DNA of 64,000 bases from Fistulifera solaris. Its lineage: Eukaryota > Bacillariophyta > Bacillariophyceae > Naviculales > Stauroneidaceae. The stretch spans positions 62,001 through 126,000 of the forward strand of contig AP026176.1 of NCBI GenBank assembly GCA_030295235.1. Direction: 5' to 3'. The notes beneath the pieces are model-generated. The model was not told the origin of the DNA. It saw only the letters and a program-made list of their open reading frames with translations, and made no database searches. The stretch's first letter is position 1. The number at the start of each line of letters is the position of its first letter. Below, in pieces: positions 1 through 64,000 of the stretch. Position numbers and translations under genes: made by a program.

Positions 1-2087
1 CATGTCACGTGGACGATCCATATCACGTGGTCTATTCATGTCTCGGCGATCCATATCATGAGGACGTTCCATGTCTCGTGGTCGTTCCATATCACGTGGT
101 CTACTCATGTCTCGGCGATCCATATGATGAGGACGTTCCATGTCTCGTGACCGTTCCATATCACGACGACGATCCAAATCCCGTGGTCGGTCTATGTCCC
201 TCAAAAGATCCACATCGCGCGGTAGGTCCATCTCTCTTGACCGATCTCCATCCCTCATTCGACCATAGTCACGATCCACTGACCGATCGCTCTTGTGGTC
301 CCTGCGACGATCGCCTCTACTCTTTTTCTTCTTCTTGCGACTGCCACTGCGTGAACGCGACAATTCGTCTCCTTCGCGAGAGTTGCGACGACCGTCGGAG
401 TTTTGTTTCTGCTTTTTGTAGGTGTGACTGTTTCCGTCCTCTTCCCCTTCTTCCCTATCCGAATAACGGTCATGATGACGATGTTGACTTTTCGACAATT
501 TGTCGCGATTTCGTTTATTGTTGCTACCCCGAGACAAATCTGCGTCGGAATGGCCGCGACTTTTCCGTTCGCTGGCATCCTTGACACCAGCATTGTCATG
601 CTTGCTTTTGGAATTACTAGAGTTAGGTTGCGCCAATTCAACTGCGGACATTGATTTTGATAATGGTGCTTTTTGTTGAAATCCTTCCTTCACCACACGT
701 TTCATCATCGATTGATACACTTTGTCAAATTTGGCTTGCGCTTCGTCCGGAGTCCGTCCTTTCAACAACGCTTCTTCTTTGGCCTGTTCTGCGGCGGCCT
801 TGGCTTCCTTGCGTTTCTTTTTGGTTTGAAACTCATGGAAATGCACGCCTTCATCTTCAAAGATGCGTCCTAATAGCGCTGGATCTTGTGGTGCAACTGG
901 CTCCAACCAAAAGTACTTGTGTTGCAAGGAATTGGCGGCCGACACTCGTTTCCGCGGATCCCATTCCAGCATGCGTTCTAATAATGCCAAGGCGGATTCG
1001 GGTATTTTGCTTTCGTATTTGAGTTTGAGTCGATTTGGCAAGTGTTTTGGAACTGTCATTCCCGACGCCGTCCGTTTGGGGTCCTTTTTCAACTGATTTT
1101 GCATATAATCCCAAGTATCGTCCGCCGGCGTCCCCATCATATTCAGTATCAGTTGAAATTGATCCAGTTCTGTCTTTCCCGGAAACAGAGGTTTTCCCAA
1201 AAAGAGTTCGGCCAAAATACACCCAACCGACCAAATATCGACCGCTGGTCCATATTCTTGTGCACCGACAAGAATTTCGGGGGCCTGTACCACAGCGTGA
1301 TCACCTTGTTGGTCAATAAGAGTGCGTCATTACTGTTGGAATATTTGCCTCCGCTTGATGATGACACAGACTGATAAATGGGCGGTTCGATCGAACGCGC
1401 CAAACCAAAATCCGCCAATTTCAATCGAAAATGATTGTCCAGCAAAATGTTACTGCTTTTGATATCGCGATGAATGTACTTGTGTTGATGCAAATACGCC
1501 AAAGCCTGCAGCAATTGCTGCACGATGCATTTGATTTGTACCGGCGTGAAAGGGTGACCAATATCCAGCAGTCCCGACAAGTCGTGTGGCAAATACTCCA
1601 ACACGAGGAACAAATTTCCCTTGTACTTTTCGCGAACATCAATCACCAACGGCTTGTCCGGCTTGGAAGAAGAGGGCATGAGCGGTTCATCTTCGGGATC
1701 TAAATGCTCCACACCTTTACTGGTAACAACTTCGATGAGACGTAACAAATTCGGATGCTGCAAGCGCTTCAATATTTTGATTTCTCGTATCTGTTGCAAC
1801 GAGGTGCCCATGGTAGTTTGTGTGTGTGGATGCGGACGTAACTTTTTGAGGGCAACGACTCGTTGTGTATCTTTACAATACGCGCTATACACTTCTCCAT
1901 ATGTTCCTGATCCGATTTTGGAGGTCAGATCGTAATGTGCTAATGTACGAGTCATTCGATTGCGATGATTCCAGAGATTGTTGTCATCGTGAGAAGTTGT
2001 CGTATCGGGTGTTATCGTATTATTGTGATGTATTGGACCGGAAGATGGCGGTTGGCCGCTTATATGCGAAAGATGATTGTAAGACAT
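1..2087 (-). CDS. CDK9/CDK12-like cyclin-dependent kinase, C-terminus off the left edge
   Basis: A Ser/Thr kinase of the transcriptional CDK group, which in other eukaryotes phosphorylates the RNA polymerase II tail with a cyclin partner. Starting from the ATG at 2087, the ATP loop GSGTYGEV is near residue 59, the lysine of VALKK at 81, the C-helix IREIKIL near 100, HRDIKSSN near 206, DFG at 226, and the activation-loop threonine in TNKVITLWYRPP at 259. A roughly 25-residue insert follows the C-helix. After the kinase domain (core LEWDPRKR) comes a charged tail; its last visible 80 or so residues are a degenerate hexapeptide array of the DMERPR type. The frame breaks at a G run at 1279-1283, one base short for reading PPEILVGAQEYGP; beyond it the kinase core continues perfectly. 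I read that as a sequence error. The stop codon lies outside the window. CDK9 versus CDK12/13 cannot be settled by eye. Confidence 0.85.
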
Positions 2088-2312
2088 AATGATAATGATA
2101 TTTTAATAAGACGAATAAAGGCACGATGATATAGATGAAGGAAATGAAGAGCAACAAAGCTAAAAAATGAAATAATGCGACTGCTTCACAGCCGCGTTTT
2201 GTGTCATGCGCGCGACGAGGCACAGACGAATCGCCCAGATTTTCTGGGAAAGTGAAAACACCGCGCAGACATTTAGAATTTTTGTCTGCCTAAACTAGGC
2301 GTGACTGTATCT

Positions 2313-4290
2313 ACTATAGTCCATTGTGTATGCTCAACTTTCCCATGACTGCACTTCAGTCGTGAATCATCATCCTTTCGACCGACAATGCTGCCTACAA
2401 TTCGCTCATTACACGTCATTGTATTTTTAAGTCGAGGAGCCTTGCGAAACGTTGTCTTCTGAATTTACTATAGACCCAAAGTGATGGTTCAAGGCGACCA
2501 CGACTGCACTTCAGTCGTGAATCATCATCCTTTCGACCGTCAATGCTGCCTACAATTCGCTCGTTCAACAAAAACTTTCGAGCTCCATTTGTCGTTGTTG
2601 CAATAAAATAGTCTTTGGCAGCTTTTGCATTACACGTCATCGTATTTTAAGTCGAGGAGCCTTGCGAAACGTTGTCTTCTGAATTTACTATAGACCCAAA
2701 GTGATGGTTCAAGGAGACCACGACTGCACTTCAGTCGTGAATCATCATCCTTTCGACCGACAATGCTGCCTACAATTCGCTCGTTCAACAAAACATTTCG
2801 AGCTCCGTTTGTCGTTGTTGCAATAAAATAGTCTTTGGCAGCTTTTGCATTACACGTCATCGTATTTTAAGTCGAGGAGCCTTGCGAAACGTTGTCTTCT
2901 GAATTTACTATAGACCCAAAGTGATGGTTCAAGGAGACCACGACTGCACTTCAGTCGTGAATCATCATCCTTTCGACCGACAATGCTGCCTACAATTCGC
3001 TCGTTCAACAAAACATTTCGAGCTCCATTTTTGTCGTTGTTGCAATAAAATAGTCTTTGGCAGCTTTTGCATTACACGTCATCGTATTTTAAGTCGAGGA
3101 GCCTTGCGAAACGTTGTCTTCTGAATTTACTATAGACCCAAAGTGATGGTTCAAGGAGACCACGACTGCACTTCAGTCGTGAATCATCATCCTTTCGACC
3201 GACAATGCTGCCTACAATTCGCTCGTTCAACAAAAAATTTCGAGCTCCGTTTGTCGTTGTTGCAATAAAATAGTCTTTGGCAGCTTTTGCATTACACGTC
3301 ATCGTATTTTAAGTCGAGGAGCCTTGCGAAACGTTGTCTTCTGAATTTACTATAGACCCAAAGTGATGGTTCAAGGAGACCACGACTGCACTTCAGTCGT
3401 GAATCATCGTCCTTTCGACCGTCAATGCTGCCTACAATTCGCTCGTTCAACAAAAAATTTCGAGCTCCATTTGTCGTTGTTGCAATAAAATAGTCTTTGG
3501 CAGCTTTTGCATTACACGTCATCGTATTTTAAGTCGAGGAGCCTTGCGAAACGTTGTCTTCTGAATTTACTATAGACCCAAAGTGATGGTTCAAGGAGAC
3601 CACGACTGCACTTCAGTCGTGAATCATCATCCTTTCGACCGACAATGCTGTCTACAATTCGCTCGTTCAACAAAAAATTTCGAGCTCCATTTGTCGTTGT
3701 TTCAATAAAATAGTCTTTGGCAGCTTTTGCATTACACGTCATCGTATTTTAAGTCGAGGAGCCTTGCGAAACGTTGTCTTCTGAATTTACTATAGACCCA
3801 AAGTGATGGTTCAAGGAGACCACGACTGCACTTCAGTCGTGAATCATCATCCTTTCGACCGACAATGCTGTCTACAATTCGCTCGTTCAACAAAAAATTT
3901 CGAGCTCCATTTGTCGTTGTTGCAATAAAATAGTCTTTGGCAGCTTTTGCATTACACGTCATCGTATTTTAAGTCGAGGAGCCTTGCGAAACGTTGTCTT
4001 CTGAATTTACTATAGACCCAAAGTGATGGTTCAAGGAGACCACGACTGCACTTCAGTCGTGAATCATCATCCTTTCGACCGACAATGCTGCCTACAATTC
4101 GCTCGTTCAACAAAAAATTTCGAGCTCCATTTGTCGTTGTTGCAATAAAATAGTCTTTGGCAGCTTTTGCATTACACGTCATCGTATTTTAAGTCGAGGA
4201 GCCTTGCGAAACGTTGTCTTCCGAACTTGCTATAGACCCAAGTGAAGGTTCAAGGCGACCACGACTGTAGTTCAGTCATGAGTCATGAGA
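2313..4290. repeat. 220-bp satellite array (about 8 full units plus partial ends)
   Basis: Near-identical units of 220 bp repeat head to tail; one landmark, cacgtcatcgtattttaag, recurs at 2634, 2854, 3076, 3296, 3516, 3736, 3956 and 4176. One unit is 2 bp longer (extra TT near 3030). Each unit holds a perfect hairpin, CACGACTG-cactt-CAGTCGTG, and the string TTTACTATAGACCCAAA. The first (2313-2415) and last (after 4176) copies are diverged and truncated, as is usual at array edges. On the minus strand each unit contains a 76-codon open frame, but since 220 is not a multiple of 3 every unit changes frame, so I do not call these genes. Confidence 0.95.
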
Positions 4291-4556
4291 TCGACCGCTT
4301 CCAGATCGTCGTATCGGTACCTAACAATATTTTTCGACACCATTGAGATTCCAAATTCCCTGCTGTCAAAAGTGCGAAAGAAGAGGAAAAGGATCGCTCG
4401 TGTGCTCGTGTGTGCCGCGCGTGTTTTTTTCATTCACCGCTTCGCATCGTGTCAAAAATCGAGCCATCACTGTGCTTTCGTGGTTGAATATATCCTGCAT
4501 TCACTCGACCCCAAAGCAGTTGTTACTCTTCTAATACATTAATTACTCGCAAAATC

Positions 4557-5057
4557 ATGTTGATGAATACCCGCGCTTCTCTTCTTCGCGTCGCAACGAC
4601 TTGGTCGATGTTTCGTCCGGCCGCGCCTTCGACCGCCGCTCGTTGGTTGACGATTTCCGATACTTATTCGAAAAAGGTACGCTTCTGCGTTCGTGTGTTT
4701 GCTTGTAGAAGGAATTATAGCGAGATCGTGAAGACGACGAGCTGTCTTTTCGCAATGTGTTCTGTCGCTGCGATTTCTGCTTGTTTGATTGTTGCACGAG
4801 ACATAGGGCGCATTGACTAACTCACTCTACACGCACAGGAACGAGTGGAAGAAGATCGATACATGCGAGAGCAGGAGAAAAAGTTCTTTGAGCAAAAGAA
4901 AAAAGAGACGGCGAATATGCAGCAAAAGGAAATGGATGAATTTCAAGCCAAAATTGCTCCGGCCATGGCAGAAGCCCATTCGATCTTGAAGGAAAGTGGG
5001 AATGATGTGAGCGACAAAGGCTTGGAAGCCTTGGCGCGATGGAAGTTGGGATTGTAA
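4557..5057 (+). CDS. Mitochondrial F1F0-ATPase inhibitor (IF1 family)
   Basis: A small helical protein that binds the F1 part of mitochondrial ATP synthase and blocks ATP hydrolysis when the proton gradient falls. Two exons, 4557-4676 and 4839-5057, with a 162-bp GT-AG intron, give 112 aa. Residues 1-35 are rich in Arg, Ser, Thr and Ala and lack acidic residues until the end, as in a mitochondrial presequence. Exon 2 begins ERVEEDRYMREQEKKFFEQ, matching the inhibitory helix of the family. A further 45 residues, ending in ARWKLGL, form a C-terminal extension. Met1 and Met3 are both possible starts; Met1 is used here. Frames and splice sites are clean. Confidence 0.85.
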
Positions 5058-5246
5058 GGGAGCAGAATTGGGTTTCTTGCAATAAAATATACATTAAACT
5101 ATAAACAGTTGGTTTCGACAAGCCGAAGATCTTCTATAAATTGATCTGAGCTGCACCACAATCATGAGAGCTTGCCGAGTCTAGTCTAGCACGATATAAA
5201 GTAGCTCTTCAATACGCTATTAAAAAATTAAAAAAACACTCGGATG

Positions 5247-6822
5247 TTATTGTGATAACAGAGTCAACGTTCTGGATGAATACACAACAAAGATAGCGGA
5301 CAGAATTAACACGAAGGTGATCATTTGAAACAAGGCGCCAGCATCCTTCCCGTGCAAAATGTATCCCGATAGAAGAGGAAAGATGATGCGCGCCAAAGAT
5401 CCTGCGGAAGCGAACCAGCCCTGTAGGGTTCCCTGTGGTCGTCGTCCTATCACTGGGGTAGAAGGAAATACATTACGGTTGAGACATTTTCGTTTACAAG
5501 AAATTGCATCCCTTCCTGGTGTTACCTTTGGAAAACAAACCAATCACCGCCGTATGACCAATGGGATATCCTATTGAGTACATGAGAAAGATTGAAACGC
5601 AATACTTCCAAGATGGATTCGTCGCGTCGTCACTATACACAACATAATCATCATTCAGGGCTGGCTCGGGTTCGTTCAGTGTCATGAACAACGCCGAGCT
5701 CAGTGACATGATCATTATTCCTCCCGCAATGAGTTGGACATCCGAAAATAGCTGTGACAAATATCCCATGCTCAACAAACTGGCGACACCACAGGCACCG
5801 CACATTCCCACCCAAAGGCCGGCACGTGTGGACAACAAACCGAAATGCGATTCGGCAATTTTGATGCCCAATGTTTCAAACGCAGCAATGGATCCTTTGG
5901 TACTGATATTCAGTAGCATACATCCCAGTATACAACAATCGTAGATCGATATGGCAATGACGGGGACAATTTCATTCGCGACACGCTCGATTTCTTGTCG
6001 TCGTTCCGATTTCTTCTTGGGGGAACCGTCGACTCCGGATTCTGCCATCTGATCCGTGCGCACTCGTCCTCGAAAGAATGTCAGTAAAATGGCAATCGTT
6101 CCCAGAACAATACACCCCATAAACAACGCCGGAGCGGTAAACATATTGAGAAAGCCCTTGGCATCACGAAAAATGTAATTGAAAAAAGCACCTGCAATCG
6201 GCGTCACGGTGAAACCAGCGTATTGCATGGCCGTCAACCAAGCCATGTACGTTGTACGGTCGCGTTGGGGAGTAATTTCGGCCACAAAGGCACGAGACAC
6301 TCCCAACGTACCCGAACCGATTCCCAAAACCGTTTGTGCGGCCAGCAAGCATTCGGGTCGTCCTACCAGGTACGTGACTGCGTACAGCAGAGTCCCCAGA
6401 AACAAAAAAAGAGCACGAGATCAGAAGTGTTTTCGTATAGCCGATCGTATGCGACCAGCTACCAAAGACTGGATTGACCAAGATCCTTCCAAAGGAAAAA
6501 GCAGCAACGGCATATCCCAAGGTGACCGCCGAACCTCCCAAATGTTCGACAAACAACCACAGCGACGGAAAAAAAGACACCGCGTGTCATATCACCCAAA
6601 AAATATAACTAAGCAAATACAAGCAAATCCGGTAGGATCGTAAATTCCTTCGGCCGATAGCACGGATGAGGCGATACTCGGCGCCAAACTAAAGTCATCG
6701 TGGTTGTCTTCTACTGAATCATTCTCCATATTTCGGTAGCCTGCCTCGACAGTTTCGGCTTTCTTTCGATCATGATTGTTTATCGAGTGCAGATTTGAGC
6801 TGTTGTTGTTGAGTGTTGTCAT
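5247..6822 (-). CDS. Major facilitator superfamily transporter, MFSD8/CLN7-like
   Basis: A polytopic membrane transporter. Exons 6822-5526 and 5452-5247 are joined across a 73-bp GT-AG intron (FSK|VIGRRPQG). The first 65 or so residues are hydrophilic and acidic, followed by the family start LVIFLGDMTRGVFFP, then TM helices and an MFS loop (FGSWSHTIGYTKTLL). GIGSGTLGVSRAFVAE and PQRDRTTYM resemble the MFSD8/SPX-related group, which in animals is lysosomal. A long basic cytosolic loop (KKKSERRQEIERV) divides the two six-helix halves. Three mononucleotide runs on the + strand (A6 at 6598-6603, A7 at 6569-6575, A7 at 6404-6410) are each one base too long to keep frame; with those counted the exons sum to exactly 500 codons. 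The substrate is unknown. A relic of this 5' end lies at 9251-9360. Confidence 0.75.
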
Positions 6823-7059
6823 AGTCCCCTATAATCAATAACAGAAAAGAGGAAACATGAGAAAGAATGAGATGAATGACGACGATCAAGAACGCAGTCG
6901 CAGCATGTGCATTTATGTTTTAACCGGCGTTGACATAACGGTGACAATTACCTACGAGTTTGAGTACCACAATTAATTCCGAAACGTCAAGTCACGGAAT
7001 ATATATACAAAATTCGAAGTGAGAAATTATGGAAGTGTGTGTTTTGGAACGCAGCACAA

Positions 7060-8130
7060 GTGCGCGTTCCAGAATTTCTGGAACAATGTGTTTTAAATAC
7101 TATAGTACGTTTTTTAGAGTCAGAATACAATTTTTGACATTCAACTGAATTTTTCATTGTTCTTTTTACTTTCGTTCAGAAAAACTTCCGATTTCTTAAT
7201 CACTCTAAGGTTACCACGATTAGTGATAAAGCGACAAACATGCGCCGGTTTCCCAGTGCGGAGGTGCGCTGTGGCGCGCCATCTCTCGGATTTCGCAATA
7301 GCATGCTCACCGATCGAACCAACGAAAGACTCCGGCGAGATCGGATAAAGCCACAAGTTTCTGAGTACGGTCTCTTCCATTTATTTCTTTTGCAGCTTTC
7401 TTGCAATTTGAAAGAGGCCATCCAGAAATTCTGGAATCGGAATATTTGAACATACAAGATTCTGTGGGGGTCCAGAAATTCTGGACCATTATTTTTTCTA
7501 CCGAAATGCTGTGTACGTTCCGGGTTATTCTGGACACCGTTTTCCTGAAATTCTGGAAACTGTGTTTTGAATATAACGAAAGAAACTTTATGTTCCAGAA
7601 TTTCTGGAAAAGTTGTTCTACTCATACAGAAATTCTGTGGTGGTCCAGAAATTCTGGACCAGTTTTTTCAATTCTACCGCAATGCTGTACAAGTTCCAGA
7701 ATTTCTTATTGCGGTTTTTTGGATCGTCACAAAAGAATATGAGCGTTCCGAAAAATCTGCCAACTGTGTTTTGATCGAAACGAACGAAAATTTACTCTCC
7801 AGAAATTCAGGAATCGTTATATTTCATCATACAGAAATTCTGTGTATTTCCAGAAATTCTGGACCATAATCGTTTTCGTTCCTATCGAAATGCTGTGCAC
7901 GTTCCAGATTTACTGGACACGGTTGACGAATCATCAAGAAATAATAAGCTTTTCCAGAAGTTCTGGAAACTGTGTTTTGATTATAACGAAAGAAAGTTTA
8001 TGTTCCAAAAATTCTGGACAAGTTATTTCTGATCATACAGAAATTCTTTGGTGGTCCAGAAATTCTGGACCAGTTTTTCAATCCTACCGACATGCAAGCC
8101 GACATGCTGTACAAGTTCCAGACATTCTTA
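7060..8130. repeat. Palindromic repeat block A (TCCAGAA-N-TTCTGGA)
   Basis: At least a dozen copies, full or decayed, of a short palindrome occur here, the best being GGTCCAGAAATTCTGGACC (9-bp arms round one base) near 7470, 7645, 7850 and 8055. Between them lie recurring phrases such as 'ctgtggtggtcc', 'accgaaatgctgtgcacgtt' and 'ataacgaaagaaa', so the block is a decayed tandem array and not chance clustering. The same phrases occur in the blocks at 12300, 13990, 37310 and 55010. No convincing coding region is present. Confidence 0.8.
7135..7395 (-). mobile_element. Relic of the 3' end of a retroelement ORF (same family as 14895-15594)
   Basis: On the minus strand a short segment encodes KWKRPYSETCGFIRSRRSL followed by SLVRSVSMLLRNP, matching the end of the relic at 14895-15594 (KWNKPYSEICGFIR, then SLSLVRSVSMLLRNP). 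The downstream 'aactgaattttt...tttactttcgttcagaaaaa' tail is also shared. This W-x-RPYSE-x-CGF block is familiar from retroelement-type ORFs scattered in stramenopile genomes, probably LINE-like; the family assignment is inference. Only the last 260 bp or so of the element survive, and it is clearly old and non-functional. Confidence 0.5.
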
Positions 8131-8160
8131 TTACGGTGTTTTGGAAATCAAGTAGGCCCT

Positions 8161-8860
8161 GATCCGATCTTCAGGCACAAGCACAACCATGAAACGCGAC
8201 CACTCGAGTATGATTCACAAAATAGTGCAATAATTCAACAAATAAAACGATTGAATAAACATGAAAAGAAGGGGAGCGGCTTGAACGCGATAGCTTTTTG
8301 GAACTCATTGGCTTTTGAGGGCGGTGGGGACTGGGGACTGAAGACTGAAACAAGACTGATACGGTGTTTGCACTTTGCACTACAGTACAAGTACCAGGTA
8401 CTACTTGTAACTATGGTTTTAAGTTACTTATCGTCGAGGCTGACGCAGAAGGGAATTTTGTGTACGAGGATTTGGCCCGACGACTTTGTGAAAGAGGCCC
8501 ACGCACACTTTAGGGGAATCTAATATCGAGTATGCGATGGGTAGTACTATATGATTGGTGAAGGGTGAAGGGGAGGAAAAAATATCTTATTGCACCAGTT
8601 TGAGTCGTGAAACTAATTTGTGATGAGCTCGGTTTCAAAAGGAGCTCATTCATTCACAAAACAATCCAGGTAGAGGCAAAGCTTTGTTTACTTTGTATTT
8701 TATCATTTTGTTTCCGAGGCTAATTGTCGGTGTACACAGTTGACTATTGCACACTGTCCTCATTGATTGTCGTGCGTGACGGAGCGTTCGAATTATTCAA
8801 AAGCTAACAATTTTCTTCTTAAACAGGTAATTTTCTCATCTCTTTTCAGCTCCGCCCGAC
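8161..8860. other. Intergenic stretch, no gene recognised
   Basis: No open frame here looks coding. The stretch holds a 17-mer, agtacaagtaccaggta (8384-8400), repeated exactly at 14318-14334, and a pyrimidine-rich run with two possible 3' splice sites (8820-8850) just before the small ORF at 8861. Confidence 0.5.
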
Positions 8861-9172
8861 ATGGATGACAATCTCATTGAAGAAATCTTACTAAAACTCG
8901 ATCTGCTGCAGATCAGCCAGAACGAACTACGCGCTGAATTACGAGCTCAACGGGCCCGGCGAAACAACAACGTCTACGCCGTACACGATCGTGTTGAAAT
9001 TTTGAACCGGGTGCACAGACCGAAGCATTGGACCGGTCCCTGGACGCCCGAGCTTGCTCAGCAGTCGCAGTATGCCATTGTTACCAGAGTGAACGGTGAT
9101 CGAGTGTCCGTTCTCACCGACATTGGCATACGCACCTGGCGCGCACCGCAAAATCTACGCCGAATCCGCTGA
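8861..9172 (+). CDS. Small ORF with an integrase-tail/SH3-like motif, possibly retroelement-derived
   Basis: A 103-aa frame with ATG at 8861. Residues 1-35 form an amphipathic Leu/Glu/Arg-rich helix. The C-terminal 65 residues (VHDRVEILNRV, RPKHWTGPW, NGDRVSVLTDIGIRTW, RAPQNLRRI) resemble the small beta-barrel 'GDRV...TDxGxxTWRxPxNLRRI' tail found in many stramenopile retroelement-related ORFs. A polypyrimidine tract and 'ttttcag' lie 12 bp upstream, so it may be the second exon of a larger unit. It may be a fossil fragment or a domesticated small protein; no neighbouring element parts were seen. Confidence 0.35.
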   Translation: MDDNLIEEILLKLDLLQISQNELRAELRAQRARRNNNVYAVHDRVEILNRVHRPKHWTGPWTPELAQQSQYAIVTRVNGDRVSVLTDIGIRTWRAPQNLRRIR

Positions 9173-9250
9173 GTCGGCTTTATGAGGAGTTGTTGCTGCC
9201 CAATGAATGAACCACTCTACGCAACAATCACAAAGTAACTAAATGCATGC

Positions 9251-9360
9251 AAGTAAATTTGGTATAATCGTTTATTCATTCTGCCGATAGCACCGAAGAG
9301 GCAGTATTGGGCGCAAGTTGTCGTTTCCATCTGACTCCTCCGTAGACGTGCCAAAAACGA
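9251..9360 (-). pseudogene. Relic of the MFS transporter N-terminal coding region
   Basis: Read on the minus strand, this segment gives APNTASSVLSAE, followed after an in-frame stop by INDYTKFTC. That closely matches APSIASSVLSAE-GIYDPTGFAC of the MFS gene at 5247-6822, and the nucleotides agree well too ('gccgatagcac', 'gaggc', 'gcgc'). It is a truncated paralogous fragment of 100 bp or so, the rest being gone or replaced by unrelated sequence. The parent gene lies only 2.4 kb away in the same orientation, suggesting a local duplication that then decayed. Confidence 0.55.
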
Positions 9361-9611
9361 TTCGATCAATGTATTTCAAAAGTATTGCGTATAATAGTAA
9401 GGCCTCTGTCTGGTGCTCGATAAGCCGGAGAGAGCTATCTCCCTAGGGCCTGGCCTCATCTTTATAGCATCCCACGTATCACGAAGAATAATTTTAAATA
9501 AACACACATATACTCTACAAAGATATGAATGAATTCGAAGTCGCTCAGCAACAGGACCGTCAGCGTCCCATGTTGCGCAGTACCACAAAATGTCGAGCCC
9601 CCGTCCATTCC

Positions 9612-11945
9612 TTAGAAATCACTGATATCATCGTCACTGTCGGGGTGCAAACTCTCCACAATATCGGTATTGTCATCGGTTTGTACCGATGCTTTACTCG
9701 GAGCAGGTTCAGACTCGTCCATGCTGTTCTCGTCTTTGTCGCGGTACTTTCCGAACGATCCCAACAGACCATTTCCCGATCCAATCAGCTTCTTGGGCGA
9801 TCGCCGGGGCGGACTGCCAACTGGGGTTGTGGGTCGTTTCGTAGCTGAAAATTGCACCATTGCCACACGCTGCAAGGGTGGCAAAACCGGCGAAACGCAA
9901 ATGCGTCGCACGCACGAGGGAAACAGAGAACCAAAATGCAATGCATTTTTACACAGCAAACAAGCTCCGCAGTTGATGGGCAGTCGGCAATTCAAACAAT
10001 CACCACATGCTACATAATCGCGTGATTCGGTCGGCAGGGGTTGTGCGGTGTACGTGGGCGCATGTACCGTAAACTGCATCGACAGACGTTGCTTGCGCGC
10101 AGAATCGTTCCGATGCGGCCGGGCAAAGATAGCTTGGGTGCGAGAACGGGAACGATGACTGCCTCGCGATCCGTCGGGGGTACTACCTGAAACGGGGTGG
10201 AAATTGCTTCGAGGAGATGGACGAGTAGCAGAAGACGCCAGCATAGAAGATGTGGCTGGATCAAAATGAGGCGATCGATTGAATTGCTTCAATGGTGATG
10301 TTCCCTGGGCCAATCTTGGCTGCTTCAAAACGGACTGAAGTGGCCGGTCAACATGATCCGGTTCTTTTCGTTTTCGTGGCGACAAATACTTCGGCGGCGA
10401 ATCGAGTTGTGGCACTGTGTCGTCCTTCGAAGAATCCCAGTTGATTTCTGCTCGTGGAGAAAGACGACTACTTGTTTTTGAACTTTGTTGCCTAGAAGAA
10501 TCGGACCGTGCGGGAGAATACAGGCTATCCGTAGGTACTATCTTTCGTTGTACCTTCTTTTCGGGAGTATTGCCACGATCCATCCCTGCTTGGGAGCGAG
10601 GGTGATCCTTCGCCTTGCTGGGGGAATTTTGCGGAGACTGTTGCAACAATCCTTCTGTACTTTTCCTGTTACGTTGAGCGTTCGACTGTCTCAATTCACT
10701 CTTTCTCTTGCTTGGAGAGTTCTGCTTGGCCGTTTGGTGCGTTTCGTCCATGGTACTGTGGTCCTTTTGGAACTCCGAGTGTTGGACTCTACGGTTTTTG
10801 GCTTCGGGTGGGGACACTGGCTCTTTCGCTGTATTCTTTCGGACCCTCGCAGACGGTCTATCCTTTGCTTTCGCTTGTGTCTGCTTGGGTTTCTCGGTAG
10901 GCGCTGTATTCTCCTTGGGTTTCGCGGCGGGCCGGCGTTGCTCGGTTTTCGAAACCCACGCACCACCCTGTTCATCCCAATCAAATCCGAGTGGCGCTTT
11001 GCCCCGTGGCCGGGCAAACGTCCCATCTGGTTTCTGTACTAGTGGCTGTTTGGATTCGCGAATCACCACAGACGAGATGTCATCATCCACGCGGGGCTTC
11101 TTCTGGGCTTTGAAATTGGTCGACGATAATTGACGCTTTCGTGTCTTATTGGATAGTTCCGCCAACATTCCTTCCTTCGAAAGTGCCATGTTCGAATCCG
11201 AATGTCTCCGTTTGTCGGTCTTATGAGACAATGTTTTTCGGGGTACACCCCACAAAGTGGCGAGCGCATCGCCTTTCGAAGCCAACAATTGCTTGGGAAT
11301 CGGACTCGTGGCTAATTTCGAACGACTCGTGGTGGGGCGCGGCGGTGTGGCCGCGAGGGCCAAAAATCCTCCCGAATTCTCTTCCAGGGTCGCTTCCAAC
11401 CGTTTCGGACTCGGCATTTGGACACGAATATTCGTCGAAGATGATGATGTGACGATTTTTGTGGCGGGGCGTTGTTTGGGATCAATGAGAGGACTGTGTG
11501 TTGCGGATAAAGCGATTTTCTTGTGCTTCTCCTTTGCGGCGGAACGTGTTTGTCGCTTTGTCATTGTTGCGTTGCTACTATGTTTTACTGCCTTTCCTTT
11601 CGATTTCTGTCGATTCTTTCCTTTTTCGTGTATTGCCTCTTTTGCTGTTGCTTTGTGGTTGCGATTCGGTGATTCATTTACAGACACGAAAGAATCTGCT
11701 GTCTTCGCTTTAGTAGCCTTTGTCTTTGCAGTCGCTTTCTTCGGCGATGTATCCGTCCATTCCCCGTAAATCGGATCCCACGACTTTCCTGCAGGAGCAC
11801 GACCCCGTGGTTTCGGATGAAATGGAATAGCATCTTCCAACAATCGCTTGGTGTGCGGAGAACGTTGACGAAGAATGCGTTTTTCTTTGGCGACGCGCGT
11901 TAATTCGAGATGAACGGACGCCCATTGCGCCATCCGTTCGTCCAT
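9612..11945 (-). CDS. CXXC zinc-finger nuclear protein with two PRGRAPxG motifs
   Basis: A 777-aa basic, low-complexity protein likely to act in the nucleus on chromatin. Near residue 660 a cysteine cluster, CGDCLNCRLPINCGACLLC followed by a spaced C-x4-C, has the layout of the CXXC domain that binds unmethylated CpG in animal proteins; whether the CpG preference holds is unknown. Two copies of a short motif occur: PRGRAPAGKSWDPIYGEW near residue 40 and PRGKAPLGFDWDEQGGAW near 310. Such PRGxAPxGxxWD motifs recur in stramenopile proteins. The middle is Ser/Lys/Arg-rich with many SP sites, and the end is acidic (DSDDDISDF). The frame runs open to 12173, but residues encoded upstream of 11945 are unlike the rest, so the MDERMAQW start is preferred. 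Confidence 0.7.
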   Translation of the reverse strand: MDERMAQWASVHLELTRVAKEKRILRQRSPHTKRLLEDAIPFHPKPRGRAPAGKSWDPIYGEWTDTSPKKATAKTKATKAKTADSFVSVNESPNRNHKATAKEAIHEKGKNRQKSKGKAVKHSSNATMTKRQTRSAAKEKHKKIALSATHSPLIDPKQRPATKIVTSSSSTNIRVQMPSPKRLEATLEENSGGFLALAATPPRPTTSRSKLATSPIPKQLLASKGDALATLWGVPRKTLSHKTDKRRHSDSNMALSKEGMLAELSNKTRKRQLSSTNFKAQKKPRVDDDISSVVIRESKQPLVQKPDGTFARPRGKAPLGFDWDEQGGAWVSKTEQRRPAAKPKENTAPTEKPKQTQAKAKDRPSARVRKNTAKEPVSPPEAKNRRVQHSEFQKDHSTMDETHQTAKQNSPSKRKSELRQSNAQRNRKSTEGLLQQSPQNSPSKAKDHPRSQAGMDRGNTPEKKVQRKIVPTDSLYSPARSDSSRQQSSKTSSRLSPRAEINWDSSKDDTVPQLDSPPKYLSPRKRKEPDHVDRPLQSVLKQPRLAQGTSPLKQFNRSPHFDPATSSMLASSATRPSPRSNFHPVSGSTPDGSRGSHRSRSRTQAIFARPHRNDSARKQRLSMQFTVHAPTYTAQPLPTESRDYVACGDCLNCRLPINCGACLLCKNALHFGSLFPSCVRRICVSPVLPPLQRVAMVQFSATKRPTTPVGSPPRRSPKKLIGSGNGLLGSFGKYRDKDENSMDESEPAPSKASVQTDDNTDIVESLHPDSDDDISDF

Positions 11946-12299
11946 GACAATTAAATGAATGTAAATAGATAATACTGGAAGTGAAAAATGATTAATAATA
12001 TCAAGGCAGAGGACAACAAAGTGATGATTTTGTTGATCCGCAACGCGACGAGCTCTGCTGCAGCGGCTGCAACAACAATTTTTTTCGGGAAGGACGTTAA
12101 AATTCAGCCTCCCAGTACAAGATTCTACGCAGCGTCCACGACGAGGCAGAATTTTAACGCCGTTTGTCTGCATTGGTTCTTACTGGTATCGCCACTATCC
12201 ACCCCATAGTACCAAGCAAAAAAGACAAGAGACACATACACAGATTTGCTGGAAAACAAACTTTCTTTCGTTGCTGGTATGATCAAAAAACACTGTATA

Positions 12300-12910
12300 C
12301 AGAATATCTGGAACGTTGGCAGCATTTCGGTGGGATAGAAAACGGTCCAGAATTTCTGGACCACTAGCTACAGAATTTCTGCATCAACAAAACACAAATT
12401 CCAGAATTTCTGGAAAATAACTTTCTTTCGTTATGATCGAAAAACATAGTTCTCAGTATTTCTGGAGACGCACACACTCTTTCGTTCAGATCTCAAACGC
12501 TGTGTCTAGAATTTCTGGAACGTTCGCAGCATTTCGGTTGGATCGAAACCAATGGTCCAGAATTTCTGGACCACTTGCTACAGAATTTCTGTATGCACAA
12601 AACACATATTCCAGAATTTCTGGAAATTAACTTTCTTTCGTTATGATCGAAAAACATAGTTTTCAGTATTTCTGGGGACGCACACACTCTTTCGTTCAGA
12701 TCTCAAACACTGTGTCTAGAATTTCTGGAACGTTCGCAGCATTTTGGTTGGATCGAAAACACTGGTCCAGAATTTCTGGACCACTAGCTACAGAATTTCT
12801 GTATGCACAAAACACATATTCCAGAATTTCTGGAAATTGACTTTCTTTCGTTATGATCGGGAAACACAGTTTCCAGAATTTCTGGAACGTTCGCAGCATT
12901 TCGGTGGGAT
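12300..12910. repeat. Palindromic repeat block B, about 210-bp tandem units
   Basis: Three tandem units of about 210 bp carry the TCCAGAATTTCTGGA palindrome several times each. Recurring phrases include 'ggaccactagctacagaatttc', 'aactttctttcgttatgatc' and 'gaacgttcgcagcatttcgg' (shared segments 12433-12630 and 12643-12840, offset 210). These are reverse complements of phrases in block A, so the two blocks belong to one family in opposite orientation. No gene is seen in the flanks 11946-12299 and 12911-13200 apart from 5' regions of neighbours. Confidence 0.85.
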
Positions 12911-13377
12911 CGAAAACGCAACCATCTCTTATTTCTACAATCTCGATTATGCCCGTGAGTCCAAGATTCGGTTTACTTTGTGTTCTGATTGTAAATCCTC
13001 TTCAGGTCACGTATACATTAAAATCCACTCTAACACGCATATCTTAACCATCGGTTATGCACGATCTTTCATCGGATGATTTCCCCTTTTACAGGACGAA
13101 ATTGTAGTCCTTGGTTCTTCGATGGAAATTCGCCGTGATATCTTTTCCGAAGCGTGAACCCATGACAGCAAAACTAAATGCTCTTTACTTTCATTTTCCT
13201 CGCACTCACAAACGAGAAGGTAAGCATCGCATACAGGAGAAATCGTTTTGTGAATTGAGCTTTGAACGTTCTCGCTTGTCATGTTTGTCGTCGCCGTTTG
13301 ATACTCTTTCAACGCTCTCCTCATTATTTCTTGATGTCGCGGTTTTTTTCTTGAAAAAGACAGGACGATCCGCAATC

Positions 13378-13536
13378 ATGACTTCCTCCGCGCCTACAAC
13401 TCATTGCCCGTGTGGCTCGCCCGATTGCAAGTGCGGTGACAACTGCCACTGCTGTAAAAATGATAGCAGTCGCTCTGGTGATTGCAAATGCTGCTCCGAG
13501 TGCCCCTGTTGCAAAACGCACACCAGGAGCTCGTAA
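13378..13536 (+). CDS. Metallothionein-like Cys-rich protein, 52 aa
   Basis: A 52-residue protein with 13 cysteines (positions 10, 12, 17, 19, 23, 25, 26, 36, 38, 39, 42, 44, 45) and 3 histidines, no aromatic residues and high Ser/Asp/Lys. Cysteines fall as two CxC pairs followed by three CxCC triplets (CHCC, CKCC, CPCC), split by a 9-residue Asn/Ser/Arg linker into 7- and 6-Cys clusters. This is the hallmark of metallothioneins, which chelate Zn, Cu or Cd in the cytosol. The start follows a plausible leader-intron acceptor (gaaaaagacag, near 13363) with a donor (gtaagc) near 13220. It is too short and Cys-rich for a secure subfamily assignment. Confidence 0.8.
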   Translation: MTSSAPTTHCPCGSPDCKCGDNCHCCKNDSSRSGDCKCCSECPCCKTHTRSS

Positions 13537-13989
13537 AGTGGTAACGAATCAGAGAGAAAGACGAGCATCTCAAGTTAATTTACATAGGAGAATATATTAT
13601 ATTATTAATTCATTTCATTAAGTAGTAGTTTACAATGTTATACTTAGTAATGCTTTTTCGTTGACAAGTTTTTGTTGGCAAGTTTCGTAGCTTAGATTGG
13701 GATAGAACACGAGTTCATAATAGAAGGAAAGGCTACCGGTACTTCTATTCGAACTGTGTCGTTCAGATAGATCGTCAAAAGCAATGCATAGAAGAGCCAT
13801 GCTTCGTTATCTAGCTGGTTGGTTTCACTGGTGATTCCGAGCAAAGCGTTTACCAGAGCAATGAATGACTCAGACCGAAACCGCGACTGAACTAGAGATC
13901 CTATTTTATGTCGTAATTCATTCGTTCTAATCAAGAACGTATAACAGGTTCTAATACGTTTCGATCCAGAGGATCGCTCACAAGAATCA
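13537..13989. other. Intergenic, no supported gene
   Basis: An 80-codon frame on the minus strand (13692-13934) begins at TTG and has no recognisable features. I see nothing else. Confidence 0.4.
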
Positions 13990-14066
13990 ACCGGTCCAGA
14001 ATTTCTGGACCACTAGCTACAGAATTTCTGTATGAACCAACCACAAATTCCAGAATTTCTGAAAAT
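13990..14066. repeat. Palindromic repeat block C (short)
   Basis: Two palindromes of the TCCAGAATTTCTGGA family with the connecting phrase 'accactagctacagaatttc', identical to part of block B. This is a small displaced piece of the same array type. Confidence 0.75.
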
Positions 14067-14404
14067 AATGGGCCGAGGCTGAGTGTCTGTGTGTGTGTCC
14101 GTCACGGTAGGAACTTTTTTTGCCGCTTTTTTCCAGTTTTTCTTCGTCAAATGGTTTAGACGCTGTTCGGCTTGCGAACTCGCGAAGCGCCAACATCGAG
14201 TCCCGCCCACGGGCTCAGTCACTCTTTTGCTTTTCGGCTTTTCCACGGGGCCCCCGCTTGCGGGAAGGGCGAGAAAGAAAAAAAGCTCCCCGCAGGGCTA
14301 GCCCGCCGCAGGCGGCTAGTACAAGTACCAGGTAATAATAAAATCGTTACGTATTACATTATTTTGTCTACTGGACAAGAAAACGCCCATACATCGCTCC
14401 CCCA

Positions 14405-14465
14405 TTTTTTCTGGATAAGTGAAAACATCACATATCCAGATTTTCGGGAAACGTGAAAACACTCC
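14405..14465. repeat. Two copies of the 34-bp 'ttttctgg..gtgaaaac' repeat
   Basis: Two adjacent degenerate units (ttttctggataagtgaaaac and ttttcgggaaacgtgaaaac) of the short repeat that forms a 7-copy array at 45231-45470. A single copy also occurs at about 2238-2262. Confidence 0.7.
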
Positions 14466-14559
14466 AAGCTCTGGCTTTCTACGAAACCCTACTTTCGAAA
14501 GAATTAAAGACAGTTCTTGTCATTATTATCCGAAAAGTTTCATTTCGAATATTGGCATT

Positions 14560-14590
14560 GGGGGGTTTGGGGGGGGGGGGGGGGGGGGGT
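14560..14590 (+). other. Long guanine tract G6-TTT-G21
   Basis: A run of 6 G, three T, then 21 G, ending at 14589. It can form a G-quadruplex and is a known sequencing hazard, so its true length is uncertain. Confidence 0.8.
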
Positions 14591-14894
14591 GCTACTGTAG
14601 GACAATGAACGCTAAATGACTCGCTACAAGAAATAGGGCTTGTTATTTGTTGTACAGTAAAAATAAAAGTAGCACACTGCTGTATCAAACCTCCACATGG
14701 GAAAACGTGAAAAATTGCTGCTAATTGGGAGTTGACCACCAGCAAAATGACCTCCAAGTACATCTTTGTATCTGAAAAAGATTCGAAAATATCAAGACGT
14801 AAACGGTTTACAACAATGATCAATTATAATAGTCAATTTTTTTTTTTAGTCCACTAACACAATCCTAAATATTTATTCCTAATTTCCTAAAGTC

Positions 14895-15594
14895 CGAATG
14901 AATTTTCTCATTCGACTGAATTTTCCACTGTTTTTTCTTTTTTGTCACAAATATTCCGATTCCAATTTGGCATTTTGCCGAGTGAGTTCTAGGACTTGAG
15001 AGCCCTAGTGCTAGTGGAGGGCAAGCCCGGAACCCGTTTCCCAATGAGGGGGAAATCGTCTTGGCATTCCTTCTCTTGGATTCCGAAGAAGCATACTAAC
15101 CGACCGAACCAGAGAAAGACTCATGCAGCTCTGATGAACCCACAAATCTCAGAATATGGCTTGTTCCACTTCTGCTGAAGTTTCCTAGCAAGTTGTCTCG
15201 ATGCTGAAATGGCTTGCTGTCCCATCATACCGTCTATGGAGAAGACCAGGGGAGTGAAATCACGTCGGCGTTCATGGCAAGGGGGTTCATACAAGCTCCG
15301 CTTTTCACGCTCTTGAGAAGCCAGAACCTTAATCGGGTCGCGGTTCCTGTGTGATGGTGCGTCGGTGTCTGTAACTCGGACGTCGAAAATGGTGGTTCGT
15401 CTTTCATTCCAAAAGCCGTAAGCAGAAACATCTCCTCGAAGTTGTTGAACCTGTGTGCTGCCGTTGCTGTTGCCATATGTGTGAATGGTAGGCTCGTCAC
15501 GAACAGATTTGGGTCCATCTGATAAGAATTCAGTTAGACTACTCGTCTCCTGCATCGACGTTTTGAGATTGAAGCTGGTGGCGCAAGCCACCAA
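14895..15594 (-). mobile_element. Relic of a retroelement ORF (C-terminal nuclease-like region)
   Basis: The minus strand encodes DVSAYGFWNERRTTIFDVR, VTDTDAPSHRNRDPIKVLA, ERRRDFTPLVFSIDGMMG and KWNKPYSEICGFIR in order. This ordered set (DxRVxDxDA, RDPxKVLxxxE, RRxFTPLVxSxDG, KWxxPYSE) is one I associate with ORFs of retroelements common in diatoms and oomycetes; the D...DA spacing hints at a PD-(D/E)XK-like nuclease fold. LINE-like affiliation is inference. The segment is truncated at its 5' end and broken, and shares its 3' tail with the relic at 7135-7395. It is a fossil. Confidence 0.5.
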
Positions 15595-15659
15595 TGAGCG
15601 GCGCTAGCCGCCGACTTGAGAGTCTCGAGATCTCTAAAGTCTAGCTTACACATATAAAA

Positions 15660-17612
15660 AAAATTTACTACGGCGGCTACGTGAGAGTGGGAGCGTTGTA
15701 TTTTCCTACTGTTTCGTGTTTCACTGTCAACGCAAAGTCGATTACTGTTCCTCGGCTTGCTTTAGCGATGTTGGGCAAAGCATTGTTGACATTGGTGTCC
15801 AAAAGACGCGGAAAGTGGTGTGATCGAATTACACAATATTCGGGTTTCCCTCTTTCGATAAATTTCCCTACGAGAGCTACGTAAAATTACGTAGACATTC
15901 GAAGCGTTGCATCATTCGTTCCGTCAGCGTTTTGTTTACAAGTCGACGGCGAATATGGCTAAGCTATATAAATCAGACACGGTGGATAAGGAAGCGTTGA
16001 TATCTGTGCACTGGAAAGCCATGAATTGGATGAGTACGTAAAAATGCAATCTCCGGGTACCCCTGCAGAGATAAATTTCCTACAGCGGCTACGTAAAATA
16101 CTCGTGGACACTAGACGCGTTGTATCTTTGTACTGTTTCATGTTTCACTGTCAAATCAAAGTCGATTATTGTCTCATGGCTCGCATTAGCGATGTTGGGC
16201 AAAGCATTGTTGACATTAATGTCCAAAAGACGCGTTTAACGGTGTGATCGAAATAACACAATATCCGGGTACCCCCTCTGTCGATAAATTTCCTACGAGA
16301 GCTACGTGAAATTGCGTAGACATTCGAAGCGTGGCATCATTCGTTCCATCAACGTTCTGTTTTCAAATCGATGGCGTTCATTGCGCTTTGACATGAAGCA
16401 AATACGGTGGGCAGAAAAACGTTGATTTCTGTGCACTGGAAAGCCATGAATTGGATGACGGCGTAAAATGCAATCTCCGGGTACCCCTGCAGAGATAAAT
16501 TTCCTACGGCGGCTACGTAAAATACTCGTGGACACTAGACGCGTTGTATCTTTGTACTGTTTCATGTTTCACTGTCAAATCAAAGTCGATTATTGTCTCA
16601 TGGCTCGCATTAGCGATGTTGGGCAAAGCATTGTTGACATTAATGTCCAAAAGACGCGTTTAACGGTGTGATCGAAATAACACAATATCCGGGTACCCCC
16701 TCTGTCGATAAATTTCCCTACGAGAGCTACGTGAAATTGCGTAGACATTCGAAGCGTGGCATCATTCGTTCCATCAACGTTCTGTTTTCAAATCGATGGC
16801 GTTCATTGCGCTTTGACATGAAGCAAATACGGTGGGCAGAAAAACGTTGATTTCTGTGCACTGGAAAGCCATGAATTGGATGACGGCGTAAAATGCAATC
16901 TCCGGGTACCCCTGCAGAGATAAATTTCCTACGGCGGCTACGTAAAATACTCGTGGACACTAGACGCGTTGTATCTTTGTACTGTTTCATGTTTCACTGT
17001 CAAATCAAAGTCGATTATTGTCTCATGGCTCGCATTAGCGATGTTGGGCAAAGCATTGTTGACATTAATGTCCAAAAGACGCGTTTAACGGTGTGATCGA
17101 AATAACACAATATCCGGGTACCCCCTCTGTCGATAAATTTCCCTACGAGAGCTACGTGAAATTGCGTAGACATTCGAAGCGTGGCATCATTCGTTCCATC
17201 AACGTTCTGTTTTCAAATCGATGGCGTTCATTGCGCTTTGACATGAAGCAAATACGGTGGGCAGAAAAACGTTGATTTCTGTGCACTGGAAAGCCATGAA
17301 TTGGATGAGTACGTAAAAATGCAATCTCCGGGTACCCCTGCAGAGATAAATTTCCTACGGCGGCTACGTAAAATACTCGTGGACACTAGACGCGTTGTAT
17401 CTTTGTACTGTTTCATGTTTCACTGTCAAATCAAAGTCGATTATTGTCTCATGGCTCGCATTAGCGATGTTGGGCAAAGCATTGTTGACATTAATGTCCA
17501 AAAGACGCGTTTAACGGTGTGATCGAAATAACACAATATCCGGGTACCCCCTCTGTCGATAAATTTCCCTACGAGAGCTACGTAAAAATACGTAGACATT
17601 CGTATCGCGTCA
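15660..17612. repeat. 425-bp satellite with internal ~212-bp half-units
   Basis: A landmark 'atgcaatctccgggtacccc' recurs at 16044, 16468, 16893 and 17319, so the period is 424-426 bp. Each unit consists of two diverged half-units sharing 'gggtacccc', 'gataaatttcc', 'tacg.g.gctacgt' and 'gtagacattcg', so an ancestral monomer of 212 bp or so doubled before the dimer was amplified. The central copies are nearly identical; the first (15660-15960) and last are diverged. Short frames on both strands repeat with the units and are not genes. Confidence 0.95.
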
Positions 17613-17697
17613 CGCCGTTCATTCAACTTTTACGCCTCACAGGCGCCGCCAACAATCATTCTTGATTCACAAATTTTATTCATTCCTATAGCATCCC

Positions 17698-19850
17698 ATG
17701 TATGATGAAGACTTGACACAAGAACGACTCGAGGAATGGTGGGGATTACCGAGCGATCGAGAACGCTTTGTTTGGGCATTGCAAACGGAAACGCGAGTCA
17801 GAGCCGCCAAAGTGCAACGCCACCACAGATCCCAAACTTTGCAAACGAATTACTTGTTTTATTTGTACTTACCTTCGTCAAGTAATTATGATTTGACACA
17901 CTCTTCACAAATTCCCAAACGCGATATTGATCTGTATCTACGAAAAGTCAATTCCGCCGTTTTTTCTCATCAAATGCACGGAAGAGAACCGAATGGAGAA
18001 TTCGATGCCTTGGCGTATCCACTCGATATGAAACCGGCGCAACCAAGAAGTCATGGAGAACAGCTTTTACCGCCGAATCTTTTATTTTTTGAAATGATGT
18101 TGGAAGCCTATTGTGGATATCCTTTGCAGGGATACTTTCATCACAAAGATCCCTGCATGCCCCGAGCGGCCGTCATGGGAGGTGCCATTGTCGCGGTATT
18201 CGTATCATGGAACGAAGTACAACACATGGAGGAATGGCGAGAGTTGGAGTACTGGTTGGAATTGTCAAGTGAAACTCCGTCACCCCCATCACACGGTTCT
18301 TACGACTCAGTTGCCGAACGATTGCAAAGAAAGTTGCAGGACTATTTCTACGGATTATTCTCCTTATTTGCTGCTGGAGATGTGGACATCTTTTTACAGC
18401 CGTCGCCACTCACGAGGTCCTTGAGCAATTGTTTGACGCAACACATCGGCGATATGGCGAAGCACGTGGCCGCGTATTTGGGAGGCTTTGAATGGTGTGA
18501 AGGAGATTTGCGTCGCTTTGCGACCGCCTTGTGTGGGAACATGATTGTGCCGGCATTTGAAGGCATCGGTCCGCTCATTTACTCGGCAACGCAGCGAGGA
18601 TTGTCGTTTGCATTGGCCACCCATGACGAGGAACAACGGTGGCTCGGTCGAGAACGATGGCCACGGAATACACAACTAATCATGTTGAATGAACAAGCGG
18701 ACTTGCTGGGTGCTCTTTTCGACTTTGATATCAGTGTGGTGGCATTTGCGTACGATGGGAATCAAGTCCGGGCGGCGCCGCGAGCTGTATTGTCGCTTGT
18801 AACGAATGTGCAGGTTGTTACTCCCTTTGTATTGGCGGAAAAGCGCAATCGACAACGAATTGTCAAGGTACAGTCGTATGCGTGGATGAGCGAATGAATC
18901 GCGTATTGTCAGTCGCTCTTACTATTTCATTTCGTTTTTATTGGAAGTACTGCCAACGTGGGTTCCGACCCTACATATTAGATCCATTTTGCAATCATCC
19001 TCGACAATGCCGGCATGACTGCTGTGATCTTGTCAAACAAGCAAGTCCAGTGGATAGTGGACAAAGCTATTTTCCAGCTGAAGTGTGGCACAGTAGACGT
19101 TTAAATCCGCCTGACGTTTGGGGCAATCTGGAACACTACGCTGATCAGAGAAGGCCTGTTTGCAACTGCGCCCACAATAAGGAACATGTTCCGGAAGCAT
19201 TTAGATGGTCGACGAAGAGCAAAATTTTCATATATACCTTTGGCGTTATTGCCAAAACCGAGGATGATTTATTCCAGTTTCTCACGAAGAGGAATCATTG
19301 GAATCTGGAACACTTAAACATTGTTCGCTCCATTCACCCGATGGCGCGCATGATCTGTCGACATTGCAGAGATGCCTACATGCTCCATCTGGTTCTTTCA
19401 GCATGCCCTCCGGACTTTGCCGACTCGATGGATGAATTGCTACACGGGGAGATGTGCTACGTGGGTGGTGAATTCTACTCTGGTGGTGCATTTGACAGCA
19501 CAGCGGTGCGTTCTAAAGCTCGCACGGCCAGCGCCTACTTGAGTCTTCTCAAAGTTCAGGCAGTCGTAGAAAAGGCCAAATATTGGATTCGGCACGGGTC
19601 CTATGATGGCTACAAGGAACGCTTTGCGTTTGCTGACGATTTGGAAGAAGTAGTCGACGAGGCATCGAAAGTCAATTTTGCGGAACCTCATCGGCGTCCC
19701 TTGGGTTTGAACCCAGAAAGATTCATGGAGGAATGTGAAAGATGTCAAAAACAGATGCCGGAACGAGAATATGGAACACGGGTGTGTGAAGAATGCAAAG
19801 ACCGATTGCGATTTATTCAAAGCTCAAGTTGTTGTAAAGAAAATCAGTAA
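17698..19850 (+). CDS. Unknown protein with a nucleotidyltransferase-like GG...DVDIF motif pair
   Basis: Two exons, 17698-18867 and 18948-19850, with an 80-bp GT-AG intron (RQRIVK|YCQRGFRPYI) give 690 aa. A glycine-rich motif, VMGGAIVAVF, is near residue 159 and GDVDIFLQ near 227. The pairing of hGG with a hydrophobic D-x-D is the core of the nucleotidyltransferase fold, but the spacing is long and I would not assign an activity. The strip FDFDISVVAFAYDGNQVRAA, then AVLSLVTNVQ, near residue 345 is familiar from uncharacterised algal multi-paralogue proteins. The C-terminus has a Cys pair cluster (CERCQK...CEECKD) that may bind zinc. No signal peptide or membrane segments are seen. It starts 85 bp after the 425-bp satellite. 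Confidence 0.7.
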
Positions 19851-19894
19851 ATTATATTGTAATAAATGAAAAAATAGACTATACGAGACAAGAG

Positions 19895-22346
19895 CTAATC
19901 GAAAACACCCTTCGCCTTCACCTGCTCGAACTCATTACTGTGCGTTTCGATGACTTGGCGGCGTTGCAGCTTGTTCGCAGCAGTCAAACAACCGTTCTCC
20001 GGGGTCCAAGGCTCATCCAGCAAAGCAACCGCGACCACTTTCTCCAAATGACTCAAATCTGACTTGGAGTGCTCCTTGTGCATATCTGCCAATACAGCGT
20101 CATGGAGCTCCTTTGTCTTTCTAACCTGCTGGAAATCGCCCGGAATTCCGTTTTCTTTGGCCCATTTCATTGTGTAAGGTTCGCTCAGCTGCAGCAATGC
20201 CACGGGTCGATCCATATCACCATCACCGTAGCAGCAAATGCCACCAGCCACCGCGTCGACAAAGCTTGAGTTACCAAAAGTCATTTCCATTTTCTCGAGG
20301 GCAACGTATTCACCGCCTTTCAGTTTGACAAGGTTCTTCTTACGGTCCACAATACGAAGACTGCCGTCGCTCAAAAATTGACCAATGTCACCCGTATGAA
20401 ACCAGCCATCTTCTTCAAAAACTTCCCTCGTCTTTTCTGGTTCCATGTAATATCCGCACGAAACGGTGTTTCCGCGAATGAGAATCTCTCCACGACCGTA
20501 AACAGGGTTGCCATCCACGTCAAACTTGTCTGTGCAAAGATAAGGGACACCCGCCTTGTCACCAACCTCTGGCGTCGACTCGAGTTTGATTTCCACGGCA
20601 GGAATGGCGACACCTGCAACGCCCGTGCTCATGTCGTCCATGGCCTGGAACGTGCCTCCTGCGCATGTTTCAGTCAAGCCCTATCAAGCGAATAAAGGAG
20701 AGAACAGTGTTAGTGCATACAATGCAATGGCTCCGCGTGACCCATCCTCCGTTCCATTCTTCTACTTACGTATCCCTGAACCAACGAAATGCCAAATGCC
20801 GTTCGAATAAAGTCTTGCACTTCCCCATTCAATGGACCCCCACCCGAAACGGCCAAACGCAGTCGTCCTCCAACGGCCTTCTTAAACTTTTTGAAAACGA
20901 CTTTATCAAAAAGAGGCGCATCAAATCCATGTTTCAGACAGAACTGCCGCCATTTCAGACCAAACGCGACCAACTCTTGCTTGACGGGCGATTCGGCTGC
21001 GACCTTGGCCTGAATACCTTTTTGATGACATCCCAAATCTTAGGTACTGCCACCATGATCGTCGGGGAATAGACTTCCAGCGCTCCGATCGGATACGCTC
21101 CTGTTGTCGTAAGTGATTTGGGGTCCGCGTAGCAAAGAGCACATCCTTTACTGATCATGACACATTCAGCCATGAGTTCCATAATATGAGCGAGTGGTAG
21201 ATAGGCCAAATAAACCTCTTCTCCTTCGCGGATTCCGAATCCCACGTCGGCCGAAGCACACCCAGCAACAACCTGAGAATGCGTGATAATGACACCTTTA
21301 GGTTTTCCCGTGGAGCCAGACTGTAAAAATCGGAAAGGTGAGTCAATGATAGCTCGTCGCTGCATGTTTTGAATTCGACAAATACGTACCGTATACATGA
21401 CGACCGCACACGTGCTGGGTTTCGGCGGCACCGGAGGATACTTCTTGACATCACCCGACTTAACAAACTCGTCAAAGGGCATGACTTGGACACCATTGGG
21501 TGGCTGCGGCCATTCGATCTTGGCATCGACAGGAACCAAGTCGTTCGTGTAGATAATGTACTTCAAAGTAGGCATATTCGCACAGTTCTTCACCAATTTC
21601 GCGACCGAAGCCTTGTTGCAAACAATCACGCGAATGACATTGTCCGATACGGCTTCCATGACGGCATCAATTCCCAAAGTCGCGTAAACGGTAGTAACGG
21701 TGATACTTTGCGTGAACGCCCCCATCGCCGCAATCATCCAGGGTGCACACGTATTCTCAAAGACGGCAATTCGACAGGGCTGTGTAATTTTGTCTAAATT
21801 GGTTGTTTCCGGTGCCGCAACACACCCCGCCGCTTTCAAAGCCGCACCAAACTGCAGTGCCTGCTGATAGACTTGCAAAAAAGTCTGCCAGGTAATGTTG
21901 GGACCGAATTCTTTGATTTTGGGAGTCTTCCAACCAATGAATTCTCGTGTCGCCATGCAAGGACGATTTCCGTAACGTTCCGACGCATCTTTCATGACAT
22001 CGTAAAGCGTCGCAATGCCTTCGCGCGGCGTCGTCGCCAGCTGGTCGCGATAACGAACATCGCGACGCACGTACGGTTGCCCATCGACGGCACACGTGCG
22101 GAGAGGAGTGCCCGTAAAGTAACTTTGCACAGCTTTGACCCAACGGAATGTGACGAGTGTAATCTGAAAAATCAGAAGAGTGAGAAAGAGCGGGAAAAGG
22201 AATAGAGAAAGAGGAAAAACGAACTAAGAACTGCCTCAAGTTGAAACGCCTCCTCAACACCCCTCAACTTGCATACAAAACGAACGTACCGTCAAATCAA
22301 TCAGAATCAAAAGGATTTTGATCGGCAAAAGAATCAAGCCAATCAT
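19895..22346 (-). CDS. Long-chain acyl-CoA synthetase
   Basis: Activates long-chain fatty acids to acyl-CoA through an acyl-adenylate. Four exons (22346-22290, 22163-21390, 21320-20770, 20680-19895) joined by GT-AG introns of 126, 69 and 89 bp give about 722 aa. Exon 1 encodes only a hydrophobic anchor (MIGLILLPIKILLILIDLT), suggesting membrane attachment. The AMP-binding loop SGSTGKPKG follows residue 277, GYGLTETCAG is split by intron 3, and GWFHTGDIG plus RIVDRKKNLVKLKGGEY lie in the last exon, as in eukaryotic ACSL/LACS enzymes. Exon 3 is 551 nt between two phase-0 introns, one short of whole codons. The break is at a T5 run (21019-21023), before GIQAKVAAES; this is probably a sequence error. 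Confidence 0.9.
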
Positions 22347-23550
22347 GCTTACTACAACGAAAGAGACAGCAGCAAACACAGAACTTATTTTAACAAGCAA
22401 TCCCAAGCTCTTCAACAAGTTTTTTTGTGTTTTGTCTTGTTGTTTGCCTCCGCACTCGGAAGGAACGCAAAGATTTGCCTTCGGAAATTATAGCGACGCA
22501 GCGACACCAGACTACTCTATTAGCTATAGCCGTAAAAACGCACGAATACCGGCACGAGTGCCGCCTCGGATCAATCGTGGTGACGTGCGAGCAAAAAATT
22601 TAGCTTGTGGACATCCGGGTCCGTAACAGCACGAAACGACACAGGTCGCTTTTGCCTTCGTAAACTACCTAAGTACAATAGAAAACTAAACCAAATTGTC
22701 AAGAACATTGAATGGAACCAACTAATTTTTAAGATAAATCGACGATGAAGATCACTGACGCTATTTCTATCGTGGATCATAGAAACGGACTAACTCATGA
22801 ATGAAATAATGCAGTCGTGAATAATGTCGCTTACATTTGCAGCTATAGTAGAAAGGTTGACAACCCATCCGTACATAATTTCGAAAAACATTAACCAAAA
22901 ATTGCAATAAAAAGCAGATAAATACGGTACCGCTCTGATAAAACCCCTTTGTGCTTGCTGAATTGATAGTCCCTACGCTAGGATATCAAATGCAGGCGTG
23001 GACAATCGTGATTCATGACTTATAAGTAGTCGTGGAATGCTTAAACCAACACTAAGGGCCTATAGTAAATTATCGACCGATAGAAACAAATACGGCGTGC
23101 ATTGAGTTTGCTGCTCATTGTCGCTTCCTTTACAATTACCAAAAGGATCTATGTAACAACATGGACGGAGAATGGTGAGCAAGAGCCCCTGTAGTTAACT
23201 TGAATGTTAAGTTCATGAATGAGGTTGGTCCAGTCATGGCAAGGATATTATACACTGTAGGCTATAGTACAAATTTAAGTAAACTACGGAGGTTTTCATT
23301 GGTTGTTCACCAAAATAATTACAGTACCAGTAATACCTCCCCAAACGGCTAAGTTTCCTGATCACTTTCATCCTTCCCTGTTTAGTGAATGACAGCAAGC
23401 TCCTATACACTAATACGCTCTTTAACGAATGTGCATCACTCCTATTTCAAATAAAAAACGTTAAATGGTTTGAAAAACTTAGCATTCTCTACATTTATTC
23501 CTTTTTCGCACTCGTCCCACTTGATTCATCGGATCATCAGTGAGTGAAAG
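22347..23550. other. Gene-free spacer between acyl-CoA synthetase and the small acidic protein
   Basis: No coding region is evident. It includes the 5' flank of the synthetase gene, AT-rich sequence with several CTATAGT strings (22845, 23060, 23268), and one diverged solo copy of the 220-bp satellite core at 23000-23072. Confidence 0.6.
23000..23072 (-). repeat. Diverged solo copy of the 220-bp satellite core
   Basis: Aligned by eye with the reverse complement of the satellite, it keeps 'tgattca.gact', 'agtcgtgg', 'aacca.cact', 'ggg' and 'ctatagtaaatt' in the same order and spacing. The stem survives as CATGACT-loop-AGTCGTG. Confidence 0.6.
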
Positions 23551-23927
23551 TTAAACCGATGCCACGTCGCTTGCCGAATCCATGGAATCATTTTCAGTAG
23601 CTCGTTTTGCCTCAACTGCGGGGTAAACATGTTGTTCAAAATAGGCTCGGGTCCTTCCTTCGAAATCAACCCTCGGGTCCCGCTCGCAATCCTGTTGAAG
23701 TTTCATCATGAACATCAACATGTTGGTGGCTATCTTCTGATCAAACATAAACATGTTCATTCCATTTGCAGGAGTTCTGCCTCCCTTCAATCCCTTTGAG
23801 AATCTGTTTCTTCGTCGTTGTCATCATTTTGTTCAGCTACTTCATCTTCTTGTTCGTCCATCTCCTCATGGTTCGAAATGTGATCGGCGGATCGTTTCTT
23901 GGCGCTTTCCTCTCGTTCGATATCCAT
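23551..23927 (-). CDS. Small acidic protein of unknown function
   Basis: About 125 aa. The N-terminal half is highly charged (MDIEREESAKKRS, HEEMDEQEDEVAEQ). The C-terminal half is Met-rich and helical (MNMFMFDQKIATNMLMFMM) and ends SMDSASDVASV. The two halves lie in different frames, meeting at a CCC/TTT pair (23792-23797) that is one base short; with that counted the gene is exactly 126 codons. An upstream in-frame ATG at 23975 would add a hydrophobic stretch (LFSLLLVVVS), but the conserved-looking part begins at 23927. I recognise no family. It diverges from the aminotransferase gene, with about 390 bp between starts. Confidence 0.45.
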
Positions 23928-24316
23928 TTTATGTGATACAACAACCAACAACAGACTGAACAGCTTTGAAGACAATAAGGAAACAAGCGCAATCTTTGCG
24001 GTGCCGCGTCGCTGGAAGAAAATGGCGCGAAACAGCGAAGTGCATCTGTCCGTCGTACGATTGTTAAGTGCGAGCGCCCTTCCTTCAACCGCATCGATGG
24101 GCGCGGGTCTGCGGATGACGTTTTTTCTTTTTTTGTTTTCTCATCGCGATCATTCATTTCCATTACAGTATTGATGTCCATCATCATCGCCTTATCTTCG
24201 GTGTCTTTTCTTTTCAGATACAATTACAAGTAGCTACCTCCACAAGATCTACCTACTAGATTGGATCGAGTGACGAACGAAACTGCCGAAGCATCTTGGA
24301 AAACAATCGTTCCAAA

Positions 24317-25651
24317 ATGACGACACCTCCTGCATCTTCCCAACGATCGGCACAAGTCGCTTCCTTCAAAGTCATGGACGTCTTACAACGCGCCAATGAA
24401 TTGCAAGCCGCCGGATACGATGTACTGCATTGTGAAGTAGGACAACCGGAAACGGGAGCCCCACACACCGTCCAACAAGCTGCTGTCGAAGCTTTACAAC
24501 ATCCGCACGACAATTTGGGTTACACCAACGCGTTTGGCTTGTCGGCTCTGCGATCGAAAGTCGCGGAACATTATTTGCACAAATATCAAATGAATGTTTC
24601 GATGGAACGAGTTGTCATTACGACCGGATCGTCGGGAGGTTTCTTGTTGGCGTTTACGGCTTGCTTTGATGTCGGTGATGCGGTCGCCATTGCTTCGTCC
24701 GGATACCCTTGTTATCGGAATATTTTACAAGCGCTGGGTTGTGAATTAGTGCATGTGCCGCTCAATGATGATTTTCAATTGACTGCAAATGAATTGTTGG
24801 CCGCTTTGGAAAAGACTCCGAAGATCAAAGGTTTGATTTTGAGTTCCCCCAGTAATCCGACGGGTGCCATGTTGTCACCAACGCAATTGCAAGAATTGTG
24901 TCAAGCATGTGATCAACATCAAATTCAATTCTTGTCGGATGAAATTTATCATGGTATATCCTACGGTAGTCAAAAGAAGCTACGGCAATTCAATTCTCCG
25001 ACAAGGCGGTCGTTTTGAATAGTTTTTCCAAGTATTATTCCAGTACGTCGAATGTATTGTTTTGCTCTCGATATGTGTACGAATTCATTCTCTCACAAAT
25101 ACTACCGTTCTTCATTTCTTTTCAAAGTGTCTGGATGGAGGTTGGGATGGATGGTCCTGCCAGAACATTTGATCGATGCCGTCAATAAATTGCAACAAAA
25201 CATGTTTATCAATGCACCCACGTTGTCGCAAACCGCGGCTCTGCAATGTTGGAATCCCGAAACAATTCAAGAATTGGAAGGTCACGTACAAAAATATCAT
25301 ACCAGTCGGCAAATTATTTTACAGGCGTTGACAAAATTGCCCGGAAAGCTGCATTGGGCACCCGCCGATGGAGGATTTTACGTCTATGTCGATTTGTTGG
25401 ATCATTTGGCGTTACCGCAGTTAGGTTCTACCACCTTTTGTTCCATGTTTTTGGAGGAACATCATGTCGCCTTTACACCCGGTATCGACTTTGAAGATCC
25501 TTCAACCGATATGGGGCACCGGCGGTTTCGTATTTCGTATGCGGGAGGTATTGAGACCGTGCGTCAAGCCATGGAGCGTTTACAACAGTTCTGGCCCAGT
25601 TGGTTGGATCGTGTTGAGAAAGCGAAAGAAGAAGAGACAAATACAGCATGA
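24317..25651 (+). CDS. Class I/II pyridoxal-phosphate aminotransferase
   Basis: A fold-type I PLP enzyme of about 416 aa that swaps an amino group between an amino acid and a 2-oxoacid. Exons 24317-25042 and 25128-25651 flank an 85-bp GT-AG intron that splits the codon before SGWRLG. Markers: CEVGQPETGAP near residue 45, the cofactor-loop glycines (TTGSSGGF) near 105, SSPSNPTGAML with the carboxylate-contact Asn, SDEIYHGISY, then the Schiff-base lysine in SFSKYYS, and a final FRISYAGG with the substrate-carboxylate Arg. The frame breaks at an A4 run (24972-24975), one base short; counting it gives 417 codons. An alternative Met lies 21 nt upstream. The family resembles archaeal/bacterial aspartate-type enzymes; the substrate is not predictable. 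Confidence 0.85.
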
Positions 25652-25774
25652 TATCAGTTCTATTCAACGAGAATTAAGTAAGGTACAATACGCATCCTAA
25701 AGGTATTATACACTTCACAGCAATACCAGTTTTCAGCGTGTGTAATAATCACTGCGTTTGTGTTCCACGTCGTC

Positions 25775-28546
25775 CTACATAATATGTTCTTGCACACGCT
25801 GTCGCTGTCTGGCACGGAACTGACCGCCAAAACCACCACCGTTTGCCTCCATGCCATTCTCGTCGTCTGAATCGTCGCCGGTGCCAACGGTACGCTTATT
25901 GCTTGTAGTTGTAGTAGTGGGTGCCTCGTCAGCAGGTCGTTCAGCCGGCAAATCATTGTTCAATAAAGTGGCCAACGCCATTTCGACCAAGTGCGGCGGA
26001 GGTTTGGCCACAATAGGCAAACGCAGCCGCGATGCCGGTAATAATAGCAACAGCGATCGTAACCATTCCGGACTTGTTTGAATTGCCACCATCATCGCAC
26101 TGGCAGGTCCAGCTGCGGCAGCGGCAGTCGAGGCGGTGGCACCGGCGGCACCTCGTTGTGGTTGCTGTTTTAGATCAAAGGCAAGTGCCCCACCATGGCG
26201 CTGGTCTTGGTGACGTTGTCTTTCATAATAACTGGCATCGCTGGCTCCACCGCTCCAATCTTCTTCGTCCTCGGGAAGATTCCAACGTCCAAAGACATCC
26301 TGATTGCCCCACCAACCAGAAACACTCAGAAGATCCACCGAGCGCTGCAATCCGTTGACAATTTTAGATGCCGTATCGTATCCTTCTTGTCTGACAAGCT
26401 GTTCCGATATTGATGCTTTTTCAGTTTGAGTGTGAATTACTCCAGTTCCGACATCCTCAACATCCGGGCCAAACAACGCCTGTCTCCTCTGAGCTTCCAT
26501 TTGATGCAAGCGTTTCACGTCTTCCGTACTCTTCACTAAAAAGTGCTCGAAATACATTTGCAAGTCTAGCAGTGCGCGTGTCGCTGCGCTGTTACTTGAA
26601 GCAGTGCTGTTGTTGTCTTTCGAGCATGCGGCCACGGCGCGTGTCAGAAGAGCTCGCAGATTGACTGGGTCATTGAGTTGCAACAACAGTGATGCATAAC
26701 GCAATACATAGGCTGGCTTTTGTAAAAAGACAGAATGCTTTCGTAGTCCTAGCTCATAGACTCTTGCGGCGATTTCAGGAGCGTGGTTCTGATGTTGCTC
26801 CATAGCCGCATGTGCCGCATACAAATGCCATGTGACGGGACCCGGGGAAATTACATGTTCCCCTGATGCTGGCGATACGGCGTGACTGGAATTGGCCGCC
26901 GACCATCGATTGGTAACAACCTTATTGCTGGTAGTCGTGTTTGATTCGAGCGCTACATCTGTCTTGCCGTTGCTGGCGCTGCCATCTTTGTCCTCTTGTG
27001 ACCGCAAGACACGTCTTCCTCGGGCAAATACTTGTCGTGCTGCTTCCATTCCACGATAGCGCCGTACCAATTGCTGTAATACAACAAAACCGAGCGTTGT
27101 GGGTGCTCGCTGAATATTTCGTTCCATGACTTGAATGCATTCCTCTTGATGTTGTGTGTTTTCAGAGGAAGGCTGCTGCGACGTCGAACATTGCAATTCC
27201 ACCAGCTGACTTTCCGCAATCGCCAAGAGAACTGCGTCGGGTATATAATGTTGTCCCAGTTGCAAAACACTCCTTTGACGTTCCAGCGATGATGTTGTGC
27301 TTTCCCACATACTCCACATGTGCCACGGTTCCACATGTCGCGTGAAGACACAAACGGCCGCTTGCCACCATCCCCGCAAACGCGTCGTGAGATCAGTGAC
27401 ATTCAACCGTTCCGGATTAGTCCTTTCGTAGGCCAACGCCGTTTTCCACACGTTCCATAAATCGCACTCTTCCTGACGGGCCTCATTGTCGGGCGGCGCC
27501 GCCAACCGCGTCCACCGCAAACTTTCGTACGCGTACACGCGACTGCGTTCCAAATAGACGGACCGTGCGTGTTGATATTTGGGTGCCCATTCTTGTACCA
27601 AAGCTTGCGCCAGTACTTCATTTTGTGCTTTTTCGAAGGCTTCGTATTCTTGCCACAAGCCATCCAACCCCGTCATGGGGTGGGTAATCAACTGCTGATA
27701 GGCACTGCGCAATTCCAACATTTGCTCGTGTCCTGGGGCGGTCGATATTTGAATCCACTGCAAATATCGTCTCCATAGTTCATGATTGTTGACGTGTCCC
27801 CCGGCGTATTTTAAAGCCATTTGAAACGCTTGATGCATGCGCGGACGTTGCTCTTCGGGGGCATTGGGAAATTGACGCGCCAGTGAACGCTGTTTGTTTT
27901 GTAAATGTAGCAGCCACAATGGAACATACCAATTGCAAATACCCGTAATCAGTGCGGCTGGCGGGACGGCAGCATTCTCTTCCGCTTCTTCGTCGCGGGG
28001 CACTAACTTGTTGAGCAACAAACGATCCAACGTTGCTTGTGCCTGCCGCGCCCGATACGTCATCCCCGCCACCACCCGAACGGTGGGACCGCCGTCTTCT
28101 CCAAACAGGGCACTGCATCGAAACAACAAGGTCGCCACCGACAACAAATGCTCGACCGCGTAGGGGAAATACTGCAATAAATGACCATAACAACTCATCA
28201 TCCAGTCCAATTGTGCGGTAGTTTCCGCATCAACCGCATGAATGTTGTGTAATTGTCGATAACACACTTGTACTTCAGTTAAAATCGCTTCCCACGCTTC
28301 AATATCGTGCTGCGGATCCGCTTGAATGCGTTGTAACGCATTTTGGTAACGACTATCCGGCGGTTGATGTTGCGGATACGGTGACGATAGAATGCGTGCC
28401 GGTAATTCCTCCACTACTTGTATAGCGAAGGCTTTCGCTAATACAGAATCTTGAACTACCTGTTCGTCCACATCTTCCATTTCTTCATCGTCATCATCCT
28501 CCTTGCGGAAGAGGATTTTGTTGTTGCTATTGCCGTTGAAACTCAT
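25775..28546 (-). CDS. CSTF3: Cleavage stimulation factor subunit 3 (CstF77/RNA14)
   Basis: A HAT-repeat scaffold of the pre-mRNA 3'-end cleavage and polyadenylation complex, nuclear. The single-exon 923-aa frame is intact. After an acidic N-terminus (KEDDDDEEMEDVDEQ) come HAT-type helices: DIEAWEAILTEVQ, LWRRYLQWIQ, LWQEYEAFEKAQNEVLAQAL and YQHARSVYLER are positioned as in the Suf domain of CstF77. The later half contains TLGFVVLQQLVRRYRGMEAA and MYFEHFLVKSTEDV. Near the end, LPIVAKPPPHLVEMALATLL resembles the conserved segment that contacts other subunits in RNA14. Low-complexity Thr/Asn stretches, including TTTTTSNKR, interrupt the last 100 residues. SYF1/XAB2 was considered, but the C-terminal motif favours CstF77. 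Confidence 0.75.
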   Translation of the reverse strand: MSFNGNSNNKILFRKEDDDDEEMEDVDEQVVQDSVLAKAFAIQVVEELPARILSSPYPQHQPPDSRYQNALQRIQADPQHDIEAWEAILTEVQVCYRQLHNIHAVDAETTAQLDWMMSCYGHLLQYFPYAVEHLLSVATLLFRCSALFGEDGGPTVRVVAGMTYRARQAQATLDRLLLNKLVPRDEEAEENAAVPPAALITGICNWYVPLWLLHLQNKQRSLARQFPNAPEEQRPRMHQAFQMALKYAGGHVNNHELWRRYLQWIQISTAPGHEQMLELRSAYQQLITHPMTGLDGLWQEYEAFEKAQNEVLAQALVQEWAPKYQHARSVYLERSRVYAYESLRWTRLAAPPDNEARQEECDLWNVWKTALAYERTNPERLNVTDLTTRLRGWWQAAVCVFTRHVEPWHMWSMWESTTSSLERQRSVLQLGQHYIPDAVLLAIAESQLVELQCSTSQQPSSENTQHQEECIQVMERNIQRAPTTLGFVVLQQLVRRYRGMEAARQVFARGRRVLRSQEDKDGSASNGKTDVALESNTTTSNKVVTNRWSAANSSHAVSPASGEHVISPGPVTWHLYAAHAAMEQHQNHAPEIAARVYELGLRKHSVFLQKPAYVLRYASLLLQLNDPVNLRALLTRAVAACSKDNNSTASSNSAATRALLDLQMYFEHFLVKSTEDVKRLHQMEAQRRQALFGPDVEDVGTGVIHTQTEKASISEQLVRQEGYDTASKIVNGLQRSVDLLSVSGWWGNQDVFGRWNLPEDEEDWSGGASDASYYERQRHQDQRHGGALAFDLKQQPQRGAAGATASTAAAAAGPASAMMVAIQTSPEWLRSLLLLLPASRLRLPIVAKPPPHLVEMALATLLNNDLPAERPADEAPTTTTTSNKRTVGTGDDSDDENGMEANGGGFGGQFRARQRQRVQEHIM

Positions 28547-30293
28547 TTTTATAGCTGAATATTCGCAGGAGTACAGCCGAGAATGTCAGCAAACTAGAGA
28601 CAGACTGTATGTTGGGGGGAAAGAGAGTAGTTGACTCAACAAAAGCTGCTCTTTGTGCCTATTTCCCTTGCCGCCGTTGATTATTATGTCATGGTCGGCT
28701 ATTTTTTCCCTCGCACCGTTGCTGCGTGCAGACAGACGGAGCACCGACTGTGTTTCGTTCACTATCCTGCACAGTGTAGGCGACCCTTTCAATCGACCAA
28801 GAAAGGTTGCTTCACGTTGGAAATGCTAGAGCACGCAACATTCTCAATAGTAGTCCCATCAGCTATTCGCTGGCTTTGTAGCGTATTTAAGGAGCTACAT
28901 GCATAGGTCGAAGCATGAATAAATAATGACGTCGAAACTGTGAGTTTGGATAACATGTGCCCAACTCCGCAATGGTTGATTTTCGAAGAAATCAACGAAT
29001 AATTTTCGCTCATATCGAGGCAAAACATAAGCCGTATCCATATGCGACCCAATTGGTTGCATGCGAACCGATTAGTCTTAGTTTTGGAGCAGGATACAAG
29101 TAAGCTAGTGGTTCGACAAATTAACTGGTCAGCTTATACTTCATCTTAGTTATCATTTCTTTGGTTGATGTGTCGCTAGAGATTTAACAGCTAATTTATT
29201 TCGTTATGCTCTAGAAATAATGATACGAGGTATTTTGTGAGAGAACAAGCAAGACATCAAATAATCGGCTTCAGCAAGAATCTCCTTAAGCGAGAAAAGT
29301 GTCTGAAATCTCAAAATACCTCTAGTCTACAGTCTACAGCAAAAGCAACTTCAAATCGTAAGCAGAGGCTTGCAGTTGAACAATCAGGAACAAATCCGAT
29401 GGTGCGATAACTAGACCGCACAGTCGCAGAACGAAGAACACAAAGCAGGACGCACGATGCAAGCCCCCGTCATCTGGCTACATCATTACGGAGTACGGAG
29501 TATTATTTAGGAGACTAAAATAATGGTCTTGCCTCGTACCCGTTCTCTGTTCTTTTCTTCTCTCCCCCCCTGCATGTGTCTCGCCACGCGCCACTTTCGA
29601 CTTGCGACGACGAGCCTTCCGAAATTAAGTGCGATTGATGACTGATGACTGATGACCATTGACCATTGACCAACAAAAGAGGGATCGAGAGTCGAGAGTC
29701 GCGAGCGAGAGAATCCCAGGAAAATTATAGTGTTGATATCAGTAGGGGATCATTTGAAGTCAGAAATTTGTGGCTCCCAACGAAGTCCGATTCCGCATAC
29801 CAAAAGGCGAAGAAGAAGAACGCAATCCGGCTTCTGCATCTTTTACTCAACGGCTCAATGGATTCTACTCTCACTACTTATTTGCCATTAATAAAGTTCG
29901 AACGAGAGAAGAACAACGGTTTTTTCTACTCGAGTTGAATTGCCCTTTATTGGTCAATTGCCCCTTCCTGACGTTTTGTAGTAGTATAACAAGAAGTTTG
30001 TCAGTGCCACGATCAGACATTCTGAATGACTTGATCCAGGGAAGTCTATGCAGTCATTTTGCTGTTTTTATTATGCCCAAAATGAATGTCTTCAAGTTTA
30101 GAAGCGCAAGTTCGCTTTCCCGTCTTCGTATCGCTTCCAAAAGGAGACACGAAGCACGACACCCCAAAACACAAGTGCAAGGTCAAAACACTTTCTTCGC
30201 CTTTATTCATAACTTTGTAATTCAAGCTTGAGGGTTTCACCTCACTTTTGTTTTGCTATCGCAACATTCAACCTTAAAAGTAAAGGCGAAGAG
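28547..30293. other. Gene-free spacer between CstF77 and HSF genes
   Basis: Divergent promoter region of 1.7 kb. The open frames at 29666-30231 lack any recognisable domain or intron support. I see no repeats shared with other parts of the window. Confidence 0.5.
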
Positions 30294-31402
30294 ATGAAAC
30301 GTAACCGCTTGCCCGACTCTGAAGCGGACGGGCAGGCCAATGAACGTAATAAAGAGACTGCGCAACCCTCTGCGTCTTCTTTGGAAGCACCAACAAAGGC
30401 TAAGAATCTCCGAACGTTTCCTCACCGGCTTTACAGCCTTTTAAATGACAAACAGTACGAAAACGCCATCATGTGGAGCTCGGATGGCAAGTCGTTCGGG
30501 TAAGTACACTTGTTCATGTATTGTTGTTGATGCAACTCATGACGATATCTAATTTTGGTACTAACAGGGTGATGCCCCTCGAGTTTACTAACTTAGTCCT
30601 TAACGTTCATTTTCGTGGGTCCCAATTTGAGTCATTTATCCGAAAGTTGAATCGCTGGTGCTTCACACGAAACTCGGTTAATTCAGAGTTCCCCGTTTAT
30701 GCCGTGGTTCATAGTCATCCACTGTTCCAAAGAGGACGACCCGATTTGCTGGAAGCAATGGTATGCGTGAGTAAGAACAAGAAAAGAAAAGAGGACCACA
30801 GCTACTCGGAAGAAGCCAAGGAGGCTGCTGTGCCGCCGAGTGTGGCAGCGAGTGGTGGGGTTATTGATCAGCTGACAGCTTCCTTGCTCCCCCGTGACGG
30901 ACTCGATCCGGATCTAGCTAGAGAAGCCACTCTAGCTCAAAATATTCGTTTGGCTCAAATGCTACGTGGAGGAATGCAGAACACAATTCCACAGTTTTCA
31001 GTAAACCAACACAGTCTTCTCTCTCTAGCATCAAGTAACCCTCCTTCAATTGGACAGGTCGAATCACTTTTGCTGCTAGAGCAAGAGCGTTTGGCCATGG
31101 CACGAAACAGAAACGTGGTGAATTCTCGATTGAGTCAGATGGAGTACCTGTTGCGTAATGCTGGTATAGATCCATTACTAGGTCCGTCCCGCTTCCCGAA
31201 CCTTCTTCGTGGAGGAGGATTCGAGCCGTCGATCCCGTCGGGAGTAAACTCTGCATTCGCTCCACCGATGCTAGTAAGTCAAGCTCCGGGGCCGATAGCA
31301 CGATTATTGTTTTCCAGGTTGCAACAGAACAGAGGCCAAGGCGATTTTCCCCATGATTCGAACGCCGCCTTTCTTCCGCGTGATGATCCCCATGCCGGAT
31401 AA
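30294..31402 (+). CDS. Heat-shock-factor family transcription factor
   Basis: A nuclear DNA-binding protein of 346 aa. Exons 30294-30499 and 30568-31402 join in phase across a 68-bp GT-AG intron (KSFG|VMPLEF). The HSF domain spans about residues 39-135: TFPHRLYSLLNDKQYENAIM, SSDGKSFGVM, SQFESFIRKLNRWCF (recognition helix) and the closing FQRGRPDLLEAM. Expected family features hold, including the aromatic-rich winged-helix core. Beyond it the protein is Leu/Gln/Arg-rich (LLLLEQERLAMARN near 230) with no clear heptad oligomerisation zone. Diatoms carry many such HSF genes, so its targets cannot be guessed. A Met 66 nt upstream is in frame but precedes a less conserved start. Confidence 0.85.
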
Positions 31403-31533
31403 AAATATCTCCACCAAGCTGATTGAATAGTGCTATAAACCCTCCCTTTACACTTTTGAACAGGGACTAACTGTCCACATCTGGTGGTAATCCCCTACTT
31501 TTTGATACTTCGTAAACAACTATAACCCAATTT

Positions 31534-33305
31534 TCACCGCTTTACATCGTCTCCGACTCCTAAGAAATGCAAAGCATGTTCGTATCGACTGAGTGTATGA
31601 TCTTGAAGCATGTTCCCATCGATAAAAATACCCATCTTCGACAGCTTTCGTGGATCGCAGACTTTGGCATTGTAGGATATTCGATCGTCGTCGGGACTTT
31701 TAGACTCGTCCGTTCGTTGTATCCACAAAACATTGGATGCGGGAATTTCTAGTATGGGAGCACCCGCCTTGGGAGGCAATCGCTTGGTCTTTGCCTCCTG
31801 AACTAATTTTACAAGCTTTTCGTCCGGATCGGATCGGCGTGCAAAAACCTTGACTTTCTGCCAGAGTCTTGGACGTTGGTTGCCTACCGCGCTGAGGCTG
31901 GCCAGTAAATGCCGAACTGAATCCACGGATAAAAAGGGTACAACATCGCGATCGTAAATGTAAGCGGTACAAGAATTCAATGCGGATTTCGGAACAAACT
32001 CCAAAGGAGAAAACACGGGAGGCGTTGCGTAAGCAAAGCATCGAACGTTGCGCCCTTCCACTAATTTCCGTTCATCTTGATGACACAAAATATGCAACAG
32101 GCATGCGGTTCCGGCACCTAAGGAGTGACCGGTCAAAACCAGCTCATAATTCTCATTCGACCGCAGCACTTTCATTACCGTCTCTCGCGCCGCTTCCCAA
32201 ACGCGCTCCGCCATGTTGGCCATTTCGGCGTGCGCTTCTCCTCCGCAAAACGGTCGCGACTGCGCCGCTACATCCACCACAATTTCCGAAAACGAAAATG
32301 TCCCGCGAATCGCTAAAACGACTTGTTGATTGATATGATCGACGGCCACAAAATGCCGCAAATGATATCCCTCCGTATCATGATCCAAATCCAACGAAAC
32401 AATGTCTTCTTCTGGCACACCAACATGATCGCTCACGAGTGTCCGTGTCATGCTATTGGCGCGACTATCGAAACGTCCATCAATACCAATTTGCACCGAT
32501 CGTATCATATTATTTCCATAAGCGGCGGTCGCGTATTTCATGAATCTGGATTGAAAAGCGAATGTCAGATAGATTCAGTAATAAATAAGATTTAAGCACA
32601 TGAGATAATACTTTCTTACCGATATGACTCTTCTTCCGTGGGTACATTCTTGGATGCATTCTCTTTCAAGGCTTCATCGCGCCGATCGCCCACAACGAGA
32701 TACTGCTGAATTTCCCGTAACGCCAATATATTTCCCAACAACCGCAACGACAATGCCTTGGTAATTTCCAAATCAATTTCGGTCGTTTTGAGATAGTCAC
32801 GAAAGGCTTGTATCGTCGGCTGAAGGCGTTCAAATTGCGATCGATCGGACCACAAATTGGTCACCGAACTGGACAAAAGCCCGCCACCGAAAACACATCG
32901 GCAACCCCCCGCCGCCAGCCTTGTTCAATGGATCGTTGCAATCGTTTTCCTTTACTGCGCCAAGTAGGATCTTTCATAGATTTTTTAATGTTTTCTCGTT
33001 CCGATTCGTCGAGGGGCAATTGATTTTCCAAAGTCTCTTCTTCGGTAGAAGCCGTGCTGTTCGTGTCATCGTCGCGTTTGACGCGTCCCGTGCTTCCTCC
33101 TGTCGCAAAATAAGTCCGCAATGGTTCGACTAATGCATTCTTTTTGCGATACGGAATTGAACGAAATCGATTGGGTACAACGGCCGCGGTCGACATGCCC
33201 ACCGCCAAGAAAGGCGTTCGACTGAATTGCCGGCCGCCAGACGGTCGAGCCGTCAAAAGAAAAAGCGCCCAAGAGAGTTGTCATGGTCATGGTTATTATC
33301 CACAT
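31534..33305 (-). CDS. Class 3 lipase (diacylglycerol-lipase-like), secretory N-terminus
   Basis: An alpha/beta-hydrolase that likely cleaves acylglycerols. Two exons, 33305-32620 and 32545-31534, with a 74-bp GT-AG intron splitting the Arg codon before FMKYATAAYG, give 565 aa. The N-terminus MWIITMTMTTLLGAFLLTA is a plausible signal peptide. The catalytic set is visible in exon 2: oxyanion strand VLAIRGTFS, nucleophile elbow TGHSLGAGT, an Asp in YDRDVVPFLS, and His in RYEHALHFL near the end. Two mononucleotide runs disturb the frame: A5 at 33260-33264 (one too many) and A4 at 32890-32893 (one too few). They cancel, and the exons sum to 566 codons. Animal DAG lipases share this core, but the substrate here is inferred only. 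Confidence 0.8.
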
Positions 33306-34269
33306 GGATGTAAAACACTGACGAATGCAGCAAGCATTGACAACACAAGTATCACTGAAGCGATCGATCTTTCGATGCATTTCTTTTTCGTGCAAATAAC
33401 GGGTGCGTGAAACGCAAGGTGTCTCACGACTCAAAGCAGTCACAAAAAAAAGTAATATACACTTTCCTCTATTGTAGAACTCGTGCGGACGTTTGATTGG
33501 TGGAAAAAATCGTCGTCAAAAGTATACTCTTTAGTCTATAGTGTATACAATCGAAAACGATGCACTAACCTTCCTTGGCACTAACATCATCTCAACATAA
33601 AAATCAAGATATGCACAGCCATTTTTTTAAGGAATTGGATGCCATCCTTTCTAAAACAATGATGTCACTTCTGATCATCAGACGACGGAGATTCATGGTA
33701 CCCAGTAGCAGTCCGGCTTGGCAAAATATTGGTTCGGGACTCATGACTGGTGTGTCCAGTCGTGGTATTCTGCAGCTACACTTTGAACTATAGAAAAGAT
33801 TCATTTAGTATTCGGACTCCCGTACCGGTACTGGATTCTTTTTCTTGTTTCTGATTTCACTGACACAGAAAATGGTTCCGAAATTCCGAACGTCGATACA
33901 ATCAGTACACGAAAAAGCATCCCATTTTCCCAACAACGTGAAAACGAGCGATCCTTCATCATTATTTGGTTGGATTTTTCGCGGAGAAATTACTCATGAG
34001 CAACGAGAGAATCATTTGATGCTAAAACACTTTCTATAAAGTCCATGTGTTTGAAACAATAGCGACAAAGGTCGACAGTGAAAGAAAGTTCGTCGGTCGT
34101 CTAATCTTTTGACCAGCCGGTTCGTGATCCATTGCGTTAGACATCCATTTCACAAGGAAAACCTTGATTGTCAGGTTCTTTTGTTCATTGACTCTCTTGA
34201 TGTCATCTCTTTTCATATTTTACAATTCGGTACCCTTTCATCAGGCCTCGCAATTGTGGATCGACGAAG
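33306..34269. other. Gene-free spacer
   Basis: No coding region recognised. It holds one diverged solo copy of the satellite hairpin element at 33741-33796 and AT-rich sequence. Confidence 0.5.
33741..33796 (-). repeat. Diverged solo copy of the 220-bp satellite core
   Basis: Keeps the order 'tcatgactgg', 'ccagtcgtgg', 'acttt' and 'ctatag.aaa' of the satellite's reverse complement. The stem is CATGACTGG-tgtgt-CCAGTCGTG, one pair longer than in the array. Confidence 0.6.
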
Positions 34270-35058
34270 ATGATCAAGGCAAGCACGCAACCCTGCTCAT
34301 CACCACTTCGGGAACGAAGTATCATTTGTCAACTAGCGACACCCAAAGCACCCCGCCCCGTGAAGCGTCTTCATGAGATTGCGTCATTCTTTCCAACTAT
34401 GGAAAGTCTGGACGACAAAATGAACCAAGAAAACACGAAGTGCGACCTTCTCTGCAAGACGTCGGACAAGGCATTGAAGCTTACCAACCCGTATGCGAAT
34501 ATTCCCAAAACGCCGGATGATCAGCAGCTTGTTCACAGGCGTCGCTCAAAAAGAGGACACGAAATGAAGTTTCCCACTCAATTTCAAAATCCTTTGGAAG
34601 CACCACCAAGTCTTGAGTTACCATTCATCCTTCCTTTGGACGAAACTCCAATCAAGAAAGAGAATGAAAAGAACGGCGCTGGCGACGATCTGTCGCAGAA
34701 AGGATCCATCACTACTCTAAAAATAGATTCGAATGAAGTTGACAGCTTCTTGACTTGCAGTACTATGGACTCTGTTGACTATCGAGTGCGTCATGCGAGG
34801 GATAAACCATCTATGACGGTAACCGGTCAAGCTCAAACACGCTACCCCAGCCGAGTTCAAGTGCTCGTGCGCACCAAATCAGTCCTTTCCAGCTGCAGCG
34901 ACTTGTCAGATGAGGAGTATGATGTTGCATTGCAAGAAAAGCCGTTACCCGTTGTAGATATCCTGTTCAAACAGCGGAAAGCATCGACGGCAACGAAAAC
35001 AATGCATCGTTGCATTCGCAACGTTTCATCGAATGTTGCGATGAACCCAGCAGCTTGA
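34270..35058 (+). CDS. Hypothetical protein, 262 aa
   Basis: A single open frame of 262 codons with no domain I recognise. It is hydrophilic, rich in Lys, Ser, Thr and Pro, with short basic clusters (HRRRSKRG near 90, suggestive of nuclear import) and an acidic serine patch (SCSDLSDEEYDVA near 215). No signal peptide or membrane segment. Met43 (34399) is an alternative start that would drop the least protein-like part. It ends 105 bp before the convergent SMU1 gene. Length and codon use support a gene, but function is unknown. Confidence 0.5.
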   Translation: MIKASTQPCSSPLRERSIICQLATPKAPRPVKRLHEIASFFPTMESLDDKMNQENTKCDLLCKTSDKALKLTNPYANIPKTPDDQQLVHRRRSKRGHEMKFPTQFQNPLEAPPSLELPFILPLDETPIKKENEKNGAGDDLSQKGSITTLKIDSNEVDSFLTCSTMDSVDYRVRHARDKPSMTVTGQAQTRYPSRVQVLVRTKSVLSSCSDLSDEEYDVALQEKPLPVVDILFKQRKASTATKTMHRCIRNVSSNVAMNPAA

Positions 35059-35162
35059 TGAAATGGCATTTGCGGAATCTTTTTCTTTTTTGTGATAGTG
35101 ATAAAGATGCAATAGCATCTATGAAGGGTATAACAAACCATATTTTGCGAATCATCTAGCGT

Positions 35163-37007
35163 TCATTTCCACAGCACCAGTTTTCCCTTGGATTGTCGCT
35201 TGTCGTTGCTAAACGCCCCGAGTATGTGTTTATAAGGGTGATAAAGCATGGCAGAGATTTCTGCACCTTGTCCTTCCTTTAATCGAGAGCCTTGTGTTCC
35301 AAAATCGCGAATTGACGAAACGAGTTCTCCGGTCTTCACGTGGAACACGGCACATTCACCATTTTCTTGCACCGCATACAAGGTATGTTGAGATGATGAC
35401 ACGGTCGCGGCCACCATAACGGTGGGAGTCACAAAGCGCTGCTCCACTGTTCCTTCTAAGGTCACGGCGAACGCCACAGTACTGCGCGGAACAATCAAGA
35501 GCTTTTTGTTCTGCAGAGGAATCACAGTAATCACCGGCATTGTGTCAGTTCCATCCGTAAACGTGTTCACTACCATACTCTGACCCACTGCAGAATGATC
35601 GCGTGGCTGTAGAATATTTACACTTTCCCCGGTGGATTGATTCCAAATTCGGACGGTTCCATCCCCGCTACTCGTCACTACAGACATTTCTTCGTCGTCG
35701 GAAATATAAAGACACGATGTAATGTAAGATGTATGTCCCAGAAACTCTTTCGCACAGTGAGCCTTGAATTTGGTTCGACTTCCTTGTCCATCTAGCTTCA
35801 GCTCTTTTATATTGTATTCCCTCACGACCGAGCCGCTCGCCACCAAAAGGTGTCGATCACTGTCAAGTCTAAAGCACAACGAGATGACGGATTCCTTCCC
35901 TACCAACGAGATTTTTTCTAAAGACGATCCTGTTCTTAAGCTCCACAGCACGACAGTCCCGTCCACGGCCCCACTCGCCAGATACTTGCCAATGCTGGAA
36001 ATAGCGAGTGCCGTGACCGCGACATCATGTCCCATGAGTTTGTCTTCCTTTTGGTATTCATAGTCTTGAATATTGAGTTTCGAGTATTGCTGACGACCAT
36101 CCCAGATCTCGATCAATCCATCCGAGGATCCGGTAATCAAGTTGGCACCGTCGGGTGTAAAGACGGCCGCTTCACAGGTGGCTTTCTTACCAAACGAAAT
36201 TGTGGAATATACATCTTGGGGAATGGGCTCCATTTCGTTCGGTACATACTGATCCAGATCATCGACCGCGACAACCTCTCCACGAACGCTCCCCAGTACC
36301 AAATCAAACTGCTTCTTGCGCTTTTTGCGTTTCGTTTCGTTTTTGTTGTCATCGTCATCATCGTATTGCTTCGTTTGCGGCAACATGCCCGTATGCGACT
36401 GCCACTGTACCGCCTGTTGCAACAACATTGGTAGACGTTGACGCGGATGCGATGGCACCCAATCTTCGATCAGTTCTGCCAAGCGCTCTCGCGAGGCTTT
36501 TAAGGAACCACCTTCGTAATACTGATACGGCACGTGCGCGTGCGGATTCGTTTGTCGTACCGCCGCCAAGGCCGCGAGTTTCTGTTCAACCAAACGACCC
36601 CATGTCGTCGTCGTCCCTAATTCCGTATCAGGAATCGACTGCTCGTGTAGAAACGGCTGCACGCACCGATAGGTCGCGTACGCGACATCCCATTCTCCTT
36701 GATCGGCCAATTCTAATATTGTACATACATACGCTTGCGCTTGCAGTGCCGGCACGTGCGGATTCCGCTGGGGATCCAAGGCTTCCAGTGCCGTCAACAC
36801 CGCATCCCATTGTCCCGTTTGAATCCATTGCGGCAACGCATCTTTGACAAAACTGGCCGCTAAACCAACCTTCGTTTCTTGTTGCAACGTCCGTGCGGTG
36901 TGATGATGTCCTTGTTCCGTCAAATGCGCTCCAATGAGACGTAAAATGTCGTCGGATTTGATTTCCAGTGTATGGTTGGTATGCTTTGCTTTGAAAAACT
37001 GGCTCAT
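35163..37007 (-). CDS. SMU1: SMU1-like WD40 spliceosomal protein
   Basis: A single-exon, intact 614-aa protein matching SMU1, which partners with RED/IK in the activated spliceosome and affects splice choice. The N-terminus has a LisH/CTLH region (DDILRLIGAHLTEQGHHHTA, ALPQWIQTGQWDAVLTALE, with further helices to about 190). A basic Asp/Lys linker (DDDDDNKNETKRKKRKK) follows, then WD40 repeats from about 270: AVFTPDGANLITGSSDGLIE, GHDVAVTALAISSIGKYLAS, GDGTVRIWN and a last blade ending KGKLVLWK. The order (LisH, CTLH, then WD40) and the terminal LVLWK fit SMU1 better than other WD proteins. Confidence 0.85.
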   Translation of the reverse strand: MSQFFKAKHTNHTLEIKSDDILRLIGAHLTEQGHHHTARTLQQETKVGLAASFVKDALPQWIQTGQWDAVLTALEALDPQRNPHVPALQAQAYVCTILELADQGEWDVAYATYRCVQPFLHEQSIPDTELGTTTTWGRLVEQKLAALAAVRQTNPHAHVPYQYYEGGSLKASRERLAELIEDWVPSHPRQRLPMLLQQAVQWQSHTGMLPQTKQYDDDDDNKNETKRKKRKKQFDLVLGSVRGEVVAVDDLDQYVPNEMEPIPQDVYSTISFGKKATCEAAVFTPDGANLITGSSDGLIEIWDGRQQYSKLNIQDYEYQKEDKLMGHDVAVTALAISSIGKYLASGAVDGTVVLWSLRTGSSLEKISLVGKESVISLCFRLDSDRHLLVASGSVVREYNIKELKLDGQGSRTKFKAHCAKEFLGHTSYITSCLYISDDEEMSVVTSSGDGTVRIWNQSTGESVNILQPRDHSAVGQSMVVNTFTDGTDTMPVITVIPLQNKKLLIVPRSTVAFAVTLEGTVEQRFVTPTVMVAATVSSSQHTLYAVQENGECAVFHVKTGELVSSIRDFGTQGSRLKEGQGAEISAMLYHPYKHILGAFSNDKRQSKGKLVLWK

Positions 37008-37309
37008 TTTTGGATAGACTAATATAGCTTGAATACACCGTAATAATAAGTTTTACTCCGTATTACTTTTATATGTTTGTCGTTGTTGCTGAAAGTACTA
37101 TTTATACCGTTGGACGGAGTACGGTACTTATCAAACGAGCCTGACTACAACCGACTGACTATTTGATTTGAGTCCCGAACTGCATCCACGAAGCTTTGGT
37201 GCTTACAAAGTACGGAGTACCAGGTACTCCGGAGTACAAGTATTCTTTCGATCAAATCAGATAATGTTCTTGCTAAACAGCCGCTTGCAGTTAGTTGGGT
37301 AGGATCGAA

Positions 37310-37565
37310 AGAACTGGTCCAGAATTTCTGGACCACAACAGAATTTCTGTATGACCGAAAAATGACCAATCCAGATTATCTTGGAACACCCACTTTCTTT
37401 TGTTCTGATCAAAACACGCTTTCCAAAATTACCGGACGGTGCATGACGTTTCGTCATTAAACAAAACACCGTCTCCCGGATTTCTGGAATGTGTTCAGCA
37501 GTTCGGAAGGATCGAAAAAGACTAATCCAGAATTTCTGGATAACAACAGAATTTCTGTATGACCG
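37310..37565. repeat. Palindromic repeat block D
   Basis: Several palindromes of the TCCAGAATTTCTGGA family (37317, 37527) with the companion phrases 'cacaacagaatttctgtatgacc', 'agcagttcggaaggatcgaaa' and 'actttctttt' known from blocks A and B. It is an isolated 250-bp remnant upstream of the carbonic-anhydrase-like genes. Confidence 0.8.
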
Positions 37566-38396
37566 ATGTTTTTTGTACCAGAGTCTTGTAGATTCTACGT
37601 CAGCGTAGATATCGTTAATCGTTAGATCGTATGTACTGGATGTTTGGGCCGCAAATTCTTTACATCTTCTCCCCTATCGAATAAATTTTCTATTTCAACG
37701 TACAAGCAACGTACAAATGAGCAATCATTGAAGGGTGACTGGATGATCGCTGTGGAAAAAACAAATAATAATGCTCGATGACGCAACTCCCTAGAAAGAA
37801 CGATTCAGATTCATGAGTGGATTCAATCGTGTCAATGATACCTGGTAGTCAAATTTTTCCACGATTGTCCAGATTTTTCAACCAAAAAACGCGCGAACGA
37901 ACGGCAAATTTGTGGAGCCCTGCGGGCGCGCACGAGTCAAAAGAATGACGCGCGGACAAACTCACATACATTTTGCCAGGATGACCTCGCTTCCCGTTGT
38001 TTCGTATGAAACTGACGCAAGCCAAAAACTCTTTTTATCGACTATCGACCGCACGATTGCGCTTTCGGTCCAGTCCACGTGTCACGCTACTAAATAACCA
38101 AAGGGGCACTATCCATTACTCCTTCAACGGAAAAGTCACGCGGTAACAATATTCGTTTAATACTATACATTCTTCCCACCGAAACACCAAATTCGAGCGA
38201 AGTAACTTTGTGTTCGATCCTGTGAACTCTTTATTTACAGCGTTTCCGTGGATCCATTTTCGTCCTCTTCATTTTTATTTTTATTGTTTCTTCTCACTTT
38301 ATTATCACTCACTGACCAGCGAAGAGGAGGAGATCTTTCTCTCATAAAATCTCTGTTTTTGTTTTGAGAACGACAAGGCAAGCAAATAAATAAATA
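37566..38396. other. Spacer/5' region of the first carbonic-anhydrase-like gene
   Basis: No gene seen. Two TGACGC hexamers (37946-37951 and 38013-38018) sit about 380-450 bp before the start codon; TGACGC is one of the CO2/cAMP-responsive element variants described for a P. tricornutum CA promoter, but two hexamers are weak evidence. The last 60 bp are a T-rich leader ending 'aaataaataatg'. Confidence 0.3.
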
Positions 38397-40080
38397 ATGC
38401 CGAGATTGACGCTGCCGTTCATGGTTGTGGCTCTTTGGGCCACTTCTGCCGTGGCCGACGACGATGGGGCGAACCGTCCGGCCGAGTACGATCGTTTCAA
38501 TTACGATACAACGGTCCGTGCGAACGATCACAACGACTATGGTCCCGAAGACTGGATTCGTGTGCGATGCCCCGACACTAAGACCTGCTTGGGATGGCCC
38601 GATTCCTTTGATGAGGGTATTGGATGGTCGTTCCCCGAGAACTCGTGTCGATGGTGCCCACAAGGCCGCGGTTGCGGAACGCATCATCAAAGTCCCATCA
38701 ATGTATATCGCGAAGTCGTGAACGAGAACGATCGATTGCACAATGTGTGCATTGATGGGCACTGGATGAAGTACTTTGATAGTACGTGCACTTGGGATGA
38801 ACTGGTGCGCAACAATGCCTTTTCGATCGAACGTCATACACTCAAGATTGCACAGCCGACCGAGCAGATGGCGGATGGATCTTTCCGTATCGGTTGCCAA
38901 AACGAGTTGGGTCGTCGTTGGGGCAAGATTGATTTCGCCAAGGGATTTTCGGATTGGTGGCATTTGAGCCACGTGGACTTGCACGTGCCATCGGAACACA
39001 CCCAAAACGGTAAGCGATACGATGGTGAAATTCAAATGTATCACTTTTATTCCGTCTCTGGAGAACAAGCCGGTGTCAACAATGAGGTAAGTACATATTT
39101 TTCATGATTCTTTCTGGTGAATTGCTGACTTGCTGGAAAATTGAAGTTGTATCTTACGTTTTGCGCTTCAAACCTTCACACTCTCACTCTCTCTCTCGCA
39201 GATGGGCACGGTGACTGTGTTTTTGCAAGTGTACGACAATGTCCCCGATTACGGTACACTGAATCGCGTCATTTGTCAATGGCGCAAGGTTGAAGATCAA
39301 ACCCGTGCCGCTTGTGGCTTGCCCAGTGTGGAAACGGACTATCCCGGATGTCATGTTTACACGCGAGGACGTGGCGTTTCGACGTCGTCTGGATTGCGTT
39401 CCTTGATCGAGACGAATACGACACTGGCTCCCAAGCCCAAGTCGGCGCACGACATTCTGATGCACAATTATTTGCATCCCGAAAATATTATGCCCATCAC
39501 CATGGACGAAGACGATTATAAAGACGAAGATGACTTTGATTGGGCCGCCTTTATTGCGGCACAATACGAGAATGATCGCCAAGTCCAGAATCGTCGTCAC
39601 TTGTTGAATTACGATCACGTCGGTACTTGGCACAATTACTGGCCACTGATTGATAGCCGGACGGAATACTACTATCGATACGGTGGTACACAAACGGTCC
39701 CACCCTGCTACGGTCGATTCGTTCTCGGCAACAATCGCGCCCAAACGAACAATTGGCGTGTCATGAAAGATCCGATTCGCATTTCGCAGCGCCAATTGAA
39801 CGAATTGCATCGTTTACTGCGCGAACGGATCGCACCGCCCGATGATCCTTTGGTGGCCTGTCAAGCCGATACGGCCGCCAAGGTCGATCCAGTCACCGGT
39901 TTTGTCGATGTCGCCCGTCCGTTGCAAAACAATGACAAGGCGCATCACATGGTGTATTGTGAATGTGAAAACTGGGGCAGTCAATGGGAAGAAGACAAGG
40001 AATATTGTCGCATCTTTCGCAATGACAAGAATGCTCGTTTGTTTCAGCATCCTTACAACTTTTATACCGAGGGCTTTTAA
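38397..40080 (+). CDS. Secreted alpha-carbonic-anhydrase-like protein, copy 1
   Basis: Exons 38397-39086 and 39202-40080 flank a 115-bp GT-AG intron and give 522 aa. A signal peptide (MPRLTLPFMVVALWATSAVA) precedes the mature start near DDDGANRP. The alpha-CA fold is clear: HHQSPINVYRE near 101, DLHVPSEHTQNGKRYDGEIQ near 199, GTVTVFLQVY, TQTVPPCYGRF near 442 and VMKDPIRISQRQL. Against the family pattern H-x-H...E-H-T...E-x-H, by-eye alignment puts Asp where the first zinc His should be and Gln where the third should be, keeping only the middle one, so catalysis is doubtful. A long acidic insert (DEDDYKDEDDFDW) and a Cys-containing C-terminal extension distinguish it. Substrate if active would be CO2/HCO3-. 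It is tandem with copy 2. Confidence 0.8.
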
Positions 40081-40675
40081 GAAGAGCTGCTGAAGATCTC
40101 GTGTGTTCGATGGCGTGCCTTAATCTATTTCCTCGGTTGGGACATGCTTTTTTTGGCTGGTTCGGTTTGTGGTTTGTGATTTTGTGAGACGGCTGGCGAA
40201 AAGATCGGGTCACGATTGATTTCCCTCTACTTATTACTATAGAATTGTCATGTGTCAGGTTTTTTCAAGTACTCTTTTCAATACTTGCATTGGCACTCTG
40301 GTTCCGAATGTTATCGTAGCCGTTATTTATTGTATGATATTTTTTTGCCTCTCTGTAAGTGAGTCCCCAATTTCCCTTTTTCAACGGAAATGAGCCCACT
40401 CTTTCGTGGCATATTCACAAAATTGTGTCGTCTTTGCCGCGATTGATTCCCTCCAACTCCGCCGTCCGCCAAAAGGGCGCGGAAGAAAAAAAAACTTTGC
40501 GTCTCTTTTGCGGGGCAGCTGCAATTGTCATTTTATTTTATTTTATTTTTTTGTGGTCTCGTGCTCTCTGGTTGTTGGTGAAAAAGAGTTCCGTCTGTTG
40601 AGACTACCGTCAATTCTCTCTCTTTTTCTTCTTTGTGCCTTTCCTACATCTCTACAGTTTCTTCAATTCATCAAA
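40081..40675. other. Spacer between the two carbonic-anhydrase-like genes
   Basis: A 595-bp T-rich interval with no gene. It has pyrimidine runs and 'ttactatag' at 40230. The last 100 bp is a CT-rich leader ('ctctctctttttcttctttg') before the second copy. Confidence 0.5.
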
Positions 40676-42349
40676 ATGCCCCGCATTGCTGTACGAGCCG
40701 CCCTCGCGGTCCTGCTCGCGACTTCGACCGTTGCCGACGACAGCTCGAATCGTCCGGCCGAGTATGATCGTTTCAATTACGAAACGACCGTTCGAGCAAA
40801 CGATCACAACGACTACGGCCCCGAAGACTGGATTCGTGTGCGCTGTCCCGACCCGAAGACGTGCCTGGGATGGCCCGATTCCTTTGACGAAGCCATCGGA
40901 TGGTCTTTCCCCGAAAACTCCTGTCAATGGTGCCCCGCCGGCCGCGGTTGCGGTGTGACGCATCATCAAAGTCCTATCAACGTCTATCGCGACGTGCAAA
41001 TTGAAGGTGATCCGTTGTATAATCCCTGCATTGATGGGCACTGGATGAAGTTCTTTGATAGTACGTGCACGATGGAAGAATTGCAGCGCAACAACGCGTT
41101 TACAATCGAACGACATGCGCTCAAGATTGCGCAGCCCACCGAGCAGTTGGCGGACGGATCCTTCCGTATCGGCTGTCAAAGTGAGTTGGGTCGTCGTTGG
41201 GGCAAGATCGATTTCGCCAAGGGGTTCTCGCAGTGGTGGCATTTGAGTCATACCGACCTGCATGTCCCCTCGGAGCATACACAGAACGGCAAACGATACG
41301 ATGGAGAGATTCAGTTGTATCACTTTTATTCTGTCTCTGGAGAAGAAGCCGGTGTGAATAATGAGGTAAGATGACTTTCTAGCTAGTTGGTGTCTTTCGT
41401 TCGATCATTATCAACGAGATTTCAGTGAATCTCAACGAATCTTTTTTTCATGATTACAACAGATGGGTACTGTCAGTTTCTTTTTGCAGTCGTACGATGA
41501 TACCCCCGATTACGACATGTTGAATCGCGTCATTTGTCAATGGCGTCGTGCGGAAGATCAAAATCGTGCCGCCTGTGGGTTGCCCAGTGTCGAAACCGAG
41601 TATCCTGGTTGCCACAGCTATTCTCGAGGAAATGCCGCTTCGACTACCGCCGGACGCAACTTGCGCACGACCGTCGACGCTAACGCGACACTTCTCGAGA
41701 AACCCCTGTCGGCACACGACATTATCATTCACAACTATCTCAATCCTACCGGTGAGCGCAAAACCATCACCATGAGTGAAGAGGACTACAAGGACGAAGA
41801 TGACTTTGACTGGGCCGCATTCATTGCGGATGTTTACGAAAACGAACGTCAGGTCCAGAATCGTCGTCATTTGAGAGACTACGACCACGTCGGTCCTTGG
41901 CACAACTACTGGCCTCTGATTGGAGTCAAGACAGAGTATTACTACCGATACAGTGGCTCACAAACGATCCCCCCGTGCTACGGTCGCTTCGTGGAAGGCA
42001 ACAATCGTGCCCAAACTAACAACTGGCGTGTCATGAAAGATCCCATCCGGATCTCCAAGAGACAGTTGGCCGAATTGCACCGCTTGTTGCGCGAGCGTAT
42101 CGCTCCCCCACGGATCCTCTCGTGGCCTGCCAACCAGATACGGCCGCGAAAGTAGATCCCACCACCAATTTTGTGGATGTGGCGCGGCCTTTGCAACAAG
42201 TCGAAAAGGCGCACCACATGGTGTATTGCGAATGCGAAAACTGGGGCAGTCAGTGGGAAGAAGACAAGGACTACTGTCGTATTTTCCGGGACGATCGCAA
42301 CGCACGTTACTTTCAACACCCGTACAACTTTTACACGGAAGGATTTTAA
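40676..42349 (+). CDS. Secreted alpha-carbonic-anhydrase-like protein, copy 2
   Basis: Tandem paralogue of the gene at 38397, with the intron at the same place (exons 40676-41365 and 41463-42349; exon 1 is exactly 690 nt in both). Signal peptide MPRIAVRAALAVLLATSTVA. The same motifs appear (THHQSPINVYRD, DLHVPSEHTQNGKRYDGEIQ, SQTIPPCYGRF), with the same apparent loss of two zinc histidines (Asp and Gln instead). The acidic insert is retained (SEEDYKDEDDFDW) and a few residues longer. A C5 run at 42105-42109 is one base short for RIAPPTDPLVAC; counting it restores 525 aa. The pair are about four-fifths identical, consistent with a fairly recent duplication. Confidence 0.8.
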
Positions 42350-42392
42350 ACAGTTAATGCACTAGAATCTCCTAATACACATCATGTAATTG

Positions 42393-42492
42393 ATTGCTAG
42401 TAAGCGAGCCATCGATTTGTCTCATGATTAATGATCGCTGTCAATTGCTAGTAAGCGAGCCATCGATTTGTCTCATGATTAATGATCGCTGT
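42393..42492. repeat. 51-bp tandem duplication in the 3' flank of copy 2
   Basis: The segment starting 'attgctagtaagcgagccat' at 42393 is repeated at 42444, ending 'aatgatcgctgt' in both, near-perfectly. It lies about 45 bp past the stop codon and may be transcribed. Confidence 0.9.
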
Positions 42493-43193
42493 GTTTATCA
42501 AGCGTCTTTGAATTGGTGAGTAATCGTGAGCTTTCACACATCGTGCATCTACAAGGAATTATTTGCCTACAGCGATGCAAATGACGCGCTGCTTTCGACT
42601 CGCGCCATTTAACTAGCGAGTACCCAGAGTATGGTCCGGAGATAAGATGATATAAAATCGTATCAAATGGGCTGTGCAACGTGCAACGTGCTTAGTACTA
42701 CACTGGAAATTGGAACGTGAATGGATTTGAAATTTAGACATTTTAGTCTCACTAGCTAGACCATAGTCTCTGTCTAGAGACGAAAAGTTAGCACAGATCA
42801 TGTTGTAATTTCCATGGAAATTATGGGGCTCCTGGATAGCTCAAACGGCCTCTTACTACTTTGTCTATCATCCCGTACCTAGTACCTAGCGCGTGGCGTG
42901 TTCGCTCTCCGACGATCGATATTTTTAGGCCTCGATAGGCCTCCCTAGCTCGAATCAGGCCATGGGCGTATTTCCAAATAGCCTTCATAACTTTATGGTG
43001 TTTCTCTGTACAGACAGATTTTGCTAGGTACTTGGCGCTTTCTCGTCAGAAAAAGCCTTGAAATCTTTAAAAAAGATTTGCTTGTTTTGACAACCAGAAA
43101 TAATTGGATCCTTCGACGCAAACAGCTTCTCCCTTTTTCATTTTCACGTTAACGCAAGATCTTTTGCAGTTTTTTACAGCCCCGAGTCCCAAC
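42493..43193. other. Spacer/5' region of the NikA-like gene
   Basis: No gene is seen. It was searched in all frames for the missing N-terminal lobe of the NikA-like protein and none was found. A 'tttttacag' acceptor-like site lies at about 43172-43180, just before the first ATG, so a leader intron is possible. Confidence 0.5.
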
Positions 43194-45109
43194 ATGAGCG
43201 ATTCCATCAATAAAAATTGCCGAGCCCTGACCGTGGACTTTGTACTTCGTGACGATGATCCGGAAATGGCGGCCGTCGAAGACGATATCCGCCGGGATCT
43301 GTTGAAACTCAACATTCAGGTCAACACGCGGATGTTGAATGCTTCCGATTACGGTGATGCGGAACGCAATGGAGATTTCAATCTGTTGTTCACGCGTACT
43401 TGGGGAGCACGTAAGTACCAAGATGATTGGTATGAGACTGTTGTGTCAAAGCAGCCTCACTTCTCACTGTTGTACTGTCAACCTTCTCCGTATCTTCTCC
43501 CCTCCTGTTCAATCTTCCTCATTACACGGATGATAACCAAAAGCTTACGATCCCCACACGTACTTGAATTCCTGGGCCATTCCGGCGCACGTCGAGTACG
43601 CGGCCTCGGCGCAAATGCACCCACCCCTCACCCGTGATGACTTTCTCGCCAAGGTCAAGAATGTGCAACGCGAATCCGATCCTTCCAAATTGCAACAGCA
43701 GTGGACCGAAATCCTCAACGACATTCATCAACAAGCCATCTTTTTTGCCCTTGTGGGGGACCCGTATCCCTTATGTCGTGAGTCGTCGTTTGACCGACTT
43801 TACCCCCAGTCCCCAAGCCTTTTCGTATCCTCTCGAATCGGTCCGCATTGTGGAAGGTTCCGCCAATGTCACCATTGCCCCCGGTGCCGGTGGTTCCTTG
43901 TTTGAATCGGTGGGACCGATGAATCCGCACCAATACTTTCCGAACCAACTCTTTGCGCAAGCGTGGTTGTACTGAAGGATTGGTCGCGTACGGACAAGAC
44001 GGAGAAATCTTACCGGCCTTGGCCACGCAGTGGTCGACGGAAGAAATCGAAGGGGGTGGTCAACGTGTGACGTTTGTGTTGCGCGACAATGTCACGTTCC
44101 ACGATGGAGCCGCCTGGAATTGTGCCGCCGCCAAGTTGAACTTTGATCACGTGTTATCGGACAGTGTGCGCGAACGTCACGGATACATGGGTTTGACGGC
44201 CATTCTCAAAAGTTGGTCGTGTACCGATGCCGGTGAATTTGTGTTGGAAACGAGTGAACCCTTCTATCCGTTGTTGCAAGAATTGACGTACATTCGTCCC
44301 TTGACGTTTGCGTCTCCCAACGCGTTTGCGCAAGGCCTCGATTCGCATCCGGATCAGCACAATTCGTGCAATCCGGGTGATTTTGGTTCCAGTTGGACGC
44401 ATTTGGAAGAAGAAGTAACGTGCGCGGGTCTCAAATACCCGGCGGGCACGGGACCGTTCATATCGTCTCTCGTGTCACCAACGACGATGGCAAAGATACG
44501 CAGGTGGTTTTTGCCCGTCATGACACGTATTGGGGGACCGTACCCGGCATTGAGAATTTGATCATTCAAGCGTACGACAGTACGGAAGACGTGGAAGCTG
44601 CTCTGTTGGACGGCACATTGGATATGGCGTTGGGCGTCGGACCTTTAACGGCGAAACAAGTACAAGCCTTGAAGTTTTCGCATTCCGACGTCTTGGATGT
44701 CCGTCATTCCGATGTCTTGCAGCATGCGTTAGTGGTGATGAATACCGGTAAATCTCCCACGGACGAGATTGCCGTCCGTCGCGCCATCACGCACGGCATT
44801 GACAAGAATACGTTCATTCAGAACGAATTTGCCGGCCTCGAACAGCCCGTCGCGCAGTTGTTGCCGTTCACGGCACCGTATTGCAACGTAGATTTGTCTC
44901 CGAAATGGAGTTATGATTTCGAAAAGGCCCAGTTGATCAATTGTCCTGTCGAAAGCGATAATAGTTTGAGCAGTGGAGCCATTGCCGGAATTGCCATTGG
45001 TGGATTGGCCTTTGTGGCTTTGTTGATCTTTGTAGTGCGGCTCGTGCAAGCGGAAAAGCAAGGCAAACCCGTCTTTGCTCCTTCGACGAAGGGAGAGAGT
45101 AATATGTAA
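43194..45109 (+). CDS. NikA-like (family 5) solute-binding protein, circularly permuted, membrane-anchored
   Basis: Resembles bacterial NikA, the periplasmic nickel-complex/oligopeptide binder, but in rearranged order. Exons 43194-43410 and 43544-45109 (133-bp GT-AG intron) give about 593 aa. Residues 1-185 correspond to NikA's C-terminal lobe (TWGAPYDPHTYLNSWAIPAH, then AIFLPLWGTRIPYVVSRR). Residues 190-545 match its N-terminal lobe (VGPMNPHQYFPNQLFAQA, FVLRDNVTFHDGAAWN, PAGTGPF, DTYWGTVPGIENL, LVVMNTGKSPTDEIAVRRA). Then comes a glycine-rich TM helix (AIAGIAIGGLAFVALLIFVV, about 551-574) and a short basic tail. Three single-base oddities disturb frame: a T6 run at 43741, an extra T at 43972, and TT at 44457; net, the exons make 594 codons. 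No signal peptide is visible from this Met. Acquisition from bacteria is likely but inferred. Confidence 0.75.
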
Positions 45110-45230
45110 CTGTTGTTTTGTGAATGAATGGTACCGGTATAGTAAGAAAAGAATAACTAAACCATCATCGCATCATCATCGTTATATACTTTGTTTACAT
45201 TACTCCGAGTATTATATTTTGCCGCCGCAA

Positions 45231-45470
45231 TCGCACAGATTTTCTGGAAACGTGAAAACATCACACTTTCTGATTTTCTGGAAACGTGAAAACATCACAA
45301 TCCCAGATTTTCTGGAGACGTGAAAACATCACACTCCCTGATTTTGTGGAAACGTGAAAACATCACACTCCCTGATTTTCTGGACAAGTGAAAACCACAA
45401 TCACCCAGATTTTCTGGAAACGTGAAAACGTCACACTCCCAGATTTTCGGGACAGGTGAAAATATCACAC
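45231..45470. repeat. Seven-copy tandem array of a ~34-bp repeat
   Basis: Units of about 34 bp with core 'gattttctggaaacgtgaaa' then 'acatcacactccc'. Copies differ at a few positions. The same unit is doubled at 14405-14465 and single near 2238-2262. It lies about 150 bp upstream of the acyltransferase gene start and 120 bp after the NikA-like stop. There are no unique spacers, so it is not a CRISPR. Confidence 0.9.
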
Positions 45471-45621
45471 GCACGTAATACTGGTATTACTGGTACGGTA
45501 TTAGCCCCACACACGGTCTTTTTTCAAATCGTCGTCGGCACACAAGTGTTGACGGGCGTCTATTCTTTTTCTTTTGTAGTCCTTGACAACACATGCACTA
45601 CAGAAAGAAATTTGCGGAACA

Positions 45622-48611
45622 ATGACTACAGATGGAGCCGCCGAAACGGCGCCTTTATCGAGTATGGCAGCGGCACTCTTCTTTGCCGTCATCGTCATGA
45701 CCTACGTGACTTTGACGACTTTGGCGGCTTTCTTTTCTGCCAATAATGAGTCCTCCTTGAGCACACTATATCAAACGGCGAATCATCCCCGCGCCCAACC
45801 GGTGCAATGGCGACAATTGTCGAGCCTTTATACTCTACTGCAACAGTTTTCAGTCCTCGGACTCATTCTCTTGTATGCGTATCTGTGTGAATATCATCCA
45901 CCACATCCGCATGGTGAAAAAGTCTACGATCGGGACCTGTTTTTCTTTTTGACGGCCTTGTTGTTGCTGGTATCGGCCTTTACGCACAAGTCGCATCGTC
46001 GGGCTTCGACAAGTAGTACTACTACTGCATCAACAACTACAACACTGCAATGGACCGAACGTCCCGTCGCGGCCGCCGAAGAAGCCACCGAGTTATTGAA
46101 TCGCGATCAAACGGAAGAATGGAAAGGATGGATGCAATTCATGTTCTTATTGTATCATTATTATCATGCGGAAGAAGTGTATAACAGTATTCGGGTCATG
46201 ATCACTTCGTACGTGTGGATGACCGGCTTTGGGAATGTTTCCTTCTTTTATTTGAAACAAGATTATTCCGCTCTGAGAGTCGTGCAAATGCTCTGGCGAT
46301 TGAACTTTTTGGTCGTCTTCTTGTGTTGGACGCAAGGGACCACATATATCTTGTATTACATTTGTCTCTTGCATACCTTCTTTTTTGGCATGGTCTATGT
46401 GACGATGCGCACCCAAGCGCATCTCAATTATACCAAATACGGAATTCGCATCAAATTCATGGTTCTCGCCTGCTTGATTTATTTGATTTGGGATCTCGAT
46501 CTCGGATTGTTTCAACTCTTGCACGGTTTGTTTTTGGGACAAACGCCCATGTTGGGCGCCACCGGCGGGCGCTCTGGGAATGGTATTTTCGTTCCACGCT
46601 CGATCATTGGAGTACCTTTTTTGGAATGATCTTTGCTCTCAATTTTCCTATCACGAGTTTGTTTTTTCGCAAACTCGAAGCCCAACCGTGGTATCTGGAA
46701 TGGTCGGCGAAGTTGACAATTTCCGTCGCATTATTGACCGCGACGTATTGGTGGATCACCCATCCCTTTGCGCACAACAAATTCGAATACAACCAAACGA
46801 ATGCGTACTTTGCGTGTATTCCGGTTTATACTTATATTTTCTTGAGAAATTTGACGCCCTGGCTCCGAGGCCATACGTTGGAATTGTTGCACCAAATTGG
46901 AAAGACGACCTTGGAAACGTACTTGATGCAGCATCATATCTGGTTGACCAGTAATGCCAAGACGTTGTTGATTCTGATACCGGGATGGCCGAAATGCAAC
47001 TTCTTGCTGGTCAGTGTCATTTATGTCGTGTTGTCGAGACGATTGTATACATTAACGCTCTTTTTGCGGGGAATGTTGTTACCGAATGATTGGAATCAGT
47101 GTCGGACGAATTTGATCGGATTGATGGGGGCCATGGGAGCATGTCATGCCATGGCGTGGATTTTGCAATTCATGGGTATGTTGAGTTTGACATCCGTAGC
47201 GGCAGTAGCGGCGGTCATCAGTGGCACTTTGTCCTATCAGATTGTGCGAGATACGTCACCCACGGCAACAAGTAGTATTCATCCCGTAGCGACGAAACCA
47301 TGGTTGGTCTCTTGTTTCACGGGATGGGTAGTTGTTTTGGTATTCGGACTTGTTTGGCACCATATGGCGCTGACTGGTGCGACCAAAGTACAGCCCTTGC
47401 CGGATGTATGCGCGTCGGAAGTTATCCGCGGAGATTGGATTAGCGTCAATTTGTGCAATGAGGAAACCCGCGGTGCCGCTTACCGCGATGAAGACATGGG
47501 ATCGTTAGGCGTGTGTCCGGCTACGCCTTCCGTGTGGGGTTGGACGCAATCGGATTATCCCGAATGCCGTATGGTCTCTCGCGATAAGGGTGCTTTACTA
47601 AATACTTTGAAGCATCGCCGGCTTGTGTTTGTCGGCGATTCCATGATCCGACATTTGTATTTTGCAATGGCTCGACAATTGGGTGATGCCAAGGCAGGAG
47701 CTTACAATACCACTTTGGATAAGTGGTCCGACTATGAAAACAAATACGGCTCAGTCGACCTGGAATTTAAATGGGCACCCTATGTGTACGATGTGACGGA
47801 GCAAGTCGCACAAGCATACTCGCGGAACGATATCGATATGCTGATTTTGGGTGGCGGAGCATGGGATCGGTTACATCATTTTCCCAATAGTCAGGCCGCG
47901 GTAGAAATGGAGAAGAATGTCACGAAATTGGTGTCGGCCGTAAAGAAGCAGAAACAGCACAGTGACATTCCCATAGTCTGGGTGACGCCGACGACTATTA
48001 ATGATTGGGCTTTAACGGATGATGCCAAACGTGCCCATCTTCCGGAATCCAACATGCAGCAATTGCGGAGCCTGTACCAGAAGCAAGGGATGGAAGACGC
48101 AGTCGACTGGACATTGCCAGGACCTGTCTTCACCCGCACCCGTGTTGCAGAGAGTTACGATGGGGTGCATTATCCTTTGCAAATATACCATGCTGGCGCA
48201 CAAATACTCTCGCAAACCTTTGATTGGCTGTTGCTGCCCCTTTCCCCAGAAAAAAATGATACTTTTACGCCGAAACGACCTGGTGAAATGTCCAATCCTT
48301 TTCTTGGTTTGTTGATGCTCTGTCTGGCTTTCATTGGTCTGTTTGGTTTTGACGGATTCCTTGGAGTCAGTTACCTGGTCTATTGTTGTGTCCCCAAGGT
48401 CATTCCGAAGCGGCTTTTTACCGAATCTTTTCGGCAGCTTCATCTTGCTGCAGGGTTACCGCCCATCGCCGAAGACGATGCAATGGATGACTTCCAAGTG
48501 GACAAAAGTAAGAGCAGTGACTATGTTGATGGCAACGAGGACTCGGACGAGGAAAGAGAAAAGTTTTACAGGACGATGTCAAAGATTTTGCTCAAAAAAA
48601 TGTCGAACTGA
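45622..48611 (+). CDS. RWA/CASD1-like polysaccharide O-acetyltransferase with C-terminal SGNH domain
   Basis: A 996-aa multi-pass membrane protein that likely O-acetylates sugars in the secretory pathway. Residues about 20-570 are a Cas1p-type 10-TM acyltransferase: EEWKGWMQFMFLLYHYYHA, WMTGFGNVSFFY, LNFLVVFLCW, LYYICLLHTFFFGMVY and GKTTLETYLMQHHIW (with the conserved His pair). From about 600 follows a lumenal SGNH/PC-esterase domain: GDSMIRHLYFAMA near 670, LILGGGAWDRLHH, and the catalytic D-x-x-H in DGVHYP near 846. A last TM (about 893-923) and an acidic tail end it. Animal CASD1 has SGNH first; here the order is reversed. A G3 run (46567-46569) is one short for GATGGALWEWYF; with it the CDS is exactly 997 codons. 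Confidence 0.85.
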
Positions 48612-48699
48612 CGATACGAACGATATAACATAACTCGGTATTTGCAAGCTCTTTGCAATGCTGAATTATCAAATAAATAAAATGAAGTTAGCTATGTTT

Positions 48700-51267
48700 T
48701 TATTTCAAGACAAAAACGCTTGTCCATTCTCTATCATTCAAGCAAGATCGCACCGCATCAATGATAATGTCTTCATTGTCTGACTCGGCTGCGGAAGCTC
48801 CATCCATACGATCACCCACGGCCAGTTTGCAATCTTCAATCATGTTCCCAACGGCCGTGGCCTGCGCTTCGTTCAAATACAGCGGAAGCAAATGTTTAAG
48901 CAGCATGGCATCCATGGCCACTTGTGACCTCGCCTCTGCCAAAACAATGGATCGGCGAATTTGCTCCAACCACGCACGAATAGCAATTTTGAATACCAAA
49001 AATAAAATGTCGTTGACATCCAACAAAGTCGATGTATGAGGAAATACGGCCACTTTTTCTTGGAACATGCGCTCAATATCCAAGCGCAACCCTTTCTTCC
49101 GAGCCAAGGGACTGATCGAAGAGCGAGACGAAGTGCTTTCCAATTCGGGAATGTCACGTCCTTTGTAAGAACCCTGCAGCATTTCGTTTAATTCTTGACA
49201 GGCTTGTTTCGCAACAGCCAATGCTTGACGCGTTGATTCTTTGGGACGACCGATCGTTTGCGTGACGTCTTGACACAGTAACTGGGCCATTTCCGAACCG
49301 CGACGACTCGCATACAACACGAATACTGTAGATCGAGCCAATTGAAACCGTTCTTGCACATCTTGGCCCAACATGTCACCGGTCATAATTCGCGACTTGT
49401 TCGGTTTCTTGCCACCACTCAAATGAGTGACAATCGATTCTTCCAAGCTGTTTGCCACGGAGGACTCGGCGTGCAAACAAATCATGGCGACAGTTAGGAC
49501 GAGTTGGATGGCCGAATCACCATCCTCTCTTGATGTCAGTGCCTGCATCATGTCACACAATTTTGCCACGATGCGTGATTGTCGATGCGATGATCGTCGT
49601 CCTCGTCGACCAGTATCAAAAACGCATTCACTGATTTGTCGTCCGTACCAAGAGGAGCTTCCACCAACCGATCCACTCGTGTACTCTCACCACCCGCCAT
49701 TTGTTCTAAAGCATTGGCCCACCAGTAGCAAAATTTGCGGACACTGTAAATCAATGCCTTTTTAAGATCGGGCGGTGATTCACTACCACCATTGCAACAC
49801 GTCCGAATGGTATCATCCACCAATTGCAAACAATCCGCCACTGTGCTTTCGACCAACGGTGGTGCGAGAGAAGCACCTTCCTCCGCCAATCGCTGACCGA
49901 GTGGCAACCAACAATCTTCCACCATACTGATTTGGAGTGCTTGAAATTTTTGATCCACCCGTCGTCGTGTCAAGGAATCGGTCAATTGCGTGGCTTGTCC
50001 TAAGAAGGAAGCTGTCCATTCGGATCGAATACCAATGTTTTGCAAAGCGTCCGTCACATCTTGTACGGACTGCACCAGCAACGTCGTGGCTTCGGCCACG
50101 AGTTGTGTGGCTTCGTCATCGGTGGCTTCGTTGAGTTGCTCTTCCAGTAATATCCCTTTGGTGTGCACCAAAAACGACGAATATGCTTCGGAAATGAATT
50201 CCACAAGATGCTGTTTCATTGTGAATTGTTTTGTAAACAATGTCGAAGCTTCCAAAAGAGCATTGAGATAATCTGTCGCAATGAGCGACGCCGCCGACAA
50301 TTCGGTTGTGGCAAATTTTCGTTCTTGGACATCGATCAAATGAGTGTCTAAAATGCGGTCGAGCAACCGCAACGACGCGGCACAAGCGGTCGATTCCAAG
50401 TCTATTGTCTCTTCTTCGGATTCGTCTTGGAGAAAAAGCAATTGCATCGTCCCGATGCATTCGTAAATTTCCATCATGGATTGGGGTGGAGAAGGCACTT
50501 CGTCCGACAATTCCTGACCACTCCATTGTCGCAATTTGTTTTGCACGGTCCGACGCAAGCTTTGTAAAATGGCTTGACATTCCGCTTCAATTTTTGCAAA
50601 CTTTCGAATCCGGTGGAATGTTTCGCCAATATGGGCGCCGCGGACGCGTAGCTTTGGGTGGCCGTTTGATACTGTCCTTCTTCCACATACAGTTGCAACG
50701 TGGCCGGCAATTTCAACAAGGTATCCAATCGTGTTAACAATCGTCGAACGCGTATTTTTTCCGCGACTTGATCGCGGAGGGGTCCTAAGGTATCTTCGAG
50801 TGCCTTGGATTGTGCGTCAAGTTGATGGATCGAAGAAGATAATTGTTGTAAGGCCGGTTCGTTGGCCGTCACATGCACACCAATGGATCGAATGGCATCC
50901 GTCGCATCAATGAACCGGGAATAATTCTCATAGACCATCGTTTGCATCGTCGAATCTAACGTACGAACTTGTAACGCCAATTGCTCTTCTTCTTCCAGCA
51001 ATCGTTGCATGGGTTCTGTTTGAATGAGTTGTTCGGTGTATTGCCGCGCATCGAACGTTGCCGCATCCAAGTCGTTCGGTTCCTCGTCATCCGAATCGTC
51101 GTCGTCTTCCGTCCACACGCGTTCCGGTGTTTTGCCGTAAAAGTTTTCGAGCAATTTTTGACGCACGAGGGCTTCGCGGGGAATGCCTTTGTTATTGTGC
51201 GTCAAAAATCATCCTCATCGCTGCTACTACTACTGCTACTGCTACTGCTATTCATCGAATGTGACAT
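48700..51267 (-). CDS. VPS51: VPS51 subunit of the GARP/EARP tethering complex
   Basis: A long coiled-coil protein of about 856 aa that tethers endosome-derived vesicles at the trans-Golgi (GARP) or recycling endosomes (EARP). The N-terminal Vps51 domain is unmistakable: REALVRQKLLENFYGKTP, LDAATFDARQYTEQLIQTEP, LDSTMQTMVYENYSRFIDAT. The start MSHSMNSSS at 51267 precedes a Ser/Asp patch. Middle and C-terminal parts are helical (FESLQKIEAECQAILQSLRR, RVDQKFQALQISMVEDCWLP) ending TSVFVLK. Three runs lack one base: A5 at 51204-51208, T5 at 50591-50595, TT at 49579-49580; counting them gives 857 codons. Earlier consideration as a COG or exocyst subunit was dropped because of the FYG...MQTLVYENY-type signature. 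Confidence 0.85.
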
Positions 51268-52417
51268 GCTGAGAGACGCAAGATTAATAGAGGAGAGGAA
51301 ACAATCGTCTATTATGCAAAATGCAAGGAAAGGATATACAATGATCGACTTGGTGTATTTTACTTTGGCAGCACACCGGACACCCGACGATCTCGATCGT
51401 CGCTTTTGTCAACAACAAAGAAGCATTAAGGTTCATGGTAGCCTTCCGGATGTCCGTCAACTATAGTAAAATAATCCGCATTGCTCTTCGTCTTGTTACA
51501 AGGACGCATGCATGCATGCATGCATGGATGCATGCAGTTCCAAAGTGGTGGATGGTTGTTGCATTACGAAACAATAAGTCTAGAGCTCATGAGCAAATCG
51601 CGCGGAAATATTGGTTACAATATTGCAGGCTTCCGGAAAAAAATGTGGAGTGCGGTCTCGTTGATGAAGCAGATTTTCCGTCTGCTTCTAAAAGGATGAC
51701 GAGTCAGACAAAATCTCTGTTTGTTTTTAAATGCTTTTCAGAGTTCTCGTCCAGGCAAAGACGCCTTGCAAGGAACTATTTCCGACTGCCTAACAAGCTA
51801 CCGTTGCTAGCAAGTGCTATGTTCCATCGAAGACACATCATAAAATAATCCTAATTCTGTGACTGTTTACGCTTGTTGGCAAAACATTCCGTATTCCGTA
51901 TTCCCATTTAAACGCCAGCCACAAATGATCCCCCGCCTTCGGCACGATTCAATACACTAAGAGTAAGTGTACAAAGGTCCGAAACACGTTTTGGGAGGGG
52001 GAGCCTAGAGGGGAGCGCCGGTGTCGTCGTCGGAAATGACTATGTACGTCTACAGTATACGACAGAGTCCAATCAAGGTGCACGTGACGTAAAAGGTCCA
52101 TCGAGTACCGGGAAAGACCGAAGCGAAGTCCCGACTACACGTTGCGGCAGAGTCCGGCTCAAAAAAGATCGCGTGATGAGAGGATCTCACGACTGACTCG
52201 TTTTTTTTGGGATCGGACGTCGAAAGGAACATCGTTCCCTTTTTGTGTCGTGAGTTGGCTGTTGTTGTTATTGCTAGCGTAATCTCTCTATTGTTTCGAT
52301 TGGTTTTTTATCAATCTTATTCCAAAAGAAACAAAGAAAGATTCGCTTCCAGAGGATCCGCTTATCACGACGACGAGACATAACTGCTAGTTACTGCTTT
52401 ACTTACTGTATCTCATC
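51268..52417. other. Gene-free spacer
   Basis: No supported gene. It contains a short (GCAT)n tract at about 51505-51530, and CT-rich sequence before the DUF6824 gene. Confidence 0.5.
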
Positions 52418-53212
52418 ATGACACTTTCTGGACTCGATAGCATCGCTCTCGCGGTCGCTCATTTAGAGCGCGTTGAAGCCTCCCAAGAGCCTGTCGTTAC
52501 CCGTCCTTCCCTTTTTATAAATCAGGCTCGAGTCGTGTCGACGGAATACTTGGATCAGGCGACAGAGGCGCCGCCCATGTCTTGGAACTATTTCGCAGCG
52601 CATCCGGTACTGCCAACTCTGCCGAACCATTCGAATGTGCTGCATCAAAATAATACTGTGATGCCGACGCAAACGACTCGTTGCTCGTCTTCGTCGACTT
52701 CGTCTTCGCCCAAGAAGAAGAGCAAAACGTCCATCACACCACCGCGCAACAAACAATACAAAAATCTTCTGCTGTTGTTTGACATGGCACCTTATCCGAT
52801 CCCCAAGGATGCGCACAGTGATGCTGTCATATCAAATACGGAGATTCAAGAAGATGATGTCTTATTGGGACGTAAGTATCGATGATTCGAATCGAGCAAG
52901 GCAAAAATCGTCTCTTTTACTCACACTTTCCTTTTCAAAAGGCGGCGGAGAAACCAATCATCACACGGGCAATATTCAATATCGTCTGCTCGTCAAAGCC
53001 TGTCAACCGGCCTATTTGGCGGCCAAACGTCGTGACAAACCCCGGATTGCGGCCGGCATCGTGTTGGCGGTGCGTCGGGCCGGGGACGCTTTCTCAAAAA
53101 GGATGACACGGACGCTGCGTGGAAGGATGTGGGGAATGTTCGGGCGCGCGAAAAAACATCGCAAGCCTTGCGGGAAGGAGCACCGGATTTGCGGCCGCAG
53201 CTGTCGTTGTAG
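52418..53212 (+). CDS. DUF6824 domain protein (family expanded in diatoms)
   Basis: Two exons, 52418-52871 and 52942-53212, with a 70-bp GT-AG intron splitting the Arg codon of DVLLGR|GGETNHHTGN, encode 241 aa. The DUF6824 domain occupies the C-terminal 90 residues: EDDVLLGRGGETNHHTGNIQ, YLAAKRRDKPRIAAGIVLA, GGRFLKKD, WKDVGNVRAREKTSQALREG. The family is abundant in diatoms and is often thought to be a DNA-related or regulatory domain, but its role is not established. The N-terminal part is low complexity (SSSSTSSSPKKKSKTS, a likely nuclear localisation signal). A G4 run at 53092-53095 is one base short; the counted total is 242 codons. Confidence 0.85.
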
Positions 53213-53272
53213 TATAATGGAATTAATAGGAAAGAAAACGACTCTTTATACTATAAATTGTTGTTTTGTTGG

Positions 53273-54433
53273 CTAAACTACTTGAAGAGATTGACGCGTT
53301 TGCACAAATACGCCTACCAACGACGCCAATTGAATGCGTTCATCGGTCCCCAACGCCAATCGGTGTTCTACCGCACTCATCCCATCCAACAATAGACCCA
53401 AAGGCACCGAATCCATGTCCAGACACAGAATCTTGTCCGTCAAATCCTGCAAGACATCCGTCAAGGCGTAGCCTTTGGTGGTACACAGGTGATGAATGTC
53501 CCGAAAGGCCGCCGCAAAATCGTGATTCAGTAACCACTCCAAGATACGATCAATGTCTTTCGGCAATGGCGCACCACTGGTCAAATACACGGCCGTTTCA
53601 TCCACTGGACGATCGTGATGACTCATGGCCGTCGCTTGCAGTAAATTCAATACACGACGCATATCCCCTCCACTGAGCCGCAAAATGGCTTGGATCCCAT
53701 CGGGTGTCGTGGGACAGTGTTCACTGGTGGCGACATGCTCCAACCGTCCCTGAATTTGGTCGGCCGCGAGCGGCGAAAATCGAAAAGCGCGTGCAGCGAC
53801 TTTGCAACGCCGGAATGATTTTGGAGACATAATTACAGATCAAGCAAAAGCGACAGTTCTTGCTATACTTTTCCATAATGCGACGCAACGCGAATTGTGC
53901 ATCACTCGTCATGGCATCGGCTTCGTCTAATATAATCAATTTAATGCCTTTTAAAAATAATTGTTGCGTACCGGCGAATTCTTTGATTTCATTGCGAACG
54001 ACCTGCAAAGTTGTAAATGAAAGTTGCAAATGAATGAGTGTTCTCTTTCGTTCATCACCAGGTTCTTCGACTCTACTTACATCAATCCCACGAGCATCGG
54101 AAGCATTCAATTCGAGCGTCATACTGTTGTACGCTTTCGTGCTTCCGTACATGCGCTTGGCCGCCGCGACAATCGTACTCGTTTTCCCTGTTCCGGGAGG
54201 TCCGTAGAGCAACAAATGCGGTAAATTGCCACTGTCAATTAGGGACGTAATACTTGCCACAATATCGTCTTGCGCGACTAAATCTTCCAGTCTACGTATA
54301 ACGGCGTTAGTTCACGAGAAGCGAGCTACAATGTTGCGCGCGAGAGACAGCATTTTCGATATTCTTACTTTTCAGGTCGATACTTCTCGACCCACGGCAT
54401 TTGTACGGCCTGCATATCGCTTTTTGTTTCCAT
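53273..54433 (-). CDS. RFC5: Replication factor C small subunit (RFC5, yeast Rfc3 type)
   Basis: An AAA+ ATPase of the clamp loader that loads PCNA at primer ends. Three exons (54433-54369, 54291-54081, 54002-53273), with introns of 77 and 78 bp, give 334 aa. MPWVEKYRPEKLEDLVAQDD opens the protein; Walker A is GPPGTGKTS, Walker B IILDEADAMT, then the arginine-finger motif PALQSRCTRF. LICNYVSKIIPALQSRC matches human RFC5/yeast Rfc3. The family motif NASDDRGID reads NASDARGID here. The second intron is a multiple of 3 and open, but has a canonical GTAAGT donor and TTTGCAG acceptor. An A4 run (53783-53786) is one base too long; corrected exon length is 335 codons. Confidence 0.9.
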
Positions 54434-54789
54434 TTTGTTGCCCTGATAAGATGAAAGAATGTTGTTGCTGCGTTTCTTTTGCAATCGACCATGGTCGAAC
54501 GTCGTCGCAACAAACGCCGTAGCTCCCGCCTCAGGATGCGCCCGGCGCGCATCCGGTTCTCAAAAGGCTAACTAAAAACAGAAAGATTAGTCAACGGAAA
54601 GCGCGCTACAAGCGCGGCTAGAAACGCGGGTGCGCCTGTTCACATCACAGGGTTAGGTTCATCAATCATCAAGCGAACACTTCTCATTGCTACACGACTT
54701 CATCAGCCAATTCCTTCTAAAGGCTATCGACGCTGTTTTGTTGACGCGTCCAACCACTTCCTCAAAAGCATTGCCGATTGTCGTCTGCC

Positions 54790-54850
54790 GTTTTATTTAC
54801 TATAGACCCAAACAGAAGACGACTTTTTCCACGACTGGATATCCGTCATG
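54790..54850 (+). repeat. Diverged solo copy of the 220-bp satellite core
   Basis: Shares 'atttactatagacccaaa' exactly with the satellite, then a spacer and 'ccacgactgg...gtcatgag', the same order as in the array, with the hairpin partly kept. Confidence 0.6.
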
Positions 54851-55009
54851 AGGCTTAGTTTTCCCATCTCCCTGCACTTCTTTCAAATAATTACGAATTG
54901 AATCTTTCACGATTAGAGAGCGTTGAATCATCGTTGTTGGGGCATTGACACATAATGTCGAAATAGCTTGTCGATCGTGCGTCTTGACTTTGGCCCTGCG
55001 TTAACTATT

Positions 55010-56870
55010 CTAGACCAGTTTTTTTTGGATCCCTTCACAAAAATTCTGTGCAAGAACCAGGACCTCTTGACACGTGTTTTGGTTTTGGATCATAGCGAAG
55101 AATGTGCGCGTTCCAAAAGTTCAGAATACGATTTTTTTTAAAAAAATACAGAAATTCTGTGCAGGTTCAGAAATTCTGGACCAGTTCTTTCAATCCCTTA
55201 CCGAAATGCGGTGGACGTTACCGAAATTCAGGAGACGATGTTTAAAAATCGTGACGAAAGCAATAGCACGTTCATGAACCTCAGGACTCGGTGTTCGGGG
55301 ATCATTGCGAATGAAAGTGGGCTTTCCAGAAATTCTGGATAGTTCAATTCGGTTAATCAGAAATTCTGTGGTGGTCCAGAATTTCTGGACCAGATTTTTA
55401 TGCCTTAACCAAAATTCTGTGCAAGGTTTTAGAACCTCTGGATACGGTGTTTTGGGTCATAACGAAAGAAAGTGGACGTTCCAGAAGTTCAGAATACGAA
55501 TTTTCTGAAAATGCAGAAATTCTGTGCTGGTCCAGAAATTCTGGACCAGTTCGTTCGACCCCTTACCGAAACGTTGTGAATGTTACCGACATTCAGGAGA
55601 CGGTGTTTTGGATCATGAAGAAAGCAATAGCACGTTTTAGAACCTCTGGACAGGGTGTCCGGGATCATTGCGAATGAAAGTGGGGTGGGCATTCCAGAAA
55701 TTCTAGTTAGGTCAATATTCGGATAATCAGAAGTTCTGAGGCGGTCCAGAAACTGGACCAGATTTATTATGCCTTAACCCAAATTCTGTGCAAGGTACCA
55801 GAACCTCTGGATACGGTGTTTTGGGTCATAACGAAAGAAAGTGGACGTTCCAGAAGTTCAGAATACGAATTTTCTGAAAATGCAGAAATTCTGTGCTGGT
55901 CCAGAAATTCTGGACCAGTTCGTTCGACCCCTTACCGAAACGTTGTGAATGTTACCGACATTCAGGAGACGGTGTTTTGGATCATGAAGAAAGCAATAGC
56001 ACGTTTTAGAACCTCTGGACAGGGTGTCCGGGATCATTGCGAATGAAAGTGGGGTGGGCATTCCAGAAATTCTAGTTAGGTCAATATTCGGATAATCAGA
56101 AGTTCTGAGGCGGTCCAGAAACTGGACCAGATTTATTATGCCTTAACCCAAATTCTGTGCAAGGTACCAGAACCTCTGGATACGGTGTTTTGGGTCATAA
56201 CGAAAGAAGTGGACGTTCCAGAAGTTCAGAATACGAATTTTCTGAAAATGCAGAAATTCTGTGCTGGTCCAGAAATTCTGGACCAGTTCGTTCGACCCCT
56301 TACCGAAACGTTGTGAATGTTACCGACATTCAGGAGACGGTGTTTTGGATCATGAAGAAAGCAATAGCACGTTTTAGAACCTCTGGACAGGGTGTCCGGG
56401 ATCATTGCGAATGAAAGTGGGGTGGGCATTCCAGAAATTCTAGTTAGGTCAATATTCGGATAATCAGAAGTTCTGAGGCGGTCCAGAAACTGGACCAGAT
56501 TTATTATGCCTTAACCCAAATTCTGTGCAAGGTACCAGAACCTCTGGATACGGTGTTTTGGGTCATAACGAAAGAAGTGGACGTTCCAGAAGTTCAGAAT
56601 ACGAATTTTCTGAAAATGCAGAAATTCTGTGCTGGTCCAGAAATTCTGGACCAGTTCGTTCGACCCCTTACCGAAACGTTGTGAATGTTACCAAAATTCA
56701 GGAGACGGTGTTTTGGATCATGACGAAAGCAATAGTACGTTTTAGAACCTCTGGACAGGGTGTCCGGGATCATCGCGAATGAAAGTGGGGTGGGCATTCC
56801 AGAAATTCTAGTTAGGTCAATTCGGATAATCAGAAATTCTGTGGTGGTCCAGAATTCCTGGACCAGTTTT
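55010..56870. repeat. Palindromic repeat block E with 369-bp tandem units
   Basis: About five units of 368-369 bp, with 'ttttgggtcataacgaaagaa' at 55450, 55819, 56187 and 56555 and a diverged unit before them from 55078. Each unit has the palindrome GGTCCAGAAATTCTGGACC, a decayed version (ggtccagaaactggacc) and phrases from blocks A and B. Copies 2-4 differ by only a few bases (one base missing from 'gaaagaaagtgg'), so the expansion is recent. Repeated frames on both strands follow the units and are not genes. Confidence 0.9.
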
Positions 56871-57317
56871 TTTTTTTTTGATCTCTCTCAGAAATTCATC
56901 ATACGTCATACGTGCTTTCTGTTTACCAGGTATAGAGAAAATCTGGTTTTTCTTCAATATTGCCGGTTGGTATGCTAGAGACCTATCAATGATACGTAGT
57001 ACTTCCCTCAGCTTATATTGAAAGGCATTCGTTGCTGTTAGAACAATGCAAATTTCTGTCTTTTGCGATTGCTTAGGTATCGAGTATCGACTCGAAGGCA
57101 AGGCGACATGGGACATGGGGGTCATGCATCATTTGACGAGGCACATTCGCAGTATTAAGGACAAGCAATGCGAAATCGGTTGTTTGTACGCTTCGCAGTT
57201 TTATCATTGCGCTAAACAAAGAAAGGTTCTTTTCCGCGGCATGCAGATAACTCAAACATAGATATTACGTTGCATGTTAAATTTGGAGATATTTTATTGT
57301 ACAGACCGTTTATTTCC
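56871..57317. other. Spacer between repeat block E and CDH1
   Basis: Short open frames only, on both strands; no recognisable product. Confidence 0.4.
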
Positions 57318-59237
57318 TTAACGAATCACGGACCCTAGTGTGTTGGGGAACAACAGACTTCCCGCACTGCCTTTTCCATCGGACCGCGGTCCCGGAAACA
57401 CTTGCCAAAAGCGCAGCGTTTCATCACCGGCACCCGTCACGACCGTCGAACCATCCGGAGACACAGCCAAGTACAAGACACGATAAGTGTGTCCGGTCAA
57501 CGTCGTAACCTTTTGCATGGTAGGGTATCGCCACACCACAATTTGATTTTGCGAATAACCGTGTGTGCTGACAATTTCATTGCAGTTTTGAGACCAAGCT
57601 AGATTGCACACTTGACTGCCTGTATCAATCTTTTGTATGGGAGTACCGGACAGCGTATTCCAGAAACGGATGCAGCGATCGGCGGTGCCACCTCCACTGG
57701 CCAAGAGGCCATGTTGATGAGGAGACCAAGTTATCGCCTTGACAGCGGCCGTGTGATCAGCGAATCGATGCAGTGGTTGTTGACCCGGATTGCGACTATC
57801 AATGACGTGTAACACATTGTCATTCCCACCGGACGCTAAAAACGCGGGTTCATCGTACGACCACTTCAACCCGCAAACCTCTTGCCGGTGAATGGGCAAA
57901 CGATCGGTAAAATCACCCTGAGCCCGTACATCTCGTAAATAAATCAAGCGATCACGGCTGCCACTCGCCAAGCAGGGTCCCGACCACGCCAACGCACCAA
58001 CACGAGAATCGTGTCCTTTCAAATCACGGATCTTTTGACACGCCACCGTATCCCACAATTGAATGTGACCACGGCTCGTGCCGATGGCCAAATGCGTCCC
58101 GCGTTGCGCCCACGACACGGATGTGACCACATCTTCATTGTTGTTGTTATTGTTGCTATGATCGTCCGCACCATTCGACGACAAGTCGCACAGTTTCGTC
58201 ACTTTCGATGTACAGGCACTCCACAAATACACACAGGACGCCAGACCTACCGCCAAAACATTTTGTGAGGACCAATCCACCAAATTGAGATAAAAATCAT
58301 CTTGCAAGGCGGGAGCATCCAACACTTTAAAGGGCACCTTCGAAATCCGTCGCTTACGTTTGGGTGGCGACAACCGTTGACTCGCCGCCATACTGCCCGG
58401 CGTAAGATGATACGCGTGTAAAATGGAGGGCGTCTCTAACACGCTGTTTTGATAAATTTGCCGCGCACTCTGGTACCGTAACGAGTTCGTTTCTCGCAAG
58501 TTGGGACGAGAGTTGGGATTGTAATTTTCGTTCATGTGCAGCAATTCCGATCGCAAGAGACTATTGAGTGTACTTTGATGGGACGGCTGGGTGGTGGTAG
58601 ACGGATTCGCGGCATTGTGCGGAGTCGTATCATCTTCGGGACGATTATTACTGTGAGACGTGGCGGTGGGAGTTGTTGCCGTGCGGCGCCGGGATTCCCA
58701 CAAATTGAACGAGAAATTGGAAGTCGCTCGATTCGGAATGAACCGATCCGAGCACCCTCGATCCGTGTGTCGGTAACGAGGGGATGCCGCAAATGAAAAA
58801 GGCGTCGAATCCTCCGGATACGAGAACGTGGTACTTGACGGTGTCACGGCCGTGGGTGAAAAGGATGTCACAATCGGACTGGGTCGAAAGATGTTATTAT
58901 GGCTGTTGTTGTTGTTGTCTTCCGTACTGCGGGCAATGCCCGGTGGAGGCAATAATGTCTCTTCCGGAGTAGCTCGTAATTCGGGCGCCAAACGCATTGC
59001 ATACCGTGAATCCAATCTCGGTCGTGACGGCGAAGGCAGAGGGACCCACACTTTTGTTGTCGTTGTAGTAAGCGAATCGGTACTTTCCATGGAAGTATCG
59101 AGCGGCGATGTCATCGAATCGGAACACGAGAGTGTCATGGGTGTTAACATGTGCTTATGATGACTGCCGGTCATCATATTCGTTTGAGGACTCCCCGGAG
59201 GAGGAGGAGAAGCTCCGCTGCTTTCTTCTGTTGACAT
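57318..59237 (-). CDS. FZR1: CDH1/FZR1-type activator of the anaphase-promoting complex
   Basis: A single-exon, intact 639-aa WD40 protein that recruits substrates to the APC/C ubiquitin ligase in late mitosis and G1. The C-box DRFIPNR is at residues 164-170. Before the propeller, SKVPFKVLDAPALQDDFYLN and VDWSSQNVLAVGL are diagnostic of CDH1 rather than CDC20. Seven WD repeats follow (VTSVSWAQRGTHLAIGT, GHDSRVGALAW, LASGGNDNVLHVID, CNLAWSQNCNEIVS, LAVSPDGSTVVTGAGDETLR), and the protein ends with the Ile-Arg tail that docks on APC3. The N-terminal 160 residues are Ser/Thr/Pro-rich with potential CDK sites. A run of Asn lies between repeats 1 and 2. Confidence 0.9.
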   Translation of the reverse strand: MSTEESSGASPPPPGSPQTNMMTGSHHKHMLTPMTLSCSDSMTSPLDTSMESTDSLTTTTTKVWVPLPSPSRPRLDSRYAMRLAPELRATPEETLLPPPGIARSTEDNNNNSHNNIFRPSPIVTSFSPTAVTPSSTTFSYPEDSTPFSFAASPRYRHTDRGCSDRFIPNRATSNFSFNLWESRRRTATTPTATSHSNNRPEDDTTPHNAANPSTTTQPSHQSTLNSLLRSELLHMNENYNPNSRPNLRETNSLRYQSARQIYQNSVLETPSILHAYHLTPGSMAASQRLSPPKRKRRISKVPFKVLDAPALQDDFYLNLVDWSSQNVLAVGLASCVYLWSACTSKVTKLCDLSSNGADDHSNNNNNNEDVVTSVSWAQRGTHLAIGTSRGHIQLWDTVACQKIRDLKGHDSRVGALAWSGPCLASGSRDRLIYLRDVRAQGDFTDRLPIHRQEVCGLKWSYDEPAFLASGGNDNVLHVIDSRNPGQQPLHRFADHTAAVKAITWSPHQHGLLASGGGTADRCIRFWNTLSGTPIQKIDTGSQVCNLAWSQNCNEIVSTHGYSQNQIVVWRYPTMQKVTTLTGHTYRVLYLAVSPDGSTVVTGAGDETLRFWQVFPGPRSDGKGSAGSLLFPNTLGSVIR

Positions 59238-59946
59238 GATACAATATTTCCTTTTGCGTAATAGCGTAGTAATACACTCACACGAAACACCAATTTCGAA
59301 CCGTTTGTTGTACTGCGGCGTTTGTCGCTCTGCGTTAAGATTCCGTTGCGTCGCTGATCACAATCTCCTGATCTGCAATCAATCAAACACGCAAAGAAGC
59401 AAACAACGCACCAAACAAAGACTTGACTTCTACGTAATGGCACTTAAATGTGCTTGGATGGATTCGATTCGTGTCGACCTCTTTTATTATGCTGGAAATG
59501 GTAGAGACGTGCGGATCGAAACTCCCTCCATTCGGCCGCGAAGGCGAGGATGAAGTAACGCACGCTCGCGTACTTAGATGTTTTCATGTTTTACAGAATG
59601 GAGAACTGAAGTACACTATTGTATAATAAGTGTCCAAAAGCGTCACTCAACGATTCTATATTAGGGAAATGAACCGGCGTGCACGGTTCAGCGAATGTTC
59701 GCGATTTCGCCAGCCAACAGTGTGGGACGGACGGATGGACCGGACGGAACACGACGAAGGTACGTCCGACGTACGTCATTGTGTCATTGTGGGACTCTAG
59801 GTGAGACGTGCTTCTTACAAACAAAAAGGCACGCATAGAGGCACGCGATTGAGACATTGTTGCCTTTTGTCATCCTATTTGCTTCTTTTCTATTGCAGCA
59901 AATACAGCAAATCATCTATTTAAAATCATAAAAAACAACCGCAACT
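59238..59946. other. Divergent promoter region between CDH1 and the PLAC8 gene
   Basis: 709 bp without a supported gene. AT-rich leader sequence precedes the PLAC8 start (aaaaacaaccgcaactatgg). Confidence 0.5.
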
Positions 59947-60819
59947 ATGGATTTCATGCAAAACAGCAGTGCCGGCAGCTATGCTCCCGTTTCGTTACAA
60001 GACGAACCGCTGCAAGAACGGTTCCTCGCCGCACCGCCGGAACAACCCGTCGCCGCTCAAGCGACACCCATGATACAAATTATTGCTCCGGCCGATCTTC
60101 CGGAAGGATACGAATTACCCATTCAAGTGGGAACTGGGGGAAGTGCTACCATCACCATTCCCCCCGGCGGCGTCGAACGAGGACAAACGTTTGCGGTCCC
60201 CATGCCTGCAACGACGAATGTCGCTCCCGCAATTCACATTCCCGTAGGACACTGGCGGGATACGACGTGGGATTTCTTTCAATACGGTCCCTGTCATCCG
60301 CATTGTTGGACCAGTTGGCTTTGTACGTTCTTGGCGACGGGACAAGTCATTCGTCGTGTCGGATTCAACTGGACGGGCGTCACGGCCGTCGATGCGCGGG
60401 AAAAAGCGCAGGCGTTTCCCATCATTTTAGCCATTGTGGCCCTGTATATGGTTCTGCATTTTACTTTGCTTTTGATTGTCGTGGCACTGGACCCGGAAGA
60501 CCCCGACGCCGATTCGAGTGATCCCAATTATGTTCCGCCGGAACCTACCATGGCGTTTTTGGTCGTACTCGAAATTTACAAATGGTGGCATTTCGCGTAT
60601 TGGATTCTTTCCACGGTCATTTTGGCGCGGACCCGTCGGTCGTTGCGACAAAAATACGGGATACCGGCGGCTTGCGGGCAAGAAGATGTCGTCTGTGCGG
60701 TCTGTTGCCATTGTTGTGTCGCGGCACAAATGTTGCGTCATACGACCGATTACAATGTGTATCCTTCCTATCTTTGTACGGATACGGGATTGCCGAAGCA
60801 TGCTCCTTCAATTGTTTGA
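59947..60819 (+). CDS. PLAC8 (Cys-rich) membrane protein
   Basis: A single-exon protein of 290 aa. After a Pro/Ala/Gln-rich N-terminal 95 residues, the PLAC8 domain runs from GHWRDTTWDFFQYGPCHPHC to CCHCCVAAQMLRHTTDYNVY. Key features are the entry CxPHCW-x5-C, the hydrophobic segments AFPIILAIVALYMVLHFTLL and AFLVVLEIYKWWHFAYWIL, and the RSLRQKYGIPAACGQEDVVC block. In plants and fungi members are linked to metal export (FCR/PCR type) and organ size; no role can be assigned here. The N-terminal repeat GTGGSATITIPPGGVERGQT resembles a short lipid or carbohydrate-binding strand motif of some algal proteins. Confidence 0.85.
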   Translation: MDFMQNSSAGSYAPVSLQDEPLQERFLAAPPEQPVAAQATPMIQIIAPADLPEGYELPIQVGTGGSATITIPPGGVERGQTFAVPMPATTNVAPAIHIPVGHWRDTTWDFFQYGPCHPHCWTSWLCTFLATGQVIRRVGFNWTGVTAVDAREKAQAFPIILAIVALYMVLHFTLLLIVVALDPEDPDADSSDPNYVPPEPTMAFLVVLEIYKWWHFAYWILSTVILARTRRSLRQKYGIPAACGQEDVVCAVCCHCCVAAQMLRHTTDYNVYPSYLCTDTGLPKHAPSIV

Positions 60820-63155
60820 AGCGAAAGAACGACAGGGAGACTATGTATTTGCATAAAAATTAGCGCGTAAATTGTTGTCTTTGATATTTTGGCAGCCATA
60901 TTTCTTTGATAAAAGGTCTATTTTAGAAAACAATGAAATGAACGTGTTGAAAGAATAGCTATAGGAGTGATTCGGATTCGGATGCAGTAGGCACGAGCCT
61001 CTTTAGCCCATCACCGAGACACGAAATAATTGAAACACGAACGTCTTGTGCCACGTCCTTCCCGTGAGGCGCATCGCGTGCGTCAGGAGTCAGGAGGCCC
61101 ATGGGAATAAATTCTTCTCTGTTGTCGAACGGCTTCTGATTTTTATTATGGCCGCTATCAGTCATCGTCTCCGCAATTCCGCTGAGCCAAATAAGTACAG
61201 TAGCACTATGCATAATTTCTTCAAGAGTACTTATTTGTAACACGACGGAAAGCGAAAAAATTAAACAAAAATAGATGCCTCCGAAATCCAAAGCCGGATT
61301 TCATTCCCAATCTACACAAGAGCTTATAGCCGAAATTACCACGAAAGCGCATCATGCTTCATCATCATTCCTTGAAGTGCCACGCCATTGTTTTATTGCC
61401 TCTTTTGTACAATTTTCTGCGAGAATCCTGAAAAGGGAATTAAGATTTAGCGGTGTCATCGAAAACTTCTTTTGTCGTATAGAACAAAGTGTATGGAATG
61501 GGCACTGAACGCAGAGCAAATGTCAATGTCGGTTGTCGGTGCCAGCTGTCATCTGTCGTCTTCACGTCCCAAAGCAAAAAAAAACAAAAAACAAAACGAT
61601 GCTGTTTTTTTTTACCTTCGTTGATTCTTCTTGCTCTCTCGTGCCATTCACTTTCCATTCGACCCGCAACCGCGGCCTTCTTTGAAAGCAATAGTAGTAT
61701 ATTTACTTTTGCAACGTAATGATGATTCACGAAAAGCAAGATACGGAAGGACCCGTTCGAACGAACGCACATCAGCTGGTGGCGCGACTTTCACCAAATC
61801 CAAACGTTAACACTCCCACGCGCACCCCTACTTCGGAGTCAACAGCAAAGAGAACGACTAATACAGATCCTCACCGAGGCTCTCGAGCTATTGAATGAAG
61901 ACTCGTGGAATTTCGAGGATGAGGATCGTTCTTCCGATGACAACAAGGCATCTTCGCATCAGCGGCGTTAGCTGCCGTTGCCGACTTGGGAAGCGAGGCA
62001 ACGATGCCTCTTTATAGATAACGTTTTTCTCAAAAATGAAATGGAGGGCTCTTGAAGTACAATGTTAACCCTCGGCGCGACTTGGTGGTAGAACTCGTGG
62101 CCCCGCAGATCGCCAATGCATGTAGATAATTTATCATACAGAACGAACTCGAAATAAATTTATACGGTGCTTAGCTTGGGTGCGGATCTCGCAGATGACG
62201 TGCCACTTTTTTGTGCTGCTTTGCATTCTTGTCATGGTCTAGGAGGCTCAGGTCGTCGTGTAACACACATTATTTCTTGGATATTTGAAACGATTCTCGT
62301 GCTTTCCAGCATTCCGCGGCTACAATACGCTCTCTGCGACCGAAACAGGAAAGCTCGTCCTCAGCAGACAATGATAATTTTTCCCATCAAGGCGAGCAAT
62401 AGCGACATTAACTTCCTTAAGCAGCTTTAATGTTCTACTTGGTCACTCCATGCAGTGCCGTTCACCAAATTTTATCATCCCTTGAGCAAGCCAGTTAAAC
62501 ACATATTATGTGTTATAATTCTCGTATCTTTGACAGTAGCTAAAAACAAACACGTATATGCCCCCAACGAAAGAGCTGCACATGCAGTGTAGCCGATGCT
62601 TGTCACAGCAAAGCGCTTGATTTTTCATCAGGGCAATATTTTAAACCATAGCCTTCACGAAGCTTTGTTCGGCTAACAGGAACCCGCCGAAACTAAATCT
62701 GCATCCTGCCTTGTCTTTGGTTCCACCGGCTTCTGGCATCCCGACAAAAAAACTGTTATCTCAATAAATCCAATTTAGAGCTCACGCGGGGCAGTTGTTT
62801 GGGCAAGCAGCATATGCCCACCCATCGTTCCGATCACTTAGCCAAAATGCAAAGATTCATCTTCGTCCCTCCTATTTAGCTATGTTTTTCGCCTCAAAAA
62901 GATGCTTGACTTTTCGGTCAGGAGCAGCGACAACGTTGAATTCAATTTGATGTTTTAGAATTACTGGTGTCGTCGAGAGTGGTCCCTTTAGCGATAGGTC
63001 GGATCCAACCTCTTCGGAGCATCGCACAGTAATCTTTCCCTTTTGTTTATCGTAGACGACGAGATGATGACTTTGTCTCCTCCTACTCACATTCGAGTTG
63101 GCAAGGATGCGTGTTGAGTCTTTATTGAGTGGTGTGTCGTCTTCTTGCGTCTCCA
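60820..63155. other. Gene-poor tail region, no recognised gene
   Basis: Several short frames occur on both strands but none has a domain, splice support or a conserved start. A/T runs and the string 'agcggcgttagctgccg' near 61965 are the only notable features. Confidence 0.5.
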
Positions 63156-63156
63156 T
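62872..63156 (-). CDS. Possible small protein, 94 aa
   Basis: An ATG-started frame (METQEDDTPLNKDSTRILAN...) of 94 codons ending FEAKNIAK. It alternates basic and acidic segments and beta-prone strips (QSHHLVVYDKQKGKITVRC). No family recognised; it could be an exon of a larger gene or chance. Confidence 0.25.
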   Translation of the reverse strand: METQEDDTPLNKDSTRILANSNVSRRRQSHHLVVYDKQKGKITVRCSEEVGSDLSLKGPLSTTPVILKHQIEFNVVAAPDRKVKHLFEAKNIAK

Positions 63157-64000
63157 TTGCAATGCTGACGACAGACGACGCTGACCATTTTTCAGGCAGA
63201 TCACCTCGCCAGACCTTTATGATGCTTTTTATTCTATCACGCCTATGCATGTCGTCTCCCTCTCGTCGTGCTCATGGATTTCGTTGAAATAAAGGCATCA
63301 TTATTTAGAGGTAATGACTAGACTATCTCAATTCTCAATCCCCTTGCTCCTTGCTGTTTGTTTGCCTGTAGCTTGCAGCCTGCCGCATGTCCGCATTCTG
63401 CATGTCCGCATGTCGAATGTTGAATGTTGATTCTTCTAGAGCTCGAACAACAAACAACGAACAAGATGACTTAAATCATAAATACTCCGAGCTCCGAAAC
63501 TCCGAATTCGTAAGCTGTTAGCTGTTCCTATTCACTATTCTACATAGTAAAATGAAGAAGATGCTGAGATGATTGTTCTTTATGGTTTCGTCGGGTAGAA
63601 AGTAGGCCATTACTTTCAGTCACACTTTTAATAGAACCGGAAACGAGCATTCTTTTGCATCTTCTTTCCACCTACTTAATAAACATAGAGTGCCCGATGT
63701 CCTACGCGGCAGCAACATGAAGAAGTAGCGACGGCGAACAATACGAGGATGTAGAATGTAGAATAATGACACATGAGACATGACGTGGGCAATAAAGTGT
63801 ACAGGTTCCACAAAATATAGTAGAGAACATGTAGAATGAATAAAGAACAATACGGAGTAACAATAAATAATAGATACGTAAATTTGGTGACGTCGCTGTA
63901 TAGGCTGCCCATTGAAAGTTGCACATAATTCACAATTATCGCATTCATTATTTTCCGCACGCTCTCTACCACCCACCAGATCGTATGTTGTGGTAGACGA
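63157..64000. other. Right-edge spacer, no gene seen
   Basis: AT-rich, with 'cgcatgtccgcattctgcat' type short direct repeats near 63390. Frames at 63620-63976 are short, overlapping and unlike coding sequence. Confidence 0.4.

Follow-up and report, generated by a model that had tools for sequence, protein, structure and literature searches.

The gene at positions 43194-45109 of the window, i.e. the analysed 64,000-nucleotide stretch (positions 62001-126000 of contig C40) of a genome searched over 51.7 Mb, encodes a natural circular permutation of a NikA-type solute-binding protein; the permutation is real and selected for, and it occurs in at least two paralogues. The gene contains one intron, and its product begins with the C-lobe, runs from the old C-terminus into the old N-terminus, continues with the N-lobe and ends with a transmembrane (TM) helix. 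Because the halves are swapped and a membrane anchor has been gained, the protein probably traps metal at the cell surface, to which it is tethered, and is not part of a bacterial-type importer. We consider this explanation as a whole, namely a permuted NikA-type (family 5) protein of bacterial ancestry whose function we infer to be that of such a trap, to be probable.

Matches to family 5 were found at six loci in the genome: in the window and on contigs C41, C1, C2, C19 and C20. At the loci examined, the contigs are related in pairs (C40/C41, C1/C2, C19/C20), and this pairing fits an allodiploid such as Fistulifera solaris (PMC5935921); matches to silicon transporters (E = 3.5e-222) indicate a diatom host. 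On C1 and on C2 the paralogue is uninterrupted: one open frame spans 644 codons and 640 codons, respectively, between stop codons, or 618 and 617 codons from a shared Met. P0001, the protein encoded on C1, starts at Met27 with a hydrophobic stretch that resembles a signal peptide, MLALLLVLAPTMLLA, followed by the C-lobe, the N-lobe and a C-terminal TM stretch. On C19 lies a gene for a second family-5 protein of the Opp5A/SaNikA type (L001 1303-2721), whose homoeologue on C20 (L007) is spread over several frames. It has a hydrophobic, signal-peptide-like start in common with P0001, but it retains the normal order, has no strong C-terminal TM stretch and finds its best subfamily elsewhere (NF045468, 211 bits, below the cut-off of 600 for that family).

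The following features were assigned to the window gene:

43194..43410, forward strand: exon 1, with the ATG and the beginning of the original C-lobe (as far as TWGA), from alignment with P0001 and C41
43218, forward strand: Cys codon near the new N-terminus, in exon 1, common to both paralogues
43411..43543, forward strand: intron, GT-AG in both homoeologues and at the same position in C41, from the C40/C41 alignment (about 8% diverged)
43544..45109, forward strand: exon 2, with the remaining C-lobe, the join of the old termini, the N-lobe, the TM helix, the tail and the stop codon
43840..43918, forward strand: approximate junction of old C-terminus and old N-terminus (VRIVEGSANVTIAPGAGGSLFESVG), from alignment to the paralogue
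43953..44558, forward strand: N-lobe part 1 (PF00496 positions 1-123, 47.9 bits)
44393..45106, forward strand: N-lobe part 2 (PF00496 positions 128-270, 71.4 bits)
44942, forward strand: Cys codon just before the anchor
44981..45037, forward strand: predicted transmembrane helix IAGIAIGGLAFVALLIFVV, mean hydropathy 2.8

The ATG at 43194 agrees by eye with a rise in C40/C41 conservation at this point. Inspection by eye revealed no signal peptide for the window copy, nor did the C40/C41 alignment, likewise by eye, reveal an upstream exon encoding one.

The reversed order is most directly seen in the intact paralogue: residues 57-181 of P0001 align with E. coli NikA 346-467, residues 233-390 with NikA 13-163, and residues 411-581 with NikA 160-318. 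A separate search with each half, as the original prediction had proposed, gives the same picture. The C-half alone matches positions 338-500 of the 501 positions of TIGR02294 (79.5 bits), and the N-half has its best stretch at 14-157 (226.9 bits in all), the window pieces accounting for PF00496 positions 1-123 and 128-270. For either half, the nickel-binding NikA family (TIGR02294) ranks first among NCBIfam models and the staphylopine-metal binding CntA family (NF047575) second, with peptide binders lower. With 300.3 bits the permuted protein misses the whole-protein equivalog cut-off of TIGR02294 (393 bits), which is still its top-scoring model. Against PF00496, the window pieces (71.4 and 47.9 bits) and the paralogue (142.2 bits) exceed the curated cut-off of 32.4, and the first C-lobe exon of the window gene on its own stays below it (12.3 bits). 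The pieces of the window gene follow P0001 in the order 35-111, 113-187, 179-254, 240-417 and 425-628, at 35-47% identity, and the succession of N-lobe before C-lobe known from NikA is reversed in all four permuted loci. The order in the paralogue and the half-by-half matches thus show that the permutation is real, complete and common to two paralogues.

Together, the two lobes cover positions 14-318 and 338-500 of the 501 in TIGR02294. This is nearly all of NikA, so only the loop at the cut site, NikA ~319-337, is left unaccounted for. A search of the genome with P0001 at E up to 0.01 yielded 11 matches, all within the four permuted loci, and hence no further half; at this threshold, the search was blind also to the distant, normal-order gene on C19/C20. 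Both halves therefore stem from one parent family, are complete and are joined at the old termini, and no missing half was found, as is characteristic of a circular permutation. On these points the original prediction, which had been made from the window alone, agrees with the wider evidence. It had the C-lobe preceding the N-lobe, as the alignment of P0001 with NikA, the matches of the halves to TIGR02294 and the order of the window pieces along P0001 now confirm; it had recognised a NikA-like protein with a C-terminal anchor, which recurs in the intact paralogue on two contigs besides the TM helix of the window gene; and it had placed the break where we find it, at NikA ~319-337. The fusion of the original termini that it proposed proves to be a nearly direct join (the C-half ends at TIGR02294 position 500, and the N-half starts from 14), and its view that no half is missing now extends from the surroundings of the gene to the genome search just described.

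Among known systems, E. coli NikA is the best match of both halves, and its site residues are partly kept. The permuted protein differs from it in the swapped halves, the membrane anchor, additional cysteines and the lack of any partner ABC permease found. CntA, the second-best match, has the normal order and is, also by its family name, the lipoprotein of an ABC importer. The numbering of NikA residues was checked on the printed NikA sequence; in NikA, His416, Arg97, Arg137, Trp100, Thr23 and Met27 form the metal site, with His416 as the metal ligand. The window copy retains Arg97, Arg137, Trp398 and His416, and Trp100 is replaced by Tyr; its Y402 follows the intron. In P0001 and P0002, Trp100, Arg137, Trp398 and Tyr402 are kept, with Tyr at 97 and Glu at 416. 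Neither paralogue retains Thr23 or Met27. Owing to these differences in site residues, the two paralogues may bind different ligands.

The chain is cut in the loop that follows the 'YDxxKA' helix; hardly any sequence separates the old C-terminus from the old N-terminus, and the new C-terminus bears the single TM helix. We propose that the protein, at least in the C1/C2 form with its signal-peptide-like start, would be exported and would reside at the cell surface with the topology of a type I membrane protein, that the permuted chain would fold into the usual two-lobed trap, and that this trap would bind a complex of Zn, Co or Ni with a ligand. Seven Cys positions of the ectodomain are common to both paralogues. 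One is just inside the new N-terminus (codon 43218) and one just before the anchor (44942); four form two nearby pairs in the N-lobe, and the seventh belongs to a PYC motif that also occurs in spirochaete proteins. The two terminal cysteines could by elimination bond with each other, and a disulfide between the new termini may close the cut in both paralogues. No match to the permease family PF00528 (BPD_transp_1) was found in the genome, with 14 of 14 controls positive, in a search that ignored introns and may not have covered the organelle genomes; ZIP transporters are present. Because no ABC permease was found for docking, we suppose that the bound metal would be concentrated near ZIP-type carriers, or that the protein would be internalised, as has been proposed for the diatom protein ZCRP-B.

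ZCRP-B (Kellogg et al. 2022, PMC9010474) is a diatom NikA homologue that becomes more abundant under Zn/Co limitation. YFP tagging places it at the cell (plasma) membrane, mostly extracellular, and its suggested role is that of a surface ligand which concentrates metal for ZIPs or for endocytosis (PMC9010474); overexpression of the P. tricornutum protein left Co uptake unchanged in the authors' test (PMC9010474). The permuted protein is likewise a diatom NikA homologue with a single TM helix, and the identities to E. coli NikA are nearly the same: 30.5% for ZCRP-B (PMC9010474) and 30.66% for P0001 over the N-half. This near-equality is compatible with the P. tricornutum protein being permuted as well; the position of its TM helix speaks against the same anchor. 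The single TM of P. tricornutum ZCRP-B is described as 'near the N-terminus' (PMC9010474), whereas here the strongest hydrophobic stretch is C-terminal and the N-terminal one resembles a signal peptide. The string 'permut' does not occur in the main text of that paper (PMC9010474), which is the only relevant report on diatom NikA-like proteins among the literature matches listed.

One could instead read the protein as a surface receptor or sensor, or as a binder of peptide or haem in place of a metal complex, which we regard as rather unlikely. Peptides and haem are also ligands of family 5, a single TM helix with a short tail would suit a receptor, and the paralogue on C1/C2 lacks His416, with T23 and M27 changed in both paralogues. 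Yet for both halves nickel NikA is the top-scoring family and CntA the next, above the peptide binders; the window paralogue retains His416, Arg97 and Arg137; and Pfam detects no signalling domain in the C-terminal tail.

As for the gene neighbourhood, two tandem genes with matches to alpha-carbonic anhydrase (PF00194; 31.4, 27.1, 26.4 and 17.0 bits, cut-off 27) lie directly upstream, at 38394-42347 of the window. Carbonic anhydrase is a Zn/Co enzyme, so that its adjoining position may not be a matter of chance. ZCRP-A-like (cobW) genes have 17 matches in the genome; neither C40 nor C41 carries one, and on C1 and C2 they are more than 300 kb away from the permuted genes. A Cas1-type acyltransferase gene at 45583-48608 occupies two overlapping frames, also in C41, owing to an intron or a frame break. 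Between these genes and the permuted one lie a perfect direct duplication of 51 bp (42393-42492, upstream) and a 34-bp tandem repeat of 6.9 copies (45236-45470, in the gap downstream), which by eye gives no clean alignment with C41.

The original prediction had also spoken of an intact permuted protein, and for the assembled window copy this does not hold: its frame shifts near 43.74 kb (in homopolymer-rich sequence), near 43.97 kb and near 44.46 kb. The first of these breaks also occurs in C41, whose copy has in addition a private one, close to the position that corresponds to 44.05 kb. Frame breaks are frequent in this region in general. Excluding the binding-protein gene, 14 of 23 window ORFs are broken in C41 (0.61 breaks per kb) and 8 of 23 C41 ORFs in the window (0.49 breaks per kb), where a break was counted if it occurs in one copy at a place where the other is open, so that breaks common to both copies are invisible to the count; for 2 of 25 and 4 of 27 ORFs there was no homoeologue fit for the comparison. 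This local background predicts about one break per copy, and the three breaks in C40 and two in C41 are thus somewhat above it.

Over 577 codons, the two homoeologues differ by 69 synonymous (Sd) and 13 non-synonymous (Nd) changes, which gives an omega of 0.048 when codons at gaps and breaks are dropped and, among several open frames, the one with the lowest dN is chosen; synonymous changes exceed non-synonymous ones in all six segments. Exon 1 alone differs from C41 by two synonymous changes and no amino acid over 72 codons; for the C1/C2 paralogue pair, omega is 0.177 over 617 codons. These values show that the permuted protein has been under purifying selection. Between C40 and C41, upstream DNA and intron are both 8% different (47/577 and 11/135 positions), and synonymous divergence spans 0.04 (exon 1) to 0.33 (close to the 3' end), being much lower across 43194-43970 than on the 3' side. 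One explanation for this uneven distribution could be gene conversion or a partly collapsed assembly on the 5' side.

Given that frame breaks are common locally (0.5-0.6 per kb) and that dN/dS between C40 and C41 is 0.048, assembly noise is a likelier source of the breaks than decay of the gene, and we regard them as probably being such noise. The break common to both copies, together with the lack of a recognised signal peptide, makes a pseudogene possible, and we count the three breaks and the missing signal peptide against our preferred explanation, together with the changed site residues, the score below the TIGR02294 cut-off, and the N-terminal TM and unchanged Co uptake reported for ZCRP-B. 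A genuine permutation whose window copy, along with that on C41, has become a pseudogene nevertheless seems unlikely to us. It would account for a shared break, two more in C40 and one more in C41 against a background of about one per copy, and for the absence of a detectable signal peptide upstream. The low omega in the homoeologues and the excess of synonymous changes in every segment are at odds with it, unless the loss was very recent, as is the frequency with which other ORFs are broken in both directions of the comparison.

The origin of the permuted gene was approached by a contig scan of 84,980 species genomes, which returned 157 relatives, 80 loci of which were kept. Both halves were detected in 43 of these bacterial loci, and all 43 have the normal order; so do the matches in 13 whole genomes, each of which had contributed to the 80 loci. 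In a tree of 46 rows, including the 43 bacterial loci with both halves, the diatom pair falls within NikA on a long branch for which neither a sister nor a donor lineage is resolved; long-branch joins are a flagged risk here. A class-wide search that covered 385 genomes with a threshold of E 1e-30 was empty but says little, as it also missed the normal nikA of the centre genome (2.8e-30), scoring at most three candidates per genome among the 20 listed. An earlier contig scan with a single protein as query gave no matches, and one scan of viral contigs found no viral relatives.

The top-scoring bacterial locus, from a Spirochaetaceae MAG (L008 2809-6108), contains two complete nikA genes in tandem and in the same frame, with a stop codon and a few more codons between them. 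By analogy, and not as an ancestor, such a pair represents the sort of arrangement that could give rise to a permuted gene by fusion and trimming. Duplication and fusion is one of the two standard models of circular permutation (PMC3320104), and the most likely origin of the present gene would be a tandem duplication of nikA followed by fusion and trimming. It is quite improbable, in our estimation, that the gene arrived from a bacterium already permuted and was not rearranged within the alga. The limited sample of bacteria, the length of the diatom branch and the lack of a resolved donor leave some room for such a transfer, but the normal order in every bacterial locus with both halves and in the whole genomes argues against it.

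Finally, we find it hardly credible that assembly produced the reversed order as an artefact, or that two partial tandem genes have been read as one, even though the window copy is spread over several frames and the assembly has many breaks: the permuted order recurs at four loci, each on a contig of its own, two of these loci are uninterrupted frames (644 and 640 codons), and the P0001 search, within its limits, found no other half. A misassembly of two tandem genes, which the original prediction had named as its possible undoing, and likewise two partial genes, are rejected in view of the open frames of C1/C2 and the recurrence on four contigs.

Going beyond the present genome, we tentatively entertain, though with somewhat more doubt than belief, the idea that the ZCRP-B lineage includes permuted Venus-flytraps, in which the chain ends were moved to a loop of the other lobe, the cut site became the tether and a new disulfide closes the cut. 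Among the literature matches listed for permuted binding proteins and for permutation in diatoms, we found no natural permuted family-5 binding protein; to judge by titles and the beginnings of abstracts, the listed work on 'circularly permuted' binding proteins concerns the engineering of biosensors. If our reading is correct, no natural permutation would have been described before among the family-5 binding proteins, as far as the literature searched shows, and a soluble subunit of an ABC importer would here have been turned into a stand-alone surface trap. Alignments and topology models that presume the normal NikA order may mis-describe such proteins. As ZCRP-B has been put forward as an indicator of zinc stress in the field (PMC9010474), the finding would also bear on how diatoms capture scarce zinc and cobalt, and an example that is natural and under selection would illustrate the way in which evolution re-anchors a periplasmic trap on the surface of a eukaryotic cell.
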